64,000 bases of DNA from Sabellastarte sp. h YS-2021. Its lineage: Eukaryota; Annelida; Polychaeta; Sabellida; Sabellidae. The stretch's first letter is position 1. Every line of letters starts with the position of its first letter. The stretch lies in the NCBI GenBank assembly GCA_964017235.1, contig OZ024936.1, forward strand, positions 9,462,496 through 9,526,495, in the 5' to 3' direction. Below, piece by piece: positions 1 to 64,000 of this stretch. The translations under genes were made by a program, and so were the position numbers. Below the pieces are notes generated by a model. That model was not told the origin of the DNA and did not search any database. It was given only the letters and a program-made list of their open reading frames with translations.

Positions 1-3000
1 TATTTCCCATTGACTTTAGTTTGGGAATTTCCAGATGAATGTATAGCTACCTGATGTCACTGACCAAGTCATCTGGCCATTGTGGTGGACACAGACTTTT
101 TGGCACAGGTGGGGAGGTGGTGACCCCACGATCTTATACAATACAACAGGGTATGGGTTAAGTGGTTTATTTTTTGAGATACAGACATAAGCAACATTCC
201 CCATTAATATTAGTTGGGAGATTTCTGTAGCATGGGTACGTACCTTACACGAGCCAAACTTTGGTCCGGCAAAAAGGTCTGGATTTTTCTCCAGAAATAG
301 CAAGGTCAGGCCGCCACAAACTGATGCAATATAACAGGGTTGGGTGTTTGGGGCTTGCTTACAGAGAATCGGCCAAACAGAATATTTCCCATTGACTTTA
401 GTTGGGGGATTTCTGATGTCACTGACCACGTCATCTAGACATTGTGGTGGACACAGATTTTTTTGCACAGGTGGGGAGGGGGTGGCCCCACGATCTTATA
501 CAATACAACAGGGTATGGGTTAAGTGGTTTATTTTTTGAGATACAGACATAAGCAACATTCCCCATTAATTTTAGTTGGGAGATTTCTGTAGCATGGGTA
601 CGTACCTTACACGAACAAAATTTTGGTCGAGGGAAAAGGTCTGGATTTTTCTCCAGAAATAGCAAGGTCAGGCCGCCACAAACTGATGCAATATAACAGG
701 GTTGGGTGTTTGGCGCTGGGTTACAGAGAATGGGCCAAAAGGAATATTTCCCATTGACTTTAGTCGGGGGATTTCCTGATGCATGTATAGCTACCTGCTG
801 TCACCGACGAGCAAGCCGGCCGAAATGGCGGACACAGATTTTTTTGCACAGGTGGGGAGGGGGTGACCCCACGATCTTATACAATACAACAGAGTATGGG
901 TTAAGTGGTTTATTTTTTGAGATACAGACATAAGCAACATTCCCCATTAATTTTAGTTGGGAGATTTCTGTAGCATGGGTACGTACCTTACACGAGCCAA
1001 ACTTTGGTCGGGGAAAAAGGTCCGGATTTTTCTCCAGAAATAGCAAGGTCAGGCCGCCACAAACTGATGCAATATAACAGGGTTGGGTGTTTGGGGCTTG
1101 CTTACAGAGAATCGGCCAAACGGAATATTTCCCATTCACTTTAGTTGGGGGATTTCCAGATGCATGTATAGCTACCTGTTGTCACCGACGACCAAGCCGG
1201 CCGAAGCGGAGGACACAGATTTTTTTGCACAGGTGGGGAGGGGGTGACCCCACGATCTTATACAATACAACAGAGTATGGGTTAAGTGGTTTATTTTTTG
1301 AGATACAGACATAAGCAACATTCCCCATTAATTTTAGATGGGAGATTTCTGTAGCATGGGTACGTACCTTACACGAGCCAAACTTTGGTCGGGGAAAAAG
1401 GTCTGGATTTTTCTCCAGAAATAGCAAGGTCAGGCCGCCACAAACTGATGCAATATAACAGGGTTGGGTGTTTAGCGCTGGGTTACAGAGAATCGGCCAA
1501 AAGGAATATTTCCCATTGACTTTAGTTGGGGGATTTCCAGATGCATGTATAGCTACCTGTTGTCACCGACGACCAAGCCAGCCGAAGCGGAGAACACAGA
1601 TTTTTTTGCACAGGTGGGGATGGGGTGGCCCCACGATCTTATACAATACAACAGGGTATGGGTTAAGTGTTGTTTTTTTTGAGATACAGACATAAGCAAC
1701 ATTCCCCATTAATTTTAGTTGGGAGATTTCTGTAGCATGGGTACGTACCTTACACGAACAAAATTTTGGTCGGGGTAAAAGGTCTGGATTTTTCTCCAGA
1801 AATAGCAAGGTCAGGCCGCCACAAACTGATGCAATATAACAGGGTTGGGTGTTTGGTGCTGGGTTACAGAGAATCGGCCAAAAGGAATATTTCCCATTGA
1901 CTTTAGTTGGGGGATTTCCTGATGCATGTATAGCTACCTGTTGTCACCGACGACCAAGCCGGCCGAAATGGCGGACACAGATTTTTTTGCACAGGTGGGG
2001 AGGGGGTGACCCCACGATCTTATACAATACAACAGGGTATGGGTTAAGTGGTTTATTTTTTGAGATACAGACATAAGCAACATTCCCCATTAATTTTAGT
2101 TGGGAGATTTCTGTAGCATGGGCTTACACGAGCCAAATTTTGGTTGGGGAAAAAGGTCTGGATTTTTCTCCAGAAATAGCAAGGTCAGGCCGCCACAAAC
2201 TGATGCAATATAACAGGGTTGGGTGTTTGGGGCTTGCTTACAGAGAATCGGCCAAACAGAATATTTCCCATTGACTTTAGTTGGGGGATTTCTGATGTCA
2301 CTGACCACGTCATCTAGACATTGTGGTGGACACAGATTTTTTTGCACAGGTGGGGAGGGGGTGACCCCACGATCTTATACAATACAACAGGGTATGGGTT
2401 AAGTGGTTTAATTTTTGAGATACAGACATAAGCAACATTCCCCATTAATTTTAGTTGGGAGATTTCTGTAGCATGGGTACGTACCTTGCACGAGCCAAAT
2501 TTTGGTCGGGGAAAAAGGTCTGGATTTTTCTCCAGAAATAGCAAGGTCAGGCCGCCAAAAACTGATGCAATATAACAGGGTTGGGTGTTTGGGGCTTTCT
2601 TACAAAGAATCGGCCAAACGGAATATTTCCCATTGACTTTAGTTTGGGAATTTCCAGATGAATGTATAGCTACCTGATGTCACTGACCAAGTCATCTGGC
2701 CATTGTGGTGGACACAGACTTTTTGGCACAGGTGGGGAGGTGGTGACCCCACGATCTTATACAATACAACAGGGTATGGGTTAAGTGGTTTATTTTTTGA
2801 GATACAGACATAAGCAACATTCCCCATTAATATTAGTTGGGAGATTTCTGTAGCATGGGTACGTACCTTACACGAGCCAAACTTTGGTCCGGCAAAAAGG
2901 TCTGGATTTTTCTCCAGAAATAGCAAGGTCAGGCCGCCACAAACTGATGCAATATAACAGGGTTGGGTGTTTGGGGCTTGCTTACAGAGAATCGGCCAAA

Positions 3001-3607
3001 CGGAATATTTCCCATTGACTTTAGTTGGGGGATTTCCAGATGCATGTATAGCTACCTGTTGTCACCGACGACCAAGCCGGCCGAAGCGGAGGACACAGAT
3101 TTTTTTGCACAGGTGGGGAGGGGGTGGCCCCACGATCTTATACAATACAACAGGGTATGGGTTAAGTGGTTTATTTTTTGAGATACAGACATAAGCAACA
3201 TTCCCCATTAATTTTAGTTGGGAGATTTCTGTAGCATGGGTATGTACCTTACACGAACAAAATTTTGGTCGGGGAAAAAGGTCTGGATTTTTCTCCAGAA
3301 ATAGCAAGGTCAGGCCGCCACAAACTGATGCAATATAACAGGGTTGGGTGTTTGGCGCTGGGTTACAGAGAATCGGCCAAAAGGAATATTTCCCATTGAC
3401 TTTAGTTGGGAAATTTCCTGATGCATTTATAGCTACCTGTTGTCACCGACGACCAAGCCGGCCGAAACGGCGGACACAGATTTTTTTGCACAGGTGGGGA
3501 GGGGGTGACCCCACGATCTTATACAATACAACAGGGTATGGGTTAAGTGGTTTATTTTTTGAGATACAGACATAAGCAACATTCCCCATTAATTTTAGTT
3601 GGGAGAT
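1..3607. repeat. Tandem satellite array, 381-bp unit, about 9.5 copies
   Basis: Landmarks recur at exactly 381-bp steps (for example 706, 1087, 1468, 1849 and 2967, 3348). Two units (near 385 and 2264) share a deletion just after the 'ttgggggattt' motif, and the unit ending near 2130 lacks a few bases at 'gcatgggtacgtac'. The array enters the window already in progress, so its left edge is unseen. Each unit contains two related halves of about 188 and 193 bp, both starting near a 'caatayaacaggg' motif. Units carry chance open frames on both strands (75 aa plus, about 81 aa minus). These repeat with the unit and look like no protein I know, so I do not call them genes. The last unit breaks off at about 3607 in 'gttgggagat'. 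Confidence 0.95.
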
Positions 3608-5715
3608 CAAACAGAATATTTCCCATTGACTTTAGTTGAGGGCTTTCCAGATGCATGTACAGCTACCTGATGTCACCGACGACCAAACCTGCCGCAGTGT
3701 CAGACACAGATTTTTTTTGCACAGGAGGGGTTGACCCCACGATCCTACATAATATAACAGGGTATGGATTAAGTGGTTTATTTTTTGAGATTCAGACAAA
3801 AGCAACATTTTATTATATCAATGGATAGAGTGGTCCAGTCTGAGTCTATACAATATAACAGGGTACAGTCTTAAGACCTTAATTTCGGAGATATGAACAG
3901 AAACACTATTAGCCTTACTATTGAGTTCGCCAACTTTCATAGCTCTGATGGTCTCTTATTTTTACACCAATGGATAGAGTAGTCCAGTCTGTGTCTATAC
4001 AATATAACAGAATAGGGTTTAAAGACCATGTATTAGCCATTTTGACATTGATTTTAATTGGGGGATACACCCTGCATGTATACCTTACCATCGAGTACGC
4101 CAAATTTGGTCTCTCTGATGGACTCCAATTTTAGTTTACCAATGGATAGAGTGGTCCAGTCTGTGTCTACATAAATATGAACAGAAAGAGTATTAGCCTT
4201 TGATATTAATTATGGTATTTTGCCATGAATGTATACCTACCTTACCATTGAGTATGCCAAATTTGTTCGCACTGATGGACCACAATTTTATTCCAGCAAT
4301 GGATAGTGTGGTCCAGTCTGAGTCTATGCAATATAACAGACTAGAGTCTAAAGACCTTAATTTCGCAGAAATGAATAGAAACAGTATTTGCCATTGATTT
4401 TAATTGGTGATTTTGCCGTGCATGTATAGCTAATTTACCATTGAGTACGCCAAATTTCGTCAATCCTAAGGTCCCCAATTTTATTAAACCATTGGATAGA
4501 GTGCTCCAGTCCGAGTCTATCCAATATAACAGGGCAGGATCTAAAGGCCTTAATTTCACAGGAATGAATAGAAACAGTATTTGATTTTAATTGGAAGATT
4601 TTGCAGTGCATTTTTGCTACCTCACCATCGAGTACGCCAAATTTGGTAGCTCAGATGGACCCCATTTTATTATACCAATGATCCAGTCTGAGTCTATACA
4701 ATTTAACAGGGTATGATCTTAAATTCGCAAATATAAACAGAAACAGTATTTCCCATTGATTTTAATTAGTTGATTTCACCTTGCATGTATAGCTAGCTAC
4801 ATTAACATCGAGCACGCCAAATTTGGTCGCTAGGACAGACCCCAATTTTATTGAAGTAATGGATAGAGTGGTCCAGTCTGAGTCTATACAATATAACCGG
4901 GTACGGTCAAAATACCTTATTTTCGCAGATATGAACAGAAACAGTATTTACCATTCATTGTAACTGGGGGACTTGGCTGTGTATGTATAGCTACCTTACA
5001 GTCGAGTACACCAAATTTGGTCAGTCCCACGGTGCCAAATTTTATTCAACCAATGGATAGAGTAGTGTAGTGTGAGTCTATACAATATAGCAGGGTAGGG
5101 TCTAAAGACCTTAATTTTACAGATATGAACAGAAACAGTATTTGCCATTCATTGTAATTGGGGCATTTGGCGGTGTATGTATATAGCTACCATAGCATCA
5201 AGTACACCAAATTTGGTCACACTGACGGACCCCAATTTTATTCCACCAATGGATAGAGTGGTCCAGTCTGAGTCTATACAATATAACAGTCGAGGTTCCA
5301 AAGACCTTATTTCGCAGATATGAACAGAAACAATATTTACCATTGATTTTAATTGGGGGATTTTGCTGTGCATGTACAGCTACCTTACCCCGACTTTAAT
5401 CACTCTGACAGACCCCAATTTTATTCCACCAATGGATAGAGTGGTTCTATGTGAGTCTATACAATATAACAGGGGACTTAAGACCTTAATTTTGTAGATA
5501 TAAACAGAAACAGTATTAGCCTTTGATTTTAATTATGGTATTTTTCCATGCATTCATAGCTACATGCATGGAAAACCATTGAGTACATCAAATTTGGTAG
5601 GTCCAACTCCCCACAAATTTATTCTAGCAAATGGATAGCATGATCCAGTCTGAGTCTATACAATATAACAGGGTAGGGTCTAAAGACCTTAATTTTGCAG
5701 ATCTGAACAGAAACA
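3607..5715. repeat. Diverged ~190-bp tandem monomers related to the 381-bp satellite
   Basis: A motif 'ggatagagtggtccagtctg', followed by 'tatacaatataacagggta', recurs near 3823, 3973, 4145, 4304, 4493, 4860, 5053, 5252, 5437 and 5630, at spacings of about 150-200 bp. Each unit also contains 'aacagaaacagtatt', 'gcatgtatagctacctta' and 'acgccaaatttggtc'. The same landmarks in the same order occur in each half of the 381-bp unit. The stretch 3607-3790 is transitional, carrying half a 381-type unit. Units differ widely from one another, so this array is older than the homogeneous one to its left. No coding potential seen. Confidence 0.88.
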
Positions 5716-5724
5716 GTATTTATC

Positions 5725-7110
5725 GGTTGTTTCTAAAGTTCGGAATTTCCGTTGGGCGATACGGAAAATCGCCTAAATATCGCCTAAAAATCGCCTAAAA
5801 ATCGCCCAAATATCGCCTAATTTACTTTAGAATGATCTTCTGAAACGCAAAATCAAAAATTAAATCCACAACTCTTTTAGATTACAGACTACAATTATCA
5901 AACAGTTATTTAATCAATTAAAGGGGGAATAATGCATTTCCACAACCTAGATCTAGGTAGATTAAAGAATAAAGACAGACATACCCTGATGGCAATTAAC
6001 AGTTAGGGTGCAAACTTCAAATAATACTGAAGTGTTTGAAGATTAAATGAATTAGAAACCACATTTTTTGACAGCAATTAACAGTTTTTGTGGAAGTATT
6101 AAAAAATAAAGTAAAAGAATAAAGATGGCCCTTCAAAAATGATAAGACAAGCAAGTCAAAAACCAAAATTATTTCCATTAACATAAGATAATAACAAAAA
6201 AGAAACAATGGAAATCCAAGGGCTTTGTTAAAGTACCTGTAAAATGCTCAATATTTGCTTGATTTCAACAAGACAACAACCAAATTGTTTATTATAGTGT
6301 GTAGAATACTTGTAGGTAGATAATTAAACTGGAAACTTAACTTAAGGTATCTTAAACGTAAGATATTTATGGACAAAATCCACGAAAAAAATCGCCCATA
6401 TTAAGCAACACTGGAATATCAAAGGCTATGCTAAAATCCCTGTAAAATGCTTAATATTTGCTTAATTTTAACCAGACAACCACTAAATTAATCATTATTA
6501 TGTGAAGTATGTTTATGAGTTGTGTATCTGGAAACTTTGCACAAGATCTTTTAAAAGTAAGATATTCATGGAGCAAATCCACGGAAAAATCGCCCAATTA
6601 AAAAACACTGGAAAATCAAGGGCTTTGTTAAAATACCTGTAAAATACTCAATATTTGCTTGATTTCAACAAGACAACCACCAAATTGTTCATTATTGTGT
6701 GTAGAATAGTCGTAATAGTCGAAAAAATCACCCAATTAAGCAACACTTGGAAATCAAGGGCTATGTTGAAACACCTGTAAATTGCTTAATAGTTGAGTGA
6801 TTTTAATAGAACGACCACCAAAATTTCCCTTTTTATCTGCAGAATGCTCATGTTTATTATAAAACTAGCCATAAGATGTCCTTATAGTATTTTACTTGGA
6901 TCCCTGGAATAACAACAGTTTATAAAGGCTGTTCACCTAATATCCCTTCATTGCTGTCTGTAGAATACTCATAGATCTATGGACTAATATGCAGAGAAAT
7001 CGTTTTTATACAATTTCTAGGACTAATGTATATATTTATTAGGCGATTTTTAGGCGATTTTCCGTTTCCGTCACGGAATTCCGTCACTTTTCCGTGGTTT
7101 AGAAATCACC
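5725..7110. mobile_element. Non-autonomous TIR DNA transposon (1386 bp) inside the satellite
   Basis: The left end reads GGTTGTTTCTAAA. The right end, read on the minus strand, is GGTGATTTCTAAA. Both are followed inward by 'cgga' motifs and by arrays of an 11-bp 'atcgcctaaaa' motif (5773-5821, and inverted at 7038-7062). The element is flanked by the 9-bp direct repeat gtatttatc at 5716-5724 and 7111-7119. Removing the element and one copy of this repeat restores a normal satellite monomer ('gtatttatcattgattttaattgggg'). The interior is AT-rich and contains about four diverged copies of a ~200-bp segment (near 6209, 6413, 6610, 6749). No transposase frame is present. An 8-9-bp duplication would fit the Mutator, Merlin or hAT groups; I cannot choose among them. 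Confidence 0.85.
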
Positions 7111-7119
7111 GTATTTATC

Positions 7120-7345
7120 ATTGATTTTAATTGGGGGATATTGCCGCGCATGTATAGCTGACTTACCATTGAGTAGGCTAAATTTGGTCGCTCTTACAGT
7201 CCCCAATTTTATTCCAGCAATGGATAGAGTGGTCCAGTCTGAGTCTATACAATATAACAGGATAGGTTCTAAAGACCTTCATTTCGCAGATATGAATAGA
7301 AACAGTATTTGCAACGATTTTAATTTGGGGATTTTGCAGTACTTT
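7120..7345. repeat. Continuation of the ~190-bp satellite monomers
   Basis: After the transposon the monomer resumes: 'attgattttaattggggg', 'gcatgtatagct', 'ggatagagtggtccagtctg' near 7220, then 'aacagaaacagtatttgc'. It ends near 7340, where a different AT-rich sequence starts. Confidence 0.85.
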
Positions 7346-7450
7346 TCCGCTATTCTCAGAATTATTTTTATCTAAGAATTGTTCTGTGAATAGATTCTTA
7401 GACTAGAAATTTGTTATACTAAGTGTAATTCTAAGAGGAAAATTCCAGTA
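7345..7450. repeat. Fragment of a fold-back repeat with TTCTTAGA-type motifs
   Basis: The stretch contains 'ctaagaattgttctgtgaat' and 'attcttagactagaaattt', short self-complementary motifs also found in the larger fold-back repeat at 35590-36205. Only a fragment is present here. Confidence 0.5.
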
Positions 7451-7966
7451 ATCTGTAAATCTAGGCCCTACAGTCAGTCCTTGAGAAATAAAACATGAGA
7501 TTTTGATTACTCACCAATGCAAGGGTGCCGTAGGGTTACCTACATAACAATCAATCATTAATGAACAGATGAATCAAAATGACAACTGATTACAAAAATT
7601 TTGCAATAGTTAAAAAGATTGTCACACTATAAAAACAGGCAGTTGACAATGGGGGTGAAAGTAAGATTTCTTAAGACATTATATGAACATTATATGGTAC
7701 GAGTGGATAGGACCTCAAAGTGACCGTTTTCACAAAAGGGATCAAAATCAGATTGAGCCAAAACTTAGCTCAAGTTTAGTATAAACAGCTGTAAACTTGA
7801 GCTGATTTTCGTTTCAACTTGAGCTTGATATTTTTGCGAAAAATACTAGTCTTACCCATCAAACACTGTAATTGCACTGTAATCGAACTGGACGTAAAAC
7901 TTTGACCTTGTATGCTTAACCATGAGATTATGTATAGGATATAGATTTTACTTATCTTATGTATTA
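7450..7966. other. Unassigned AT-rich spacer
   Basis: No open frame with recognisable content, no clear tandem structure and no TE terminus could be identified in this stretch. Confidence 0.5.
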
Positions 7967-7977
7967 TTCATTCAAAT

Positions 7978-8113
7978 GGGGGCCACAATGACAGAGCGGT
8001 AAGACTCTCGCCTACTACCTCTGAGGCCGGGGTTCGGTTCCTGGCCCGACCTCAAGTGGGAAAGCTGGTAGTTGCTTGCTGTTGGTCGGCACTTTACAGT
8101 ACAGAACCTTGAC
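7978..8113 (+). repeat. SINE family 1, 5' part, split by the Ngaro-like element
   Basis: The tRNA-like head 'gacagagcggtaagactctc' and a B-box-like 'ggttcggttcc' are followed by the family body as far as 'cagtacagaaccttgac'. The SINE resumes at 13795 with 'aaactgtatgtactggtttc'. Joining the two parts gives a normal member of the family, so the retrotransposon inserted into this SINE. A weak match between 'ttcattcaaat' before the head and 'ttcatcaaaaat' after the tail may be the SINE's own target duplication. Confidence 0.85.
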
Positions 8114-8114
8114 C

Positions 8115-8410
8115 CAGTCTCTGTCGTATCTTGGTTGTTTACTACAGTTGAGATAAACACGAATGCACGTTTGGAGATTTATTATTTACATATCACATCT
8201 ATTGTTAGTAGCACACTTTAAGTTAACCCTAACTTAAGTTTAACTTTTCTTATTTCTGGTTAAGGTCACCTCAAATTGTACTGGCTATGTTATTCTACGT
8301 TTTACACAAATTAAGGTTAGTTTCTAGCTATGTTAGTTTACACTCTACACTCTATGTATATACACGATCCGTCTGTACATGTTTAAGTATGATAGTCTGT
8401 AAACCACTAA
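8115..8410 (-). repeat. B2 terminal split direct repeat
   Basis: This 296-bp segment, starting 'cagtctctgtcgtatcttgg' on the plus strand, matches 8716-9009 at a constant offset of 601 with no difference seen until the 'aaaccacyaa' edge. Read in element orientation it is the 3' terminus. It holds an AATAAA on the minus strand (8178-8183) that could serve in polyadenylation. Confidence 0.9.
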
Positions 8411-8531
8411 AAGAACGCTTGAATTGTGTGCTACAAATGTACATCACACTTGGTGTTGCAACACCGATTAAAAAATAAAAAGCCTCGTTAAGGCTGTTAC
8501 ATCAAGAGACCCGCTGTGGGGTGGGTGGAGG
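8411..8531 (-). other. Unique segment between the A2 and B2 repeats
   Basis: This 121-bp stretch occurs once in the element. It contains a perfect 14-bp palindrome, GGTGTTGCAACACC (8452-8465). It also has a small stem with arms AGCCT/AGGCT near 8481-8495 that, on the minus strand, runs into a T-rich stretch. Its role is unknown. The palindrome could be a recombinase or replication signal, but nothing in the sequence proves that. Confidence 0.6.
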
Positions 8532-8714
8532 CAACAAACTCCTGGTTAAAAACACTGTTTTCCCTTTGACTTAAAATTTAAAACTGAGGTGTGGTTCTAA
8601 TTGGCCGACCTCAGAATGAGGCCCCTAGTGGATTGTACTAGAACTATTTTTAAGGTATCTTACAACAAATGCGCATAGACTGAGGGGTGGTGCTAGTAAC
8701 CTTCTCACCATGAC
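8532..8714 (-). repeat. A2 internal split direct repeat
   Basis: This 183-bp segment, beginning 'caacaaactcctggttaaa' and ending 'ctcaccatgac', reappears at 13612-13794 with a constant offset of 5080 and no visible mismatch. It lies against B1 with one base between them, forming the internal B1-A2 junction typical of the split-repeat layout. Confidence 0.9.
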
Positions 8715-8715
8715 A

Positions 8716-9009
8716 CAGTCTCTGTCGTATCTTGGTTGTTTACTACAGTTGAGATAAACACGAATGCACGTTTGGAGATTTATTATTTACATATCACATC
8801 TATTGTTAGTAGCACACTTTAAGTTAACCCTAACTTAAGTTTAACTTTTCTTATTTCTGGTTAAGGTCACCTCAAATTGTACTGGCTATGTTATTCTACG
8901 TTTTACACAAATTAAGGTTAGTTTCTAGCTATGTTAGTTTACACTCTACACTCTATGTATATACACGATCCGTCTGTACATGTTTAAGTATGATAGTCTG
9001 TAAACCACC
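8716..9009 (-). repeat. B1 internal split direct repeat
   Basis: Second copy of the B repeat, directly downstream of the recombinase frame in element orientation. It carries the same minus-strand AATAAA (8779-8784) as B2, so transcripts could end here or in B2. Confidence 0.9.
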
Positions 9010-9035
9010 AAACGTACACAGTAGGGGTAGGAAGT

Positions 9036-10037
9036 TTATTTAACAGCTGCCTGGAAGCATCTGGCCACTGTTCCTGCTGCTGATGGCGTTCTTTGCAAAT
9101 AAGCCCACACAGCATCTGATTTCCATCCCCCATGGGTTTTTATGTGCTGCAGACTTATGTTATTCTCATAAGCCCAGGACGCCCCCGACCTGCGGAAAGC
9201 GTGGAAACCGTATTCGTTGGCAGGAAGCCCCAGCTTCTGTACGACCTGTCTCAAGATCGTTCTTACTCTGTGAGCTGTGAGAATGGTGGTCGTACCCGCT
9301 TCTGATATGGTAAATACTGGAAGGTCTTTGTGCTCAGGGTTGCTTGAAACTATGCGTCGCAGAGCCGTGACGGGGCATATTTCTTTGTCTGGGAGCAGAG
9401 GGAGCTGAACCACCCGAACTTGCCCAGACACTTGCATATTCTTTGCACTCTTCGTGATGACATGAACCCCAGGCGGACCCCATATAATGTCTCCGTGGGT
9501 AGTATACCTAGCAGGTGAGAATGAAGCCTTATTATGAGGCACCAAGGTAGCTAGTCGGTAGAAACCGAAGAACCCCATAAGGCAGATAGCCGTGATTTCT
9601 TTACTGTGGGGATACTCTTTGAGGGCTCTTGTTAGCAACTTCAGCTGTGCAATCGACCAAACGCCTTTGATTTTAAAAGACAGGGGGGCGTTGTAAGCTA
9701 CGGCCCGAATGGCTAATTTAATGAGCTTGTTATCCAGGACTGCTGTGTTCATGTTGTAAAGCACGAAGAAGTGACCTAGGACCGTCATATAATTGGCTAT
9801 AGTCTGTGCGCGCAGATTTTGTTGAGCCAAGTATTCAACAAAGGTGGACACGGCTTGGAACGAGTCGGGGGGCTGAATGTCAGCCACCACCAGGAAGGCT
9901 ATGTACGACCTGAATTTGCTCTTGTACGCTGCCAACGTCCTAGGTCTGAAGCCTCTGTCTGCCCTGGCTTTGAAGTCTGCTGATAACTTGGTTGCGAGCT
10001 GAGTACCTACAATTACACAGAGAAATCCGGCTGAAAG
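9036..10037 (-). CDS. Tyrosine recombinase (integrase) of the Ngaro-like element
   Basis: This is the enzyme expected to insert the circular cDNA by strand exchange through a covalent 3'-phosphotyrosine. The frame is open for 333 codons. The N-terminal half fits a SAM-like core-binding domain ('FRSYIAFLVV'). The catalytic half shows Arg161 in 'FFGFYRLATL', the His279-x-x-Arg282 pair in 'GFHAFRRSG', His302 in 'KTHGGW' and the nucleophile candidate Tyr313 in 'VWAYLQ', so the R-H-R-H-Y set is complete. There is no in-frame ATG before about 9788, inside the domain. The frame overlaps the end of RT/RNase H by 22 nt in the -1 frame. The upstream part (RPRT motif) is conserved in the decayed copy at 52.3 kb, so coding does begin before the TTG at 9935. 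Frameshifting, reinitiation or splicing must supply the start; I cannot tell which. Confidence 0.92.
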   Translation of the reverse strand, partial: LSAGFLCVIVGTQLATKLSADFKARADRGFRPRTLAAYKSKFRSYIAFLVVADIQPPDSFQAVSTFVEYLAQQNLRAQTIANYMTVLGHFFVLYNMNTAVLDNKLIKLAIRAVAYNAPLSFKIKGVWSIAQLKLLTRALKEYPHSKEITAICLMGFFGFYRLATLVPHNKASFSPARYTTHGDIIWGPPGVHVITKSAKNMQVSGQVRVVQLPLLPDKEICPVTALRRIVSSNPEHKDLPVFTISEAGTTTILTAHRVRTILRQVVQKLGLPANEYGFHAFRRSGASWAYENNISLQHIKTHGGWKSDAVWAYLQRTPSAAGTVARCFQAAVK

Positions 10038-12394
10038 TCATGTGAATTAACCTCGAACCACTGGCACCCTTTAAGGTATTTTACAATATGATTATTAATG
10101 TTTTGGAAGTGCTGCCACCTTGAAAGTATATCTGCGTACTTATTGTCTGTGCCTGCAATGAATCTGACTGTAACCTTAATGTTATATTTAGCTTTAAGCA
10201 GCCACAACGTCCTTGCACAAGCTGCCAGGAAAACGTCCCTACTGGCTCCTGTGTTGAGGATATGTACGACAGCACTGTTGTCGCAAAACACTTGTACCCA
10301 TTTATCCTTCCATAAATGCCCCCAAGTTCTGAATGCAATAATAACGTTCACCATTTCATAGTGAACTATGGATAATACACTTTTGTAACAGATAGGAATA
10401 TTCTTGTTGTACACTTTGCCGTGACTATAAGCCCCCACAGCCAGCAGACATGCGTCGACGTACAAGTCGATATCAGGCTCCCGTTGTGTATGTATCTTGG
10501 AAACCCCATTGTAACTCTCCATGAATTTACAGAACCAGGTTATATCCCTGTAGAATGCCTCATCCAGGTTTATTCTTCCCGACGTGGGCGCGTTCCTAAG
10601 GGTCGTTAGTACCCTGTTTACGAACAGACGCGCAGGCGTTATGCATTTATGTAAGTAGATTAGATGACCTACCAAGCTCTGCAACTGTTTCTTGCTGGCT
10701 GAATTTTTTGTCATCCAGTGTTCACAAGTACTCTTAATTTGCGATAACTTCTGTGTAGGGATGTGTAGCATACCTGTCTCCACGTCGATTTCAATACCTA
10801 AGCATGTTAGGCGGGTGACAGGGGCAGAAACTTTATCCAGATTTATAGGGAGGCCTAGAGATGTGATTAAGTTCGTGAGTGCCAAGAACGCGTTGTTAGC
10901 AGACTTAGCTGGAGCTACCCCAATTACGTCGTCCAGGTACGAACACGTCCAGTGACCTGCGGTTGCCAGAAGATGTGTGACGCAATCGGTCACGGATTGA
11001 CACGCGGAAGCACCCGATTTCAGGCCGAAAGGCACGCTTACGTCAACGTACTTGTATTTGCCCCACTGTAGTCCCAACACTGAAAGATCCCGGGGGTCTG
11101 TCCTTAAATTTCTATAGGCTCTTTGAAGATCTACCTTGAAAAGGCGAGCGTCCTTGCCTGTGTCCACAATTGCCTGTATTATATTGTCTATTGTTGGGTA
11201 TTTCAGAGTACAGGGGTGTGAGTCGAGTTCGTTATCTGCTATCCTGCTGTTAACCCCCTCACCTTTGGGCCACGACAAGTCTACGATTATGCGACGATTG
11301 CCATCTGGTTTGGGTCTTGTCATCATTGGTGACACGTGCAAGTGTTCGAAGGGAGCGGATTCGAACGGGCCTACTATTGCCCTATGGCTAATCTCCGTCT
11401 CTAGATAGCTAGTAACAGCTTTAGGATATTGTATAGCCGACTTGTGATTTGCTGTATCTTCTATGTAAGTGAAGTTCGTGTAGTCAAGAGCGAGGGGGAA
11501 CCCGAACTCCACGTAGTCAATGACTCGACTGAAGTTGTAGTTTTGAAGAAGATGCCTAAATTGTTTAACATTAAGGCCTGATCTTACTTTAATTCTTGCT
11601 CCTCTGTAATTTGGAACGGTATGTTTATTTGCCTCCCTGTGTGCTAATTGAACCCACAATGCCATGTCGGGCTGGTCAATTGTTTTACAATGGACTTCAC
11701 TTACTGCCAATAACTTCTCATTGAATATAAGCCCCCATTGGTGATGTAAGGCATTGTTATTGTTGATATTGGCGTTTTCGCCCCCTTCCTTCAAAAGCCT
11801 ATTGTTTTTGGATGCCCCCTTATTAGAACAATGGCTATAATTGCTTGTGATTTGACACTTCTTGAGCAAACTGCCACAATGCATCTCACTTAAATTAGAT
11901 TGTCCATGATAATGGTTAGCCACCTTTTGTGTCTCTGGCTGGCTGTCGGGGGCTGGGATGCTATTATCGAGTTGGCTTGTCGATTCATTAACACTATTGT
12001 TCCCGTTTGCTGCCTCATCATTGTTAGGCGCGTTTGTTTTGTTAGACGTGTTGACCTCCCCTTCCAGGCCAACGTATTCATCTGCCAGGTCAAACTCATT
12101 GTGTAACCCATAAACGCTTTCATACACATTGGTTTGTAAACTAAAACTGTCTATAATGCTCTTGTTTTTAAAATTGTCACCATTTGATAACTTATGCACA
12201 TTATATAACTGAGTAATGTAACCAGTTTGTTTCCTGTTAATTTCTGCCCCACTAAAACCTATGTCCAACTTACACCATTGGCACGAACAATATAATACAT
12301 GTGTACTATTATAAAACACACTGTCTTTAATACACCATTTGCAGAGGCAATTGCTTAGGTGTTTACTATAATATGCACTATTTGCAAAATGCAT
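10013..12394 (-). CDS. Reverse transcriptase / RNase H of the Ngaro-like element
   Basis: A 793-aa polyprotein that would copy the element RNA into DNA. Residues 1-250 are poorly recognisable, with paired cysteines near the start (16, 18, 21 and 36, 38, 41). The RT domain spans about 340-560, with 'DGNRRIIVDLSWPKG' (364-378), first catalytic Asp422 in 'LFKVDLQRAYR', 'VPFGLKSGA' (454-462) and the YLDD box (486-489). The RNase H domain spans about 640-760, with Asp647, Glu680, Asp705 and Asp755 ('YADILSRW') as the likely D-E-D-D set. There are no internal stops. An ATG lies at 12394-12392, 25 nt after the gag stop. The frame is open upstream through that stop to 12436, so a gag-RT frameshift fusion is also possible. 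Type: DIRS/Ngaro RT, not LTR/Gypsy, judged from its neighbouring YR and RNase H style. Confidence 0.95.
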   Translation of the reverse strand: MHFANSAYYSKHLSNCLCKWCIKDSVFYNSTHVLYCSCQWCKLDIGFSGAEINRKQTGYITQLYNVHKLSNGDNFKNKSIIDSFSLQTNVYESVYGLHNEFDLADEYVGLEGEVNTSNKTNAPNNDEAANGNNSVNESTSQLDNSIPAPDSQPETQKVANHYHGQSNLSEMHCGSLLKKCQITSNYSHCSNKGASKNNRLLKEGGENANINNNNALHHQWGLIFNEKLLAVSEVHCKTIDQPDMALWVQLAHREANKHTVPNYRGARIKVRSGLNVKQFRHLLQNYNFSRVIDYVEFGFPLALDYTNFTYIEDTANHKSAIQYPKAVTSYLETEISHRAIVGPFESAPFEHLHVSPMMTRPKPDGNRRIIVDLSWPKGEGVNSRIADNELDSHPCTLKYPTIDNIIQAIVDTGKDARLFKVDLQRAYRNLRTDPRDLSVLGLQWGKYKYVDVSVPFGLKSGASACQSVTDCVTHLLATAGHWTCSYLDDVIGVAPAKSANNAFLALTNLITSLGLPINLDKVSAPVTRLTCLGIEIDVETGMLHIPTQKLSQIKSTCEHWMTKNSASKKQLQSLVGHLIYLHKCITPARLFVNRVLTTLRNAPTSGRINLDEAFYRDITWFCKFMESYNGVSKIHTQREPDIDLYVDACLLAVGAYSHGKVYNKNIPICYKSVLSIVHYEMVNVIIAFRTWGHLWKDKWVQVFCDNSAVVHILNTGASRDVFLAACARTLWLLKAKYNIKVTVRFIAGTDNKYADILSRWQHFQNINNHIVKYLKGCQWFEVNSHDFQPDFSV

Positions 12395-12419
12395 AAATGT
12401 GGGACAGAAAGGTTCGTAG

Positions 12420-13568
12420 CTAAACCCTTGCCTTGTCTACTGATTGACTGTTATGGCGCTTGGCCCTGTTGCACTTGGTTTCCGGATGAGGGTAGTGGCG
12501 TTTAACTGCCTTGAAGCAGGTATAGCAAGAGTGCTTGTAGAGGGTTTTCCCGTCTGTGTGATCTTTTGCCTGTGTGCACACGTCTTCATTGTAGCGTTTG
12601 CATACTCGGGTTTGCTCCTCGACAGCACTAGGCCCCTCCGCTTTAAGAACCCTTTGGGTGAATCGTTGTCGGATCCGGTCTATGCCTATCTGATCCTTCC
12701 AGGTGACTTGCCCTCTCTCTACCTCAGTTAGTACAGCTGCGTGTGCGCGTTTAGCAGTTGGCCAGCTTAATTCTAGGGCGTCCTGCATTAAGTTGCTCTG
12801 GTATTGCAACATGAAAGTACGAATGTTGGGATCTTTTTCTTCTAGAACGCACCTACTAAACCCTTGCACCCATTGGAAAATATTGATGTCCTCGTACGTA
12901 GGCATTTTCAAGTTTTCCCCCACTGAGCAGAACTCGTGTGGCCAGTTAACGTGATGTTTTACAGCCTGATCGCCTAGTCGATATCTCCCGGATTTGACTT
13001 TGCGCAACGTACCTTTGCTGTCTTCTCTGTCCAGGTTCTCGTACTGACGCATTCTTCTGTCTACTCTTGCTTGCACCTCGCTGTCTTGGCGCAGTGAATC
13101 CATGGAGGGCAGGTGGACTGACGAGTCGTGTGCTGCTGAATGCGAACGCTGCTTTACTGAACTTTTGGGGGAGCTATGTGCGGATGGCTGTGAGAGGAGT
13201 GATAATCTGCTTTGCTGTTCCTGTAAATCAAGGCGTTTCTCTATATCCGCAAACTTGTCCATGAACTGTGTCAGCTTACTCATGACCTCTGATGTTGAAG
13301 GTTGTTTTCGCTTGTTCTGGCCTTTCTTCTGTGGAGCATTCGTTTCCGATTCCTGTGTTATTTGAGGTTGTTGAGATGTACCCGCCGAACTCGTCCCTGC
13401 CACCACAGGTTCTGTGTTAGTCACGTTCGTCCTTGCTGCCTTAGCCTTTGTCCTGCCTTTGGAAGCTGTTATCCTAGAACACGAAACTCCGACCGGTGGT
13501 TTGTGTCTTTGTTTACACTTGTAGCAAGCTACCCTATTCCTGGTATTATAACCTCCACTTGTGGACAT
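12420..13568 (-). CDS. Gag-like protein of the Ngaro-like element
   Basis: A 382-aa frame directly downstream of repeat A1, presumed to package element RNA. Near the N terminus is a Cys cluster (Cys15, Cys18, Cys30; 'RVACYKCKQRHK'). Residues 35-150 are polar and low-complexity, rich in Ser, Gln and Lys, with a short coiled-coil-like stretch near 95-125. The conserved middle (about 205-305) includes 'ALELSWPTAKRAH'. The C terminus has a second Cys/His cluster: Cys323, Cys331, His337, His346, Cys348, Cys351 and Cys366, consistent with CCCH-type zinc binding. The same C-terminal region is recognisable in the decayed copy at 17956-18440. The ATG at 13568 is the first in frame after A1. Its assignment as gag is by position and Cys/His pattern. 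Confidence 0.88.
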   Translation of the reverse strand: MSTSGGYNTRNRVACYKCKQRHKPPVGVSCSRITASKGRTKAKAARTNVTNTEPVVAGTSSAGTSQQPQITQESETNAPQKKGQNKRKQPSTSEVMSKLTQFMDKFADIEKRLDLQEQQSRLSLLSQPSAHSSPKSSVKQRSHSAAHDSSVHLPSMDSLRQDSEVQARVDRRMRQYENLDREDSKGTLRKVKSGRYRLGDQAVKHHVNWPHEFCSVGENLKMPTYEDINIFQWVQGFSRCVLEEKDPNIRTFMLQYQSNLMQDALELSWPTAKRAHAAVLTEVERGQVTWKDQIGIDRIRQRFTQRVLKAEGPSAVEEQTRVCKRYNEDVCTQAKDHTDGKTLYKHSCYTCFKAVKRHYPHPETKCNRAKRHNSQSVDKARV

Positions 13569-13611
13569 GATGATATCCCACGGAACTTAAATAAACGAGC
13601 TTAATTTCAAA

Positions 13612-13794
13612 CAACAAACTCCTGGTTAAAAACACTGTTTTCCCTTTGACTTAAAATTTAAAACTGAGGTGTGGTTCTAATTGGCCGACCTCAGAATGAG
13701 GCCCCTAGTGGATTGTACTAGAACTATTTTTAAGGTATCTTACAACAAATGCGCATAGACTGAGGGGTGGTGCTAGTAACCTTCTCACCATGAC
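13612..13794 (-). repeat. A1 terminal split direct repeat
   Basis: The 5' terminal repeat of the element, identical by eye to A2 (8532-8714). Transcription of the element is expected to start in or near it, but no TATA-like signal could be assigned with confidence. It abuts the SINE remainder at 13795. Confidence 0.9.
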
Positions 13795-13893
13795 AAACTG
13801 TATGTACTGGTTTCCTCTGCCCTTGCAACTACCCGTCGTGATATGACCTGTACAGTGTTGAAAGCGATGTAAAACCCAAATAAATAAATAAAT
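13795..13893 (+). repeat. SINE family 1, 3' part (other half of 7978-8113)
   Basis: The SINE body resumes at 'aaactgtatgtactggtttc', runs through 'gtcgtgatatgacctgtac' and ends in a TAAA repeat. Together with 7978-8113 it makes one SINE. Confidence 0.85.
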
Positions 13894-14149
13894 CTTCATC
13901 AAAAATTGTGCATAATAAAATTAAAACATCTGTTATTAGACTTGAATGAGAAAAATGACTTGTAGTTTTATTGGCAGAGGAAACCAGTACATGTCACTCA
14001 TCACACATAAAGACGATATTGGGATGGCGACTATATATCTCTTTGCAGGTTATAAACTTATTACAATACCTGGAAAATTGGATTTTTTTTTAAAAAAAAC
14101 ATTGTTCATTTTTCAATCAACTAATGCAATTGCATATAAATAATTTGAT

Positions 14150-14920
14150 TTGAAACTTGAGATTTCTCAGTCATTTTAAGAAATGAATTTAAACGTATCA
14201 AAACAACGAGAAATGGCTCTGTACCTTTGTAACAATGTAGACAGCAGAATTATAGGTTATACAATCAACAAAATATTACTGAAAACCCAACCATTAATTA
14301 CGCATTTGTGATGTTAATTATACTTAGTAAAAATATTTGACATTTTTCCGCCATTTCTCTAGGAATTTTCATGCACCAAAAGGAGCACCATCAGTATTTT
14401 TAATCACACATGTTTTTAAAAATTATTTACAGAAACTAAGTTTTGTTTACACAGTTGTAACACTTAATTATCAATGGCACGTGAAGTTAGTATAAATGCA
14501 AACTTCAGTTATTAACTTAAGATTTCAGGTGCTATTTCTACATGGATGTTAACGCAACAAAAGCAACAAGAAACTCCTTAAAAGTACTTTTCCAATTGCT
14601 TATTTGGAAAATATGTAGGTAAAATAGTTATATAAATATTTGGTAAATCTCAGCGAGGATTTAGGCCTTTATAATTCCACGTTGATAGTAATTACTGGTA
14701 GTTTATATTTAAATTTAAATTTTTAACTCAAATATTATTAGACTATTTGTAAAAAAACAACTCAGCACCTATTTACCTATTCATAGCAAGAGCTATACAC
14801 AGCACCAATAAATATAAAAGGTTAGTTTTTAACTCAAGATTCTTCCACTACCTTTGCATGGATCTTAATGCACCAGATCTAGCAGAAACACCTATGACTG
14901 AACCTTTCCGGTAGTTTGCA
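14150..14920. repeat. Diverged tandem repeats with an 'ATGGATTTTAATGCA-CAAAA' landmark
   Basis: Related segments occur near 14163, 14340, 14517 and 14828 (steps of about 177, 177 and 311 bp). Each has a 'aactyaagattt' start, then 'tctacatggat-ttaatgca' and 'caaaa-gagca'. The same landmark is dispersed at 23745-23830, 57172-57245, 58580-58825 and 59405-59470. The family is unknown to me and no coding potential is visible. Confidence 0.55.
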
Positions 14921-15070
14921 ATTAGCCCCATCACGTGATCTGGGACAAAGTGACATAACTGGTTCTGCAGGCCTTTTTAATGGAGAGGCTGACACCCAAA
15001 GCGCCTTTGTCAAGAATTATTGTGTAGCACTTTATGCCTGAATATAGCTATTTTTAAATACCCTTTACAT
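14921..15070. other. Unassigned spacer
   Basis: Nothing recognisable apart from ordinary low-complexity sequence. Confidence 0.4.
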
Positions 15071-15195
15071 TAATTTATTTATTTGGGCTTTTGCGTTGCT
15101 TTCACCACTGTACAGGTCATATCACGGCGGGTAGTTTTGTGGGCAGAGTAAGCAACTACCAACATTCCCACATGTGGTCTGCAGTTTAAATCCCC
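15071..15195 (-). repeat. SINE family 1, decayed 3' part
   Basis: On the plus strand the TTTA-rich tail 'ttaatttatttatttgggct' is followed by 'actgtacaggtcatatcacg', the reverse of the family 3' region. It then degrades in a C-rich stretch. The head is not recognisable. Confidence 0.75.
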
Positions 15196-15788
15196 CCTCC
15201 ATTATCCCCCCCCTCCAAAAAACACCACCCTGTCCCCTGAAATAAATACCCTTTGCAATGTCTGTTACCATTTTTATATGATCAGTTTCAATTACAGTTC
15301 TGTACCTGCCATTACAACCCATTAATTATGATAAAGTCGGTTGAACTTTCGGTATTTGGAATGATAAATAGGCGACATTGAACTCTGAAGGGTAGATATG
15401 CATATGATAGATTATTTACAAGTGGAGATATATATTCCTACCCATCTCCTCTAGTGTCATATAATATGAAATAAGATGTGCATCATATACTGAGAAAAGT
15501 TTCCATTTTAAATTTGTTGATTTTTGTAAAATGAATATCTGAAAAGTACTGTAGAATTTACAAGTATCTGAAGAAAGGACCTTAGATGTGCCACTTGTGA
15601 CCCAGTTACTCCTTTATAATAAAATGCATTGTCATAACAACCATATTGATAAAGAGTATTGTGGTAAATATTGGGGCTATTTGATAAACGATGAAATCTG
15701 AGAAGAATGAAATGCTGGTATCTTGATGGCCAGGTCACACAGTGGCGAATTTTAATGGTGAATACATCTGAAAATCAAAGGTGATTCC
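15196..15788. other. Unassigned AT-rich spacer
   Basis: No recognisable gene or repeat terminus was found between the decayed SINE and the next full-length SINE. Confidence 0.45.
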
Positions 15789-15803
15789 TTATGATTCACT
15801 CTT

Positions 15804-16041
15804 AGGGGCCATGGTGGCAGAGTGGTAACACTCTCGCCTCCCACCTCTAAGGCCGGGGTTCGATTCTCGGCACGGCCTCAAGTGGGAAAGCTGGTAGTTG
15901 CTTGCCATTGGTCGGCAGTTTACAGTACAGAACCCTAACAAACTGTATGTACTGGTTTCCTCTGCCCTTCCAACTACCCGTCGTGATATGACCTGTACAG
16001 TGTAGAAAGCAACGTAAAAAAACCCCAAATAAATAAACAAA
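15804..16041 (+). repeat. SINE family 1, full-length, with 15-bp target duplication
   Basis: This is the best copy of the family and defines it: about 238 bp. It has a tRNA-like head with an A-box-like TGGCAGAGTGG (15815-15825) and a B-box-like GGTTCGATTC (15857-15866). The body contains 'gtacagaaccctaacaaact', and the tail is a TAAA repeat. It is flanked by the direct repeat ttatgattcactctt at 15789-15803 and 16042-16056, the signature of LINE-driven retroposition. Transcription by RNA polymerase III from the internal boxes is the family norm. It is not a functional tRNA gene. Confidence 0.93.
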
Positions 16042-16056
16042 TTATGATTCACTCTT

Positions 16057-16779
16057 TGTTTTCAGTCTTTTTCATTTCCCCCATCTGATAGCAACAACAG
16101 GATGTTCAAAATTGTTGTCACTATTGTCCATTTTTTAAGTTCACCATGACATTTGCCACCACAGGTAACATATTCTTCTTCTATCCCGTAGTTCTAATGG
16201 AGGAGAATTGTGCATGTGGCTTCTTAGATCCCATTGATTCTCGCCTGCCGGTCACTATTGGCGGGGTAACTGTAGGAAATGACTCCGTAATGTAGGGCAT
16301 TTCTGTAGCATCAGTTGCATGTACCTGCTAAATATAGATAAAATAAACTGTTTCAACCTTAAACCCATAAGTTTCTAAAATATCAGCAATTTATTACAAC
16401 CTTAGAAAAGAGACCTTCTTCTTTTTTGTCTAAATATATGTACATGATTAATATCAATGAAAAAAATCTCAATTACCACATCAAATATCTTCCAAACACC
16501 AAAAATATTGTCCCAAACTTTAAGTCAATGTTAGTTTGCAGCTGTGAGGGAGTTTAAGGTGATCTTGTCATGAAGGTCTTGAGTTTGAACCTGAAATTAT
16601 ATTAAGGCCAAGATTAAAGAACTGAAAAGGTACTTTATCCCAAAAATAATTATCTTGTAACTGATGAAATAATTGTATATCCAAGGGTTTGTTTGAAAAG
16701 AGAATGTCAGCTGTATTATCCCTTATTAATGTGTTCTGTATGAAGTTGAGTATCAAAACATGCCAAAAATAACCAAATA
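16057..16779. other. Unassigned AT-rich spacer
   Basis: Short chance frames only. Nothing recognisable could be assigned. Confidence 0.45.
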
Positions 16780-17019
16780 TTATGTATTACAGGCTGCTAG
16801 TAAAGGATCCTTAGTTCTACTAGTTTGCACCACCTGAAAGACTGCCAGATTATCGCATTTGATGTTGACCTCAGAGATGCGCCATCTATGGCCCCATAAT
16901 CTCAATGCAACGAGAATATTGATCATTTCCAGATAAAGGATTCCCAAAACCCTGAATAGCAAATATGGGAGAATCATATACACGATTGTGTCAAACTCCC
17001 CCCTATTCCAGTAATTCAT
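16780..17019 (-). pseudogene. Ngaro-like RNase H fragment (part of a rearranged element)
   Basis: The minus-strand frame has 'GILYLEMINILVALRLWGH' and 'IKCDNLAVFQVV', matching the RNase H region of the intact element (around its Glu680 and Asp705). It ends at about 16790 in 'DPLLAACNT', so the last catalytic block is missing. The matching upstream RT part lies next door but on the opposite strand (17104-17645), and the gag part is on the minus strand at 17956-18440. Confidence 0.8.
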
Positions 17020-17103
17020 TTATTTATTTATTTGGAGTTTTATGTCACTTTCAACACTGTACAGTTCATATCAAGACGGGTAGTTGGAAGGGCAGAGGAA
17101 ACC
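17020..17103 (-). repeat. SINE family 1, 3' tail fragment
   Basis: On the plus strand a TTTA-rich start, then 'actgtacagttcatatcaag', then 'cagaggaaacc': the reverse of the SINE 3' end. It stops abruptly where the RT fragment starts. The corresponding SINE head may be the one at 17647-17690 in the opposite orientation. Confidence 0.75.
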
Positions 17104-17646
17104 CTCTTTTATGCCAATTGGGGCCAGAGAGTGCAAATTTGAAAATCCAACTCAACTCAATGCACCTTCGTTTGGAAGTGTGACGTGTGTGTATTTAAAT
17201 CTCATGCAGGAATTAGGCCTTCCCACGAACCCAAACAAAATCCCCCCCCCCAAACTCCCCCACTTCCATTTAACATGTCTGGGAATAACCATTGACATCA
17301 CTGTGTTACATGAAAGGGACAAATTAGCAGTCATCTGTGACGAATGCTGTAGTGTCGCACAAAGTAAATACTCCACCAAACAGCAATTCCAATCACTTTT
17401 GGGTAAGCTCATTATGTGCCCAAATGTGTGTCCTGCTAGTGTATTCATTAACTGTATCTTGGCACTTTTTGGTGTAATTTTTACGTATCTCGAATTTGTC
17501 ATTCTGTGGATTTCTTTAAAGAGCTTCATTGGTTCATAAATTTTTTACCAACAATTAATGGCATCACCTTGTTTAAGAGAAACATTGTGACATGTGCTTC
17601 TCATTGTGACACATTATATTTAGATGCAAGTCTTAGTGGAATGGGG
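17104..17646 (+). pseudogene. Ngaro-like reverse transcriptase fragment, inverted relative to its neighbours
   Basis: The plus-strand frame begins at a degenerate match to the 'VPFGLKSGA' block ('MPIGARECKFE'). It passes a site where the YLDD box has been deleted, then shows 'LMQELGLPTNPNKI', 'HLTCLGITIDI', 'STKQQFQSLLGKL' and, after a frame change near 17510, 'LYLDASLSGMGG', which is the start of RNase H. Order and content match residues 454-655 of the intact element, with many substitutions. The 3' end is cut by a SINE head. Confidence 0.8.
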
Positions 17647-17690
17647 GGACCACGGGGGCATAGTGATAACACTCTCGCCTCCCACCTCAA
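17647..17690 (+). repeat. SINE family 1, head fragment
   Basis: The sequence 'agtgataacactctcgcctc' matches the tRNA-like head of SINE family 1 and lies directly after the RNase H start of the inverted RT fragment. It breaks off after 'cccacctc'. Confidence 0.7.
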
Positions 17691-17696
17691 CGGGCT

Positions 17697-17955
17697 ATTA
17701 AACCCATCCGACTGCATGGATACAGCCCCAACTCACAAGTAAATGACATTCCCCTAACTGGAAGATAGAGCCTCAAGGATGACCATTTATCAACGTCCTT
17801 GATGTTCTTTAGCTTGCCATTGTGGATAGGACCAAATGACAACATTTTAAGTGGGTCACATCCGAGCCACTATGTATCTGCCTGTACCTGGGTTTGAACC
17901 CATGGTCCTCAGAGTTCCTAGATGAGTGTGTTACCCGCTAGGCCACACGATCAAA
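17697..17955 (-). repeat. tRNA-derived SINE family 2
   Basis: On the minus strand the head is 'gtggcctagcgggtaacaca' (A-box-like), followed by 'gggttcaaaccc' (B-box-like). A body then follows, running to about 17700. The body is unlike family 1. It may have inserted at the junction between the rearranged Ngaro pieces. Confidence 0.75.
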
Positions 17956-18440
17956 CTATTCACACACATGCATGTAATTGCCATGAGTATTTTCATGTGA
18001 ACAACATGTTTCATTGAAATATCTACAAATTTTCTTTGATAGTGAATTCTGTGATGCTGTGTGCATAAGCAGGCTAACAAAATCTGAGATGAAGAGCGTT
18101 GGATTCAAAGCCCGTTGCGTTGAATCCTGCCATTTAAGGGTAACTTGTTCAATCTCATTCATTAAATTGGCCCATATCAAGCTCACAGTGGGCCAAGGTA
18201 AGGAAGTAGCATCCTTTAACGAAAGAAACCACTTGTATGATTTGCAATAATAAGGTCCTTTATCTGCAGAGTATTTTTAAGCTGGCCTGTTGCCCACTCA
18301 GGTAACATAAGGTCATCAAAAGCCAGCTTTTTTCTCCCCTTATAACTCTCCTTAGCCAACTGAATTTGGGCTTAGCTGTAACAGTGTGAGTTGTGTTGAA
18401 GTGGCGTGAACGTTTGTGTACATATGGCTGACCTTGGCTG
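17956..18440 (-). pseudogene. Ngaro-like gag fragment
   Basis: In several minus-strand frames the sequence matches the gag C-terminal half of the intact element. Readable pieces are 'KKLAFDDLMLPEWATGQL', 'ATSLPWPTVSLIWANL' and 'ICRYFNETCCSHENTHGNY', the last aligning with the C-terminal Cys/His cluster. Frame changes and stops show decay. Together with 16780-17019 it brackets the inverted RT segment. Confidence 0.72.
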
Positions 18441-18599
18441 ACCTCCAGTCGAGCGTTGTTTTCATATAAACATAGGATTTGGTTGGCTGCTTGTGAAGCT
18501 GGGGGATTCTGCCTCAATACACCCAGAATAGGAAGAACAGCGCCACATAGATCATCCTTTCTTGTATCTTGAATATCCAAATTTCTGGTGGGATGACTA

Positions 18600-18685
18600 T
18601 TTGCCGGCCCACCCAGGTTGGTACGTATTCTAATTCTAATTGGACTTTTATAGCGCTTAATCTCCCCATACACGAGGACTCTAAG
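18600..18685 (-). repeat. L2-type LINE 3' tail fragment
   Basis: On the plus strand 'ttatagcgcttaatctcc' and 'gaggactctaaggc' are the reverse of the 3' end seen at 60780-60845. No LINE coding sequence adjoins it. Confidence 0.65.
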
Positions 18686-19100
18686 GCTCCACAAAACCGA
18701 AAAAGCAGTCAACCAAAAGAACTAGATGAAAATGATTTTTTTTCCTTTCTAATTCATCTAGCCTCTTGATCAGATCTTAATTAGACTGGTCAATGTTCTA
18801 AAAATATGACAATATTCAAGCTTTGGGATCCCAATCATGGGACTACCCCTATCATCTAAAGCAAGACTCCTTATTGCCATGCCGCTTGCTGTACACGATC
18901 TGCTGAGATCCATTGACTGTTTTTGGTCCTTCTTTAAAGATACTTTGGCCCTTGCCGATGCTGTCATCCATTTCTTTGTCGTTGCTGAGGTTTCTCACTG
19001 GTTCCTGGCATTGTGGAAAACTAAACTAAAATTGCTAATGCTGTCATTAAAACTAAAGTATGCACAGTAGTATATATACATTACTTTCCTACATAAAACC
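18686..19100. other. Unassigned sequence
   Basis: A minus-strand frame here (18770-18967) shows no family I recognise. It may be more of the decayed gag region, since 'LIKRLDELE' resembles the gag coiled stretch, but this is too weak to call. Confidence 0.3.
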
Positions 19101-19114
19101 CTTTGTTGCATTAA

Positions 19115-19305
19115 TTTTATTTATTTGGGGTTTTACGTTGCTTTCAACACTGTACAGGTCATATCACGACGGGTAGTTGGAAGGGCAGAGGAAACCAGTA
19201 CATACAGTTCGTTAGGGTTCTGTACTGTAAACTGCCAACCAACGGCAAGCAACTACCAGCTTTCCCACTTCAGGCCATGACAGGGATCGAACCCTGGCCT
19301 CAGAG
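19115..19305 (-). repeat. SINE family 1, 5'-truncated, with target duplication
   Basis: This is a minus-strand copy with its TAAA tail at 19115 and its B-box-like region near 19283-19293. The head is missing. Near-identical flanks, ctttgttgcattaa (19101-19114) and ctttgttgctttaa (19306-19319), are the target duplication. Confidence 0.88.
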
Positions 19306-19319
19306 CTTTGTTGCTTTAA

Positions 19320-20704
19320 GTATCGACAGTTGTTGAAGGTTCAGTGATTTTTGTCACGCATGTGTTTGATTTTTGGCCAAAAAAATAAAGTGTTCATGCT
19401 GTTGAATCAGAACTACCTGTGATTGGTGAAATCAAATGTGACCAAATAAATAGAAACACAGTATACCTAAAATTATGAAGTGTTGTCTAACTGATATTAC
19501 AGGCCCCCTAACATGTCCATGTCCCCACCTCTCTCATTTTGTTACATTTATAAAATACAGTATCATTTTAAATGTGTTCTGTGAATATCCCTTTTTAATG
19601 TTGGTACCAAAGGCTATGCCGTCTATTAACGTTCAAGGATCAATGAAAAAGGCAAGATACAGATAACACTGTTAAAATAAGTTGTAAAATATTGTTTTGC
19701 TGTAATAAGTGAGGCAATGATTAGGAAGTGTAAAGTGTAAATCTGCAACAGTACATTTCCACCGATACAAATGCAAATTTATGTAAATTCTCTGACTGGC
19801 TGAACTATTATGTAGATCAGACAGGGTGGACTTTTCTTTGGATTCCATCTTCACTGGGCAGTTTATACCGATGTGAACAAGGAAATGAAGATAAAGTGAT
19901 CCAGTGAAAATGTAAACTTCTGTAAATTCTGTTATTAGTTGATATGTTATCTAGGTCTAGAATGATCAATTCACATTTGAATCCCATGCGTTTGTCGTAG
20001 TTTGTACACCACTAACTATTCCCACATTCATAGTTGGTCATTGAGTACTTTGTATACTCACCCGAAGTTACTCGAACAAACATTTTTCTATTTGCCTGGT
20101 AGCTTCCCGTAAACAAGTAAGTAATGAAAGTGACAGATATATCTCCTCTGATTTGTTTGCAAGTAAGTTATGTGACAAAACAAGAAAAGGCAGCAATCAC
20201 ATATTTTATTGTAAAATTGTTATTAAAACCTCGATAAATGTTCATTTCGAATTACTGAAACATCAGTAGAAAGATAGGAAAGATATAAAACATTACACTT
20301 TTCTCATAGTTATTAAAATTAATTATAAAATGGACACCTGCGCAGTTGATGAATACGTGTCACTGCACATTTCATGAGAGTACTTTATCGAGAAACTAAT
20401 GTACGCTGTACCATTCTGCAAACATGGTGTTTGTTTCACCATTTATCAAACAAACACACCGCAAGTTATAATCAATGCTAAAACCCGAAATAGTAGAAAT
20501 CTCAATACAACCGCAAATAAATGGCAAACTTTATGACAAGAGCAAATATCAAAATTATTACTTAAGCAAATATTTCAGGAAGAGAAAACAACAACAAATA
20601 AACTTAAGAAGTCAATATACATCTGAAAAAAAACATCAACAACAAACAAAAAACAAGTGTCCAATAATTTTATGTCACATTTTAAAGATTATTGTTTATT
20701 TATA
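19320..20704. other. Unassigned AT-rich intergenic sequence
   Basis: Only short, low-complexity chance frames are present. No TE terminus, gene or tandem repeat could be assigned across this stretch. Confidence 0.45.
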
Positions 20705-21425
20705 TTGAAACTGATGTTGAACTGTCCACCAGTTATTTTGTTTGATTGAAATAACTTCATGGGCATGTCATTCCAGCTGGCCAGGTTATTTTGACTGGAA
20801 AAAATTGTCACATCTTGTCCGTCTTCTGAGATAGCTGTGGAATTTGGCAATTTCACACTTTTGCCAAAGTCATGAAGAATGGCAGACATATCTCGTCTTG
20901 TTGTGGATGCTGGTGCTTGTCACATAGGGAAGAAGGCTTTTAGGGTCCTTGTGGCCATTGACGGCAATTATATCATTGTCCCCAATATCTGCATGTACAA
21001 GAACTGTCGTTGTTGTAGCTCTTATACAATGGTTAGTGAAAATTTGGGAGAGATTAGCCCTTACTGAAATATTTCTCATCATGTTATCTATGCTGTGCAC
21101 TCCCAATTTTCCAAAAGCACAACTTTCATTTGCAGATAAATTTTCTTTTGTCCTTGGATTTTGGAGAAATTGTTCTTCTGTATCACTTACTTTTTGTGAA
21201 TATAATCTCAAGGATTTAACTGGACACAGCTCATCATTTGGAACACTATACATACGCTGGTCTTTCTTCAAATTAAGTTGTATTCCATGATTTTTCTTGA
21301 TAGCCTCGTTATAGTTCAGGCTTACATACTCAGCCGGGCTATTTTGGTCATCCTGTTGGAATACAAAGGAGGACTTTTTAATATTCTTCCATCCTTCTCT
21401 CTCTCTTCGGCCAAAATGTGAGGCT
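20705..21425 (-). pseudogene. Crypton-type tyrosine recombinase domain, frameshifted
   Basis: The minus-strand frame runs 'SHFGRREREGWKNI' (candidate first catalytic Arg), 'CPVKSLRLYSQKV', 'FTNHCIRATTTTVL' (His-x-x-Arg), 'VNGHKDPKSLLPYV' (third-box His and a Tyr candidate). After a frame change near 20905-20920 it continues 'MSAILHDFGKSVKLPNS'. This set of blocks fits the Crypton-derived recombinase domain (DUF3504-like) found as transposons and as domesticated exons in animals. The open stretch has no ATG at its start. It begins just after a possible 3' splice site ('ttaattag' near 21425), so it could be an exon. The frameshift argues for a pseudogene. Confidence 0.7.
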
Positions 21426-21683
21426 AATTAAAAAATCTTATCAATAGCCATGTACATGTATAAAATCTACCACATGATAGAGTCAAACAGAAAATATAGA
21501 TCTCATAGAAGTATTTCATCTATTTTTTCGTTAGTCGAATACGCCAATTGTAATATTCCGAGTTACTGCGCATGTGGGCAAAGCTTATTTTACTTCCCGC
21601 GAATGACATTACTGATACAGTGTTCATAATTTGAATGGTATGCTATACCGTATTATCTGTAGGCCAATAAGAGTAATGATAAT
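21426..21683. other. Unassigned AT-rich spacer
   Basis: Nothing recognised, apart from the possible splice acceptor at the Crypton domain's edge. Confidence 0.4.
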
Positions 21684-21980
21684 ATGGTTCAGTTGTTAGG
21701 GTGTCGGACTCACAATACAAGGATTGGGGTTCGATCCCCACTGATGCCAATTGTTTCATGTGGGATAACATCCTTGGGCAAGATGTCAACCTGGACTGTG
21801 TCTCTCTCCACTCAGGGGAAATATGGCTACCCAGTTGTAAGGGATACTGGCTTCTGTGCCTTGCATAGCAGCAATAGGTAAGGTTACCAAGGCTAGCTAT
21901 CCTTGCTGGAGTAATACTGTGTAAAGCACTTTGAGCTAATAATAGAGAAAGTGCTACATAACAGGCTATTATTATCATAA
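21684..21980 (+). repeat. tRNA-derived SINE family 3
   Basis: The head 'tggttcagttgttagggtgt' and 'ggggttcgatcccca' resemble A and B boxes. The body has 'ataacatccttgggcaagat' and 'aagcactttgagc', and the 3' end is 'attattatca'. It differs from families 1 and 2. It is not a working tRNA gene because the cloverleaf is not maintained. Confidence 0.78.
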
Positions 21981-22542
21981 AAATAATAAACTCCAATACT
22001 AGCCGCTCATTTCACCAAACTGCAATTTCTTGCACATCATAGGATGGTACCCGGATGCAAGCTACCACAAATTCTGTGATTGGCTGAAGTAATATGCAGT
22101 TCAAGGGTGGTGACATTCCATTTTGGATCCTTATTTTTTCCCGTAGTTTGTGCTAATGTTTACCAGGTGTTGAATAGGACCTGATGAGATCCAGTCCCAA
22201 ACTGATGTTAATTTGGTTATTGGCAAAATTAGTATAAAAAGATGGAGGTTTGTACATATAGGGACTAAGATCCAATGTACTTTATTTAGTCTATAAATTT
22301 ATCAGTGATAGAGCATGTTTTCAAACTTCTGACACCAATTTTAGTAAATCATTTTGTAGATTGTACATAATAGGAAAACCTCCTGAATGACATATACAAA
22401 AATATATATATCACAAATGAAGATAACGATATTATACCAGTGATATTGTTAATCTTCAAGAGAGATATATTTTTCTGTATATGTCTAATGGGGGGATGAG
22501 AGGCACTAGTAAATATAAAACATTGATCTTTATTTTGCCATT
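21981..22542. other. Unassigned AT-rich spacer
   Basis: No gene, repeat terminus or tandem structure recognised. Confidence 0.4.
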
Positions 22543-22556
22543 TCTCAGCTATTTCT

Positions 22557-22766
22557 TAGTGGTTAGAGTTCTTGCCTCCAACCTCTGAGGCCGCCGGTTC
22601 GAATCTCGGGTCGGGCGCTTCATGTTGGAAAGTTGGTAGTTACTTGCCGATGCCCAGTGGTTTACAGTGCAGTATGCACTGGTTTCCTCCACCTGTAAAC
22701 TACCCGTCACAATATGACCCTGGCTGTTGAACACGACTTAAAACAACAAATAAATCTAAATCTAAA
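22557..22766 (+). repeat. SINE family 1b with 14-bp target duplication
   Basis: A relative of family 1 with a distinct body: head 'tagtggttagagttcttgcc', B-box-like 'ggttcgaatc', then 'tatgaccctggctgttgaac' and a tail of 'taaatc' repeats. Flanks tctcagctatttct (22543-22556) and tctcagttatttct (22767-22780) are the target duplication. Other members lie at 36785-37015 (minus) and 34800-34885 (tail only). Confidence 0.88.
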
Positions 22767-22869
22767 TCTCAGTTATTTCTGCATGGGTTTTTATACAACA
22801 AACACGTGATCTGACCTTTCATTCGAATTTCCACACTCAGGGAAACTGCTGAGTATTTTAGTTTATTTT

Positions 22870-23290
22870 ATTATAATTGTAGAATTTCAAAGGCTTTGTC
22901 ACCGGCTATCAACTGAGTATATAGATGTTCATATGTTTAACAAGAAAGTTGTAGTTATCTTGGCTCTTAGCTAGATCAGTAACTGGAAGTTACATGTTTG
23001 TAAACCCCTAAACAAAGTGCCTTTTAATTTACTGGGATAACTGTAGTGGTATACATATGATGCTGATGGTCTTGACTGATATCTGAAAGTGCAAGGTTAA
23101 AACCTTCTGGTAACAAGTAACTCTTAAAAGTAACTGAGATAACACGATGTATGTAACAAAGCTAGCAATGTCCAACTGATGTGTTAACATGTCCAGTTTA
23201 TACTTTTTTATAATAATAAACTCCAAACAATGATGGTTAAAAGAATTTTTGGTCTTATTTCTTGTCTTATGATCCTCCTACAGCTACAAT
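22870..23290 (+). repeat. Dispersed ~400-bp repeat, second copy at 53290-53710
   Basis: Shared landmarks in the same order include 'gtttaacaagaaagt', 'agttacatgtttgtaaacc', 'ataactgtagtgg', 'ctgatatctgaaagt', 'aaaaccttctgg' and 'taactgagataac'. The other copy directly follows a decayed Ngaro-like recombinase, so this one may be a lone terminal repeat of that element type. Confidence 0.65.
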
Positions 23291-24750
23291 GTGTACTCTG
23301 ATTATGTACTTTTATTACTGCAGTATCCCCATTTTTTCTTGAGATTCCTATATTTTCTCAATTTCAGAAAAGAAGGGGCACGGGATGAAAGAGTCCAACA
23401 GTTTTGAAAAGTGAAGAAAGGGGGCACAAAATATTTATATTTCAGTATCATTCAAACAATTAAAGTGATAAGTATCTCAACTGGAAAATTTAAAAATCTG
23501 TATTTTAATCATTTGATTTTGCATGCTTAATTTTCTGATAATGTTTAAAAATATAAACTTAGAGTATTTCTAAGAAAGTCGTCACAGGGAAATTAAAAAA
23601 GTAAGGCAAAAGTAAGTTTGGTTGCAAACTAAGCAAGCTTAAAAGGAACTTTTAAAGCAAACAGAAATCATTGCTATGACATGCAACATTGTTAGAGATA
23701 TATAGTCACAATTAATGAAAAATCACACTTTTGTTGTAAATTTTAACTTCAGCTTTTTGTCTCATTTCTTGATAGATTTTAATGTACTAAAACGAGCAGA
23801 AATGCAGTAACAGTACCCTCCAGTGATCTATTATGGAAACTTTTAACTGACATTTCACCGTTGTTTTTAAATTCATAACTAGTGTATAGTATTTCAAATA
23901 ATGTCTATACAGATCAGTAAATTTTCATCCACAAAATATGAAGTGTTCTAAATTTTTTTATGATTTGTATGTTCAAGTAACTCTTGCATTTTAATTATTT
24001 ATTTTGCATATTGACTCTAACTCAGCTAAGGGAAACTGGAAATCTCAAAAAGGACAGGTTGGTGATATTATTGTTCTGGTGTTATATTTGTTATTGTGTT
24101 TCATTGATATCTTTTGCGATTTGTAGCAAATGATACATGTGTATACAGGATATTGAAAGTGGTTACTATGTTTTGTTTATATATTTACATTTACATTTTA
24201 TATTTACATTCATTGGAAATTTTGTACCTTTTGTTACATTTTATAATGTAACAAAATCTTGTACAGTCATAATGTGAATATGTTTGCAGTTAATTTGCAT
24301 TTGAATTTTATTTACTTGTGGTGTGTGTATGTATATTGTTATTAGCCTCGTAGTTTGGTAGTGGAAAGTCTTTTGATTGGTCAAAAAGGTCCTCAGTTAA
24401 CTTTTGGGTTAGCAAGCAAGACATCAGACAGACTATAGAAATCGTATAAAAAGGCTAGAATGGACATCAGCATCTCACTTCCGGGAAATCCGGCCGCCAT
24501 TTTGAAACATTATAATATCTTGCTATTGTGAGCAAAATATGTTGTAAAATGGGCAAACTTTAAATGCCAGTATCTCAGTGAATATTGCATCGATTTTCAA
24601 TCTGTAAAAAGCACAGTAAAGGGGAGATAATGAGCTTTTCACTGAAACATAACATGCCCGGAGTTCACATTCAGCAACATGGCTCAGGCTGAGTGAAAAA
24701 AATAAGCTCTAAACAAGTCCAGAATCAAGGAAAATGGCTCATCTGGGGCC
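23291..24750. other. AT-rich sequence with a short dispersed-repeat fragment
   Basis: Apart from the 'gatagattttaatgtacta' fragment near 23775, related to the 14150-14920 repeats, nothing is recognised. No coding potential. Confidence 0.4.
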
Positions 24751-24751
24751 A

Positions 24752-25318
24752 GATTCACGAAAGGTCTCAAATCTCAAATCTAAGATTTTGGTCTCAAATC
24801 TAAGATTTTTGTTAGATTTTTCTCAGATTTGAGACCTTTTGCTTAGCTGGGGTTCACAAAAGATCTCAGGCTAAGATTTTTCTCAGATTTGGTCTCAAAT
24901 CTAAGACTGCCTAGGGGGTGACTTAAGTTTTCATAAAATAGAGTATATGTAATAAAAAGTCACAAAACAAAATGAAAATAGTGAAGTATGACATATTATT
25001 TAACTTGTAACACAAAAGATGAATAAATATTAAGAGTTTGTGCAAAAACAACAGTAAACATTTACATTACAAATTTACATGAGTGGCTTGTTTTGCTGTT
25101 ATAATCAATTCTTTTGAAAGTCAGTACAAATTATAGTAAAAAGACAACGTTTTGTTTGATTGAAAATATCCCAAATTGTGAATATATATGGTAGAGTGGT
25201 AATATATAAATGTGTATAGTTCCCACTAATCTCAACAAAATGTTACATCAGTTTTGATTGGTCCAAACTCAAAACTTGGCTGAGATTTTTGTCTCAGCTG
25301 AGATTCTGTTTGTGAACG
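24752..25318. mobile_element. MITE-like fold-back element with 'TTCACAAA...CTCAG' ends
   Basis: A copy with ends near 24847 ('ggttcacaaaagatctcagg') and 25318 (the reverse of 'gttcacaaacagaatctcag') has inverted ends about 35 bp long built from short 'aatctcag' motifs. An extra partial end of the same family lies just upstream at 24752-24846. No coding sequence. Confidence 0.6.
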
Positions 25319-25532
25319 GAAGCTGAAAAAAAAAAATTTGAAAAATTTTCCAATGCATAAGTTATTCCTATTATAAATTTTAACAGCATATTTATGACTA
25401 AGGTTCCACATAGCATACATTAATATAGATTTCCCTCTTTATAATTTGCAGAAGAATATTTCCAATATTTCTTATTTAGTCCAAAAATTTAGGCTCTGCC
25501 CTCTTTTTCTATACAAGCGTTTTTAATATAGC

Positions 25533-26205
25533 TATTAGAGAGGTTGCGCACTACGTTTTTCACCTCCGCTAACGTTAAAACTACATGGGTGACGTCATAA
25601 ATTGTTGTGTTTAACGTCATGTCTAGACTGAACTACGGTAAAAATTAACGTTTTATACGCAAGTGAGGCCTGGCTTACATACATGATTTCCCTTAATGTT
25701 TTTAGTGTACTTACAAACTTTATATTTGGAAATTTTGTATACATATGTCTAAAGAAATATGTGTAGCATTATTTACAACACTCAGTGTATCCATCCGATG
25801 TAAACTGACCAGTTAAAACACAAATTTCTACAACCAACCATTTCCTTGAGAAGTCTTTCATCCACGCCATAATATTTAAGGCTAAGCTCAATTAATTCAC
25901 TGTTATACATTGGGGTTTGCAGGTTATTTTTTCATTCAAAATAAATTGTACTGGCTTTCATTTTATAAAATGAAAGAATGTGTCCACTCCTCTTTTTTGG
26001 AGAAATATGTACTTTATTTTTACAGTACATAATTGAATACACATGAAACATACATTTAAGTACCTTTGGCCTGAACCCTTGCAAAATCTTCTGTACTGGT
26101 GTCGTAGTGCACAAGATCAAACATATCCCGTAACATAAACATTAACGCAATCCTCTGCATATTTACGTTACGGGACAATAAAACGTAGTGCGCAACCTCT
26201 CTAAT
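25533..26205. mobile_element. MITE-like element with 26-bp terminal inverted repeats
   Basis: The left end (25533-25558) contains 'agagaggttgcgcactacg'. The right end (26180-26205) is its exact reverse complement over about 26 bases. The element is about 673 bp, AT-rich and non-coding. The target duplication is hidden in flanking AT repeats and cannot be fixed. No relation to the other MITEs in the window was seen. Confidence 0.75.
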
Positions 26206-26939
26206 ATATATATATACTATCACGACCAGAAATATGATCCTGGCCATATGTGCCAGAAATATCTGGTTGCTTGTAACCATATGCAATAGCCATATTTTTC
26301 TGTATATCACATTATGTTTTTTAAGAATAAAATAATTCTGACTTATTATCTGCGGCCCACCATAGACTCAGATCAGGAGACTGAACTTTCATCGGTGCAA
26401 ACCTTTGATCCTCATATTTCTACATAACCTTTATATGTTATTCAAAGAGGTTTTTAGCAGATTTCAAAAGAATATTTATTGCTATGAAAACATATCTGTA
26501 CAAAAGTTTTGACCCCATTTGGAAAAAAACAAAAAGGCTTCCATAGCTGATTGTTAGCACATTTGCAAAACGGTTTATGGAGAACTTGATTGGGAGTAAT
26601 TTGGTAAATAAAATGGTCATCATATCACATGTTAAATGTCAAATAAGGGTCAAATAGGGGTCATCATTTTAAAAAGATCTTGTATCTTCCGTATTATTGG
26701 TACTAGTGCCTCAGCACGTAAAAACAGCTTATAGGAAATCATGATCTGTGGATCTCCATGTTTCTAATTTTTTACTTTTGATCCCTGCTTCAAAGTTGAG
26801 CTACGTCTCACACAGAGAAAGCATTATATCCTTCATTATTGGTCTTTGTGTTTCAAAGAATCGTAATGATACTGTTTCAAGGTCACACTACTTTTTTCAG
26901 AATTTGTCATCTGCTATACCTAAGAAGACCTGTTCTTCT
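26206..26939. other. Unassigned AT-rich spacer
   Basis: Nothing recognised. Confidence 0.4.
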
Positions 26940-27500
26940 GGCTAATGCCTTAGTTGGTAGAAGATTGGATTATTGTAATTTCCTGCAATCTTTCACCCAT
27001 TCTGAATTCAGAAGATTGCAGTGTGTCCAAAGCTCACTCTATGGAGTTCTCACTTTTCTCCAAGTATCATGGTTTATACTGCAGATCTTGTGGCAAACGC
27101 TATGGTCAGTAATCAATTAGAATACTGCCACTGCCGACTATATGGGTTAGCAGGAACAGTGTTGCTAAACTTCAGAAAGCTCAAAATGCTCTTGGCTGCA
27201 TTGTGTTCAGACTAGACAGGCTGAGCCATGTCACACCCTATCTAGAAACACTCGACGGGCTTCCCATTTCACATTGTACCATTTTTCAAAAATAGCCTCA
27301 CATTTAAAGCCATGATTTTTTTCTAACTTTCTTATATGTCATATTTGAGCCTAGTAGTCTGACTCAAAGAAATAGACTAGAAAGGCCATGCATAGGCAGG
27401 CATGGTCTGGCTCCAGCTGCACCAGCAGAATGGTACAGACTCCCACCTAATGTCAGATCAGAACAGAACATTTTAATCACCAACTCAACACTTAACTGTT
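26940..27500 (+). pseudogene. Two fused fragments of L2-like LINE 3' coding region
   Basis: The first piece reads 'ANALVGRRLDYCNFLQSF' (26943 on). The second, from about 27080, reads 'ADLVANAMVSNQLEYCHC' and, further on, 'APAEWYRLPPNVRS'. Both align with the C-terminal region of the L2-like frame at 59979-60695. Overlapping content shows they are two separate copies, one beside or inside the other, both with stops. Confidence 0.7.
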
Positions 27501-27830
27501 TAGACTAACTTGCCCAGTCATCACAAGTCATTCTCCCCTAGGAGGTGCTTAACGAATTAGTATTATGACCTTTGCTTGGCTTTTGGACTGTCACTCTTTG
27601 GATACAAGAGCATTAGAGGATCCTCATCAATCTTGTGCTGTACAAATGCTTCTATTGCATTATATTTTTATTTGAGTAATATATTTTGTCACAGTCAGTA
27701 TCTCAAAAAAAGTGAATTAGAATTTTTTTTTCTGCAAATCTTTTATTTCACAATTTTCCATATGTTGCCATTACAAACACTGGGGTTACAAACACCCTGG
27801 CAAGAAGGTGACCCAGTATTAAATTAACAT
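27501..27830. other. Unassigned spacer
   Basis: Nothing recognised before the 3' end of the next LINE. Confidence 0.4.
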
Positions 27831-27834
27831 TTAG

Positions 27835-29700
27835 GGTTTTTTTATAATTTTTAATCAAACAGTTTTACAAAATGTTTCCAGTCTTCATTAAACACATCTT
27901 CTTTAAAATTATATACAGCAACTAACTTATGTTCTACGTATACATTTTTAACATCCTCCTGTAAGTTTTTGAATATATGTGGAATACCTTTTCTAGAATT
28001 TTTAAATAGAAATTTCTTTGTAACCATAATAATTGTGTGGATTGGAAGGAAATACTGGTCCTTATTAAAATATCCTAACATTATATCTCTTGGTTGTATA
28101 TTCATAGTAAAATTAATCTCATTTTGAATCCATGATTTAAGTTCATTCCAAATTATTTGAGATTTATTGCAGTGGTAAAATAAATGTAGGAGAGTTTCAG
28201 GAGAGATATTGCATTGCAGACACAAAGAGGATTTAGCGTTGCCTATTGTTTGAAGTATGTATTGCGTACCCAGTATTCTATGTAAAACCCTGTATTGGAG
28301 CCATATTATATCATTATCTTGAACAGTTTTAAAACATATCTGGAATCTAAGTTCCCAATTATTTTCCTGTATATTTATTCTTCATTCCATCTATATTTAA
28401 CCTTAGCATCAATGGTTGTGTCGTATAAAATACTATAATTTTGAGTGGATTATTATTGAAATATGATGAGGGATACTAGGCCGCTCAAATTTTACAGCTG
28501 TGATTTTCAGTTTGTTCAAAAACCTAGTCAGCAAAATGTTTAGTCTGTGGTACTCGAGGAAATTTGTAATTTTAAATCCATACAGATTCTCAATTTCAGC
28601 TTTACTCATTATTTGACCTTTGTTACTTCAAATGTCTCTGACAAAGGTTATACCATTTCTGAACCATGTTGGATAGAATAGGGGTGTATCAGATATATCC
28701 GGGTTGTACCACAGAACACTGGATATAAAATCAATATTACTTTTAACGTGTCTGGATATTTTGATCCATGCTAAAAACACATCTTTCCAGAATTGATTTT
28801 GTGATTTACTGACTAGGTGGTTAAACCACTGAATCCCAAAGCATGATATTTTTTTCACACAAGAAACTGTTTCTTCAAAAAGAACACCCCATGGTGATGT
28901 TCCACATTTCAAGAGTCTATTAATCCAAGTTAATTTGAGGGATTGAATGAAACATTCTCAATTAGTCATTTTGAGGCCTCCTATTTTGTAGTCCTGACAC
29001 AGAAGTACTCTTTTTATTTTGTCTGGTTTATTATCCCAAATAAAATTGCATAATAGAGTATTTAATTTTGACAAAAAAATCTTTTGTAGAGGATGGGATG
29101 GAACCAAAAAGATGGTTAAACCTGGACAAGATAAAGGTTTTAAGTATTGTTATCTTTTCAAATGGTGTCAGATTCCTCTTTTTCCAATTTAAAATCAGCT
29201 TTTTAGCATCATCCCGTGTCAAACTGTAATTTATGCTTGGGATTTTCATTAAATCTACTGAAAACCATATTCCAAGTAATTTAAATTCTGAAACACCCCA
29301 CTCGAAATTTGAATTTATGTTTAATTTCCACTTGGAATGTTTTTTCCTTCCAATCCTCACAAGTTTGGTTTTACTTTTGTTTTTCTGTAATCCTAAGTAA
29401 CTACCAAAAACTTCAATTGTGTTAAGTGCTGCTTGAAGAGAGCTCGGTGAACCGTCTAAAATCAATGTAGTGTCATCAGCAAATTGTGTAAGGCGAAATT
29501 CTTTATTTCCAATATTTATGCCTTTTATATCTGGATTTTTTTTAATAAGGTAATATAAGATTTGAGCACAAATTATAAATATTTATGGTGCAATTGGGTC
29601 CCCTTGTTTACAACCTCGTTCAATTTTGAAAAAATCTGATTTCACTGAATTAGAATTATTTGGAGAAAATTTTGACCCACTAGGGCTCTGCCAAGTCTGC
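27835..29700 (-). pseudogene. L1/Tx1-like LINE, 5'-truncated, with stops
   Basis: Minus-strand reading from about 29700 gives the RT blocks 'ERGCKQGDPIAP', 'RLTQFADDTTLILDG' (catalytic Asp pair intact), 'FKLLGIWFSVDL' and 'LTPFEKITILKTFILSRFN'. After broken frames it ends with a Cys/His zinc-binding tail, 'CLQCNISPETLLHLFYHC' (28225-28170), and a stop at 27851. Endonuclease and RT fingers are absent, so it is truncated at the 5' side as retroposed LINEs usually are. Several stops and frame changes make it inactive. Two further relatives are at 55195-56695 and 61740-62870. Confidence 0.78.
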
Positions 29701-30234
29701 GATGCATCATGTGTTAAAATCATTTTTTTTTCTTTGTATGTCCTGTAGAGCCACATGACAAAAAAACCTGATCGTTTGTTTAAATGTTCAATATAAACAA
29801 AGCTTAAATCCTAACCCTTTGGCACTCCCATTTAGCCTTTACAAAATAAAATACCCAAAATGCCCGTCCTCCCCAAAATGGCCATATGTCACATCTAAAT
29901 ACAAGGTACAAGACCTATTCTAATATTACAATTTTCTGTGATTATCCTCTAATAGAGTTTTCTGAAAAAAGTTTTCTGAAAAAAGGCTGGAAGTAACTTC
30001 CAATGGCCTTCCTACTTTCGCTTTCAAATATGAAAGGCCACCATGGTATCCTAAGGGGTTAAAAATCAATTCTCGACTTGTTCTCATTGTGATACCCAAA
30101 GGTGATACATGTGAACAGTTTTAAATGCAAATTACATATTTGGCACTTTATTCCCTTTAGTATGTAGAAGGCATTTCAGTCTAATATTAATCCACTTTTA
30201 TGGCATTTAATCTTCACTCAAAAGCAGACTATGG
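29701..30234. other. Unassigned spacer between two LINEs
   Basis: No gene or repeat end recognised. Confidence 0.4.
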
Positions 30235-33115
30235 GTCAAATAGTCGAGCAGATGGAACTCGATAGCTTTGAACGGCCACTCATCTAGGAGAGGATTCAAT
30301 CCGATATAAAAGTCTGGGTAGATTCGATCCGTCAGCTGTGGATCAGCAACCAATCTAGAGGAAGAAGACCTCGACTACAAACTCCCTGGCTCTCCAGGTT
30401 GGGGATTTAGCACAGAGCCAACAACCCTGTCTTGTAAAACAAATTATGTTACGGAAACAGCAACAAAGGATTTAACTACATTTTTACTGACAGTATGACT
30501 GTTGGTAGTCAAAGCCGAAAGGAAGCTAGCAGCATGAATAAAGTCCTCAGTGCCAAATGTAAAACCAGATTAGAATTCTGGAATGTTCGTACTATGTATG
30601 AAATAGGCAAATTAGCACAGGTAACATCAGAAATGGAAAGATACAATCTACACATACTTGGAATAAGTGAAAGCAGATGGACTGGATCTGGCCAAATAAC
30701 AACAGATGATAAAGAAACAGTATTGTACTCTGGTTGTGAAGATAATCACCACTCAGAAGGAGTTGCTCTAATTCTAAAAAAGGAATGGAAAATAAACTAC
30801 TGGAATGGAAACCAGTTTAACAGCAGGCTATTAACAGCAAGATTTAAAGGTCGTCACAACAGCATGACTATCATACAGTGTTATGCACCAACAAATGACA
30901 GTGATGAAAATAGCAAGGAAACCTTCTATGAACAACTGCAATCAGAAATCATCTCTACTCATGGTCATGATATACTAATTGTCATGGGAGACAATAGTTG
31001 CAATAGTTGGCAATGAAAACATCTGCATGGAACGGATAATGGGGAAGCATGGTTGTGGAAGTTTAAACAACAATGGAGAAAGACTAGTCGACATAAGTGC
31101 ATTAAATAACCTTGTAATAGGAGGCACATTGTTCCCACATCCGTTGATACACAAACTAACTTGGAACTCCCCAAATGGGAGAGACAGAAACCAAATCGAT
31201 TACATCCTACTTAACGGGAAATGGAGAAGATCACTGATAGATGTTAAAGTGCATAGAGGTGCAGATGTGGGCAGTGATCACCATCTTGTTATCGACCAGT
31301 TGAAGGTGAAGTTGAGGAGCACACGCAAACATGTAACATCAAACAAGAATTTTGACACAGACAAATTGAAAGATCAGAAAGTCAAAAACACTTTTGTTAT
31401 CCAACTGATGAATAGATTTGAAGCCCTAGCAGCAGAGCCTCCAGAAGCAATGGAGAATACAGAAGTCAACAAGCTATGGGAAATGTGAAAGAGGCATACT
31501 GTGATACCAGTAAGAACTGCCTGGGTTATAGAACCAACACAGCAAGAAAAAAAATGGCTAACACCTACCACATGGGAAGCTTTTGAAAACAGGCACAATA
31601 TCAAACTTACGGAACTAAACTCATATTCAGAAAGACTGAAGAATAAATACAAAGATCATTGCAAAACTGCTGACTAAGAAGTTAAGAAACTAGCAAAAAA
31701 AGATAAGAGAATATACATCAAAAGCATTACTAGACAGGCTGATGTTGCTGCATGGAAGAAAGATCAAGGGCAGCTCTATAAATTGACCAAACTGTGGCAA
31801 GTACAGGACCAACGTGAACATCCTAATTAAGGACAAAGATGGAAAACTTTTAGCAACAGTCAGTGAGCAGGATACAAGATGGGTAGAACACTTCAAAGGG
31901 GTTTTAAATAGGCCACCACCTGACCACCACCAGGAAAGGTAGAGGCTACATTGAGCAAATTTTTGCACTTCGTAACATCATAGAACAATGCACAGAATGG
32001 CAAAGACAGTTGTACATAAACTTTGTTGATTTTCAGGAGGCCTTTGATAACATCCACAGAGAAAGCCTTTGGAAAATATTAAGAGCATATGGAATACCAC
32101 TCAAAATAGTTAACATCATAAAAAGCTTTCACAACAACTTTGCATGCAGTGTAAAAAACAGTAACATCATGTTCCAAATGAAAACGGATGTCAGACAGGG
32201 TTGCGTTATGTCAGCTATCCTTTTTAATATGGTCATAGATTGGGTGATGAGAAGAACAACCAAAGATAACAAGAGGGGAATACGATGGAACATAGACACT
32301 GTCCTGGAAGACCTTGACTTTGCTGATGACATTGCTCTATTATCACATACACCTGAACATATGCAGGTAAAGACCAAACGCCTCTCTGAAATTGCCAAAA
32401 CCATCAGCCTAAACATTAGTGAAACAAAAACTGAGGTTATGATCTTAAACATTACAAACAACACACCAATAAAAGTCTACAATAAGGATCTACCAACAGT
32501 AGACAGATTTACTTACCTTGGAAGCATAGTAAGAAGTGATGGAGGAGCATGTGACGATATCAAAAACAGGATTGCCAAAGCAAGAAATGCCTTCATATCA
32601 CTGAATAATGTCTGGAAGTCCAGCCAGTATAACAAGGGCACAAAACTCAAATTATACCAGAGTTGTGTACTATCAACACTTTTGTACCGCTCCGAGTGCT
32701 GGAGAACGACAGAAGTAGACCTTGAAAAACTGTCAACTTTTCATACAAAGTGTCTAAGGCGAATAACAAGTATCTTCTGGCCTAGAACTAAAAGCAAACA
32801 AAGACCTACTGGCTGATTGTAACCAACAAGATATGGCCACAATACTTATGAAAAGAAGATGGAAATGGATACACCATGTCATCAGAAAAGACAATGCTTC
32901 ACACACCAAAACAGCACTCCACTGGACACCTGAGGGTAAAAGAAAACGTGGAAGACCCAAGATAACATGGCGGAGAACAGTCGAAGGGGAGTTAAAAAGC
33001 CTGGGCCACACATGGAGAACAGTGGAAAGGATGGTAAGAGACCTCCACCAGTGGAGAACCTTTGTTGCTGCCCTACATGACACTAGTCATAACGGGCAGT
33101 AAATAAGTAAGCAAA
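30235..33115 (+). pseudogene. RTE-type (BovB-like) LINE, damaged
   Basis: The leader (30235-30494) contains 'agccaacaaccctgtcttgt'. The endonuclease begins at 30495: 'KTRLEFWNVRTMYE', 'GISESRWTGSG', 'QCYAPTND'. A frame change near 31000, beside a short duplication, leads to 'NQIDYILLNGKWR' and 'GSDHHLVID' (endonuclease end). The frame then stops at 31488 and further stops follow. RT resumes after an internal deletion near 31935 that removes the fingers. It shows 'YINFVDFQEAFDNIHRESL', 'DVRQGCVMSAILFNMVIDW', 'DLDFADDIALLSH' (catalytic Asp pair) and 'FTYLGSIVRSDGG', up to 32816. The C terminus (32833-33102) carries 'GKRKRGRPKITWRRTVEGEL'. The element is nearly full length at both ends but clearly inactive. 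Confidence 0.88.
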
Positions 33116-33519
33116 AGCAGACCTTAAATTTAAGTCAGAAAATTGGCTTTCTTGAAATAAATTAACTAAGAAGGTTGCAAGGTTTATGGAAAATTTTTAA
33201 CATATCTGTTACCTTAATCAATACTTGAAAATACTATTTCAGATTTTGAGCACTATTTGTGAAATTGATAAAAGAAAAACTTTTAAAGTAAAATGTTATG
33301 AAAAAATCTAGACTTTCTTCAATTAAATGATATATATTACCACTTTAGATAGATTCCACATGTGATAACCTTTAAAATGGTATATCATTTATCAAAATCG
33401 AGTAAAATATTATATTTTTATGATTTTTTTTTAAATTTAACATGATGGTATCCTAGTACCATAATTCTATACCATAATATAACATTAAATACTGCGGCAC
33501 AATATAGTTTCATCTGGAA
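33116..33519. other. Unassigned AT-rich spacer
   Basis: Nothing recognised downstream of the RTE tail. Confidence 0.4.
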
Positions 33520-33687
33520 TGTCCGTTCTAGCCTTATTTACAATTGCTATGAATAGACGACCCCAGTGGAATGTAGGGACTGGTATCGCCTACTATGACT
33601 TTCACCTATTAATGCTGCATTCTTTTGCGTGTCATGAGGGGTGTGAACTAGCATGTACCAGTACTGAATAGCTGAAAGAATGCATTA

Positions 33688-33764
33688 AATCTCTACACAC
33701 TGCGGCGGTGGCGTACTCATGCATAATCCATAGATGAGTATGCCACCACCACAGTGTAGAGATT
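33688..33764. repeat. Long imperfect hairpin
   Basis: Arms 33688-33720 and 33734-33764 pair nearly completely (about 31 bp) around a 13-base loop. The arms include 'aatctctacac' and 'ggtggcrtactcat'. It could be a fold-back element or a small-RNA precursor; the sequence alone does not decide. Confidence 0.7.
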
Positions 33765-33906
33765 TTCTCATTACCCCTCTAGGTATTATAGGTAGACTTA
33801 TCAAATTTGCAGGATATATTCATAGCATGAAATCTTGCCTGGGAATATTTTTGGCCTCATTTTGAAAAACAAGATGGCCGCCACAAGCGTTTCTTTTCAG
33901 TCATGA

Positions 33907-34230
33907 AAGTGCTTATATCTGCCTTATTATTGGTCCTTGAAGTTTGCAATGTGAAACCAACCTATTGGAAATCATGGGCTGCATATATTTTGATGTGGTC
34001 AGATTTGACCTTGGGCTCCTCCTTCAAGGGCAAACGAGGATAGTCAAACTTAAAAATGCTTATAACTCGCTTATTATTGGTTCTAGATGTTTACAATGTG
34101 AAACCAACCCAGAGGAAATCATGGGCTGCTAATCTTCTGAGGTGGTCAGATTTGACCTTGGCCCCCTGCTTCAAGGTCAAATGAAAGTAGCCAAACTTAA
34201 AAGTGCTTACAACTTGCTTATTATTGAAAA
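33907..34230. repeat. 147-bp tandem repeat, about 2.2 copies
   Basis: 'cttattattgg' starts at 33923 and 34070, and a matching 'cttattattg' starts at 34217: steps of exactly 147 bp. Each unit also has 'aatgtgaaaccaaccy' and 'tggtcagatttgaccttgg'. Confidence 0.8.
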
Positions 34231-34440
34231 TATTGTTCATCTTTGGAACGATGTCAGTTGTCCTTTTCAGGTGGATACATCTTGCTTCTGACCACAGATG
34301 CATCCTTGGTCTACTTGGTATCTGGCATGTATTGAGAAACCTCGTTCGTGATTTTAATTATTTGTATCAGTTTTGTATGCATTCAAAATATTTCACCATA
34401 AATTATGGGACTTACAACATAAAGATATTGCCAATTAAAC

Positions 34441-34799
34441 ACACAAATAATTTGGGATGACAATCTCTAAAGCAAATCAGTGTTTTGTGGGCAATGGTAG
34501 AATATATACAAGATTTAAACCGATGCACATTTTTCATTTATCATAATTGTTGTTCAAATATTATGCGATATCATTACACAGCACATGAAGTATAAAATTT
34601 CAAAATGTACCCCAAATGAGTTGACTAGAAATACATTATATTTATTTTTTGTTTATTATTTACTGGGTATAACTGTGAAAGATAAGTGTTCAAATGGTGG
34701 ATGATGACCGACCCTTTATTGCACATTGCAAAACGGTCAAGGTCACCAGACTAGACATCAAATTACAAGCTCTCGCATGCTTGTGTTGTTTTGACTCCC
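34441..34799. other. Unassigned AT-rich spacer
   Basis: Nothing recognised. Confidence 0.4.
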
Positions 34800-34885
34800 A
34801 CAAGCCGGAAGTGCTCAGGACCTGTCCTAATTTGTGACCCTGGCTGTTGAATTGGATTTAAAACACTAACTTTAAACTTTTTGGA
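34800..34885 (+). repeat. SINE family 1b, tail fragment
   Basis: Contains 'gtgaccctggctgttgaatt' and a 3' end like that of 22557-22766. The head is absent. Confidence 0.6.
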
Positions 34886-34928
34886 TCGTCTAATCAAGTC
34901 TATATCCTTGGTACTTCATACGGTTTGT

Positions 34929-34957
34929 AAAGCCCCCCCCCCCCACCCCCACCCCCT
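34929..34957. repeat. C-rich low-complexity tract
   Basis: Runs of C interrupted by single A. Length is prone to sequencing error. Confidence 0.8.
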
Positions 34958-35489
34958 TATAGCTGTATAAATTTCCCATGTGAAATACTCATTATTTGTG
35001 GGCAATAGGCAAAACATAATAAAAACTTGCAATAATAGTTGTATAGGGCCATGTGGATCTATTCCAAAATGGAATAATAAGATATAGTCACAAGAGAATA
35101 GCAAACAGCAAAAATCCGACAGCACTTGTACTGGTTTTCTCAAGGCTTTGAAGATCATATGATGGGATCCAAATGTTCACTGATGTCAATTCTGGTATTG
35201 GCCCAATTATTATATAGGTTAAGGACAGTCAATTTGCCATCTATTTCTAGTTTGTATAATAGTGGTGTAATTTTCATAACTTTGACACCATATAATAGCA
35301 TATTAGATGTACGTATAGCACACATTTTCACACCCATAGTTCAGTAGTGGAAAGTCTTTCACTTGACCAGAATTATCATTGTTATTTATTCATATGGAAT
35401 TACTTTTATGCCAAATCCTATTTTTCAAATTGTTTTATTCCAATTGTTAGCACTTCTCCATGGACTGGACTTGGCAACAGCTATGGAAT

Positions 35490-35590
35490 GATGATTTTTT
35501 TAATTGGATTCTGGTGTTGTGCCTTAAAGTCTGTCTGGCAGAGATTACGCATCATAGAAATACAGAATAGAATAGAATAGAATTAGAATT
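35490..35590 (+). repeat. L2-type 3' tail with GAATA repeat
   Basis: 'gtgccttaaagtctgtctgg' and 'gagattacgcatcatagaaa' are followed by 'agaatagaatagaatag'. It is the same tail as at 37725-37815 and 60760-60845, here without LINE coding sequence. Confidence 0.7.
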
Positions 35591-36205
35591 TTTCTTAAGA
35601 TTGTCGTTTTTCTTAGAAAAAATACTAAGAATAAGGATTTTCCTATTCACAAAGATTCTTATTCCTAGAATCAAAGTTATTCTTAGAATTTTTCCAAGAA
35701 TGGTTTTTATTGTTAGAATTTTTCTAAGAATGAGAATTTGCTATTCACAAATCTCTTATTTTTTCGAATATTTTAAGAATTTGATTTACATCTAAGACTG
35801 GTACATAGCATGCTTAACTTAAGAAGAAAAAAAGTTACTTAAGTGATTTTTTCTGCAGCAATTGATTGCAAACCGACGTCCAGAACAGAGTGTTTGATAT
35901 TAAGTTGTCTTTTAAGCGTACTGTACTAAAATACAGCCTCTTTATATCATCTAAAAATTTCTAACTTTCTGTTGACATATATTCACAAAGATTTTTAAAA
36001 TTTTTCTTAGAATTACACTTAACCTAAGAAAAGTTCTAACCTGTGCACAGATTTAGTTTTACTTCTATTCTTAGAATTATTCTAAGCTAGGAATTGTTTT
36101 GTGAATAGGTTTTTATTCTAAGAACACGGAAATTCCTAGCTTAGACTTTTTCTAGGACTTAAGTGCAATTCTAAGAAAAAACTAAGTTTCTTTGTGAATA
36201 CAGAC
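35590..36205. mobile_element. Fold-back MITE-like element rich in TTCTTAGAA motifs
   Basis: Many short self-complementary motifs ('ttcttagaa', 'tctaagaat') cluster at both ends around 'attcacaaa' boxes, for example near 35650, 35745, 35985, 36110 and 36195. The ends can fold back on each other. Non-coding. A fragment lies at 7345-7450. Confidence 0.55.
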
Positions 36206-36784
36206 CCTGATGTACATGGTGAAGTTTACAAGGCAAAAGTTTGCAAAATTTTATAGTTGGCTGAATATTATATAAGTCCAGGATGGTTTTATCACGTTTA
36301 GATCCCATGTTCTTTGCTATTTGTCCTGACTGAAGCATTATTTAGAGTCATTTCCCTGAGATAACTCAACAGCTTATTTTAACTTTTTATTCCAAATGTA
36401 TATTGTGTGGTGGCACAAACTCTTGTGTGCAGGAAATGATGTGGTTGGCTGATATATTCTATAAGGTTATGGACAGGGCTGTTTTGGTTATTGCAATGCC
36501 ATAATGTAGCACATTTATTATGTACATATCGTGATCTTATTTAGTGGGAGTAAGGTGTCTTAGTTTATCATACTTTTCATTACCATCCATTACACAATGC
36601 ATTGCATGTACCTTCAATCCGGTTTTTTATGATTTAAGCATTATTAAGAACTATTTCACTTTATTTTAATTGTTTTATTCCAGTTATCAACACAGTAATG
36701 TTTCAAGGGTTTTTTTTCAGTTTTGTAGAACTACATGTTTGAATATGTAAGCAAGAGTATGTAAAGATGTTTTTTTTTTTATTT
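36206..36784. other. Unassigned AT-rich spacer
   Basis: Nothing recognised. Confidence 0.4.
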
Positions 36785-37015
36785 TTAGATTTATTTTTTG
36801 TCTTATGTTGTGTTCAGCAGCCAGGGTCATATTGCGACGGGTAGTTTAAGGGTCGAGGAACCAGTGCGTAATAGTTGGTCAAGATTCTACACTGTAAACC
36901 ATCGGCAACTAACTACCAACTTTCCAACAAGAAGTGGCCAATATTCAAGTCAGTGACCTCAGTGTTTGAAGGCAAGCACTCTAACCACTACACCACCGTG
37001 GTGGTTCCATTTTTG
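36785..37015 (-). repeat. SINE family 1b, minus strand
   Basis: On the plus strand the tail comes first, then 'cagccagggtcatattgcga', 'taaccatcggcaactaa'-like body and the head 'gcactctaaccactacacca'. This is the reverse of the 22557 copy with more substitutions. Target duplication not clear. Confidence 0.78.
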
Positions 37016-37724
37016 ATGTTCTCGTCATGATGGGATCTAAAGGCAAACCATGTAAATTCCATGGTTGGCTGGAGTATTATGTGTGACTTAGCTGAGGACC
37101 TGTCCCAATATGATCAAGGCTTTTGATTGGAATGTCAGATCCCAACTTTGACCTTTGGAGAATTTTGTATGTAGGTCAAGGCCTGTGAACTTCTGATCCT
37201 ATTGTTTTCCTATACTTACTTGATTCACATGATTGGTCGAATTGCAAACTGCTGAAAATCCCCTGCTTATTTGAAGTCTTATGTAAGTCAAGGACAGACA
37301 ATTTAATAAGGCTCCCATCTATTTTAACTTGTATATTTGACAAAACAGTTCTAATTTATACAATAACATACAACATTCTTCTAACATTTGAGTTTTGACA
37401 GCACTACACAGACACATTTCGCCTGTCAGACCTAACAGCTTATTAACTTTCTTGCAGATGGTATTTTTATTAGGTCTGAAATTTGAGTATATAAACATTA
37501 CACAGCTAGGGTGAGGGCTTCAACAGAGAAAAATATTTCAACAATTCAACAAGGTTATCCCATTGTGACAATCCCCTTCAGATGACAAAAAACCTGATAG
37601 AGATGTCATTGTTTTGATCATTCCCATTTTAACAGAGTCCTAACTTCCCAGTTTAACAGTCATAATTAAATTATCCACCCAGGCAGCAGGCTGATTTACT
37701 TTCTTTTCAATCATGAGATGGTGA
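37016..37724. other. Unassigned spacer
   Basis: Nothing recognised. Confidence 0.4.
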
Positions 37725-37815
37725 CTTTTTTAAATTGGATTCTGGTGTTGCGCCTTAGAGTCTGCCTGGCAGAGATTAAGTGCTATAAAAGTACAGAATA
37801 GAATAGAATTTTCCT
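37725..37815 (+). repeat. L2-type 3' tail with GAATA end
   Basis: 'gcgccttagagtctgcctgg' and 'gagattaagtgctataaaag' are followed by 'acagaatagaatag'. Closely matches 60780-60845, again with no coding region attached. Confidence 0.72.
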
Positions 37816-38039
37816 GTAATTTCTACTGAGGTTTTTCATGATAATGAAGATCACTTGGTGGGATTAATACACACTTTTTGATTGGCTACAGTACTTATTA
37901 GGTCTAGGACAAACTAATTGCAGTTGGCGGCCATCCACTTAATTTGGCATGCATATTTGGCAATAATGGTGTAATTTGGATCATTCCGTTAGGCAACCGT
38001 TGCTTTGGTTGTTTTGTATGTTTTACTTTGTTCAAAAAT

Positions 38040-38255
38040 AGGGGCCACACTCACCTCCCACCTCTGAAGATGGAAGTTCAAACCCCGGAACTCATGTTGG
38101 AAAGTTTTTACTTGCTTACTGATGGTCGCAGTTTACAGCACAGAACTTTAACCAACTGTATGTACTGGTTTCCTCTGCCCACAAAACTACCCGTCATGAT
38201 ATGACCTGTACAGTGTTGAAAGTGACATAAAACCCCAAATAAATAAGTAAAATAA
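38040..38255 (+). repeat. SINE family 1, internally deleted head
   Basis: A family 1 body with 'aaccaactgtatgtactgg' and 'gtcatgatatgacctgtaca', and a tail of 'ataaataag'. The head around the A box is shortened ('ggggccacactcacctccc'). A weak flank match (ttcaaaaata / atcaaaacta) may be the duplication. Confidence 0.82.
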
Positions 38256-38544
38256 AATATCAAAACTATAGCATCTACATGTGTGCCTAAGACATTGTTC
38301 CTATGTACAGAACATAGGTTGTTTTTATATTGTGGGCTAAATATTGATATTAAATACATAGACCTGAACCATGTGCATTAAAAGTTTCCACAAAAATAAT
38401 CATTGAAGGTGAATTGGCAGATTAAGGGAAAAAGAGAGTGTCAAATTTATTAACTTCCATTTCCGGGGAGTATTTACTGTCTATCCAATAAAATGGTGAA
38501 TAGACTGAGAAGTGCAGTTGTGCATGTCTTGAACTTTGAAGCCA

Positions 38545-39020
38545 GGTCCTGTATTCAGACCTTTGTCTTAGTTTTAGCAGCATTTCACACATGGTTTCAC
38601 AACGTAGCATGCATCCGCACATATTTATATATGGGCGGAGCCTAATTCTTTAATTGACATCTGTGATTGTCTACAGCAAAAATCACAGACATCGCTGAAA
38701 GAGTAGCAGATGTCTGTAGCCTTGCGTTTACATAGACTAGACTTTGGCAATAACTATGTTGTAACCTTTGTTTGATTGGTTGACTGATATCATTTTGTTC
38801 TTTGTGGTCTTAAAATTAAAGCCCAAGGTATAGTTTGAATAGAAAAGGAAAGGTCACATGACACAGAAAACCACTGTGGTTATTTGATAATCTTGGACTT
38901 ATTTAAGTCACCCTTTGTGAATACGGTTTTAAGACCAAACTTAGCTGAGACTAAAGTCTTCACTCTGAGACGACAGATAGGCCTAACACCTGGCTAAGTC
39001 TAAGACCCTTCGGGAATACC
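38545..39020. mobile_element. Fold-back MITE, copy 1 (TTCACAAA/CTTAGAC family)
   Basis: The right part, with 'ccactgtggttatttgataa' and 'gtgaatacggttttaagacc', matches 39460-39545 closely. It ends in 'gctaagtctaagacccttcg'. The left end near 38545 ('gtattcagacctttgtctta') is its rough inverted partner. Non-coding. Confidence 0.6.
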
Positions 39021-39053
39021 TGCCATGGTATATAACAGGGCCTCCCCCGTCCC

Positions 39054-39648
39054 CATATTCATGAAAGGTCTTAACCAGGGCTTAGGCTTAAAGTTGAGAC
39101 TTTTGTCTCAAGTTTGTGCCCCAAAACTGCTACGATTTTTGTCTTAGGCTTAGTGGTATTCACAAAGAATTTAAGACTGGTCTTAGGCTTAGTCAAGGGC
39201 TCAACTTTAAGACTGGTTGGTAGTGGGCTTAAATTTTGTAAAGAAGACTTAAAAGTGGCTGCCATAAACTTTTCTCCACTTCAAAATTTGAAATGGCTGT
39301 AAATAAAGTATAATTATACAGAACACCTCACTAAAGTAGTCTTTTGGAAATTTATATATGGTAGCAAGGTTTTCCATTTCAAAATAGCACTTTTCCGTAG
39401 ATAAAATGCATTAAATGAAGGATATATGTCACCAATAGTATATAGTTTGTGTAGAAAAGAAACATGACACAGACAACCACTGTGGTTATTTGATAATCTT
39501 GGAACTTAGCTAAGTCACCCTTTGTGAATACGGTTTTAAGACAAAACTTAGCTGAGACAAAAGTCTTAACTTTTGTTAGGACTTTTGACTGGATTTAAGC
39601 CTGAGACCTGGCTAAGTCTAAGACCCTTCATGAATACCATCCCAGATT
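39054..39648. mobile_element. Fold-back MITE, copy 2, same family as 38545-39020
   Basis: The left end 'tattcatgaaaggtcttaac' and the right end, read on the minus strand as 'tattcatgaagggtcttaga', form terminal inverted repeats. These are built of degenerate 'gtcttagcttaa' motifs. It lies about 35 bp after copy 1. No target duplication could be fixed. Confidence 0.65.
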
Positions 39649-40014
39649 CATATTCTTGAAGAAAGGAGATTCAAACCCAGTTTACTAGTAAAATGGCCTA
39701 ATAAATTGGACAATGTTCACGTTTCAAAGGTAGATCTACTACCAGCTTAACAGTGTTCATCTGTAATTAAATGTAAATCATACGACAACCTCTAGAAAAG
39801 TAGTCCAATATATATAGGTGACTTTTGGTTTGAATTGTCAGATATCACAGTATTGCTCGGTACGTCAATATGATGCAGAGAGAAAACCATGATATAGGTG
39901 TAGGAAAACTACTTGCTTGTTTCAAGCTTGAAGAATATAAATAATAAAAATTTTAAGTTTGGGTTAATGTTGATTTTGAAACCAATGCACATGTCAAATC
40001 AAAGCAGGTACTTT
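39649..40014. other. Unassigned spacer
   Basis: Nothing recognised. Confidence 0.4.
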
Positions 40015-40115
40015 TGAGGGTGGAGGAAACCTGTGTATATACAAGTTGGTCGAGGCATGGGAAAGCAATTTACTAACATTGCCACTTATGTTTTGGTCCA
40101 AAATTTGATCCCACA
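40015..40115 (-). repeat. Decayed SINE (family 1-like) fragment
   Basis: 'gtggaggaaacctgtgtata', 'gttggtcgagg' and a following body resemble the reverse of SINE 1/1b with heavy divergence. Confidence 0.45.
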
Positions 40116-41383
40116 ATCTTAGAGGGAAGGAAACGAGGAATATTAAAAGAACAAATGTCACTGGTCTTGTAAGATGGATAAATTATTCAGCTGGATTATC
40201 CAAAAAGTTTAATCTGGGAAAATAAACTGATGATATAAACAGATCAGATACCACACAAAATATATTAACCTTGTCATTGCACAAAGTAGAGCAAAGAATA
40301 TCCAAATAGCTTTATCAACAAATATAGATTTTTAATGTTGAAACCATCAATCCCCCATATAGATTTCTAATGCTTAGATATGGGTCTTCTTTGACACAGA
40401 TGGAATACAGGAAAAAATATAAACATTGAAAAGTACACATGTTTTTACTGTCTTGACAAACGTATATGGAAAATAATCAGTCTATCATAAGCAATAATGC
40501 ATTGTTAATGTACATTTACATATAAAATATGATTAAAGAGTACCTAAAAATTGCCCAGCAAATAGACCAATATACAATGGATCACAAAAGAGAATTGAAC
40601 TTGAACAAACTCACCCAACTATAACTACGTCAAGTAAGCTTTACTATTATTGATTATTTTAAATTTTTAAACAGTGAGTAAACTACTCACTGTTGCTGTG
40701 ATAATTGTAAAATCAACAAATCATAAGTCTGTTAAATTATTGGCAGACAATACAAGGTGATTTAAAAGAAAGGTACTAACATCTAATTGACTGTAAGTAA
40801 ATTTTTAAAACTTTTAATTATTCAGATGAAAAATACAGCCTTAAACCTGTGTATCCATTAATGTCTTAATTTGTTAAACAGAATAAGCAATTATCAGGGA
40901 TAAATATGTACGGCCTAATATAAAAATGCATTTGGTATATGAAATTCTATAAAATGATAATCATAAATAAGAGAATGGGGCATTTTTAATGGTTATAATC
41001 TATTGCATTTACCAATTTTACCCTTCAGAATGCAAATGAAAAATAAAACAATAATTCAAGGACAAAGACAATACAAATACAATACAGACAGTATTTTACC
41101 AATGAGAGACCATACAACACTTGAGATAATTTTAGACTTAGAACAAACCACTACAGAATCCAGGGTACATCTTTTCAACCATCAAAATATCAAAGACAAT
41201 GGGACATGGCTAAGCCTTTCATGGCTACTAAACTGTAATACAATATAAACTGTACAAAAGCTTGGTCTGCTGAACACATTTCAAAATGTTGTGTTTATGT
41301 CACAATGTGGGAGAGAAAACCAGTGCAGTGTGGTTATTACTTAATGCTCAAAAACCACAGGATAATGCTTTTCATTGATAAAC
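40116..41383. other. AT-rich intergenic sequence, nothing recognised
   Basis: Only a short frame of unfamiliar sequence (41003-41248) with no domain signal occurs here. I do not call it a gene. Confidence 0.4.
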
Positions 41384-41597
41384 TAGTGGTAACACTCTCG
41401 CCTCCCACCTCTCGGGTTCGGTTCCCGGCATGGCCTCAAGTGGAAAAGCTTGTAGTTGCTTGCCGTTGCTTGGCAGTTTACAGTACAGAACCTTGACCAA
41501 CTGTATGTACTGGTTTCCTCTGCCCTTCCAACTACCCATCGTGATATGACCTGTACAGTGTTACAAGCGATGTAAACCCCAAATAAATAAATAAATT
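41384..41597 (+). repeat. SINE family 1, 5'-truncated, with target duplication
   Basis: It begins within the head ('gtggtaacactctcgcctcc'), has a B-box-like 'ggttcggttcc', and ends in a TAAA repeat. Flanks ttcattgataaact and ttcaatgacaaact differ at two positions and are the likely target duplication. Confidence 0.88.
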
Positions 41598-41799
41598 CAA
41601 TGACAAACTTTCAGAACCTTGGAAAGGCTAGGGATCACGCCGAGGAGCTGACTGGTAGCAAGAGAGTGTTACTAGTATCACATAGACTTTAAAACATTGA
41701 CTTCTAACATGTCCAGTGTACACCTGCCCAAATAATCTGAGAGATTCAAGCCGAATTTACATTTACTAAATAAATTGTGTAGGAATAGACCAGACCTTT

Positions 41800-42100
41800 G
41801 TTATAAAGGAAGTGGTATTACCTAGCACGACCTTCGTCTATTAATGCTGCATTCTTTTGCACGCCGTGGGGTCGAGTGTACTTCTCTTGACACAGTTCTT
41901 TGCATTCTTAACTGCATTTTTACGGGATCATAACTAGTATATATCAATGTTGAAGAGCTGAAAGAATGCATCACTAATATATCCCATGAAAGGGGAAACC
42001 TCGTTCATGATTTCAATTATTTTATCAGTTTTGTATGCATTCAAGATAGTGTTACCACATATTTTGGAACTTATAACATAATAAGAAAGTCGCAGTATGG
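41800..42100. repeat. Dispersed repeat copy B (relative of 33520-34440)
   Basis: Carries 'attaatgctgcattcttttg', 'agctgaaagaatgcat', 'aaacctcgttcatgatttc' and 'cagttttgtatgcattcaag' in uninterrupted order. Confidence 0.65.
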
Positions 42101-42500
42101 TGTGACGATCTGGCTCTAGTGCACGCCTGTCAATCTTAAAAGATTGAAGATCATTGGTTAATGGCATACTGCCATACCTTAGGGTATCATTCCCCAGGGG
42201 ACCCAAGCCCAACAAAACATAGCAGTTGGGATTATATATATTTATTATCTACTAAACGTTTTAATATGGTGTTATTACATACATAAGTAAGTTAAAATAA
42301 CATGATAGAGAAATTATTATAATTAGTAAAACAATCCTTTAAATCAGAATATAAATTCAAATTACCCATTGACAGCATATACTAATAAGGCAGAAAATTA
42401 CTGTCAAAGTTAAAAATCATGGAGATTTACAACATGAGATATATAAGCAGTAATTTAGTATCACACCGCCCTGGTAAAATTTATTATGAAAAATCACAGA
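42101..42500. other. Unassigned AT-rich spacer
   Basis: Nothing recognised. Confidence 0.4.
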
Positions 42501-42880
42501 AATGATACTGACCTTGAATAACAAGGGAAAGGTCATGTAACAGGTCATACCCGACCTCTGAGAAGAGGAATTAGAATCAGAATTTTGAAGAGTTGTACTA
42601 GAAGAAACAAAATACCAGTACAGGACACTGTATAATACAGTCAAAAGGAATGACCTTGAGTAACAAGGTAAAGGTGAAAGTAAGACATACTGACCTTGTA
42701 TAACAAGGTAAGGATCATGGGACAGGTCATAGCCGACCTGTGACAAGATGAATTAGAATTAGAATTTGGAAGAGTTGTTCTAGATGGAACAAAATACCAG
42801 TACAGGACACTGTATAATACAGTGAAAAAGAATGACCTTGAAAGACAAGGTAAAGGTCAAAATGAGGTGGGATCCGACCT
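42500..42880. repeat. ~182-bp tandem duplication
   Basis: 'gaccttg-ataacaaggt' starts near 42510 and 42692, with a third start near 42832. Each is followed by 'gacctstgaraaga', 'gaagagttgtwctaga' and 'caaaataccagtacaggaca'. Confidence 0.75.
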
Positions 42881-43184
42881 AAGATATAAGTGAGGTTGTA
42901 AATGACAATATAGAGAAGGCAGTTATTGCAGAAATAAATTATATGTAAAATACTACAGAAAATGTGATATAAAGGAGAACAGCCACCTAGTGGGAAAATT
43001 TATCGAGGAAGGGTATGGATTTGAATTCAAACATGGAAATATATAGATGTCCAAATGGATGAGGATGAAAATTTCACCAGGGGCTGTGTATATCCATGTT
43101 ACAAGGGCCCTTGTATGTATGGCAACTGAGCCAGGGACCTTGGAAAATGGTAGATTATCAGATGATACCATAAAAGTAGATGGC

Positions 43185-43560
43185 GAGTACTAAAGACGAA
43201 GACATAAGAGTACCATGGGCCAAAGAATAGATACTGTAGATAATTGTAGCCAACAGTACTCAGATATTCTGACTTAGATTGGAAATAGTGACTAAAATTG
43301 AAGCCCAGAGATGTGGATGTTAAGAGACTATAAAAGTAAGTTGCCACTAAAAGACGAAGGCATAGGGACGCCATGGGCCCAAAGTAAAGGATTTGTACAG
43401 AGCCAGGGCCCACAGAGTCCAAATATAATAGCTTGATTGGAAATTACTCATGCGTTTCCCTATCTTAGAGTTGCAGGCAGCATATAGCTGGATAAATGAG
43501 ATTAAATACATAAAAATAGTAAGCACTAAAAGACGAAGGCAAGGATGCCACAATGTGAAC
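43185..43560. repeat. ~160-180-bp tandem repeats
   Basis: 'actaaaagacgaaggcata' and close variants start near 43188, 43347 and 43526, each followed by 'gccatgggccc'-like sequence. Function unknown. Confidence 0.65.
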
Positions 43561-43847
43561 AATATAGCGCATTATGGCCGCCAAGCCATAGCCATCATGA
43601 CTAATGAAAGCTCGCCTGAAAGGCAGAAGACTGGCAGGTAGGTCAACTAAAGGTCAGAAGATCAAGTTGCCAGTTATTTTAAAGATAAAATAAACTTTGT
43701 TGTAAGTTACAGGTCAAATAAAGACAATAAAACACATTTTGCATCTAGCAAAGGAGCACACACAGAAATAAATGCACAAGTAATATCATAGCAACACACA
43801 GCAATTATGAAATTACAGCAATGAACTTTAAGTAACAAAATGACATT

Positions 43848-44105
43848 GTGTATACAAGCAATAACAGCATAATCATGCAAGGCATGGAGGAATTTACCTT
43901 AGGGTATATCTCTGCAAAATATAATATAAAATTTAACATTCAACGAATCTATGGGGTAGATAACATTAGAGCAGATATTCTGTCAAGATGGTATGCATAT
44001 AAATATAGTAATATTCAAGAAGCCCAATATTTAAAGGAATGTAGTTGGATTAATGTGAATGATATGTTGTGGTCTGATTTTTTAAAGGTGCCGTCTAAAA
44101 ACTAA
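43848..44105 (+). pseudogene. Ngaro-like RNase H C-terminal fragment
   Basis: The frame carries 'AKYNIKFNIQRIYGVDNI' and 'RADILSRWYAYKYS', then 'YLKECSWINVND', and stops at nearly the same place as the intact RT/RNase H (whose end has 'YADILSRW' and 'YLKGCQWFEV'). The catalytic Asp of 'ADILSRW' is kept. Upstream RT sequence is not found. No YR follows directly; a decayed YR on the same strand lies at 52300-53090, beyond the tandem array. Confidence 0.82.
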
Positions 44106-44294
44106 CCCTCAGAACCTGTTTACTATGATGACGTCATCTGTAAGGAATTCCCTAAGTGCACCTGTACTTCTGTTGATATAAGCTATCATGAAAAAACTAA
44201 GTGTTTTTTTTGTTTTATTTTATTACTTAAAGCAATGAGAAACCAGAAGACTCTTTGATTAAAAATCACTAGCGGATCGAGGGGGCAGGGGGTT

Positions 44295-44326
44295 CGACCC
44301 CCCCCCCCCCCCCCCCCCCCCCCCCT
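44295..44326. repeat. Poly-C tract
   Basis: About 30 consecutive C. Exact length is unreliable in most assemblies. Confidence 0.85.
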
Positions 44327-44449
44327 TGAAAAATAATGTAAAGGGGTTCTTGAGAGTGGTGTTAAATTTACAGGAAATGGACTACATTTTTACCAAAAAT
44401 TAATTTTTTTCCCCGTGGCATGCCCCCGGACCCCCTTAGTTATGGTATG

Positions 44450-44545
44450 TCTGATGTGAACCCCCACCTTACTCTGATGTGAACCCTCACCTTACTCTGA
44501 TGTGAACCCCCCCCCCCCTTACTCTGATGTGAACCTCCACCTTAC
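44450..44545. repeat. 23-bp minisatellite, 4 copies
   Basis: 'tctgatgtgaac' starts at 44450, 44473, 44496 and 44523. One unit is lengthened by extra C residues. Confidence 0.85.
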
Positions 44546-44639
44546 TTAAAGGCTGGATCCCTCCTGACAATGATTATTTATAAATACAGACTCTTAGCGA
44601 GATAATTGTCAAGATGTGTGACATATAAAGGAAAGCATA

Positions 44640-47600
44640 TCATTGGAGAAAGAACCTGCTAGGAAGGTTGATATTTTAAAATAACAACCATTCATTCTAA
44701 CCAGGTTTGGCCTTACAGCAATTCCTGTAACAATAATAATAGCTATTCTAATTTTTGTACCCTGCCTGTATTAATAGAAAATTATAAACTTCATGAAACA
44801 AAAGCACTTGGAGAGTGCTGACATCCGCCAAGGCATGTAAAAATAAGTAAATGGGAAAATACAGATGTTTTATCTTCTATCCAGACAGTGATCCAGATCT
44901 CTCTCAAGATGTAATGGGATCTAAGTTGGGCCAAAACCCATCTTCTGATTTTATTCATGAATGTCCCTCCAGAAGTGATTGTGTAATTCATTAATAGGAA
45001 AAACCAAAGTCTTTTTAGAATCCAGACGGTGATCCAGATCACTCTCAAAATTTAATGATCTCAGTTTGACCAAGAAACCTGTTCCGATTTTTTTTCAAAA
45101 ATTCCAAGTGTTAGTACTTGTGTAATCCTGCTAACAGATGGACGGTGATCAAAGCTATATCTCCTTGACAAAAGTAACTTGATTCAAGATATTTTATACG
45201 TGAAGGAAACATATTATTGCTTAAAAGCTGCTAGGAAGGTTGGTAGTTTAAAATATCAACCCTCGTAACCAGGTTTGGCCTAACAGCAATTCTTGTAAGA
45301 ATAATAATAATAATTTGTGGCCATGGCTGTATAATTAGAAATAAATATGGCAAAGATATATAATAGTAGACATAAATATTAAAATAAATATGTTACATAT
45401 CAAAAAAATTATACTACTGCTTAAAAGCTGCTAGGAAGGTTGATATTTTAAAATATCAAAACTCCTAACCAGTTTTTACTGGCCTGGTAATTTTGAACTT
45501 TGGCTGTAAAATTAGAAATACATGTGACGAAAATTTATAAAACTAACCAGAAATTTATTCACAATATGTTTTATATTGAGGAAACCACATTAGTGTTTAA
45601 AACCCGCTAGGAAGTTTGATATTTTAAAATATCAACTCCAGTAACCAGGTTGGGCCAACAGTAATTCTTATAACAACAAAATTAATCATTATTATAATTT
45701 TTGAACCTTGCCTGAATTAATATGAGATACATATCATAACAAATTATTAAATTAACCAAAATATTTAAAGAATTATGTCATATATCAAGGAAGTCACATT
45801 ATTTCTTAAAAGCTGCTAGGAAGGTTGATATTTTAAAATATCAACCCTCCTAATCAGGTTTGGTCTTACAGCAATTCCTGTAACAATAATAATAATTATT
45901 ATAATGACTATTTCACAAGAAAAATACATGTGATAAAAATACATGAAACAGAAGCACTTCGAGAGTGCAGAAAATCTGCCAAGGCATGTAAAAATAAGTA
46001 AATGGGAAAATACAAATGTTTTATCTTGTATTCAGGTGGTGATCCAGATCTCTGTCAAAATGCAATGGGATCTAAGTTTGGCCAACACCCATTTTCTGAT
46101 TTGGTTCATTGGTTCATGTAATCCAATAATGGGAAAAACCAATGTTTTTATTTTGGATCCGGCTCACTCTCAAAATTTAATGAGATCTCAGTTTAACCAA
46201 GACCCTGTTCCTGTGTAATCCTGCTAACAGACAGACAGACAGACAGTGATGAAAACTAAATCTCTTTGGCAGAAGTAACTAACCGAAAATTCATTCAAGA
46301 TATGTTGTATATGAAGGAAATTCCATTATTGCTCAAAGCTGCTGGGAAGGTTGATCAAAATATCAGCCCTCCTGTTTTTGTCTTACAGCAGCTATTGTCA
46401 CAGTAATAACAATTATTGTTATTACATTTGTGGTCCTAGCTTGTATTATTAGAAGACACATGATAAAAATATATAAAACTAACCAGGAAGTTTTTTAAAG
46501 TATGTTTTATATCAAGGAAATTACATTAATCTTTAAAAACCTGCTAGAAAGGTTGATATTTTAAAATATCAACCTTCTTAACCGAGTTTGGCTTTACAGC
46601 AATTATTGTAACAATACTAATAATAATTATTATACTCTCAAAATTGAATATGATCTCAGTTTGACCAAGACCCTCTTCAGATTTTTCTTCCATGAAGTTC
46701 CAAGTATTAGTACAATCCTGCTAACAGACACACAGACAGACAGTGATGAAAAGTAAATCTCCTTGGCAGAAGTAACTAACCGAAAATTCATTTAAGATAC
46801 CGGTATGTTGTATATGAAGGAAATCACATTATTGCTTAAAAGCTGCTTAAGCTGCTTTCATAATATCAACGCTCCTAATCAGTTTTTGTCTTACAGCAGT
46901 TATTGTCACAGTAATAATAATAATTATTATTATTTTTAGTATTATTATATTGGTCCTAGTCTGTATTATTAGAAGACATGTGATAAAAATGAATAAAACT
47001 AACGACAAAGTTATGTAAAGCATGTTTTATATAAAGGAAACCACGTCTTTTATTAAAAATCTGCTAGGAAGGTTGACATATTGAAATATTAACCCTCGTA
47101 ACCAGGTTTGGCTTTACAGCAATGATTGTCCCAATAATAATAATTTTTTGTACCTTGCCTGTATCTATAGAAGATATATGTGATAAAAAGTATAAAGCTA
47201 GCCAGAAGTAATCAAAGAAATATGTTACATATCAAGGAAATCACGTCATTGCTTAAAAGCTGCTGGGAAGGTTGATATTTTAAAATTGCCACAGTAATAA
47301 TAATAGTTATAGTTTTAAGTGATTTACTGATTACTCAACAAGTTACAAGGAACAAATAAGTATCTTGTGGGAATGACTTTCCATCTTGTGGGAACGACTT
47401 TCTAACTTGTGGGACCAACTTACTATCTTGTGGTAACAATTTTCTAACTTGTAGTAATGACTTACTACCTTGGGGTTACAAGATAAAAAATGATAGAAAA
47501 ACAGTTCTATGTCCCTTCCTGGGCTCCTATTATTTTTAGTCCTTGTCCATATTATTAGAAGACACATGTCATAAAAATAGATAAAACTAGCCAGAAAGTT

Positions 47601-49145
47601 ATTTAAAATATGTTTTATATCAAGGAAATTACACTATTTTTTTAAAAACCTGCATGAAAGTTAATATTTTAAAATATCAACCTTCCTAACCAGGTTTTTC
47701 CAAACAGCAGTTATTGTCACAGTAATAATTATAATTTTTAGTCCTTTTCCATATTATTAGAAGACACATGTCATAAACATACATCAAAGTAGCCAGAAAG
47801 TTATTTAAAATATGTTCGATATCAAGGAAATCATGTTATTTTTTTAAAACCTGCTAAAATATCAACCCTTGTAACCAAGTTTGGCCTTACAGCAATTATG
47901 GTAACAATTATAATCATTATTAAAAGACTGGGGTCTTTACTGTGTCATAAAAAGATATACATGATAAAAATACCTGAAACAGAAGCACTTGGAGAGTGCA
48001 GACATCTACCAAAGCATGTAAAAATAAGTAAATGGGAAAATACAGATGTTTTGTCCTGGTGTAATCCTGCTAACAAACAGACAGACGGTGATAAACCCTC
48101 CTAACCAGGATTTGTCATACAGCAGTTATTGTCACAGAATGATAATAATTATAATTTTGTACCTCGCCTAATTTAAAAGAAGATACATATGACAAAAAGG
48201 TATAAACCAAGCCAGAAATATTTTTTAAAAATATGTTATATATCAAGGAAATCACATCCTTCCTTAAAACCTGGTTAGGACGGTTGATATTTAAAAATAT
48301 CAACCCTCCTAACCAGGTTTTCTCTTACATCAGTTATTTTTGGATCTTGACTGTAATCTTAGAAGACTTATGACTGAAATATATCAAACTAATCAGAAAT
48401 TTATTCAAAATATGTTTCACATAAAAAAATCACATACCTTTTACAAAGTTTTACAAAATTTATCAGAAATATTTAAAAATATGTCGTATATCAAGGAAAT
48501 CACATTATTGCTTAAAAACTGGAAGGTTCATATTTTAAAATATCCCTCCTAACCAGGTTTGGCCTTACTGCATTGATTGTTCCAATAATAATAATTATTA
48601 TAATTTTGGAAGTTTGCCTGTGTCATAAGCTATATGTGATAAAAATACATGAAACAGAAGCACTTAGGGAACACAGACCTCCGCCGAGGCAGGTAATAGT
48701 AGGTAAATGGGAAAATAGAGATGTTTTATTCTGTATCCAATGTCTGGGCGGTGTTCCAGTCACTGTCAAAATGCTATGGGTTCTAAGTTGGACCAAGACA
48801 CATGTTATGATTTTTTTCATGAGATTCCAGCCATTAGTATTTGCATAATCCTGCAGACAAACGGTCATGAAAACAAAACCACATTGACAGAGGTAGCTAG
48901 CCAGGCATTCATTCAGGATATATTATTTATCAAGTAAAGCACATTATTGATTAAAAATGTGCTAGGAAAGTTGATATTTTAAAAATATCAAAACTCCTCA
49001 CCAGATTTAGCCTAACAGTAGTTATTATCACAAAAGTAATAATTGTAACCTTTGGACCTTGCCTGTGTTATTAAAACATACACTAAAATCTATATACAAA
49101 ACAAGAGCCCCTCGGAGAGTGCAGGTCTCCGCCAAGGCATGTAAT
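44640..49145. repeat. Complex tandem array: ~200-bp palindrome units plus a second module
   Basis: About 15 units share 'gctgctaggaaggttgatat', then the mirror-symmetric core 'ttgatattttaaaatatcaa', then 'cctcctaaccaggtttggcc', 'acagcaattattgtaacaat' and 'catgtgataaaaa'. Starts are near 44658, 45230, 45428, 45606, 45811, 46338, 46543, 47062, 47263, 47655, 47855, 48266, 48523 and 48960. Basic spacing is 180-205 bp. Longer gaps hold a second module with 'cacttggagagtgcagacat' and 'gtgatccagatctctctcaa' (44795-45165, 45945-46265, partial near 46640, 47955, 48645 and 49100). The best stem is at 48270-48313. No protein is encoded. Such arrays occur inside Helitron/Helentron-like or foldback elements of invertebrates; that link is inference. 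Confidence 0.85.
47360..47482. repeat. 24-bp minisatellite, about 5 copies
   Basis: 'atcttgtgggaatgactttc' and variants start about every 24 bp from 47361. Being divisible by 3, the array gives an 8-residue repeating frame on the minus strand, which I regard as chance. Confidence 0.82.
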
Positions 49146-49570
49146 AAAAAACCAAATTAGAAAATCTAGGTTTTAATTTATTAGAACAATGACTTATTAC
49201 AAAATTCTTCGTAATACACAAGGTATAGTTAACAAGGCATGCATATAGCATTTATAATTCATAACCACTGATTGTAAATAAAATGCCATAACAGGGACCA
49301 AGGTCCACCCAGTACATTGTTAAATTATAGCAAGCTGCATAATATGATAATGTCAGATTGAAGGTGAAGGTCAACCAGTACCAAATATATTCAACTTATC
49401 AGAGGCCAATGAAGTACAACTGCAAATGATATAACATGTAAATTTCCAAACATCTAAAGATTAAATAAAGGTCAACTTCAGGGTATGACTCACTGGCCAA
49501 AATACAAGAAAGATATGTAGGATAAGTAATTACCATACAAAACCCAAGTAATGTAAGGGTAAGTGGGAAA
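49146..49570. other. Unassigned AT-rich spacer
   Basis: Nothing recognised. Confidence 0.4.
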
Positions 49571-49574
49571 CAAG

Positions 49575-49700
49575 ACCAAAAGGGTTTTGGTCTACTAGCA
49601 TGAGCTGGAAGTCCATCATAGATATTAATAGTACACTCAAGCGATCACCCATCCAAGTACTAATATTTCCCACTGCTGCTTAACTTCAATGAAGGTATGT
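49575..49700 (-). repeat. 5S rRNA-like sequence (pseudogene or 5S-derived SINE)
   Basis: Read on the minus strand, 'gaagttaagcagcagtggga' followed by 'tagtacttggatgggtgatc' matches the internal control region and 3' half of eukaryotic 5S rRNA. The 5' third is not recognisable and the 3' end is replaced by other sequence. It is therefore not an intact 5S gene; it is either a relic or the head of a 5S-derived SINE. Confidence 0.72.
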
Positions 49701-49904
49701 GTACTCATCTACACAAATTCTCTTTGTAATATCAAGTTATGATGCATCTTTGTCGATTGACAAGTGCAACATGTAACTTGGTGCTTTTTAGCACATAATA
49801 CCATGTTGGTCCTTGTGCATCTTATTGGACGTGTTTGCTGGGACCTAGTAGTGTACACTCTTTTAACCAGGAAAGCAAATATTTTCAATTTCTCTGTCCT
49901 TTTC

Positions 49905-50010
49905 AGATCATTTATATTCTTTGCTTCCAGACCAAGTGCTCTATCACTGAGCTATGATGTCTTGATTTACACATCACTGGGAATCAAACCCAGGCCTCTC
50001 AGTCTGAGGT
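49905..50010 (-). repeat. tRNA-like repeat with B-box before A-box
   Basis: On the minus strand 'gaggcctgggtttgattccc' (B-box-like) comes first. About 40 bases later comes 'tagctcagtgatagagcact' (A-box-like). The order is reversed relative to a tRNA, so it looks like the 3' half of one tRNA-like unit followed by the 5' half of another. Confidence 0.45.
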
Positions 50011-50339
50011 TATATTTAATTTTTTTATTTGAATTAGATAAAAACTAGAAATAGGAAGCCCTGGATTGCATACAGGAAAACACATTATCATGTGTAATGT
50101 CCACCCATGATTCTTGGAAAATCTATAAGTCTATCATTTAATGAAAAGATGAAAATGTAAATGTGCATTGGTCTTTAATCTTAAACTAGAGTATTGCTTC
50201 TCAAGAGAAAAGGTAATTTTTTTTGCACAACAAGAAAGTGTCCCAATGTGCATTAGTGATTTTGTCGAAATGACTATCTTCTTGTGTTTAATATGTTTTT
50301 CCATTTATTAAAAAATGCAAGGTGTCTGAAATAAATGCA
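50011..50339. other. Unassigned spacer
   Basis: Nothing recognised. Confidence 0.4.
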
Positions 50340-50640
50340 TTTTTGATTTTGCTCAGAAATTCAAGATGGCCACCAAAAACGGAGGGAAAATAATTTTTGG
50401 GAGAAGTCACCAGAGGACTCTGCAGATACCCCTAGAGTCAAAAATAAATACAAGTTTGTGTTTTTCGCAAAAATTAAAGACGGCCATCAAAAATAGCTTA
50501 AAAATTAATTTTTGGGAACAGTCGCTAGTTGACCCTGTGGATACCCTGGGGGTCAAATATTTCAAAGAAATTGCTCTACCCACAAGGGGGATCTGGGGGA
50601 AATCTGTCAGGTAATATAGACTCTCCATATATGGTTTCTC
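50340..50640. repeat. Short tandem duplication (~112 bp)
   Basis: 'ttcaagatggccaccaaaaa' through 'tttttgggagaagtc' and 'gatacccctagagtcaaa' is echoed by 'ttaaagacggccatcaaaaa', 'tttttgggaacagtc' and 'gataccctgggggtcaaa'. Two diverged copies. The open frames across it show no domain. Confidence 0.6.
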
Positions 50641-50989
50641 AATACCTCTTAATACATTCTAAAGCCTAAAAGCAAAACTAAAAAATATATAATGTAAAAA
50701 CATAAAATCTGTTTTATGACCCCAGCTTGACCTATAGGGGGAATCGGGGGTAAATCTTATCGGTTATGTAGACTGTCCACATAAGGTTTCCCAATACCTC
50801 TTAATACATTTTAAAGCTGTAAAAGCAATAATAAAGGAGATATAAGGCAAAATGTCAATATCCGCTATGTAATGACCCATGGTTGACCCCTACGGGTGTG
50901 TTGGGGGGAGGGGGTTTGGTAATATGACTTGCTTTCTACCTCCAAATACATTTTATGAATCTAAATGCAATACTTAAGAATAGGGGCGC

Positions 50990-51270
50990 TCACATGAATT
51001 TTAAGCTTTCTGATTACTACCTGGTACATAAATGCTTATAAATCGCTCAATTATGGTCCAATCGTTCACCAAATCAGCTCAAGATTCTTATAGTTCTTAT
51101 ATTGACATATATTTAAAACTATACAAAGGACACATCTGTGGCCAGATGCAAGAAGTATCCACCAGTAAAGGGCAACTAATATGGTGCTGAAGACAAACAG
51201 CATTTCTGAAGATGGCGGTGATCTTGTGTTTGAAAATGAGGCCAAAAAAACATTTCCAGACAAGATTTTG
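50990..51270 (-). repeat. Dispersed repeat related to 33900-34310, minus strand
   Basis: The reverse complement of 51125-51190 aligns with 34253-34310, sharing 'tggtggatac-tcttgc' and 'ccacagatg'. Adjacent motifs ('gcttataaatcgctcaatta') resemble the 147-bp tandem unit. Confidence 0.5.
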
Positions 51271-52145
51271 TAATGATGAACATATCTGCGAAGATCTCTA
51301 TAAAATCTTTTTGCTCTGGGGGGTCAAAAATATTCCCAGGCAAGATTTTGTAATGATAAATATTTGAGAAGTCTACCTATAATATTTTTTTGTTAGAGCA
51401 GTAATGATGAAACCTCTATACAAACATCCGTATGCTGGATTCCCAGTGTATACAATAGCACCCTCCCAGCAGTTTTGGTTGAGTGGCGAATACCCAAAAA
51501 AACATATTTTTGACCATGTGACCTTGATAAAGGTCAAAGGTCCAAAATAAGCATGTAGAAAACATTTTCCCATGCCCAAGGTATATAAATGCCAAAAATG
51601 GTTCGAGTCAACTTATAAGGGAGATATTCAAGGGAGACAATAATGTGGCTGTGGCGGTGGGGAAACTCTACATGAAAACAAATAAGCACCCTCATCTTAC
51701 ACCTTACAGTTTCCAAGATATGGCCTATATAGCCTTGCTAAAGGTTGAAGCTGCTATGGCAAGGTCAAAGGTCAAATAAATGTCACACTGTGGTGTTGCA
51801 GAGCTACAACCCACAACCAATGTCCCTACTAAGTTTCAACCTCCTACACCTTATGGTTTCTGAGATATAGTCGTATTTTTCAATGTACCATAATATTTAG
51901 AGGTTGATTTTAATTTTATCAAGTGAGAACAATCTCTTTTTATAAGTCTCCCTTAAGTGATCGACTTTACGATCATGCTAGTCCAATATCTCAACTATCG
52001 CACACAGCCGTTGGGCAAATGACTACTCTGATCATTTATACCTGCTATAAAATGCTTATAAAAACACTTTTACACCTCTTTGTTGTTGTTCGTATATTTG
52101 ACAGATGTTGGGATATCCCTTGTGAGATATATTTAGAAAATCTCT
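51271..52145. other. Unassigned spacer
   Basis: No gene or repeat boundary recognised. Confidence 0.4.
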
Positions 52146-52157
52146 TGCGCATGCGCA
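52146..52157. promoter_or_regulatory. NRF-1-like palindromic site
   Basis: TGCGCATGCGCA matches the animal NRF-1 consensus and is unusual in this AT-rich window. The nearest feature is the dead recombinase at 52300, so it may have no present role. Confidence 0.3.
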
Positions 52158-52299
52158 GTTCAAGATCAGGTTCTGACGGTTGATTTTCAGACAGCACCGA
52201 TTTGAAAATCTAAAAACCTGACAGCAATATTTGACTATAGACTTGTCTCTCCTTAAGGGCTCTTAATATTGGCCAGTTTCTACTGTATTCACAGGAAAC

Positions 52300-53090
52300 C
52301 AAATGCTGGCGAATCTACAAAGACAAGCTGATAATCGAATTCACAAGGTGCTTAGACCAAGAACAACTTCTTCCCACTAAGCTGTCTTCAGACAATTTGT
52401 GGAATTTCTGGTGGTCACGGGACTGAACATTCTATATGATGAAGTAGTAATTATCTTATATTTAGAGTACCCAGTTCAACAAGGTTTGAAGTGTTGTTCA
52501 ACTAAAAACCATGTTTCTGTACTCATACATGACTTTGCTTTATTTAATTGGCCAAAAGCAGCTTTGTGTGGAAGAAAAGTTGCATTGTTATTGAAATCTG
52601 TAAAAATCAATGCAAAAATGTTAATTACAGTAAAAGGAATTATTACATTATCCTTGATAATTTGATAAATTAGTTTTAAAAACTCGTATATATGCAACTA
52701 GGGACCTATTTGCTGTTCTGTTTGTCACAGCATTCTTTGGTTTCCTGAGACTGTCAACTCTGCTACGGGTCAAGGTCACTGATTTTGATAGAATGAGATT
52801 TCCAATCCAGAACAATGTAATATGGGGATCCCCTGGAGTCCACATTATAATTACATGCTCGAAAACTATGCATGCTTCAAACCAAGCGCAAGTTGTACAA
52901 CTACCTCCATTGGAAGAAACATATTTTGCCCTGTGGTAGCGCTTAAAACATTTACTTGCACGAAGTCCAAAGGGCAAAAATTTGCCCCTTTTTCAGATGC
53001 ATACTAAACAAGGTTGGATCTCACTGACATTCCGCCTCAGTGACGCATCACTGGCATTTGATAATATCATTGAACTATCAGAGATAAAAC
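52300..53090 (+). pseudogene. Ngaro-like tyrosine recombinase, decayed
   Basis: Plus-strand reading gives 'LANLQRQADNRIHKVLRPRT', a stop, 'FRQFVEFLVVTGLN', a degraded middle, then 'AFFGFLRLSTLLRVKV' (first catalytic Arg kept), 'VIWGSPGVHIIITCSKT', 'QAQVVQLPPLEETY', a stop near 52938, and 'KGKNLPLFQMH'. These align in order with the intact recombinase. The His-x-x-Arg and Tyr boxes are not found, so the C-terminal end is lost. Its conserved upstream RPRT region supports a start before the TTG in the intact copy. Confidence 0.82.
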
Positions 53091-53289
53091 AACATGATAA
53101 TTGGAAATCTGAAGCAATTTAGACGTATTTGAATACCACCCCACTGCGGCTAGAATACTCCCATCTACCTTCAACCAACCTATATCTAACAACAACTGAA
53201 CATCTTTGGGGTTTGGCAGATATAAAATAAAACTAGAATCTATCATACTTATTTTGGAGACATTCAAATGTTAAATTAAAACTATTTGC

Positions 53290-53710
53290 TGCAATTTTGT
53301 CATATTTTATTACATTTTTAACATGTCAAACACTTTGTCACAAGCTAACAGTGGTGTATATAGAAGCTCAAAGTTTAACAAGAAAGTAGTAGTTGTCTTA
53401 GTGTCTTAACTAATGAGCAATTAAAAGTTACATGTTTGTAAACCCAAAGTTGTACTATTCAAGTAAAGTCAAATAACTGTAGTAGTCTAAATAATATGAT
53501 GGGCTAGACTGATTTCTGAAAGTCTTGGGTTCAAACCTTCTGCCTTATAACTCTAAAAGATAACTGAGATAACTGTAGTAGCTAGTATGGTTGCTGTGTG
53601 ACACCAAAGCTAATTGGGTTTGACTAATATGCTAATATGTAAAGTCCAAATGATGAAAGTTAATAAATGTGGTTCTTAATTCTGTCTTATTCCTCCTCCA
53701 ACTGAAACAT
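53290..53710 (+). repeat. Dispersed ~400-bp repeat (copy of 22870-23290)
   Basis: Shares with 22870-23290 the ordered motifs 'gtttaacaagaaagt', 'agttacatgtttgtaaacc', 'ataactgtagtag', 'ctgatttctgaaagt', 'aaaccttctg' and 'ataactgagataac'. Its position right after the recombinase suggests a terminal repeat of that old element. Confidence 0.65.
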
Positions 53711-54499
53711 AAAAATAATTTGAGATGAGAATAATCTTTGAAAGCAAATCTGTGTTTTTGGCGATAATAGAAGACAAACAAAACTTAAACTCATGCACAT
53801 TTTTATTTCACACAAATGTTGTTCAATTAATATGTGATATTATTACATAGTAAAAAGGGATATAACGCCAAAATGTGCACCAAATGAGTTGACTATATTA
53901 TATTTCATTTTAACTATGCAAACCAACTAAACAAGAACATGAATATTAAGATGACAATTGTTCTGGTTTAGTTCAGCAGCAATATGTAACAAAAAATAAA
54001 TTTGAATCATCCAAATGAAATAATTTAGAATTTTCTAAAAAGCTAAGGGGAAAAAGAATTAAAACACGTAGTGTTGGAAATAGGTATCTTCATTATAAAT
54101 TATAAATGACAACTAATCTGAATATAAATACATAAGTAACCACATTGAAAACTTTGTAAAACCAATATATACTATTGCCTAAGCCAAGAACTTCTACTTT
54201 AAGTGGTGACAATGGATTAATGGTTTCATGTGAGTGTTTTTGTCCATGTAACCCTGGTTTATCAGCTCTAACAACAGGGAATTAAACCCCACTGGTTCCC
54301 TGGTGTGGGGGTGAAGGTTGTGGAGTTACTTGCAATAAGATGTCATGTGACAGTGTCTGACACTCAGGTACATCCGTGCCAACTTTGATACCATTTCATT
54401 CAATTAGTAATACCACAAACAGTAATACCAATTTTACATAAACAAGTACCATTTTTTTGACAAATTGAAAGTTTTAAAATTGGCTAGTAGCCCATTCTG
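53711..54499. other. Unassigned sequence with a possible SINE remnant
   Basis: Near 54240-54330, 'ggtttatcagctctaacaac' and 'gggaattaaaccccactggt' faintly recall a reversed tRNA-like head. Otherwise nothing is recognised. Confidence 0.3.
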
Positions 54500-54504
54500 A
54501 TGGT

Positions 54505-54660
54505 GTACAGAATAGAATAGAATTGAATAGAATGGAATAGAATAGAATAGATACATTGATATAGCGCAAAATTGACACAACATCACATAATGCACTTGAG
54601 GCAGAAATGGGAATGTTGAGGGACATGCAGGGTCAAAATCCAAAATTGGCGCCCGCTAGG
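54505..54660 (-). repeat. GAATA repeat with L2-type tail, minus strand
   Basis: 'agaatagaatagaattgaat' followed by 'gatatagcgcaaaattgaca' resembles the reverse of the L2-type 3' end. No coding sequence attached. Confidence 0.5.
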
Positions 54661-55194
54661 TGAGATGTACCATGCTGGAGGGTATTCAAGTCTGAACAAA
54701 TAGGTTTTAGTTGGCTTTGAACCCTGTTATTGTGTCCTGTGATCAGATCAATTGTGGGAGACTCTGTTCAATTCAATGGGGGAAGCCATTGCAAAACCTC
54801 ACCTACCAATGGCCTTCGTGGGATGAACTCAAGAAAGATAAAGCCAAATTCCACGAGTAAGGCTACTGGTTTGGATTAAGGATGATGAGTATGTGGGTTG
54901 GGAGAATTTGATGGCCTTGAATGTAATTATATTTACTGGTTAAATATTCGTTAAAATGCAAACAAGCTAGGGAAAAACCTATATTTTTGTTGTTTCTACT
55001 AGTCTCAAAAATATTGTCATGTAGCTTTGCTGGCATATCATTTATTTAATTTATTTTAGTATGAATTTTTGTCTATTTTGTCTAAAAATTTTAGTTGGTC
55101 TTTCAACAGTATAAGATTATAATACCTGGTTTGAAATAGTGTATTTATTATACAATTTTGGATGAATCTGAATCCAATGGATGATATTCAATGA
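54661..55194. other. Unassigned spacer
   Basis: Nothing recognised. Confidence 0.4.
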
Positions 55195-56695
55195 AACTTC
55201 ACAGAATTCCAACCTTAAATTTTGAACCTTTATTAGGTAAAGTAAAATGCATGTTAGGTACATGGAAAAATGTCATTTGATGCCTCTAGGAAAAATTCCT
55301 GTTTTGAAGATATTTATTTTGGCAAGCTTCAATCACTTATTCACAGTATTACCTACTCCAAGTGATTATTTACTCCAAGAATTCACAAGCCTCTTCTACT
55401 CTTTTCTTTGGAATAACAAGCCAGACAAAATTAACCGGAAGCAGATTTGTTGTAGCTACAATGATGGTGACTTGAAAATGGTAAACATAAAAGCCTACAT
55501 CATTTCTCAAAAGCTATCCTGATTCAAAGATTGTTCAGTAGCAATAATGCCCCTTGGATATACTTTCTGGAAATCTTTTTAAAAATTCCATACCTGTTTA
55601 CCACTGGATCACAGTGGTCAAGCATTCAATCGAAACAAATGAAGAATCCCTTCCGGAGGGAAGTGGTAGGTTGCTGGTGTTCGTTTATTGGAAGATCTGT
55701 TTCATTTGCCAATAATGCAGAAATGACACTTCCAGTATGGGGTAATCCATTATTTTCTAAAGATTACCTCTGCTTTTCCAAGTGGATATCAAAGGGGATT
55801 ATTATTTTTCTTGCATACATAATAAATGAAAGTGGAACTATTATGGAGTATAAAGTTATTGAATCAAAATACAACTTAACCATAAATTTCTTGGAATACT
55901 ATAGATTACGGGGGTTGTCTCAAAAACTTTCTTAATTCTATGGACCCGAAAAACGTGACATGCACCAGGCCTGATATTCCATATATTTTCTGTTGTATTG
56001 TGTTGTATATTTGTGTTGTATTGAAAAATTAGAAATTGATATTACACCAGGTGTTTGGCAAGCTGCCAACAAAATATGCTTGAAAACAATTCATAGTGAT
56101 GAAATTAATTGGTTCCAGTACAGAATATTAAATAGAATTCTTAGTACTAGAGATTATTTGGTAAACCTAAGGACATCAAATTCTGTAACTTGTGTTTTCG
56201 GTGAAGGTCAAACAGAAACTATTGTCCATTTGTTTACCAGTTGCAATAAAGTATAGAACTTTTCACAAGATATAAATTCATAGTTATCTCGAGTAACTCG
56301 CAGATTCCTTTAAATCCAGTGTATATCCTTCTAGGAGTAACAGATAAAGAATTTTATGCGTTCCAAAAAATTTCATATTACCTACCACTAAAAAGTATAT
56401 CTTCTTTACTAGCCAAAAAAGAAAACAGTTAAACTTTTTGGAATTTCAATCCTTTTTTAACAAAGTTTTCTCAGAACGGAATATCTGGCAAACGTTAAGT
56501 TTGAGAAAGATCATTTTAGTCCAAAGTGGTGTGAGTTCATCTTTTTATATTGACAGAATTGAATTTTGAATAACAGTTGTTACAAAATAATCGGTACTAG
56601 ATATGTTTACTTGGGTTCGGTGCATGGGTTGTATATTTTGTGCACTTTTGTTTATTTTTTTATGTATGTATTTCTATGTTGGAATAAACACAATA
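55195..56695 (+). pseudogene. L1/Tx1-like LINE 3' half, with stops
   Basis: Reading starts near 'LNFEPLLGKVKCMLGTWKN' and continues 'FNHLFTVLPTPSDY', 'FLWNNKPDKINRKQ', 'WSSIQSKQMKNPF', 'GTIMEYKVIESKYNL', 'INWFQYRILNRILSTRDYL' and the zinc-tail 'TETIVHLFTSCNK' (56250). Frames break several times. RT catalytic motifs are missing, so it is strongly 5'-truncated. The 3' end carries 'aataaacacaataaaaaaga' (56683-56702). Confidence 0.75.
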
Positions 56696-56827
56696 AAAAA
56701 GATATTCAATGAAAATCTATGTTTTTTACTTTGGCTTCACTATTGAACCCCCCCTTACATATTTCAATGATGCGAGTTGTAATATCCTCACGTATATCAG
56801 TTCTATTAATACCTGGGTTTCCGGGGA

Positions 56828-56995
56828 TTCCCCTTTAGCTCAGCTGGTTAAAGTGCTAGAACTTGTGTTTATTTCTGTGTGTAATGGGAAGGCTGTGAGT
56901 TCGAGAAACAGCAGAACCAATCAATAATTTCTCCCTTCCCACTACATGGTGGAGATGCCGGGTAAAAAATTTAAAATGCCTTTTACAAAATTTCT
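56828..56995 (+). repeat. tRNA-derived SINE-like repeat, family 4
   Basis: 'ctttagctcagctggttaaa' is an A-box-like head. 'gctgtgagttcgag' is a B-box-like match further along than in a real tRNA. The body is unlike families 1-3. Extent of the 3' end uncertain. Confidence 0.6.
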
Positions 56996-57059
56996 GCTTG
57001 GTTTTCCTGTAACAAAGATGGGCGTGATCATACCTTCCTGTCAAAGCATGCAACCAATA

Positions 57060-57310
57060 CAGCTACATGCTTATTATTGAAGTATTAGTGAAAAATTGTT
57101 AATTGTTTACCTATTTGCAATTTTTATTATCGCTTGTAAGGAAAGCCAGTGTTTATGACACTTCAAAGTTAAATTTGAGTTTTCATGCCTCTTTCTGCAT
57201 GGATTTTAGTGCATCAAAAAGAGCTGAAGCTCTGTAAACAGACCATATGTAAGTTAAACAGTTTGTTAAAACATGAACAAAAATTGTACACTTGTTGACC
57301 CATTTAGTAT
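57060..57310. repeat. Fragment of the 'ATGGATTTTAATGCA' dispersed family
   Basis: 'tctgcatggattttagtgca' and 'caaaaagagctgaagctctg' match the landmark of the 14150-14920 repeats. Confidence 0.5.
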
Positions 57311-57488
57311 AGTTTCTATACAGAGTTTGTGAAATCATTACTTATATTTATCTATTTCTCGTACTCATGGTACAAAATTGCAAAAGTACAAATAAACACA
57401 CACAAAAAAGAACATACAGTTTGTACAATGCAACATATATGTACAAAAAGAAAATTAATCAAAGTACATGCCGAGTAAATTTAGGTAC

Positions 57489-57788
57489 TCATTGACAACA
57501 CATAAACTGAAGAATATCGTTACATTCTTGGTATGTAAAATAAGGGTGATCATAGTCTCTCAAATATAGAGTATCACGAATTAGACCTGAAATGATATTT
57601 TCAATGTGATCTACGAGAGGGCATCTTAAAATTTTCTTAAATTTACCACAGAGATCGGAGTCACACTTTACATTAAACTTTTGGCTAAGAAACTGCAGAG
57701 TCTTACTTGCTGCTGAGCCACTTCCCTGCAGAGCCAGACTACCACATATTCTACCTTTTATATTATCAGATGTGAAATTCATGTTCAT
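57489..57788 (-). CDS. Unidentified 99-aa open frame, possible exon
   Basis: I do not recognise this protein. The frame opens at an ATG and has an evenly mixed composition with six Cys, a 'LALQGSGSAASKTLQFLS' segment and 'VDHIENIISGLIRDTLYL', then 'DYDHPYFTYQECNDILQF'. The text looks like real coding sequence rather than chance in AT-rich DNA. No TE motif is visible. A GC-rich stretch with an NRF-1-like site lies about 280 bp upstream in its orientation. It could be a small gene, one exon of a larger one, or an unfamiliar TE frame. Confidence 0.4.
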   Translation of the reverse strand: MNMNFTSDNIKGRICGSLALQGSGSAASKTLQFLSQKFNVKCDSDLCGKFKKILRCPLVDHIENIISGLIRDTLYLRDYDHPYFTYQECNDILQFMCCQ

Positions 57789-58065
57789 AAATTTTAAAAA
57801 CCTACGATATGAAATCTTTAATTTTAAAATCTAGATCACTCTTCCATTTCTGAGTGGATTTTATACCCCTTTCAAACTATACTGACGGTATGGCCCGAGG
57901 TTGACCGCGTTTGGTGAAACGTCCCTGTCCTTGAATCACCACCTGACATCTGTTTGCAAACTTGTGTCAAACAACTGTCCATTACCTTGTGAGCCCTACA
58001 GAAGTTTAAAGTGTTTAAAATTTGTGCCTCTGATTTCAGTACTGTGAGCAAGCAGAGAAGATTTC

Positions 58066-58076
58066 GCGCATGCGCA
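58066..58076. promoter_or_regulatory. NRF-1-like palindromic site upstream of the unidentified frame
   Basis: GCGCATGCGCA within a locally GC-richer stretch (57880-58340). Such sites are common in animal promoters. Its position upstream of 57489-57788 on the minus strand suggests, but does not prove, a promoter. Confidence 0.3.
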
Positions 58077-58559
58077 TTTGAATTTCTGACTATGGTAACC
58101 AAAGGTATGGTCCACGGTGTATGTAAGGTTGTAATTCGGTCATGTTTCGGTGTAATAAAGCAACATAAGGCGAGTTAAGGTACTGGTCGTTTCACCAGGT
58201 GTTTGTCTGATTGCTACCGAAAGTAAGTTCAGGTTGCTTCTCAGTGACCTACATCAGTCGTACTGTCATTCCACTGTTATTGACGGTTTAAAACCGCGTC
58301 CAGTCAATGGCCGTCTGCCAGTAGTGTGAACAACTTGGATGAAATGGGGAAAACTGGGGGTGGTTCCGTCACTGAGTAAAACTTCTAACTGTGGGACGTA
58401 CCAGTGTGAAAGGTGCATAAATGTGACAAAAACGAGCACAAACTCTGTAATATTACCTTTGTTGGGTTGTAAATAACAGAATTGTAGATAATATCGTTAT
58501 TCGTGAAAGTCTTACAATCACTAAATATCTCTAACGTTAATTAACCATTGTTCATAGTG

Positions 58560-59500
58560 CCAATACTTCTAAAACTGAATATTTGACTTGAGATATTTCC
58601 ACTTGGATTCTAGTGTAACTTTCTGTGGAAATACTTTTCTGATGGTGTGAATAAATTGTTTGTAGGTTCCTTAGTTATTTTACACAATCATAATTTGACC
58701 TATGTAACGTAGGTAGTGTCAGTGTCTATAAAAAAGCTTTTAACTCAGTTTTCTGATATTGTCAATGGATTTTAATGCAACAGAAAAAGAAGAAAGTCTA
58801 TCAGTACACTTTTTCCAATGGTGTATACATCTTCTTTACAGATTACAATCGGCAATTAATTTGCATTTATATGGCATACTTGTCATCATAAGCAATGGCT
58901 GTGACCATTAATACATCGTTTTTACATGAGTTTAATTCCCCATATTTACACATGAGAACATTAATTCTAATAGTATTTTATGGCGTTTAATCTCAATCTA
59001 AAGACAATTATAAACTATAATGATTAACCTGAGATATAGTGGGGGTCATTGTCACATAGAGAATCTGGGAAAAACTAAAATTAGGCTGGATATGCTTGTG
59101 CAAAGAGATAGGTTTTGAACTTCTTTCTGAATGAGTGGAGAGAATTGGCCGAATGTTCATCATCTGGTAAGTCATTCCAAGTCTTTGGAAAACCTCAATT
59201 ATTTAACTGGTATTTAACTCCCCATATTTACAAAGGTTTTAATTCAGCAAAAATTAGAAGAGCCTCTTTAATATATATTATGATGTTGTTTATAGCATAT
59301 TTGTACTAGCTAATAAAATATTTGAAAAAACAATTCTGCTAACGTTCATCATGTAAAATTATACACATCGAGTACCATCATCGCTTACAAAAGTTTAACA
59401 TTTAACTTAAGATTTCCCCAACATTTCTACATGGATTTCAATGTGACAAAATTGAAAAAAAAGCTTTTTAAAAATACATTTTTAGTGATACAAAAAGTTA
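58560..59500. repeat. Diverged copies of the 'ATGGATTTTAATGCA' family
   Basis: Landmark copies near 58580, 58760 and 59425 ('catggatttcaatgtgacaa'), alternating with AT-rich sequence. Same family as 14150-14920. Confidence 0.5.
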
Positions 59501-59659
59501 AAACGTAGATTACATAGTTATTAAAATAATTGTGAAAAAGCCGACACTTGTTTATGCATTTACAAGGCATTTAAAAAAACCTCATTGATGTGAGATATTG
59601 ATGTAATCTGTTTTTAATAATTTGAATTAATAAAATTTAAAAACTTTCATTTGAAAAAT

Positions 59660-60850
59660 TCAAAATTTAATTTGAAAAATACTATAAATTTAATTGGGTC
59701 AATTTTATCTGATGCCAAAAAGTTATTGTATGGTGTGCCTCAAGGCTCTGTCCTGGGGCCAATCCATTTTTCACTCTATACTACTCCACTGAGTAAAGTC
59801 ATACAGAATCATCCTGGTATTAGTTTCCAGTTCTACGCTGATGACACACAATTGTATGTACACCTCACACATAAAAATGTTGCCTCGGCCCTTGATAACC
59901 TGTCACACTGCCTTGAAGACGTAAAGAGATGGCTCTCTACAAATAAGCTCAAGCTAAATTCAGATAAGACCGAATTCATTGTGTTTCGCTCAAAGTCTCA
60001 GCGCGAAAAAGTCCTTCCCGGTCAACATACTTGGTAATCTCATATCACCAACAGATGCAGTTAGGAACCTTGGTGTCTGGTTTGATTCAGATTTCTCATT
60101 CTCTTGCCATGTTAGGAAGGTCTGCAAGGCTTGTTTTGCTCATGTCCGGGATCTTAAGCGACTCCGAGGACATCTGACACATGAAGCTACTCTTATGGCT
60201 GCCAATGCTCTGGTCGGAAGTCGACTAGATTACTGTAACTCTCTGTTCAGAGGTCTCTCAGCTCTAGATCTGCGCAAACTTCAATGTGTTCAGAATAGCC
60301 TTGCCAGAATTGTTGCCAACACCACCAAGTACTCACACATCACTCCAGTTAGAAAAGCACTACATTGGTTGCCAATTAAGTACCGTTCTATCTTTAAGAC
60401 TGCCATGCTGGTATATAAGTTCCTACACAGTGGTAACCCCAAATACTTTGAACCCTTCCTCATTCCCAGACATAGTGCATATAACACACGTCGAAGTCAA
60501 TCTGATGGCATATTTCTTGAGGTTCCCCACTTTGGTTCAATTTTCAAGTCTCGAAAACATTTTGGACTCAGTTTTGCGTATGACGCACCTATGATTTGGA
60601 ATGACCTTCTTGATGAGGTCCGCTCTGCAAACTCACTTGCCTGTTTCAGGTCAAAGTTGAAGTCATACCTCTTTGGAAAAGCATACCCACCCTAAATTTC
60701 CAATCTCCTTTCTGCTTTCTCCGCGGTGCTGACCCCTGCAATGTCTCTGGTTTTTGAATATTGAACAATGTTTTTGTGTGATACGCCTTAGAGTCTGTCT
60801 TTTGACGGAGATTAAGCGCTATAAAAGTGCTATTAGAATTAAAATTAATT
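59660..60850 (+). pseudogene. L2-like LINE, 5'-truncated, one frameshift
   Basis: The first frame (to 60037) has RT blocks 'YGVPQGSVLGPIHFSLY' and 'FQFYADDTQLYVHLTH' (catalytic Asp pair intact), then 'WLSTNKLKLNSDKTEFIVF'. A frame change near 59995 moves coding to 59979-60695: 'AVRNLGVWFDSDFSFSCHV', 'VGSRLDYCNSLFRGLSALD', 'ALHWLPIKYRSIFKTAML' and the C-terminal 'FRSKLKSYLFGKAYPP'. The short 3' UTR contains 'gccttagagtctgtctt' and 'gcgctataaaagtgctatta'. Only the frameshift and 5' truncation disable it, so it is fairly young. L2/CR1-like clade within the Jockey group is my reading. Confidence 0.88.
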
Positions 60851-61739
60851 ACTGCGCTGATGATGTAAGGAAAACCCCCTATACTTTGAACTGTAACTGT
60901 AAACTTGGAAACCAGTATATCTAAGTTAGGAATAATCTTATTCCACAACAATTCTTACATAAGGTGTTTTTTGTTTACTGAATCATCTGATTTGTTAGGA
61001 AATGGTGAAAAGGCTGGTTAATGCTGTTTTAATAATAATAATAATAATAATACATGTAATAATTATAGTTTATTTTAGACATCCTATAAATAATAGGTTA
61101 CAAGTGGGTTATAATATAGTAGACCATACAATCTGAACATATAGAAAAAGGAAATTGGACAGAGTAAAAAATTAAAGTAGTGTGATTGGAAATGGCATAT
61201 TAATGACTGAGACCATTACTAATTTCAATTGAATATATATATTTTCTCCATCTATTGATTAATACAGGATGGATTCTTTACTGCTGGACTTAACATAAAA
61301 GATGCAACTAACTTATTATCTGTGCATTTTACTCTGGCAGAGTAAATAATTGGATCTTTCTACAACAATTGCCTCAGAGACTCTGTAAACATACCCATGC
61401 AATATATCACATATTGGAAGCTTTAATATTTGTATTTATACACTGTTATGAGAGGATTTATGTGATGGAAACTCTATGGCTAAACCACAAGATTGCAAGA
61501 GCCCACCTCTCTCTCCTTCAAACTGGTACAGGAAAGGGGTTAACCTACCAGCTGATATAATACATGCAATTGGAGACTTCATGACAAGAAGAACTCTTTA
61601 AAAAGTATGTATCATATAGAAACAAACGTTTTAGAATACCACAGTTATTACATGTGTAAGTGCATAACTCAGTAAATTGAAAATTACGTCCAAGTTCCAT
61701 CAAAAGCCTAATATTCCTAATCACATAAGATTACTCCTA
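60851..61739. other. Unassigned spacer with an (AAT)n microsatellite
   Basis: 'aataataataataataat' at about 61031-61051 is a short trinucleotide repeat. Nothing else recognised. Confidence 0.5.
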
Positions 61740-62870
61740 AAATCCAAGAATGGCAGCAAAAACTTCTACAGAACAATGGTACACAATTCATATAGTGATG
61801 TTTTTAAACAAAACTCTTGTAACAAAAATAGCGGATAAAACCAGGAAAATTATATTTAATGCATTTTTTAATGCTGTCCGAAACAATGACCTTATATGGA
61901 TGCAATATCGCATTATATACAGGGTAATGGGACTTATAGGATTACCTTTATAAACTAAAACTAATGTTGGTGTTCCACCACACGACTAAGGCTCCCGATT
62001 AAGGGTTTTTGAGGGTCGGTTACAAAAATTTGCTTAGTTTCAGGCGTCCTGTAGCGGTCGGTTGTGGTCGGTTGAGGTCGTGTGAAAAATCAAACATGTT
62101 TGACATTTCTCCCGACCCCAACCGATTATTTTTTCCCGCCATAAACAAAATGTCCAGTCCCAGGCTTCCTCAGGACTCCTCACACCAAATTTACACAGTC
62201 CTATGTTGTCCCAGGCCGCCTGCAACCCTTAGTCCCCGACCCTTAGTCCCAGACCCTTAGTGCCTTAGTCCCAGGCCTCCTGCGACCCTTAGTCCCATTG
62301 CAAAACAAGAATCGGCCATCTCGGTCTGGGGAAGCCTGGGGACGCCTCAGGACACCTTGGAGGGTTGGGACTTAATTGTGGGTTAGTCGGGGCTTAGTCC
62401 CAGGAGGCCTGAGGCGTCCTGGGACCCAGTCGGTTTGTCTACAACTAGAAAAATGGCTCAATCAGTTCTTAGTCCCAGACCAGTCTGTAACTGTCTGGGG
62501 CCGCCTGGGGCCTCCTCAGGCCGATCTGAACTTAATCCCAGACTTTCAGTGGTCCTGCCCATTTTACCTTTTTTGTCACAGACTGTCCACGATTAAGGGT
62601 CTGGGACAGGATCGGGGCTTAGTCCTTTGGTGGAACAGGGGCATAAGTAATGACCCTATCTGTAGCTGATGCAGTGATTGCAATGAAACCATTATTCATC
62701 TGTTTGTCCACTGAAAAGGCAGAAGCTTTTTGGGTCAAACTTAAAACACTTGTAAAATCAAGACTTGGCTATGACATTTGCATTTCTTCACCAAACATAA
62801 CTTATGGTCATCTCTCATATGGAGTTATGTTTATCCCACTAAATGCAATATATATGGCAGCCAATATGTA
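61740..62870 (+). pseudogene. L1/Tx1-like LINE 3' fragment, split by a MITE
   Basis: Upstream of the insertion the reading has 'NDLIWMQYRIIYRV' and 'DYLYKLKLMLV'. Downstream (from 62647) it resumes with 'SNDPICS', a stop, 'CSDCNETIIHLFVH' (zinc-tail) and 'AEAFWVKLKTLVKSRLGYD'. Order and spacing match the C terminus of the other two L1/Tx1-like copies. Frames are broken. Confidence 0.68.
61971..62637. mobile_element. MITE-like element with terminal inverted repeats, inside a LINE
   Basis: The left end is 'tgttccaccacacgactaag'; the right end, read on the minus strand, is 'tgttccaccaaaggactaag'. The 667-bp interior is GC-richer, with repeated 'cttagtcccagrcc' motifs in both orientations, and is non-coding. 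The target duplication is unclear. It splits the LINE fragment at 61740-62870. Confidence 0.75.
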
Positions 62871-63194
62871 ATATTTTACGAATGTTTCTGTAACAATACG
62901 GACACAATTTATTTACAGTATGTTGCAAAGCTAGAACTTATGAGATAATTTTTTTTTAAATATGGTGCAACTTTACTAACTTCCTTTCAAATTCTACTGC
63001 AATAATTAATGACAATCAAATACAGTTGAGAACTTGAAATTGAGAACTTGTTGTATAGAGATGTTTGTTTGTCACATTGTACTGTCACTGTGCCTGTATT
63101 TGTACTGTCAGTGTATTTGTATGTGTCAGCAAAAATGTGAATAAAACAACTGGGTGAAGGTTTGACTTCCAATGGCAGGCTGATAACAATTTTT
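62871..63194. other. Unassigned spacer
   Basis: Nothing recognised. Confidence 0.4.
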
Positions 63195-63990
63195 CTCATG
63201 ACTGGAAGGTATTAGAAGCAGCAAAGACCTTCGTATCATTGGCTTAGATCAGAGAGCTCACAGCAGAGGATTACAGTCTGTTTGATCCATGAAGAGATAG
63301 TGGCAGAGGAGATATCTTTGTCAAAGCCTTTCTTGAAGGAGACTAAGGCCAGCTCTTTGTTTTGCCTGAGGTCATATCCAAATTGTAGTGCAGGGCTCTA
63401 ACTGGACATGGGAACCTATCAGCCTTGAGTGAATTATCCACATTTGGGGCCATGGTGGGAATAACCACTGTGGTCAAACTGTCTAAACCCTCTTTGGTCA
63501 TCTAATTCTTCAAAAGAGCTTCGTGAGAGGTAGATAGACATTTACGACCAATCTGTCTGGTGTCTGTTTATTGAACCAAACATGGATATCAGTCCTGCGT
63601 TTACCAGAACCCAAAGCTAAGAGGAAGACAGTCTTGAAGGTCAAGTGCTTCAGTTAGGCTTCTGTAAGGGGTTCAAAATGGAAAGTTTGTGAGCTGGTGG
63701 AGAGACCCAGGTAAAGATCCCAACAGGGTATGCCTCTATGATCCTTAGCTCTGTTTTCATGGAAGCCATCCATGAGACAAGTGAGATTTTCATCTTTGTT
63801 GACATTAATGGGCGAATTTCCTAGTGTATCTATGGCAATCAATAGTACTTGGCTGTAACTTCCTGGACTGGAAAAGATACAGCAAGAAGTCCGCTATGGA
63901 TTGGATAGTTTGGTGTCCAGTCCACCTGACTACTATCCCTTCTTGGACCACAGGGTATCAGAGTACAGTTACATCAATTTGGTACTTAAT
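63195..63990 (-). pseudogene. DIRS-type tyrosine recombinase fragment, cut by window end
   Basis: Minus-strand reading from the window edge gives 'SIADFLLYLFQSRKLQPSTI', then 'IDTLGNSPINVNKDENL', 'FEPLTEA', a stop, and 'LKHLTFKTVFLLALGSGKRR' with the first Arg box. After more breaks come 'FPCPVRALHYNLDMTSGK' and 'VSFKKGFDKDISSATISSWI'. This text is typical of DIRS1-like recombinases and differs from the Ngaro type at 9036. Where His-x-x-Arg should be, the sequence reads 'NDTKVFAASNTF', so both residues look replaced. Several stops and frame changes: dead. Confidence 0.8.
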
Positions 63991-64000
63991 TTCATACTTA

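Follow-up and report, generated by a model that had tools for sequence, protein, structure and literature searches.

A recently inserted, probably still competent Ngaro-type tyrosine-recombinase retrotransposon in a sabellid annelid genome

The window, that is, the whole stretch of DNA that we analysed, covers 64,000 nucleotides of the genome of Sabellastarte sp. h YS-2021 (contig OZ024936.1, positions 9,462,496 to 9,526,495). On its minus strand lies a retrotransposon of 5,681 bp (8115-13795), delimited by ends that are constant among sibling copies with differing flanks, and by an empty site in a SINE. A preliminary description of this DNA had placed the limits at 8115 and 13794; the left end stands, and the true right end is one base further. 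The element reads A1-ORF1-RT/RH-YR-B1-A2-spacer-B2, with split direct repeats. Repeat A1, the 5' end (13612-13795), is identical to A2 (8532-8715) at 184 of 184 positions, and B1 (8716-9008) is identical to B2, the 3' end (8115-8407), at 293 of 293, in keeping with what had earlier been judged by eye. Compared over 296 bp (from 8115 and 8716), the B repeats show a single mismatch at the inner edge, where 8408 is T and 9009 is C. The B1/A2 joint reads GACTG, then TGTCATGG, and a unique spacer, present as a single copy within the window, separates A2 from B2 (8408-8531). A1 contains TCAGTC (13758-13763), which we take to follow the initiator consensus and which may mark the transcription start. 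A possible poly(A) signal, AATAAA, occurs in B2 (8178-8183) and again in B1 (8779-8784), and was present in B of the six loci inspected. No tRNA was found in the window.

As first reported, three frames are open; all lie on the minus strand. ORF1 (12420-13568) is gag-like by its position and by Cys/His clusters recognized by eye; it had no Pfam match and only one chance match in NCBIfam. ORF2 (10013-12436) is open from stop to stop and combines reverse transcriptase (RT) and RNase H in one frame. Its ATG at 12394 is not conserved in siblings, and the first methionine is residue 184 in six of the 11 full-length copies with ORF2 open, and likewise in the incomplete copy L014. The reverse transcriptase domain (10787-11314) matched Pfam RVT_1 above the cut-off (E 1.9e-8; 34.7 versus 29.6 bits), and the RNase H-like domain (10244-10474) matched RT_RNaseH below it (E 0.0024; 18.4 versus 24.8 bits). 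ORF3 (9036-10037), the tyrosine recombinase (YR), is also open from stop to stop, lacks an early ATG, and matched Phage_integrase below the cut-off (E 4e-5; 23.8 versus 27.1 bits). Across 18 aligned YRs, residues R161, H279, R282, and Y313, which we assume to be the catalytic residues of the recombinase, were invariant. Phage_integrase was matched at an E value of 0.01 or less by 15 of these sequences and Phage_int_SAM_1 by 16. Searches of NCBIfam with the YR yielded weak Xer-like matches only, far below cut-off, and searches of the PDB by sequence gave no match for the YR, the YR alignment, or ORF2.

Elsewhere in the window, a 185-aa stop-free stretch (20870-21427, minus strand) resembles a fragment of a tyrosine recombinase by eye, presumably of Crypton type. 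Short stretches without stops that resemble, by eye, remnants of LINE endonuclease or reverse transcriptase lie at 31908-32816, 30438-31016, and 59958-60695 on the plus strand and at 29031-29582 on the minus strand. At 444-3607, a 381-bp unit is repeated 8.4 times in tandem, with 93% matches. When frames of 180 aa or more were listed from stop to stop, none outside the element exceeded 302 aa, which fits the earlier remark that the other retroelements of the window are broken.

The element interrupts a SINE on the plus strand, whose left part lies at 7979-8114 and right part at 13796-13893 (outer limits approximate). An uninterrupted relative (41385-41596, plus strand) serves as a paralogous empty site. 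The joined flanks equal this relative from window position 41,483 at 32 of 32 bases, so the insertion duplicated or removed no base; what it added, read on the plus strand, is CAG...ACA. Nesting in a SINE and the lack of target duplication, both claimed at the outset, are upheld by this paralogous comparison. A second empty site is available for the sibling L009, which is inserted in a tandem repeat; adjacent units of that repeat cross the insertion point at 27-29 of 32 bases, so that insertion without target duplication is seen at two sites. Beside the element, an inverted pair (13802-13837 and 13957-13992, 83% over 36 nt) covers part of the 3' half of the SINE.

The host genome (1.786 Gb, 647 contigs) contains many relatives. 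A probe of 183 bp from repeat A gave 40 scored matches from 49 candidates, and a protein search with the YR gave at least 132 matches, at least 13 of them at 95% identity or more, the present copy included. Counted by hand, and with match totals being lower bounds, stops occurred in 22 of the 132 YR matches and were absent from 110. The related YR frames in this one genome form a large and diverse set, many of them stop-free. Among 20 retrieved loci, one of which is the present copy (L028), we identified 12 full-length family members (L009-L013, L015-L020, and L028). The 11 others differ from the present copy by 2, 11, 12, 16, 46, 56, 122, 123, 132, 135, and 282 substitutions. The closest sibling thus differs at two of 5,681 sites, and the four closest, with up to 16 substitutions over that length, lie at unrelated places. 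All 12 full-length copies and L014 share their outer ends but not their flanks; in the more distant L021 and L023, the A ends deviate slightly. L014 is missing A2-spacer-B2 and carries an ORF2 stop; L019 carries an extra A-spacer-B unit of 601 bp in tandem, with both B/A joints perfect; and L025 is a fragment. All three frames are open in 11 of the 12 full-length copies, the exception being L020, in which ORF1 and ORF2 are broken. Estimates of dN/dS (Nei-Gojobori) between the present copy and L013, L015, and L020 ranged from 0.00 to 0.15 for gag, RT, and YR in nine of nine comparisons; against L021 and L027, dS was saturated in five of six comparisons, and the sixth gave 0.05. Judged by these ratios, the open frames are under purifying selection.

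We regard the element as quite probably a recently inserted and still competent copy of a Ngaro-type tyrosine-recombinase retrotransposon, a reading built on comparison of sequences. Identical repeats and near-identical siblings at unrelated places agree with the initial view that the insertion is very recent, and the suggested search for near-identical genomic copies found them, the closest at two substitutions per 5,681 bp. The accompanying idea that an undamaged copy would be uncommon did not survive: 11 of the 12 full-length copies are intact, and 110 of the 132 listed YR matches are stop-free. It is a distinct, if lesser, possibility that the family was recently amplified, has since been silenced, and is intact in sequence but now immobile, given that intact frames are no proof of activity. 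Yet a sibling elsewhere with two differences in 5,681 positions, together with 11 of 12 copies undamaged, leaves little time since the last bursts.

The repeats appear to be rewritten as whole units. Members of the A pair are identical within 10 of the 12 copies and those of the B pair within nine. In the loci compared (eight for A, nine for B), copies differ from the present one at the same positions in both members, shared deletions included, and these paired differences are spread throughout A and B. On this evidence, homogenisation inside each copy extends through the whole of A and B, so copying only the outermost ends from B1-A2 would be insufficient by itself. Templating of the entire repeat, cDNA recombination, or gene conversion would account for the pattern.

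The spacer between A2 and B2 is the non-coding stretch that best matches L027, a relative with 62% YR identity (34 bp at 91%). Within it, we recognized a conserved, structured RNA motif of 71 nt (8435-8505, minus strand), consisting of an invariant hairpin, a U-run, and a covarying hairpin. The model of this motif, R1, was built from 13 sequences and scores 95.9 bits on the present copy, which belongs to the training set. A search of 40 of 56 sources with R1 returned 36 matches, 28 of them distinct. Hairpin 1 (8481-8495) has the form AGCCU-UWAYG-AGGCU, and its AGCCU/AGGCU stem is identical in 26 of 26 usable rows, for which reason it was rejected as a covarying helix; an apparent exchange in L055 proved on inspection to be an insertion splitting the motif. 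Because hairpin 1 never varies, covariation support for the fold comes from hairpin 2 only (8452-8465). Here, three of four pairs show two-sided changes, which occur in 24 cells; 99.2% of all cells pair, and three cells hold G-U pairs when read on the coding strand. In the model-fitted alignment, the cells paired, the two-sided cells, and the covariation score were higher than in all 500 shuffles, and the numbers of two-sided pairs (114/500 shuffles) and of further pair types (205/500) did not exceed the shuffles. A MAFFT alignment agreed, with 11 two-sided cells and a covariation score that no shuffle reached (0/500), and with 66/500 for two-sided pairs and 126/500 for further pair types.

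As the pattern AGCCTTWAYGAGGCTTTTT, the motif occurs 73 times in the host genome and not at all in a reversed control, and 44 of the 73 matches lie 483-1,309 nt downstream of a YR match on the same strand. Of the 132 YR matches, 90 entered this comparison, after 41 with identities near 40-44% and a single short fragment had been set aside; the exact pattern accompanied 43 of the 90 and was absent from 47. Sixteen of the 29 other motif matches were examined, in 14 loci, and inspection revealed B-type direct repeats, YR remnants, or A/B end motifs in 12 of these, L043 and L055 being less clear. In A2, upstream of the motif, 28 of the 31 distinct cases have TCAGTC and 27 have an AGCCTC-type box, with near-identical siblings counted. 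The AGCCTC box of A is by eye complementary to hairpin 1; pairing of the two was set aside. On inspection, L045, L048, and L052 seem to be solo A-spacer-B units, complete at the two outer ends and flanked by host DNA on each side. Such units would be analogous to solo LTRs or might be non-autonomous units.

Beyond these families, R1 run with filters off found nothing convincing in ten further sources (best E 0.77), among which were families whose YR identity is 41-44%, and L056, from a 44%-identity YR family, had neither the motif nor direct repeats of 40 bp or more. No relatives were found in viral contigs by pattern or by YR. In 257 Gb of prokaryote DNA, which serves as a control, the pattern gave 12 bacterial matches, close to the 7.5 that a hand calculation predicts by chance. 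Rfam returned no match in the window at the gathering score, and the spacer motif was on that basis rejected as a known RNA; one chance-level match fell over the spacer (E 1.8). The available portions of PMC9210276, PMC8547959, PMC4157794, PMC3266345, PMC6681497, and PMC3783388 make no mention of a spacer RNA motif, nor do the titles listed from a literature collection with few subscription reviews, and PMC6681497 and PMC3783388 contain no hairpin, stem-loop, or secondary-structure wording.

Since AATAAA is also present in B1, an RNA stopping there would lack the spacer, and on this ground we call the motif a putative genomic-RNA signal. We tentatively suggest, at somewhat less than even confidence, that the spacer is a dedicated, so far undescribed structured RNA that marks full-length genomic RNA for packaging or priming, apart from messages ending in B1. 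The motif might instead act as DNA, for example as a terminator, an accessory site for the recombinase, or part of a promoter. Hairpin 1 followed by the T-run is terminator-like by eye, and its invariant sequence is what one expects of a protein-binding site. However, the complementarity of hairpin 2 is kept through changes and includes G-U pairs on the coding strand, as for RNA, and in L037 the T-run is replaced with both hairpins kept. We consider a role as DNA somewhat unlikely.

How the recombinase is expressed can be addressed with the same copies. Eleven of the 12 full-length copies, the present one among them, have no ATG upstream of residue 83 in the YR frame, and in the twelfth, L020, none precedes residue 62; an early ATG is present in L021 and L026. 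An acceptor-like, pyrimidine-rich stretch (10007-10022, minus strand; 71% pyrimidine over 16 positions) ends in AG (10008-10007) right after the ORF2 stop (10015-10013), and the conserved part of the YR starts there. In all 17 distinct contexts that were placed, AG/G, with the cut between, keeps the same phase; the distant families L040 and L041 were left out, as was L025, a chance YR match that provides no anchor. The codon at this point specifies V, A, S, or T, so that its third base is free (fourfold-degenerate), and that base is nevertheless always A (17/17). An A fixed at a fourfold-degenerate position while the residue varies leads us to read the site as a 3' splice site, and the YR is probably made from a spliced message with its candidate acceptor at the ORF2 stop. 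No conserved splice donor was found in the 5' alignment. Programmed frameshifting or reinitiation where ORF2 and ORF3 overlap would be another route to the YR, and an unlikely one in our judgement. In the present copy, the two frames do have 22 nt in common, up to the stop, and overlapping or frameshifted YR frames are known in such elements, according to the portions available of PMC9210276 and PMC3783388. Nonetheless, the overlap contains by eye neither a slippery heptamer nor a restart ATG, the YR frame of L026 opens only 10 nt before the stop, and the A of AG/G stays constant beside a changing residue.

By structure, the element is of Ngaro type, which bears out its first designation as Ngaro-like: the direct repeats are split as A1 ... 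B1 A2 B2, with the internal repeats after the YR, and no methyltransferase match appeared in the three frames in Pfam at E values up to 1. The element has no inverted terminal repeats; the only inverted pair in 7800-14200 falls outside it. As far as the accessible text of PMC8547959, PMC9210276, and PMC4157794 describes them, Ngaro elements (A1-[ORFs]-B1A2B2) share the repeat order and the position of B1-A2 downstream of the YR, along with gag-like, RT-RH, and YR frames, the lack of a methyltransferase match, and the lack of target duplication seen at the present site; unlike them, our element has a unique A2-B2 spacer with a conserved RNA motif. It also lacks the SGNH hydrolase ORF reported for Xenopus Ngaro elements. 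DIRS1-like elements, in the part of PMC3266345 available, likewise combine RT with a tyrosine recombinase, have a circle in their replication model, and integrate without target duplication, but their terminal repeats are inverted, they contain internal complementary regions, and their 3-bp joint is the same as the target, whereas here the repeats are direct and the joint resemblance is loose. The kinetoplastid element VIPER, likened here by description only, has split direct repeats ordered A1, B1, A2, B2 (PMC6681497, in part). PAT elements share split direct repeats and gag, RT, and YR, but belong to the DIRS group, which is defined by a methyltransferase domain that was not matched here (PMC4157794 and PMC3266345, in part). 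That a PAT-type element of the DIRS group lost its methyltransferase and converged on the Ngaro structure is improbable in this case. Such convergence has been proposed for a Caenorhabditis briggsae lineage, and the structural features are considered homoplasious (PMC4157794, in part); however, no frame has a methyltransferase match, ORF2 extends only about 76 residues beyond the RNase H match, and many related families occur in the same genome. Ngaro elements are already widely known, and the present family adds another: from the passages available, 53 instances are recorded in the mollusc Lottia (PMC4157794), 1,741 and 1,801 copies in two hard clam assemblies (PMC8905726), and potentially active copies with 100% identical repeats in Xenopus (PMC9210276).

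Segmental or false assembly duplication is a highly improbable source of the near-identical copies: it fits one pair, in which L024 is a truncated duplicate of L009 adjoining it on one contig (1 mismatch in 5,472 bp), and is refuted for the remaining copies by their distinct, unrelated flanks. The duplicated L009/L024 segment holds the element together with its tandem-repeat flank, as in a local or assembly duplication.

Target sites were also compared. Over positions -4 to +5 of 15 insertion sites, the B1/A2 joint is matched 63 times out of 135, where other offsets in these flanks give an expectation of 34.8; such a value is reached in 0 of 20,000 permutations and in 1 of 20,000 when the SINE site is omitted. 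Column biases include A at -4 (13/15) and T at -2 (11/15). The core span was chosen after these biases had been seen, which makes the 15-site test partly post hoc, although the letters come from the element itself. Five sites of other families or solo units, which played no part in setting the span, gave 21 of 45 matches versus 11.3 expected (33 of 20,000 permutations), with 6, 2, 2, 6, and 5 of nine at the individual sites. Single sites of the first set match at 2 to 6 of nine, the SINE site being joint highest with L015 at 6. By these counts, the target sites loosely resemble the B1/A2 joint of the element. Judged by its sequence, the SINE seems a good target rather than a targeted family; targeting of SINEs as a rule was rejected, the other insertions being in unrelated DNA.

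These observations would fit the following course of replication. The RNA would start in A1 and end in B2. Reverse transcription, with B1-A2 supplying the missing ends, would then produce a circle with the joint GACTG plus TGTCATGG; the B1/A2 joint sequence is what the joined ends of such a circle would read. The recombinase, probably made from a spliced message with its acceptor at the ORF2 stop, would insert the circle through conservative exchange into sites that loosely resemble the joint; among these, the SINE is one of the better matches. The folded spacer motif, carried only on RNA that reads past the poly(A) signal of B1, would probably act as a cis signal, for instance in packaging or priming.

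For tyrosine-recombinase retrotransposons, the selection of genomic RNA, the rebuilding of ends, and the choice of target are mostly models. Many near-identical, undamaged copies in one genome make these three steps testable, and the family offers a target-site rule, a candidate recombinase splice site, full-length rewriting of repeats, and an RNA motif to probe. If the spacer does mark genomic RNA, that mark, combined with splicing of the recombinase message and a target choice by likeness to the joint, would provide a concrete replication scheme for tyrosine-recombinase retrotransposons.
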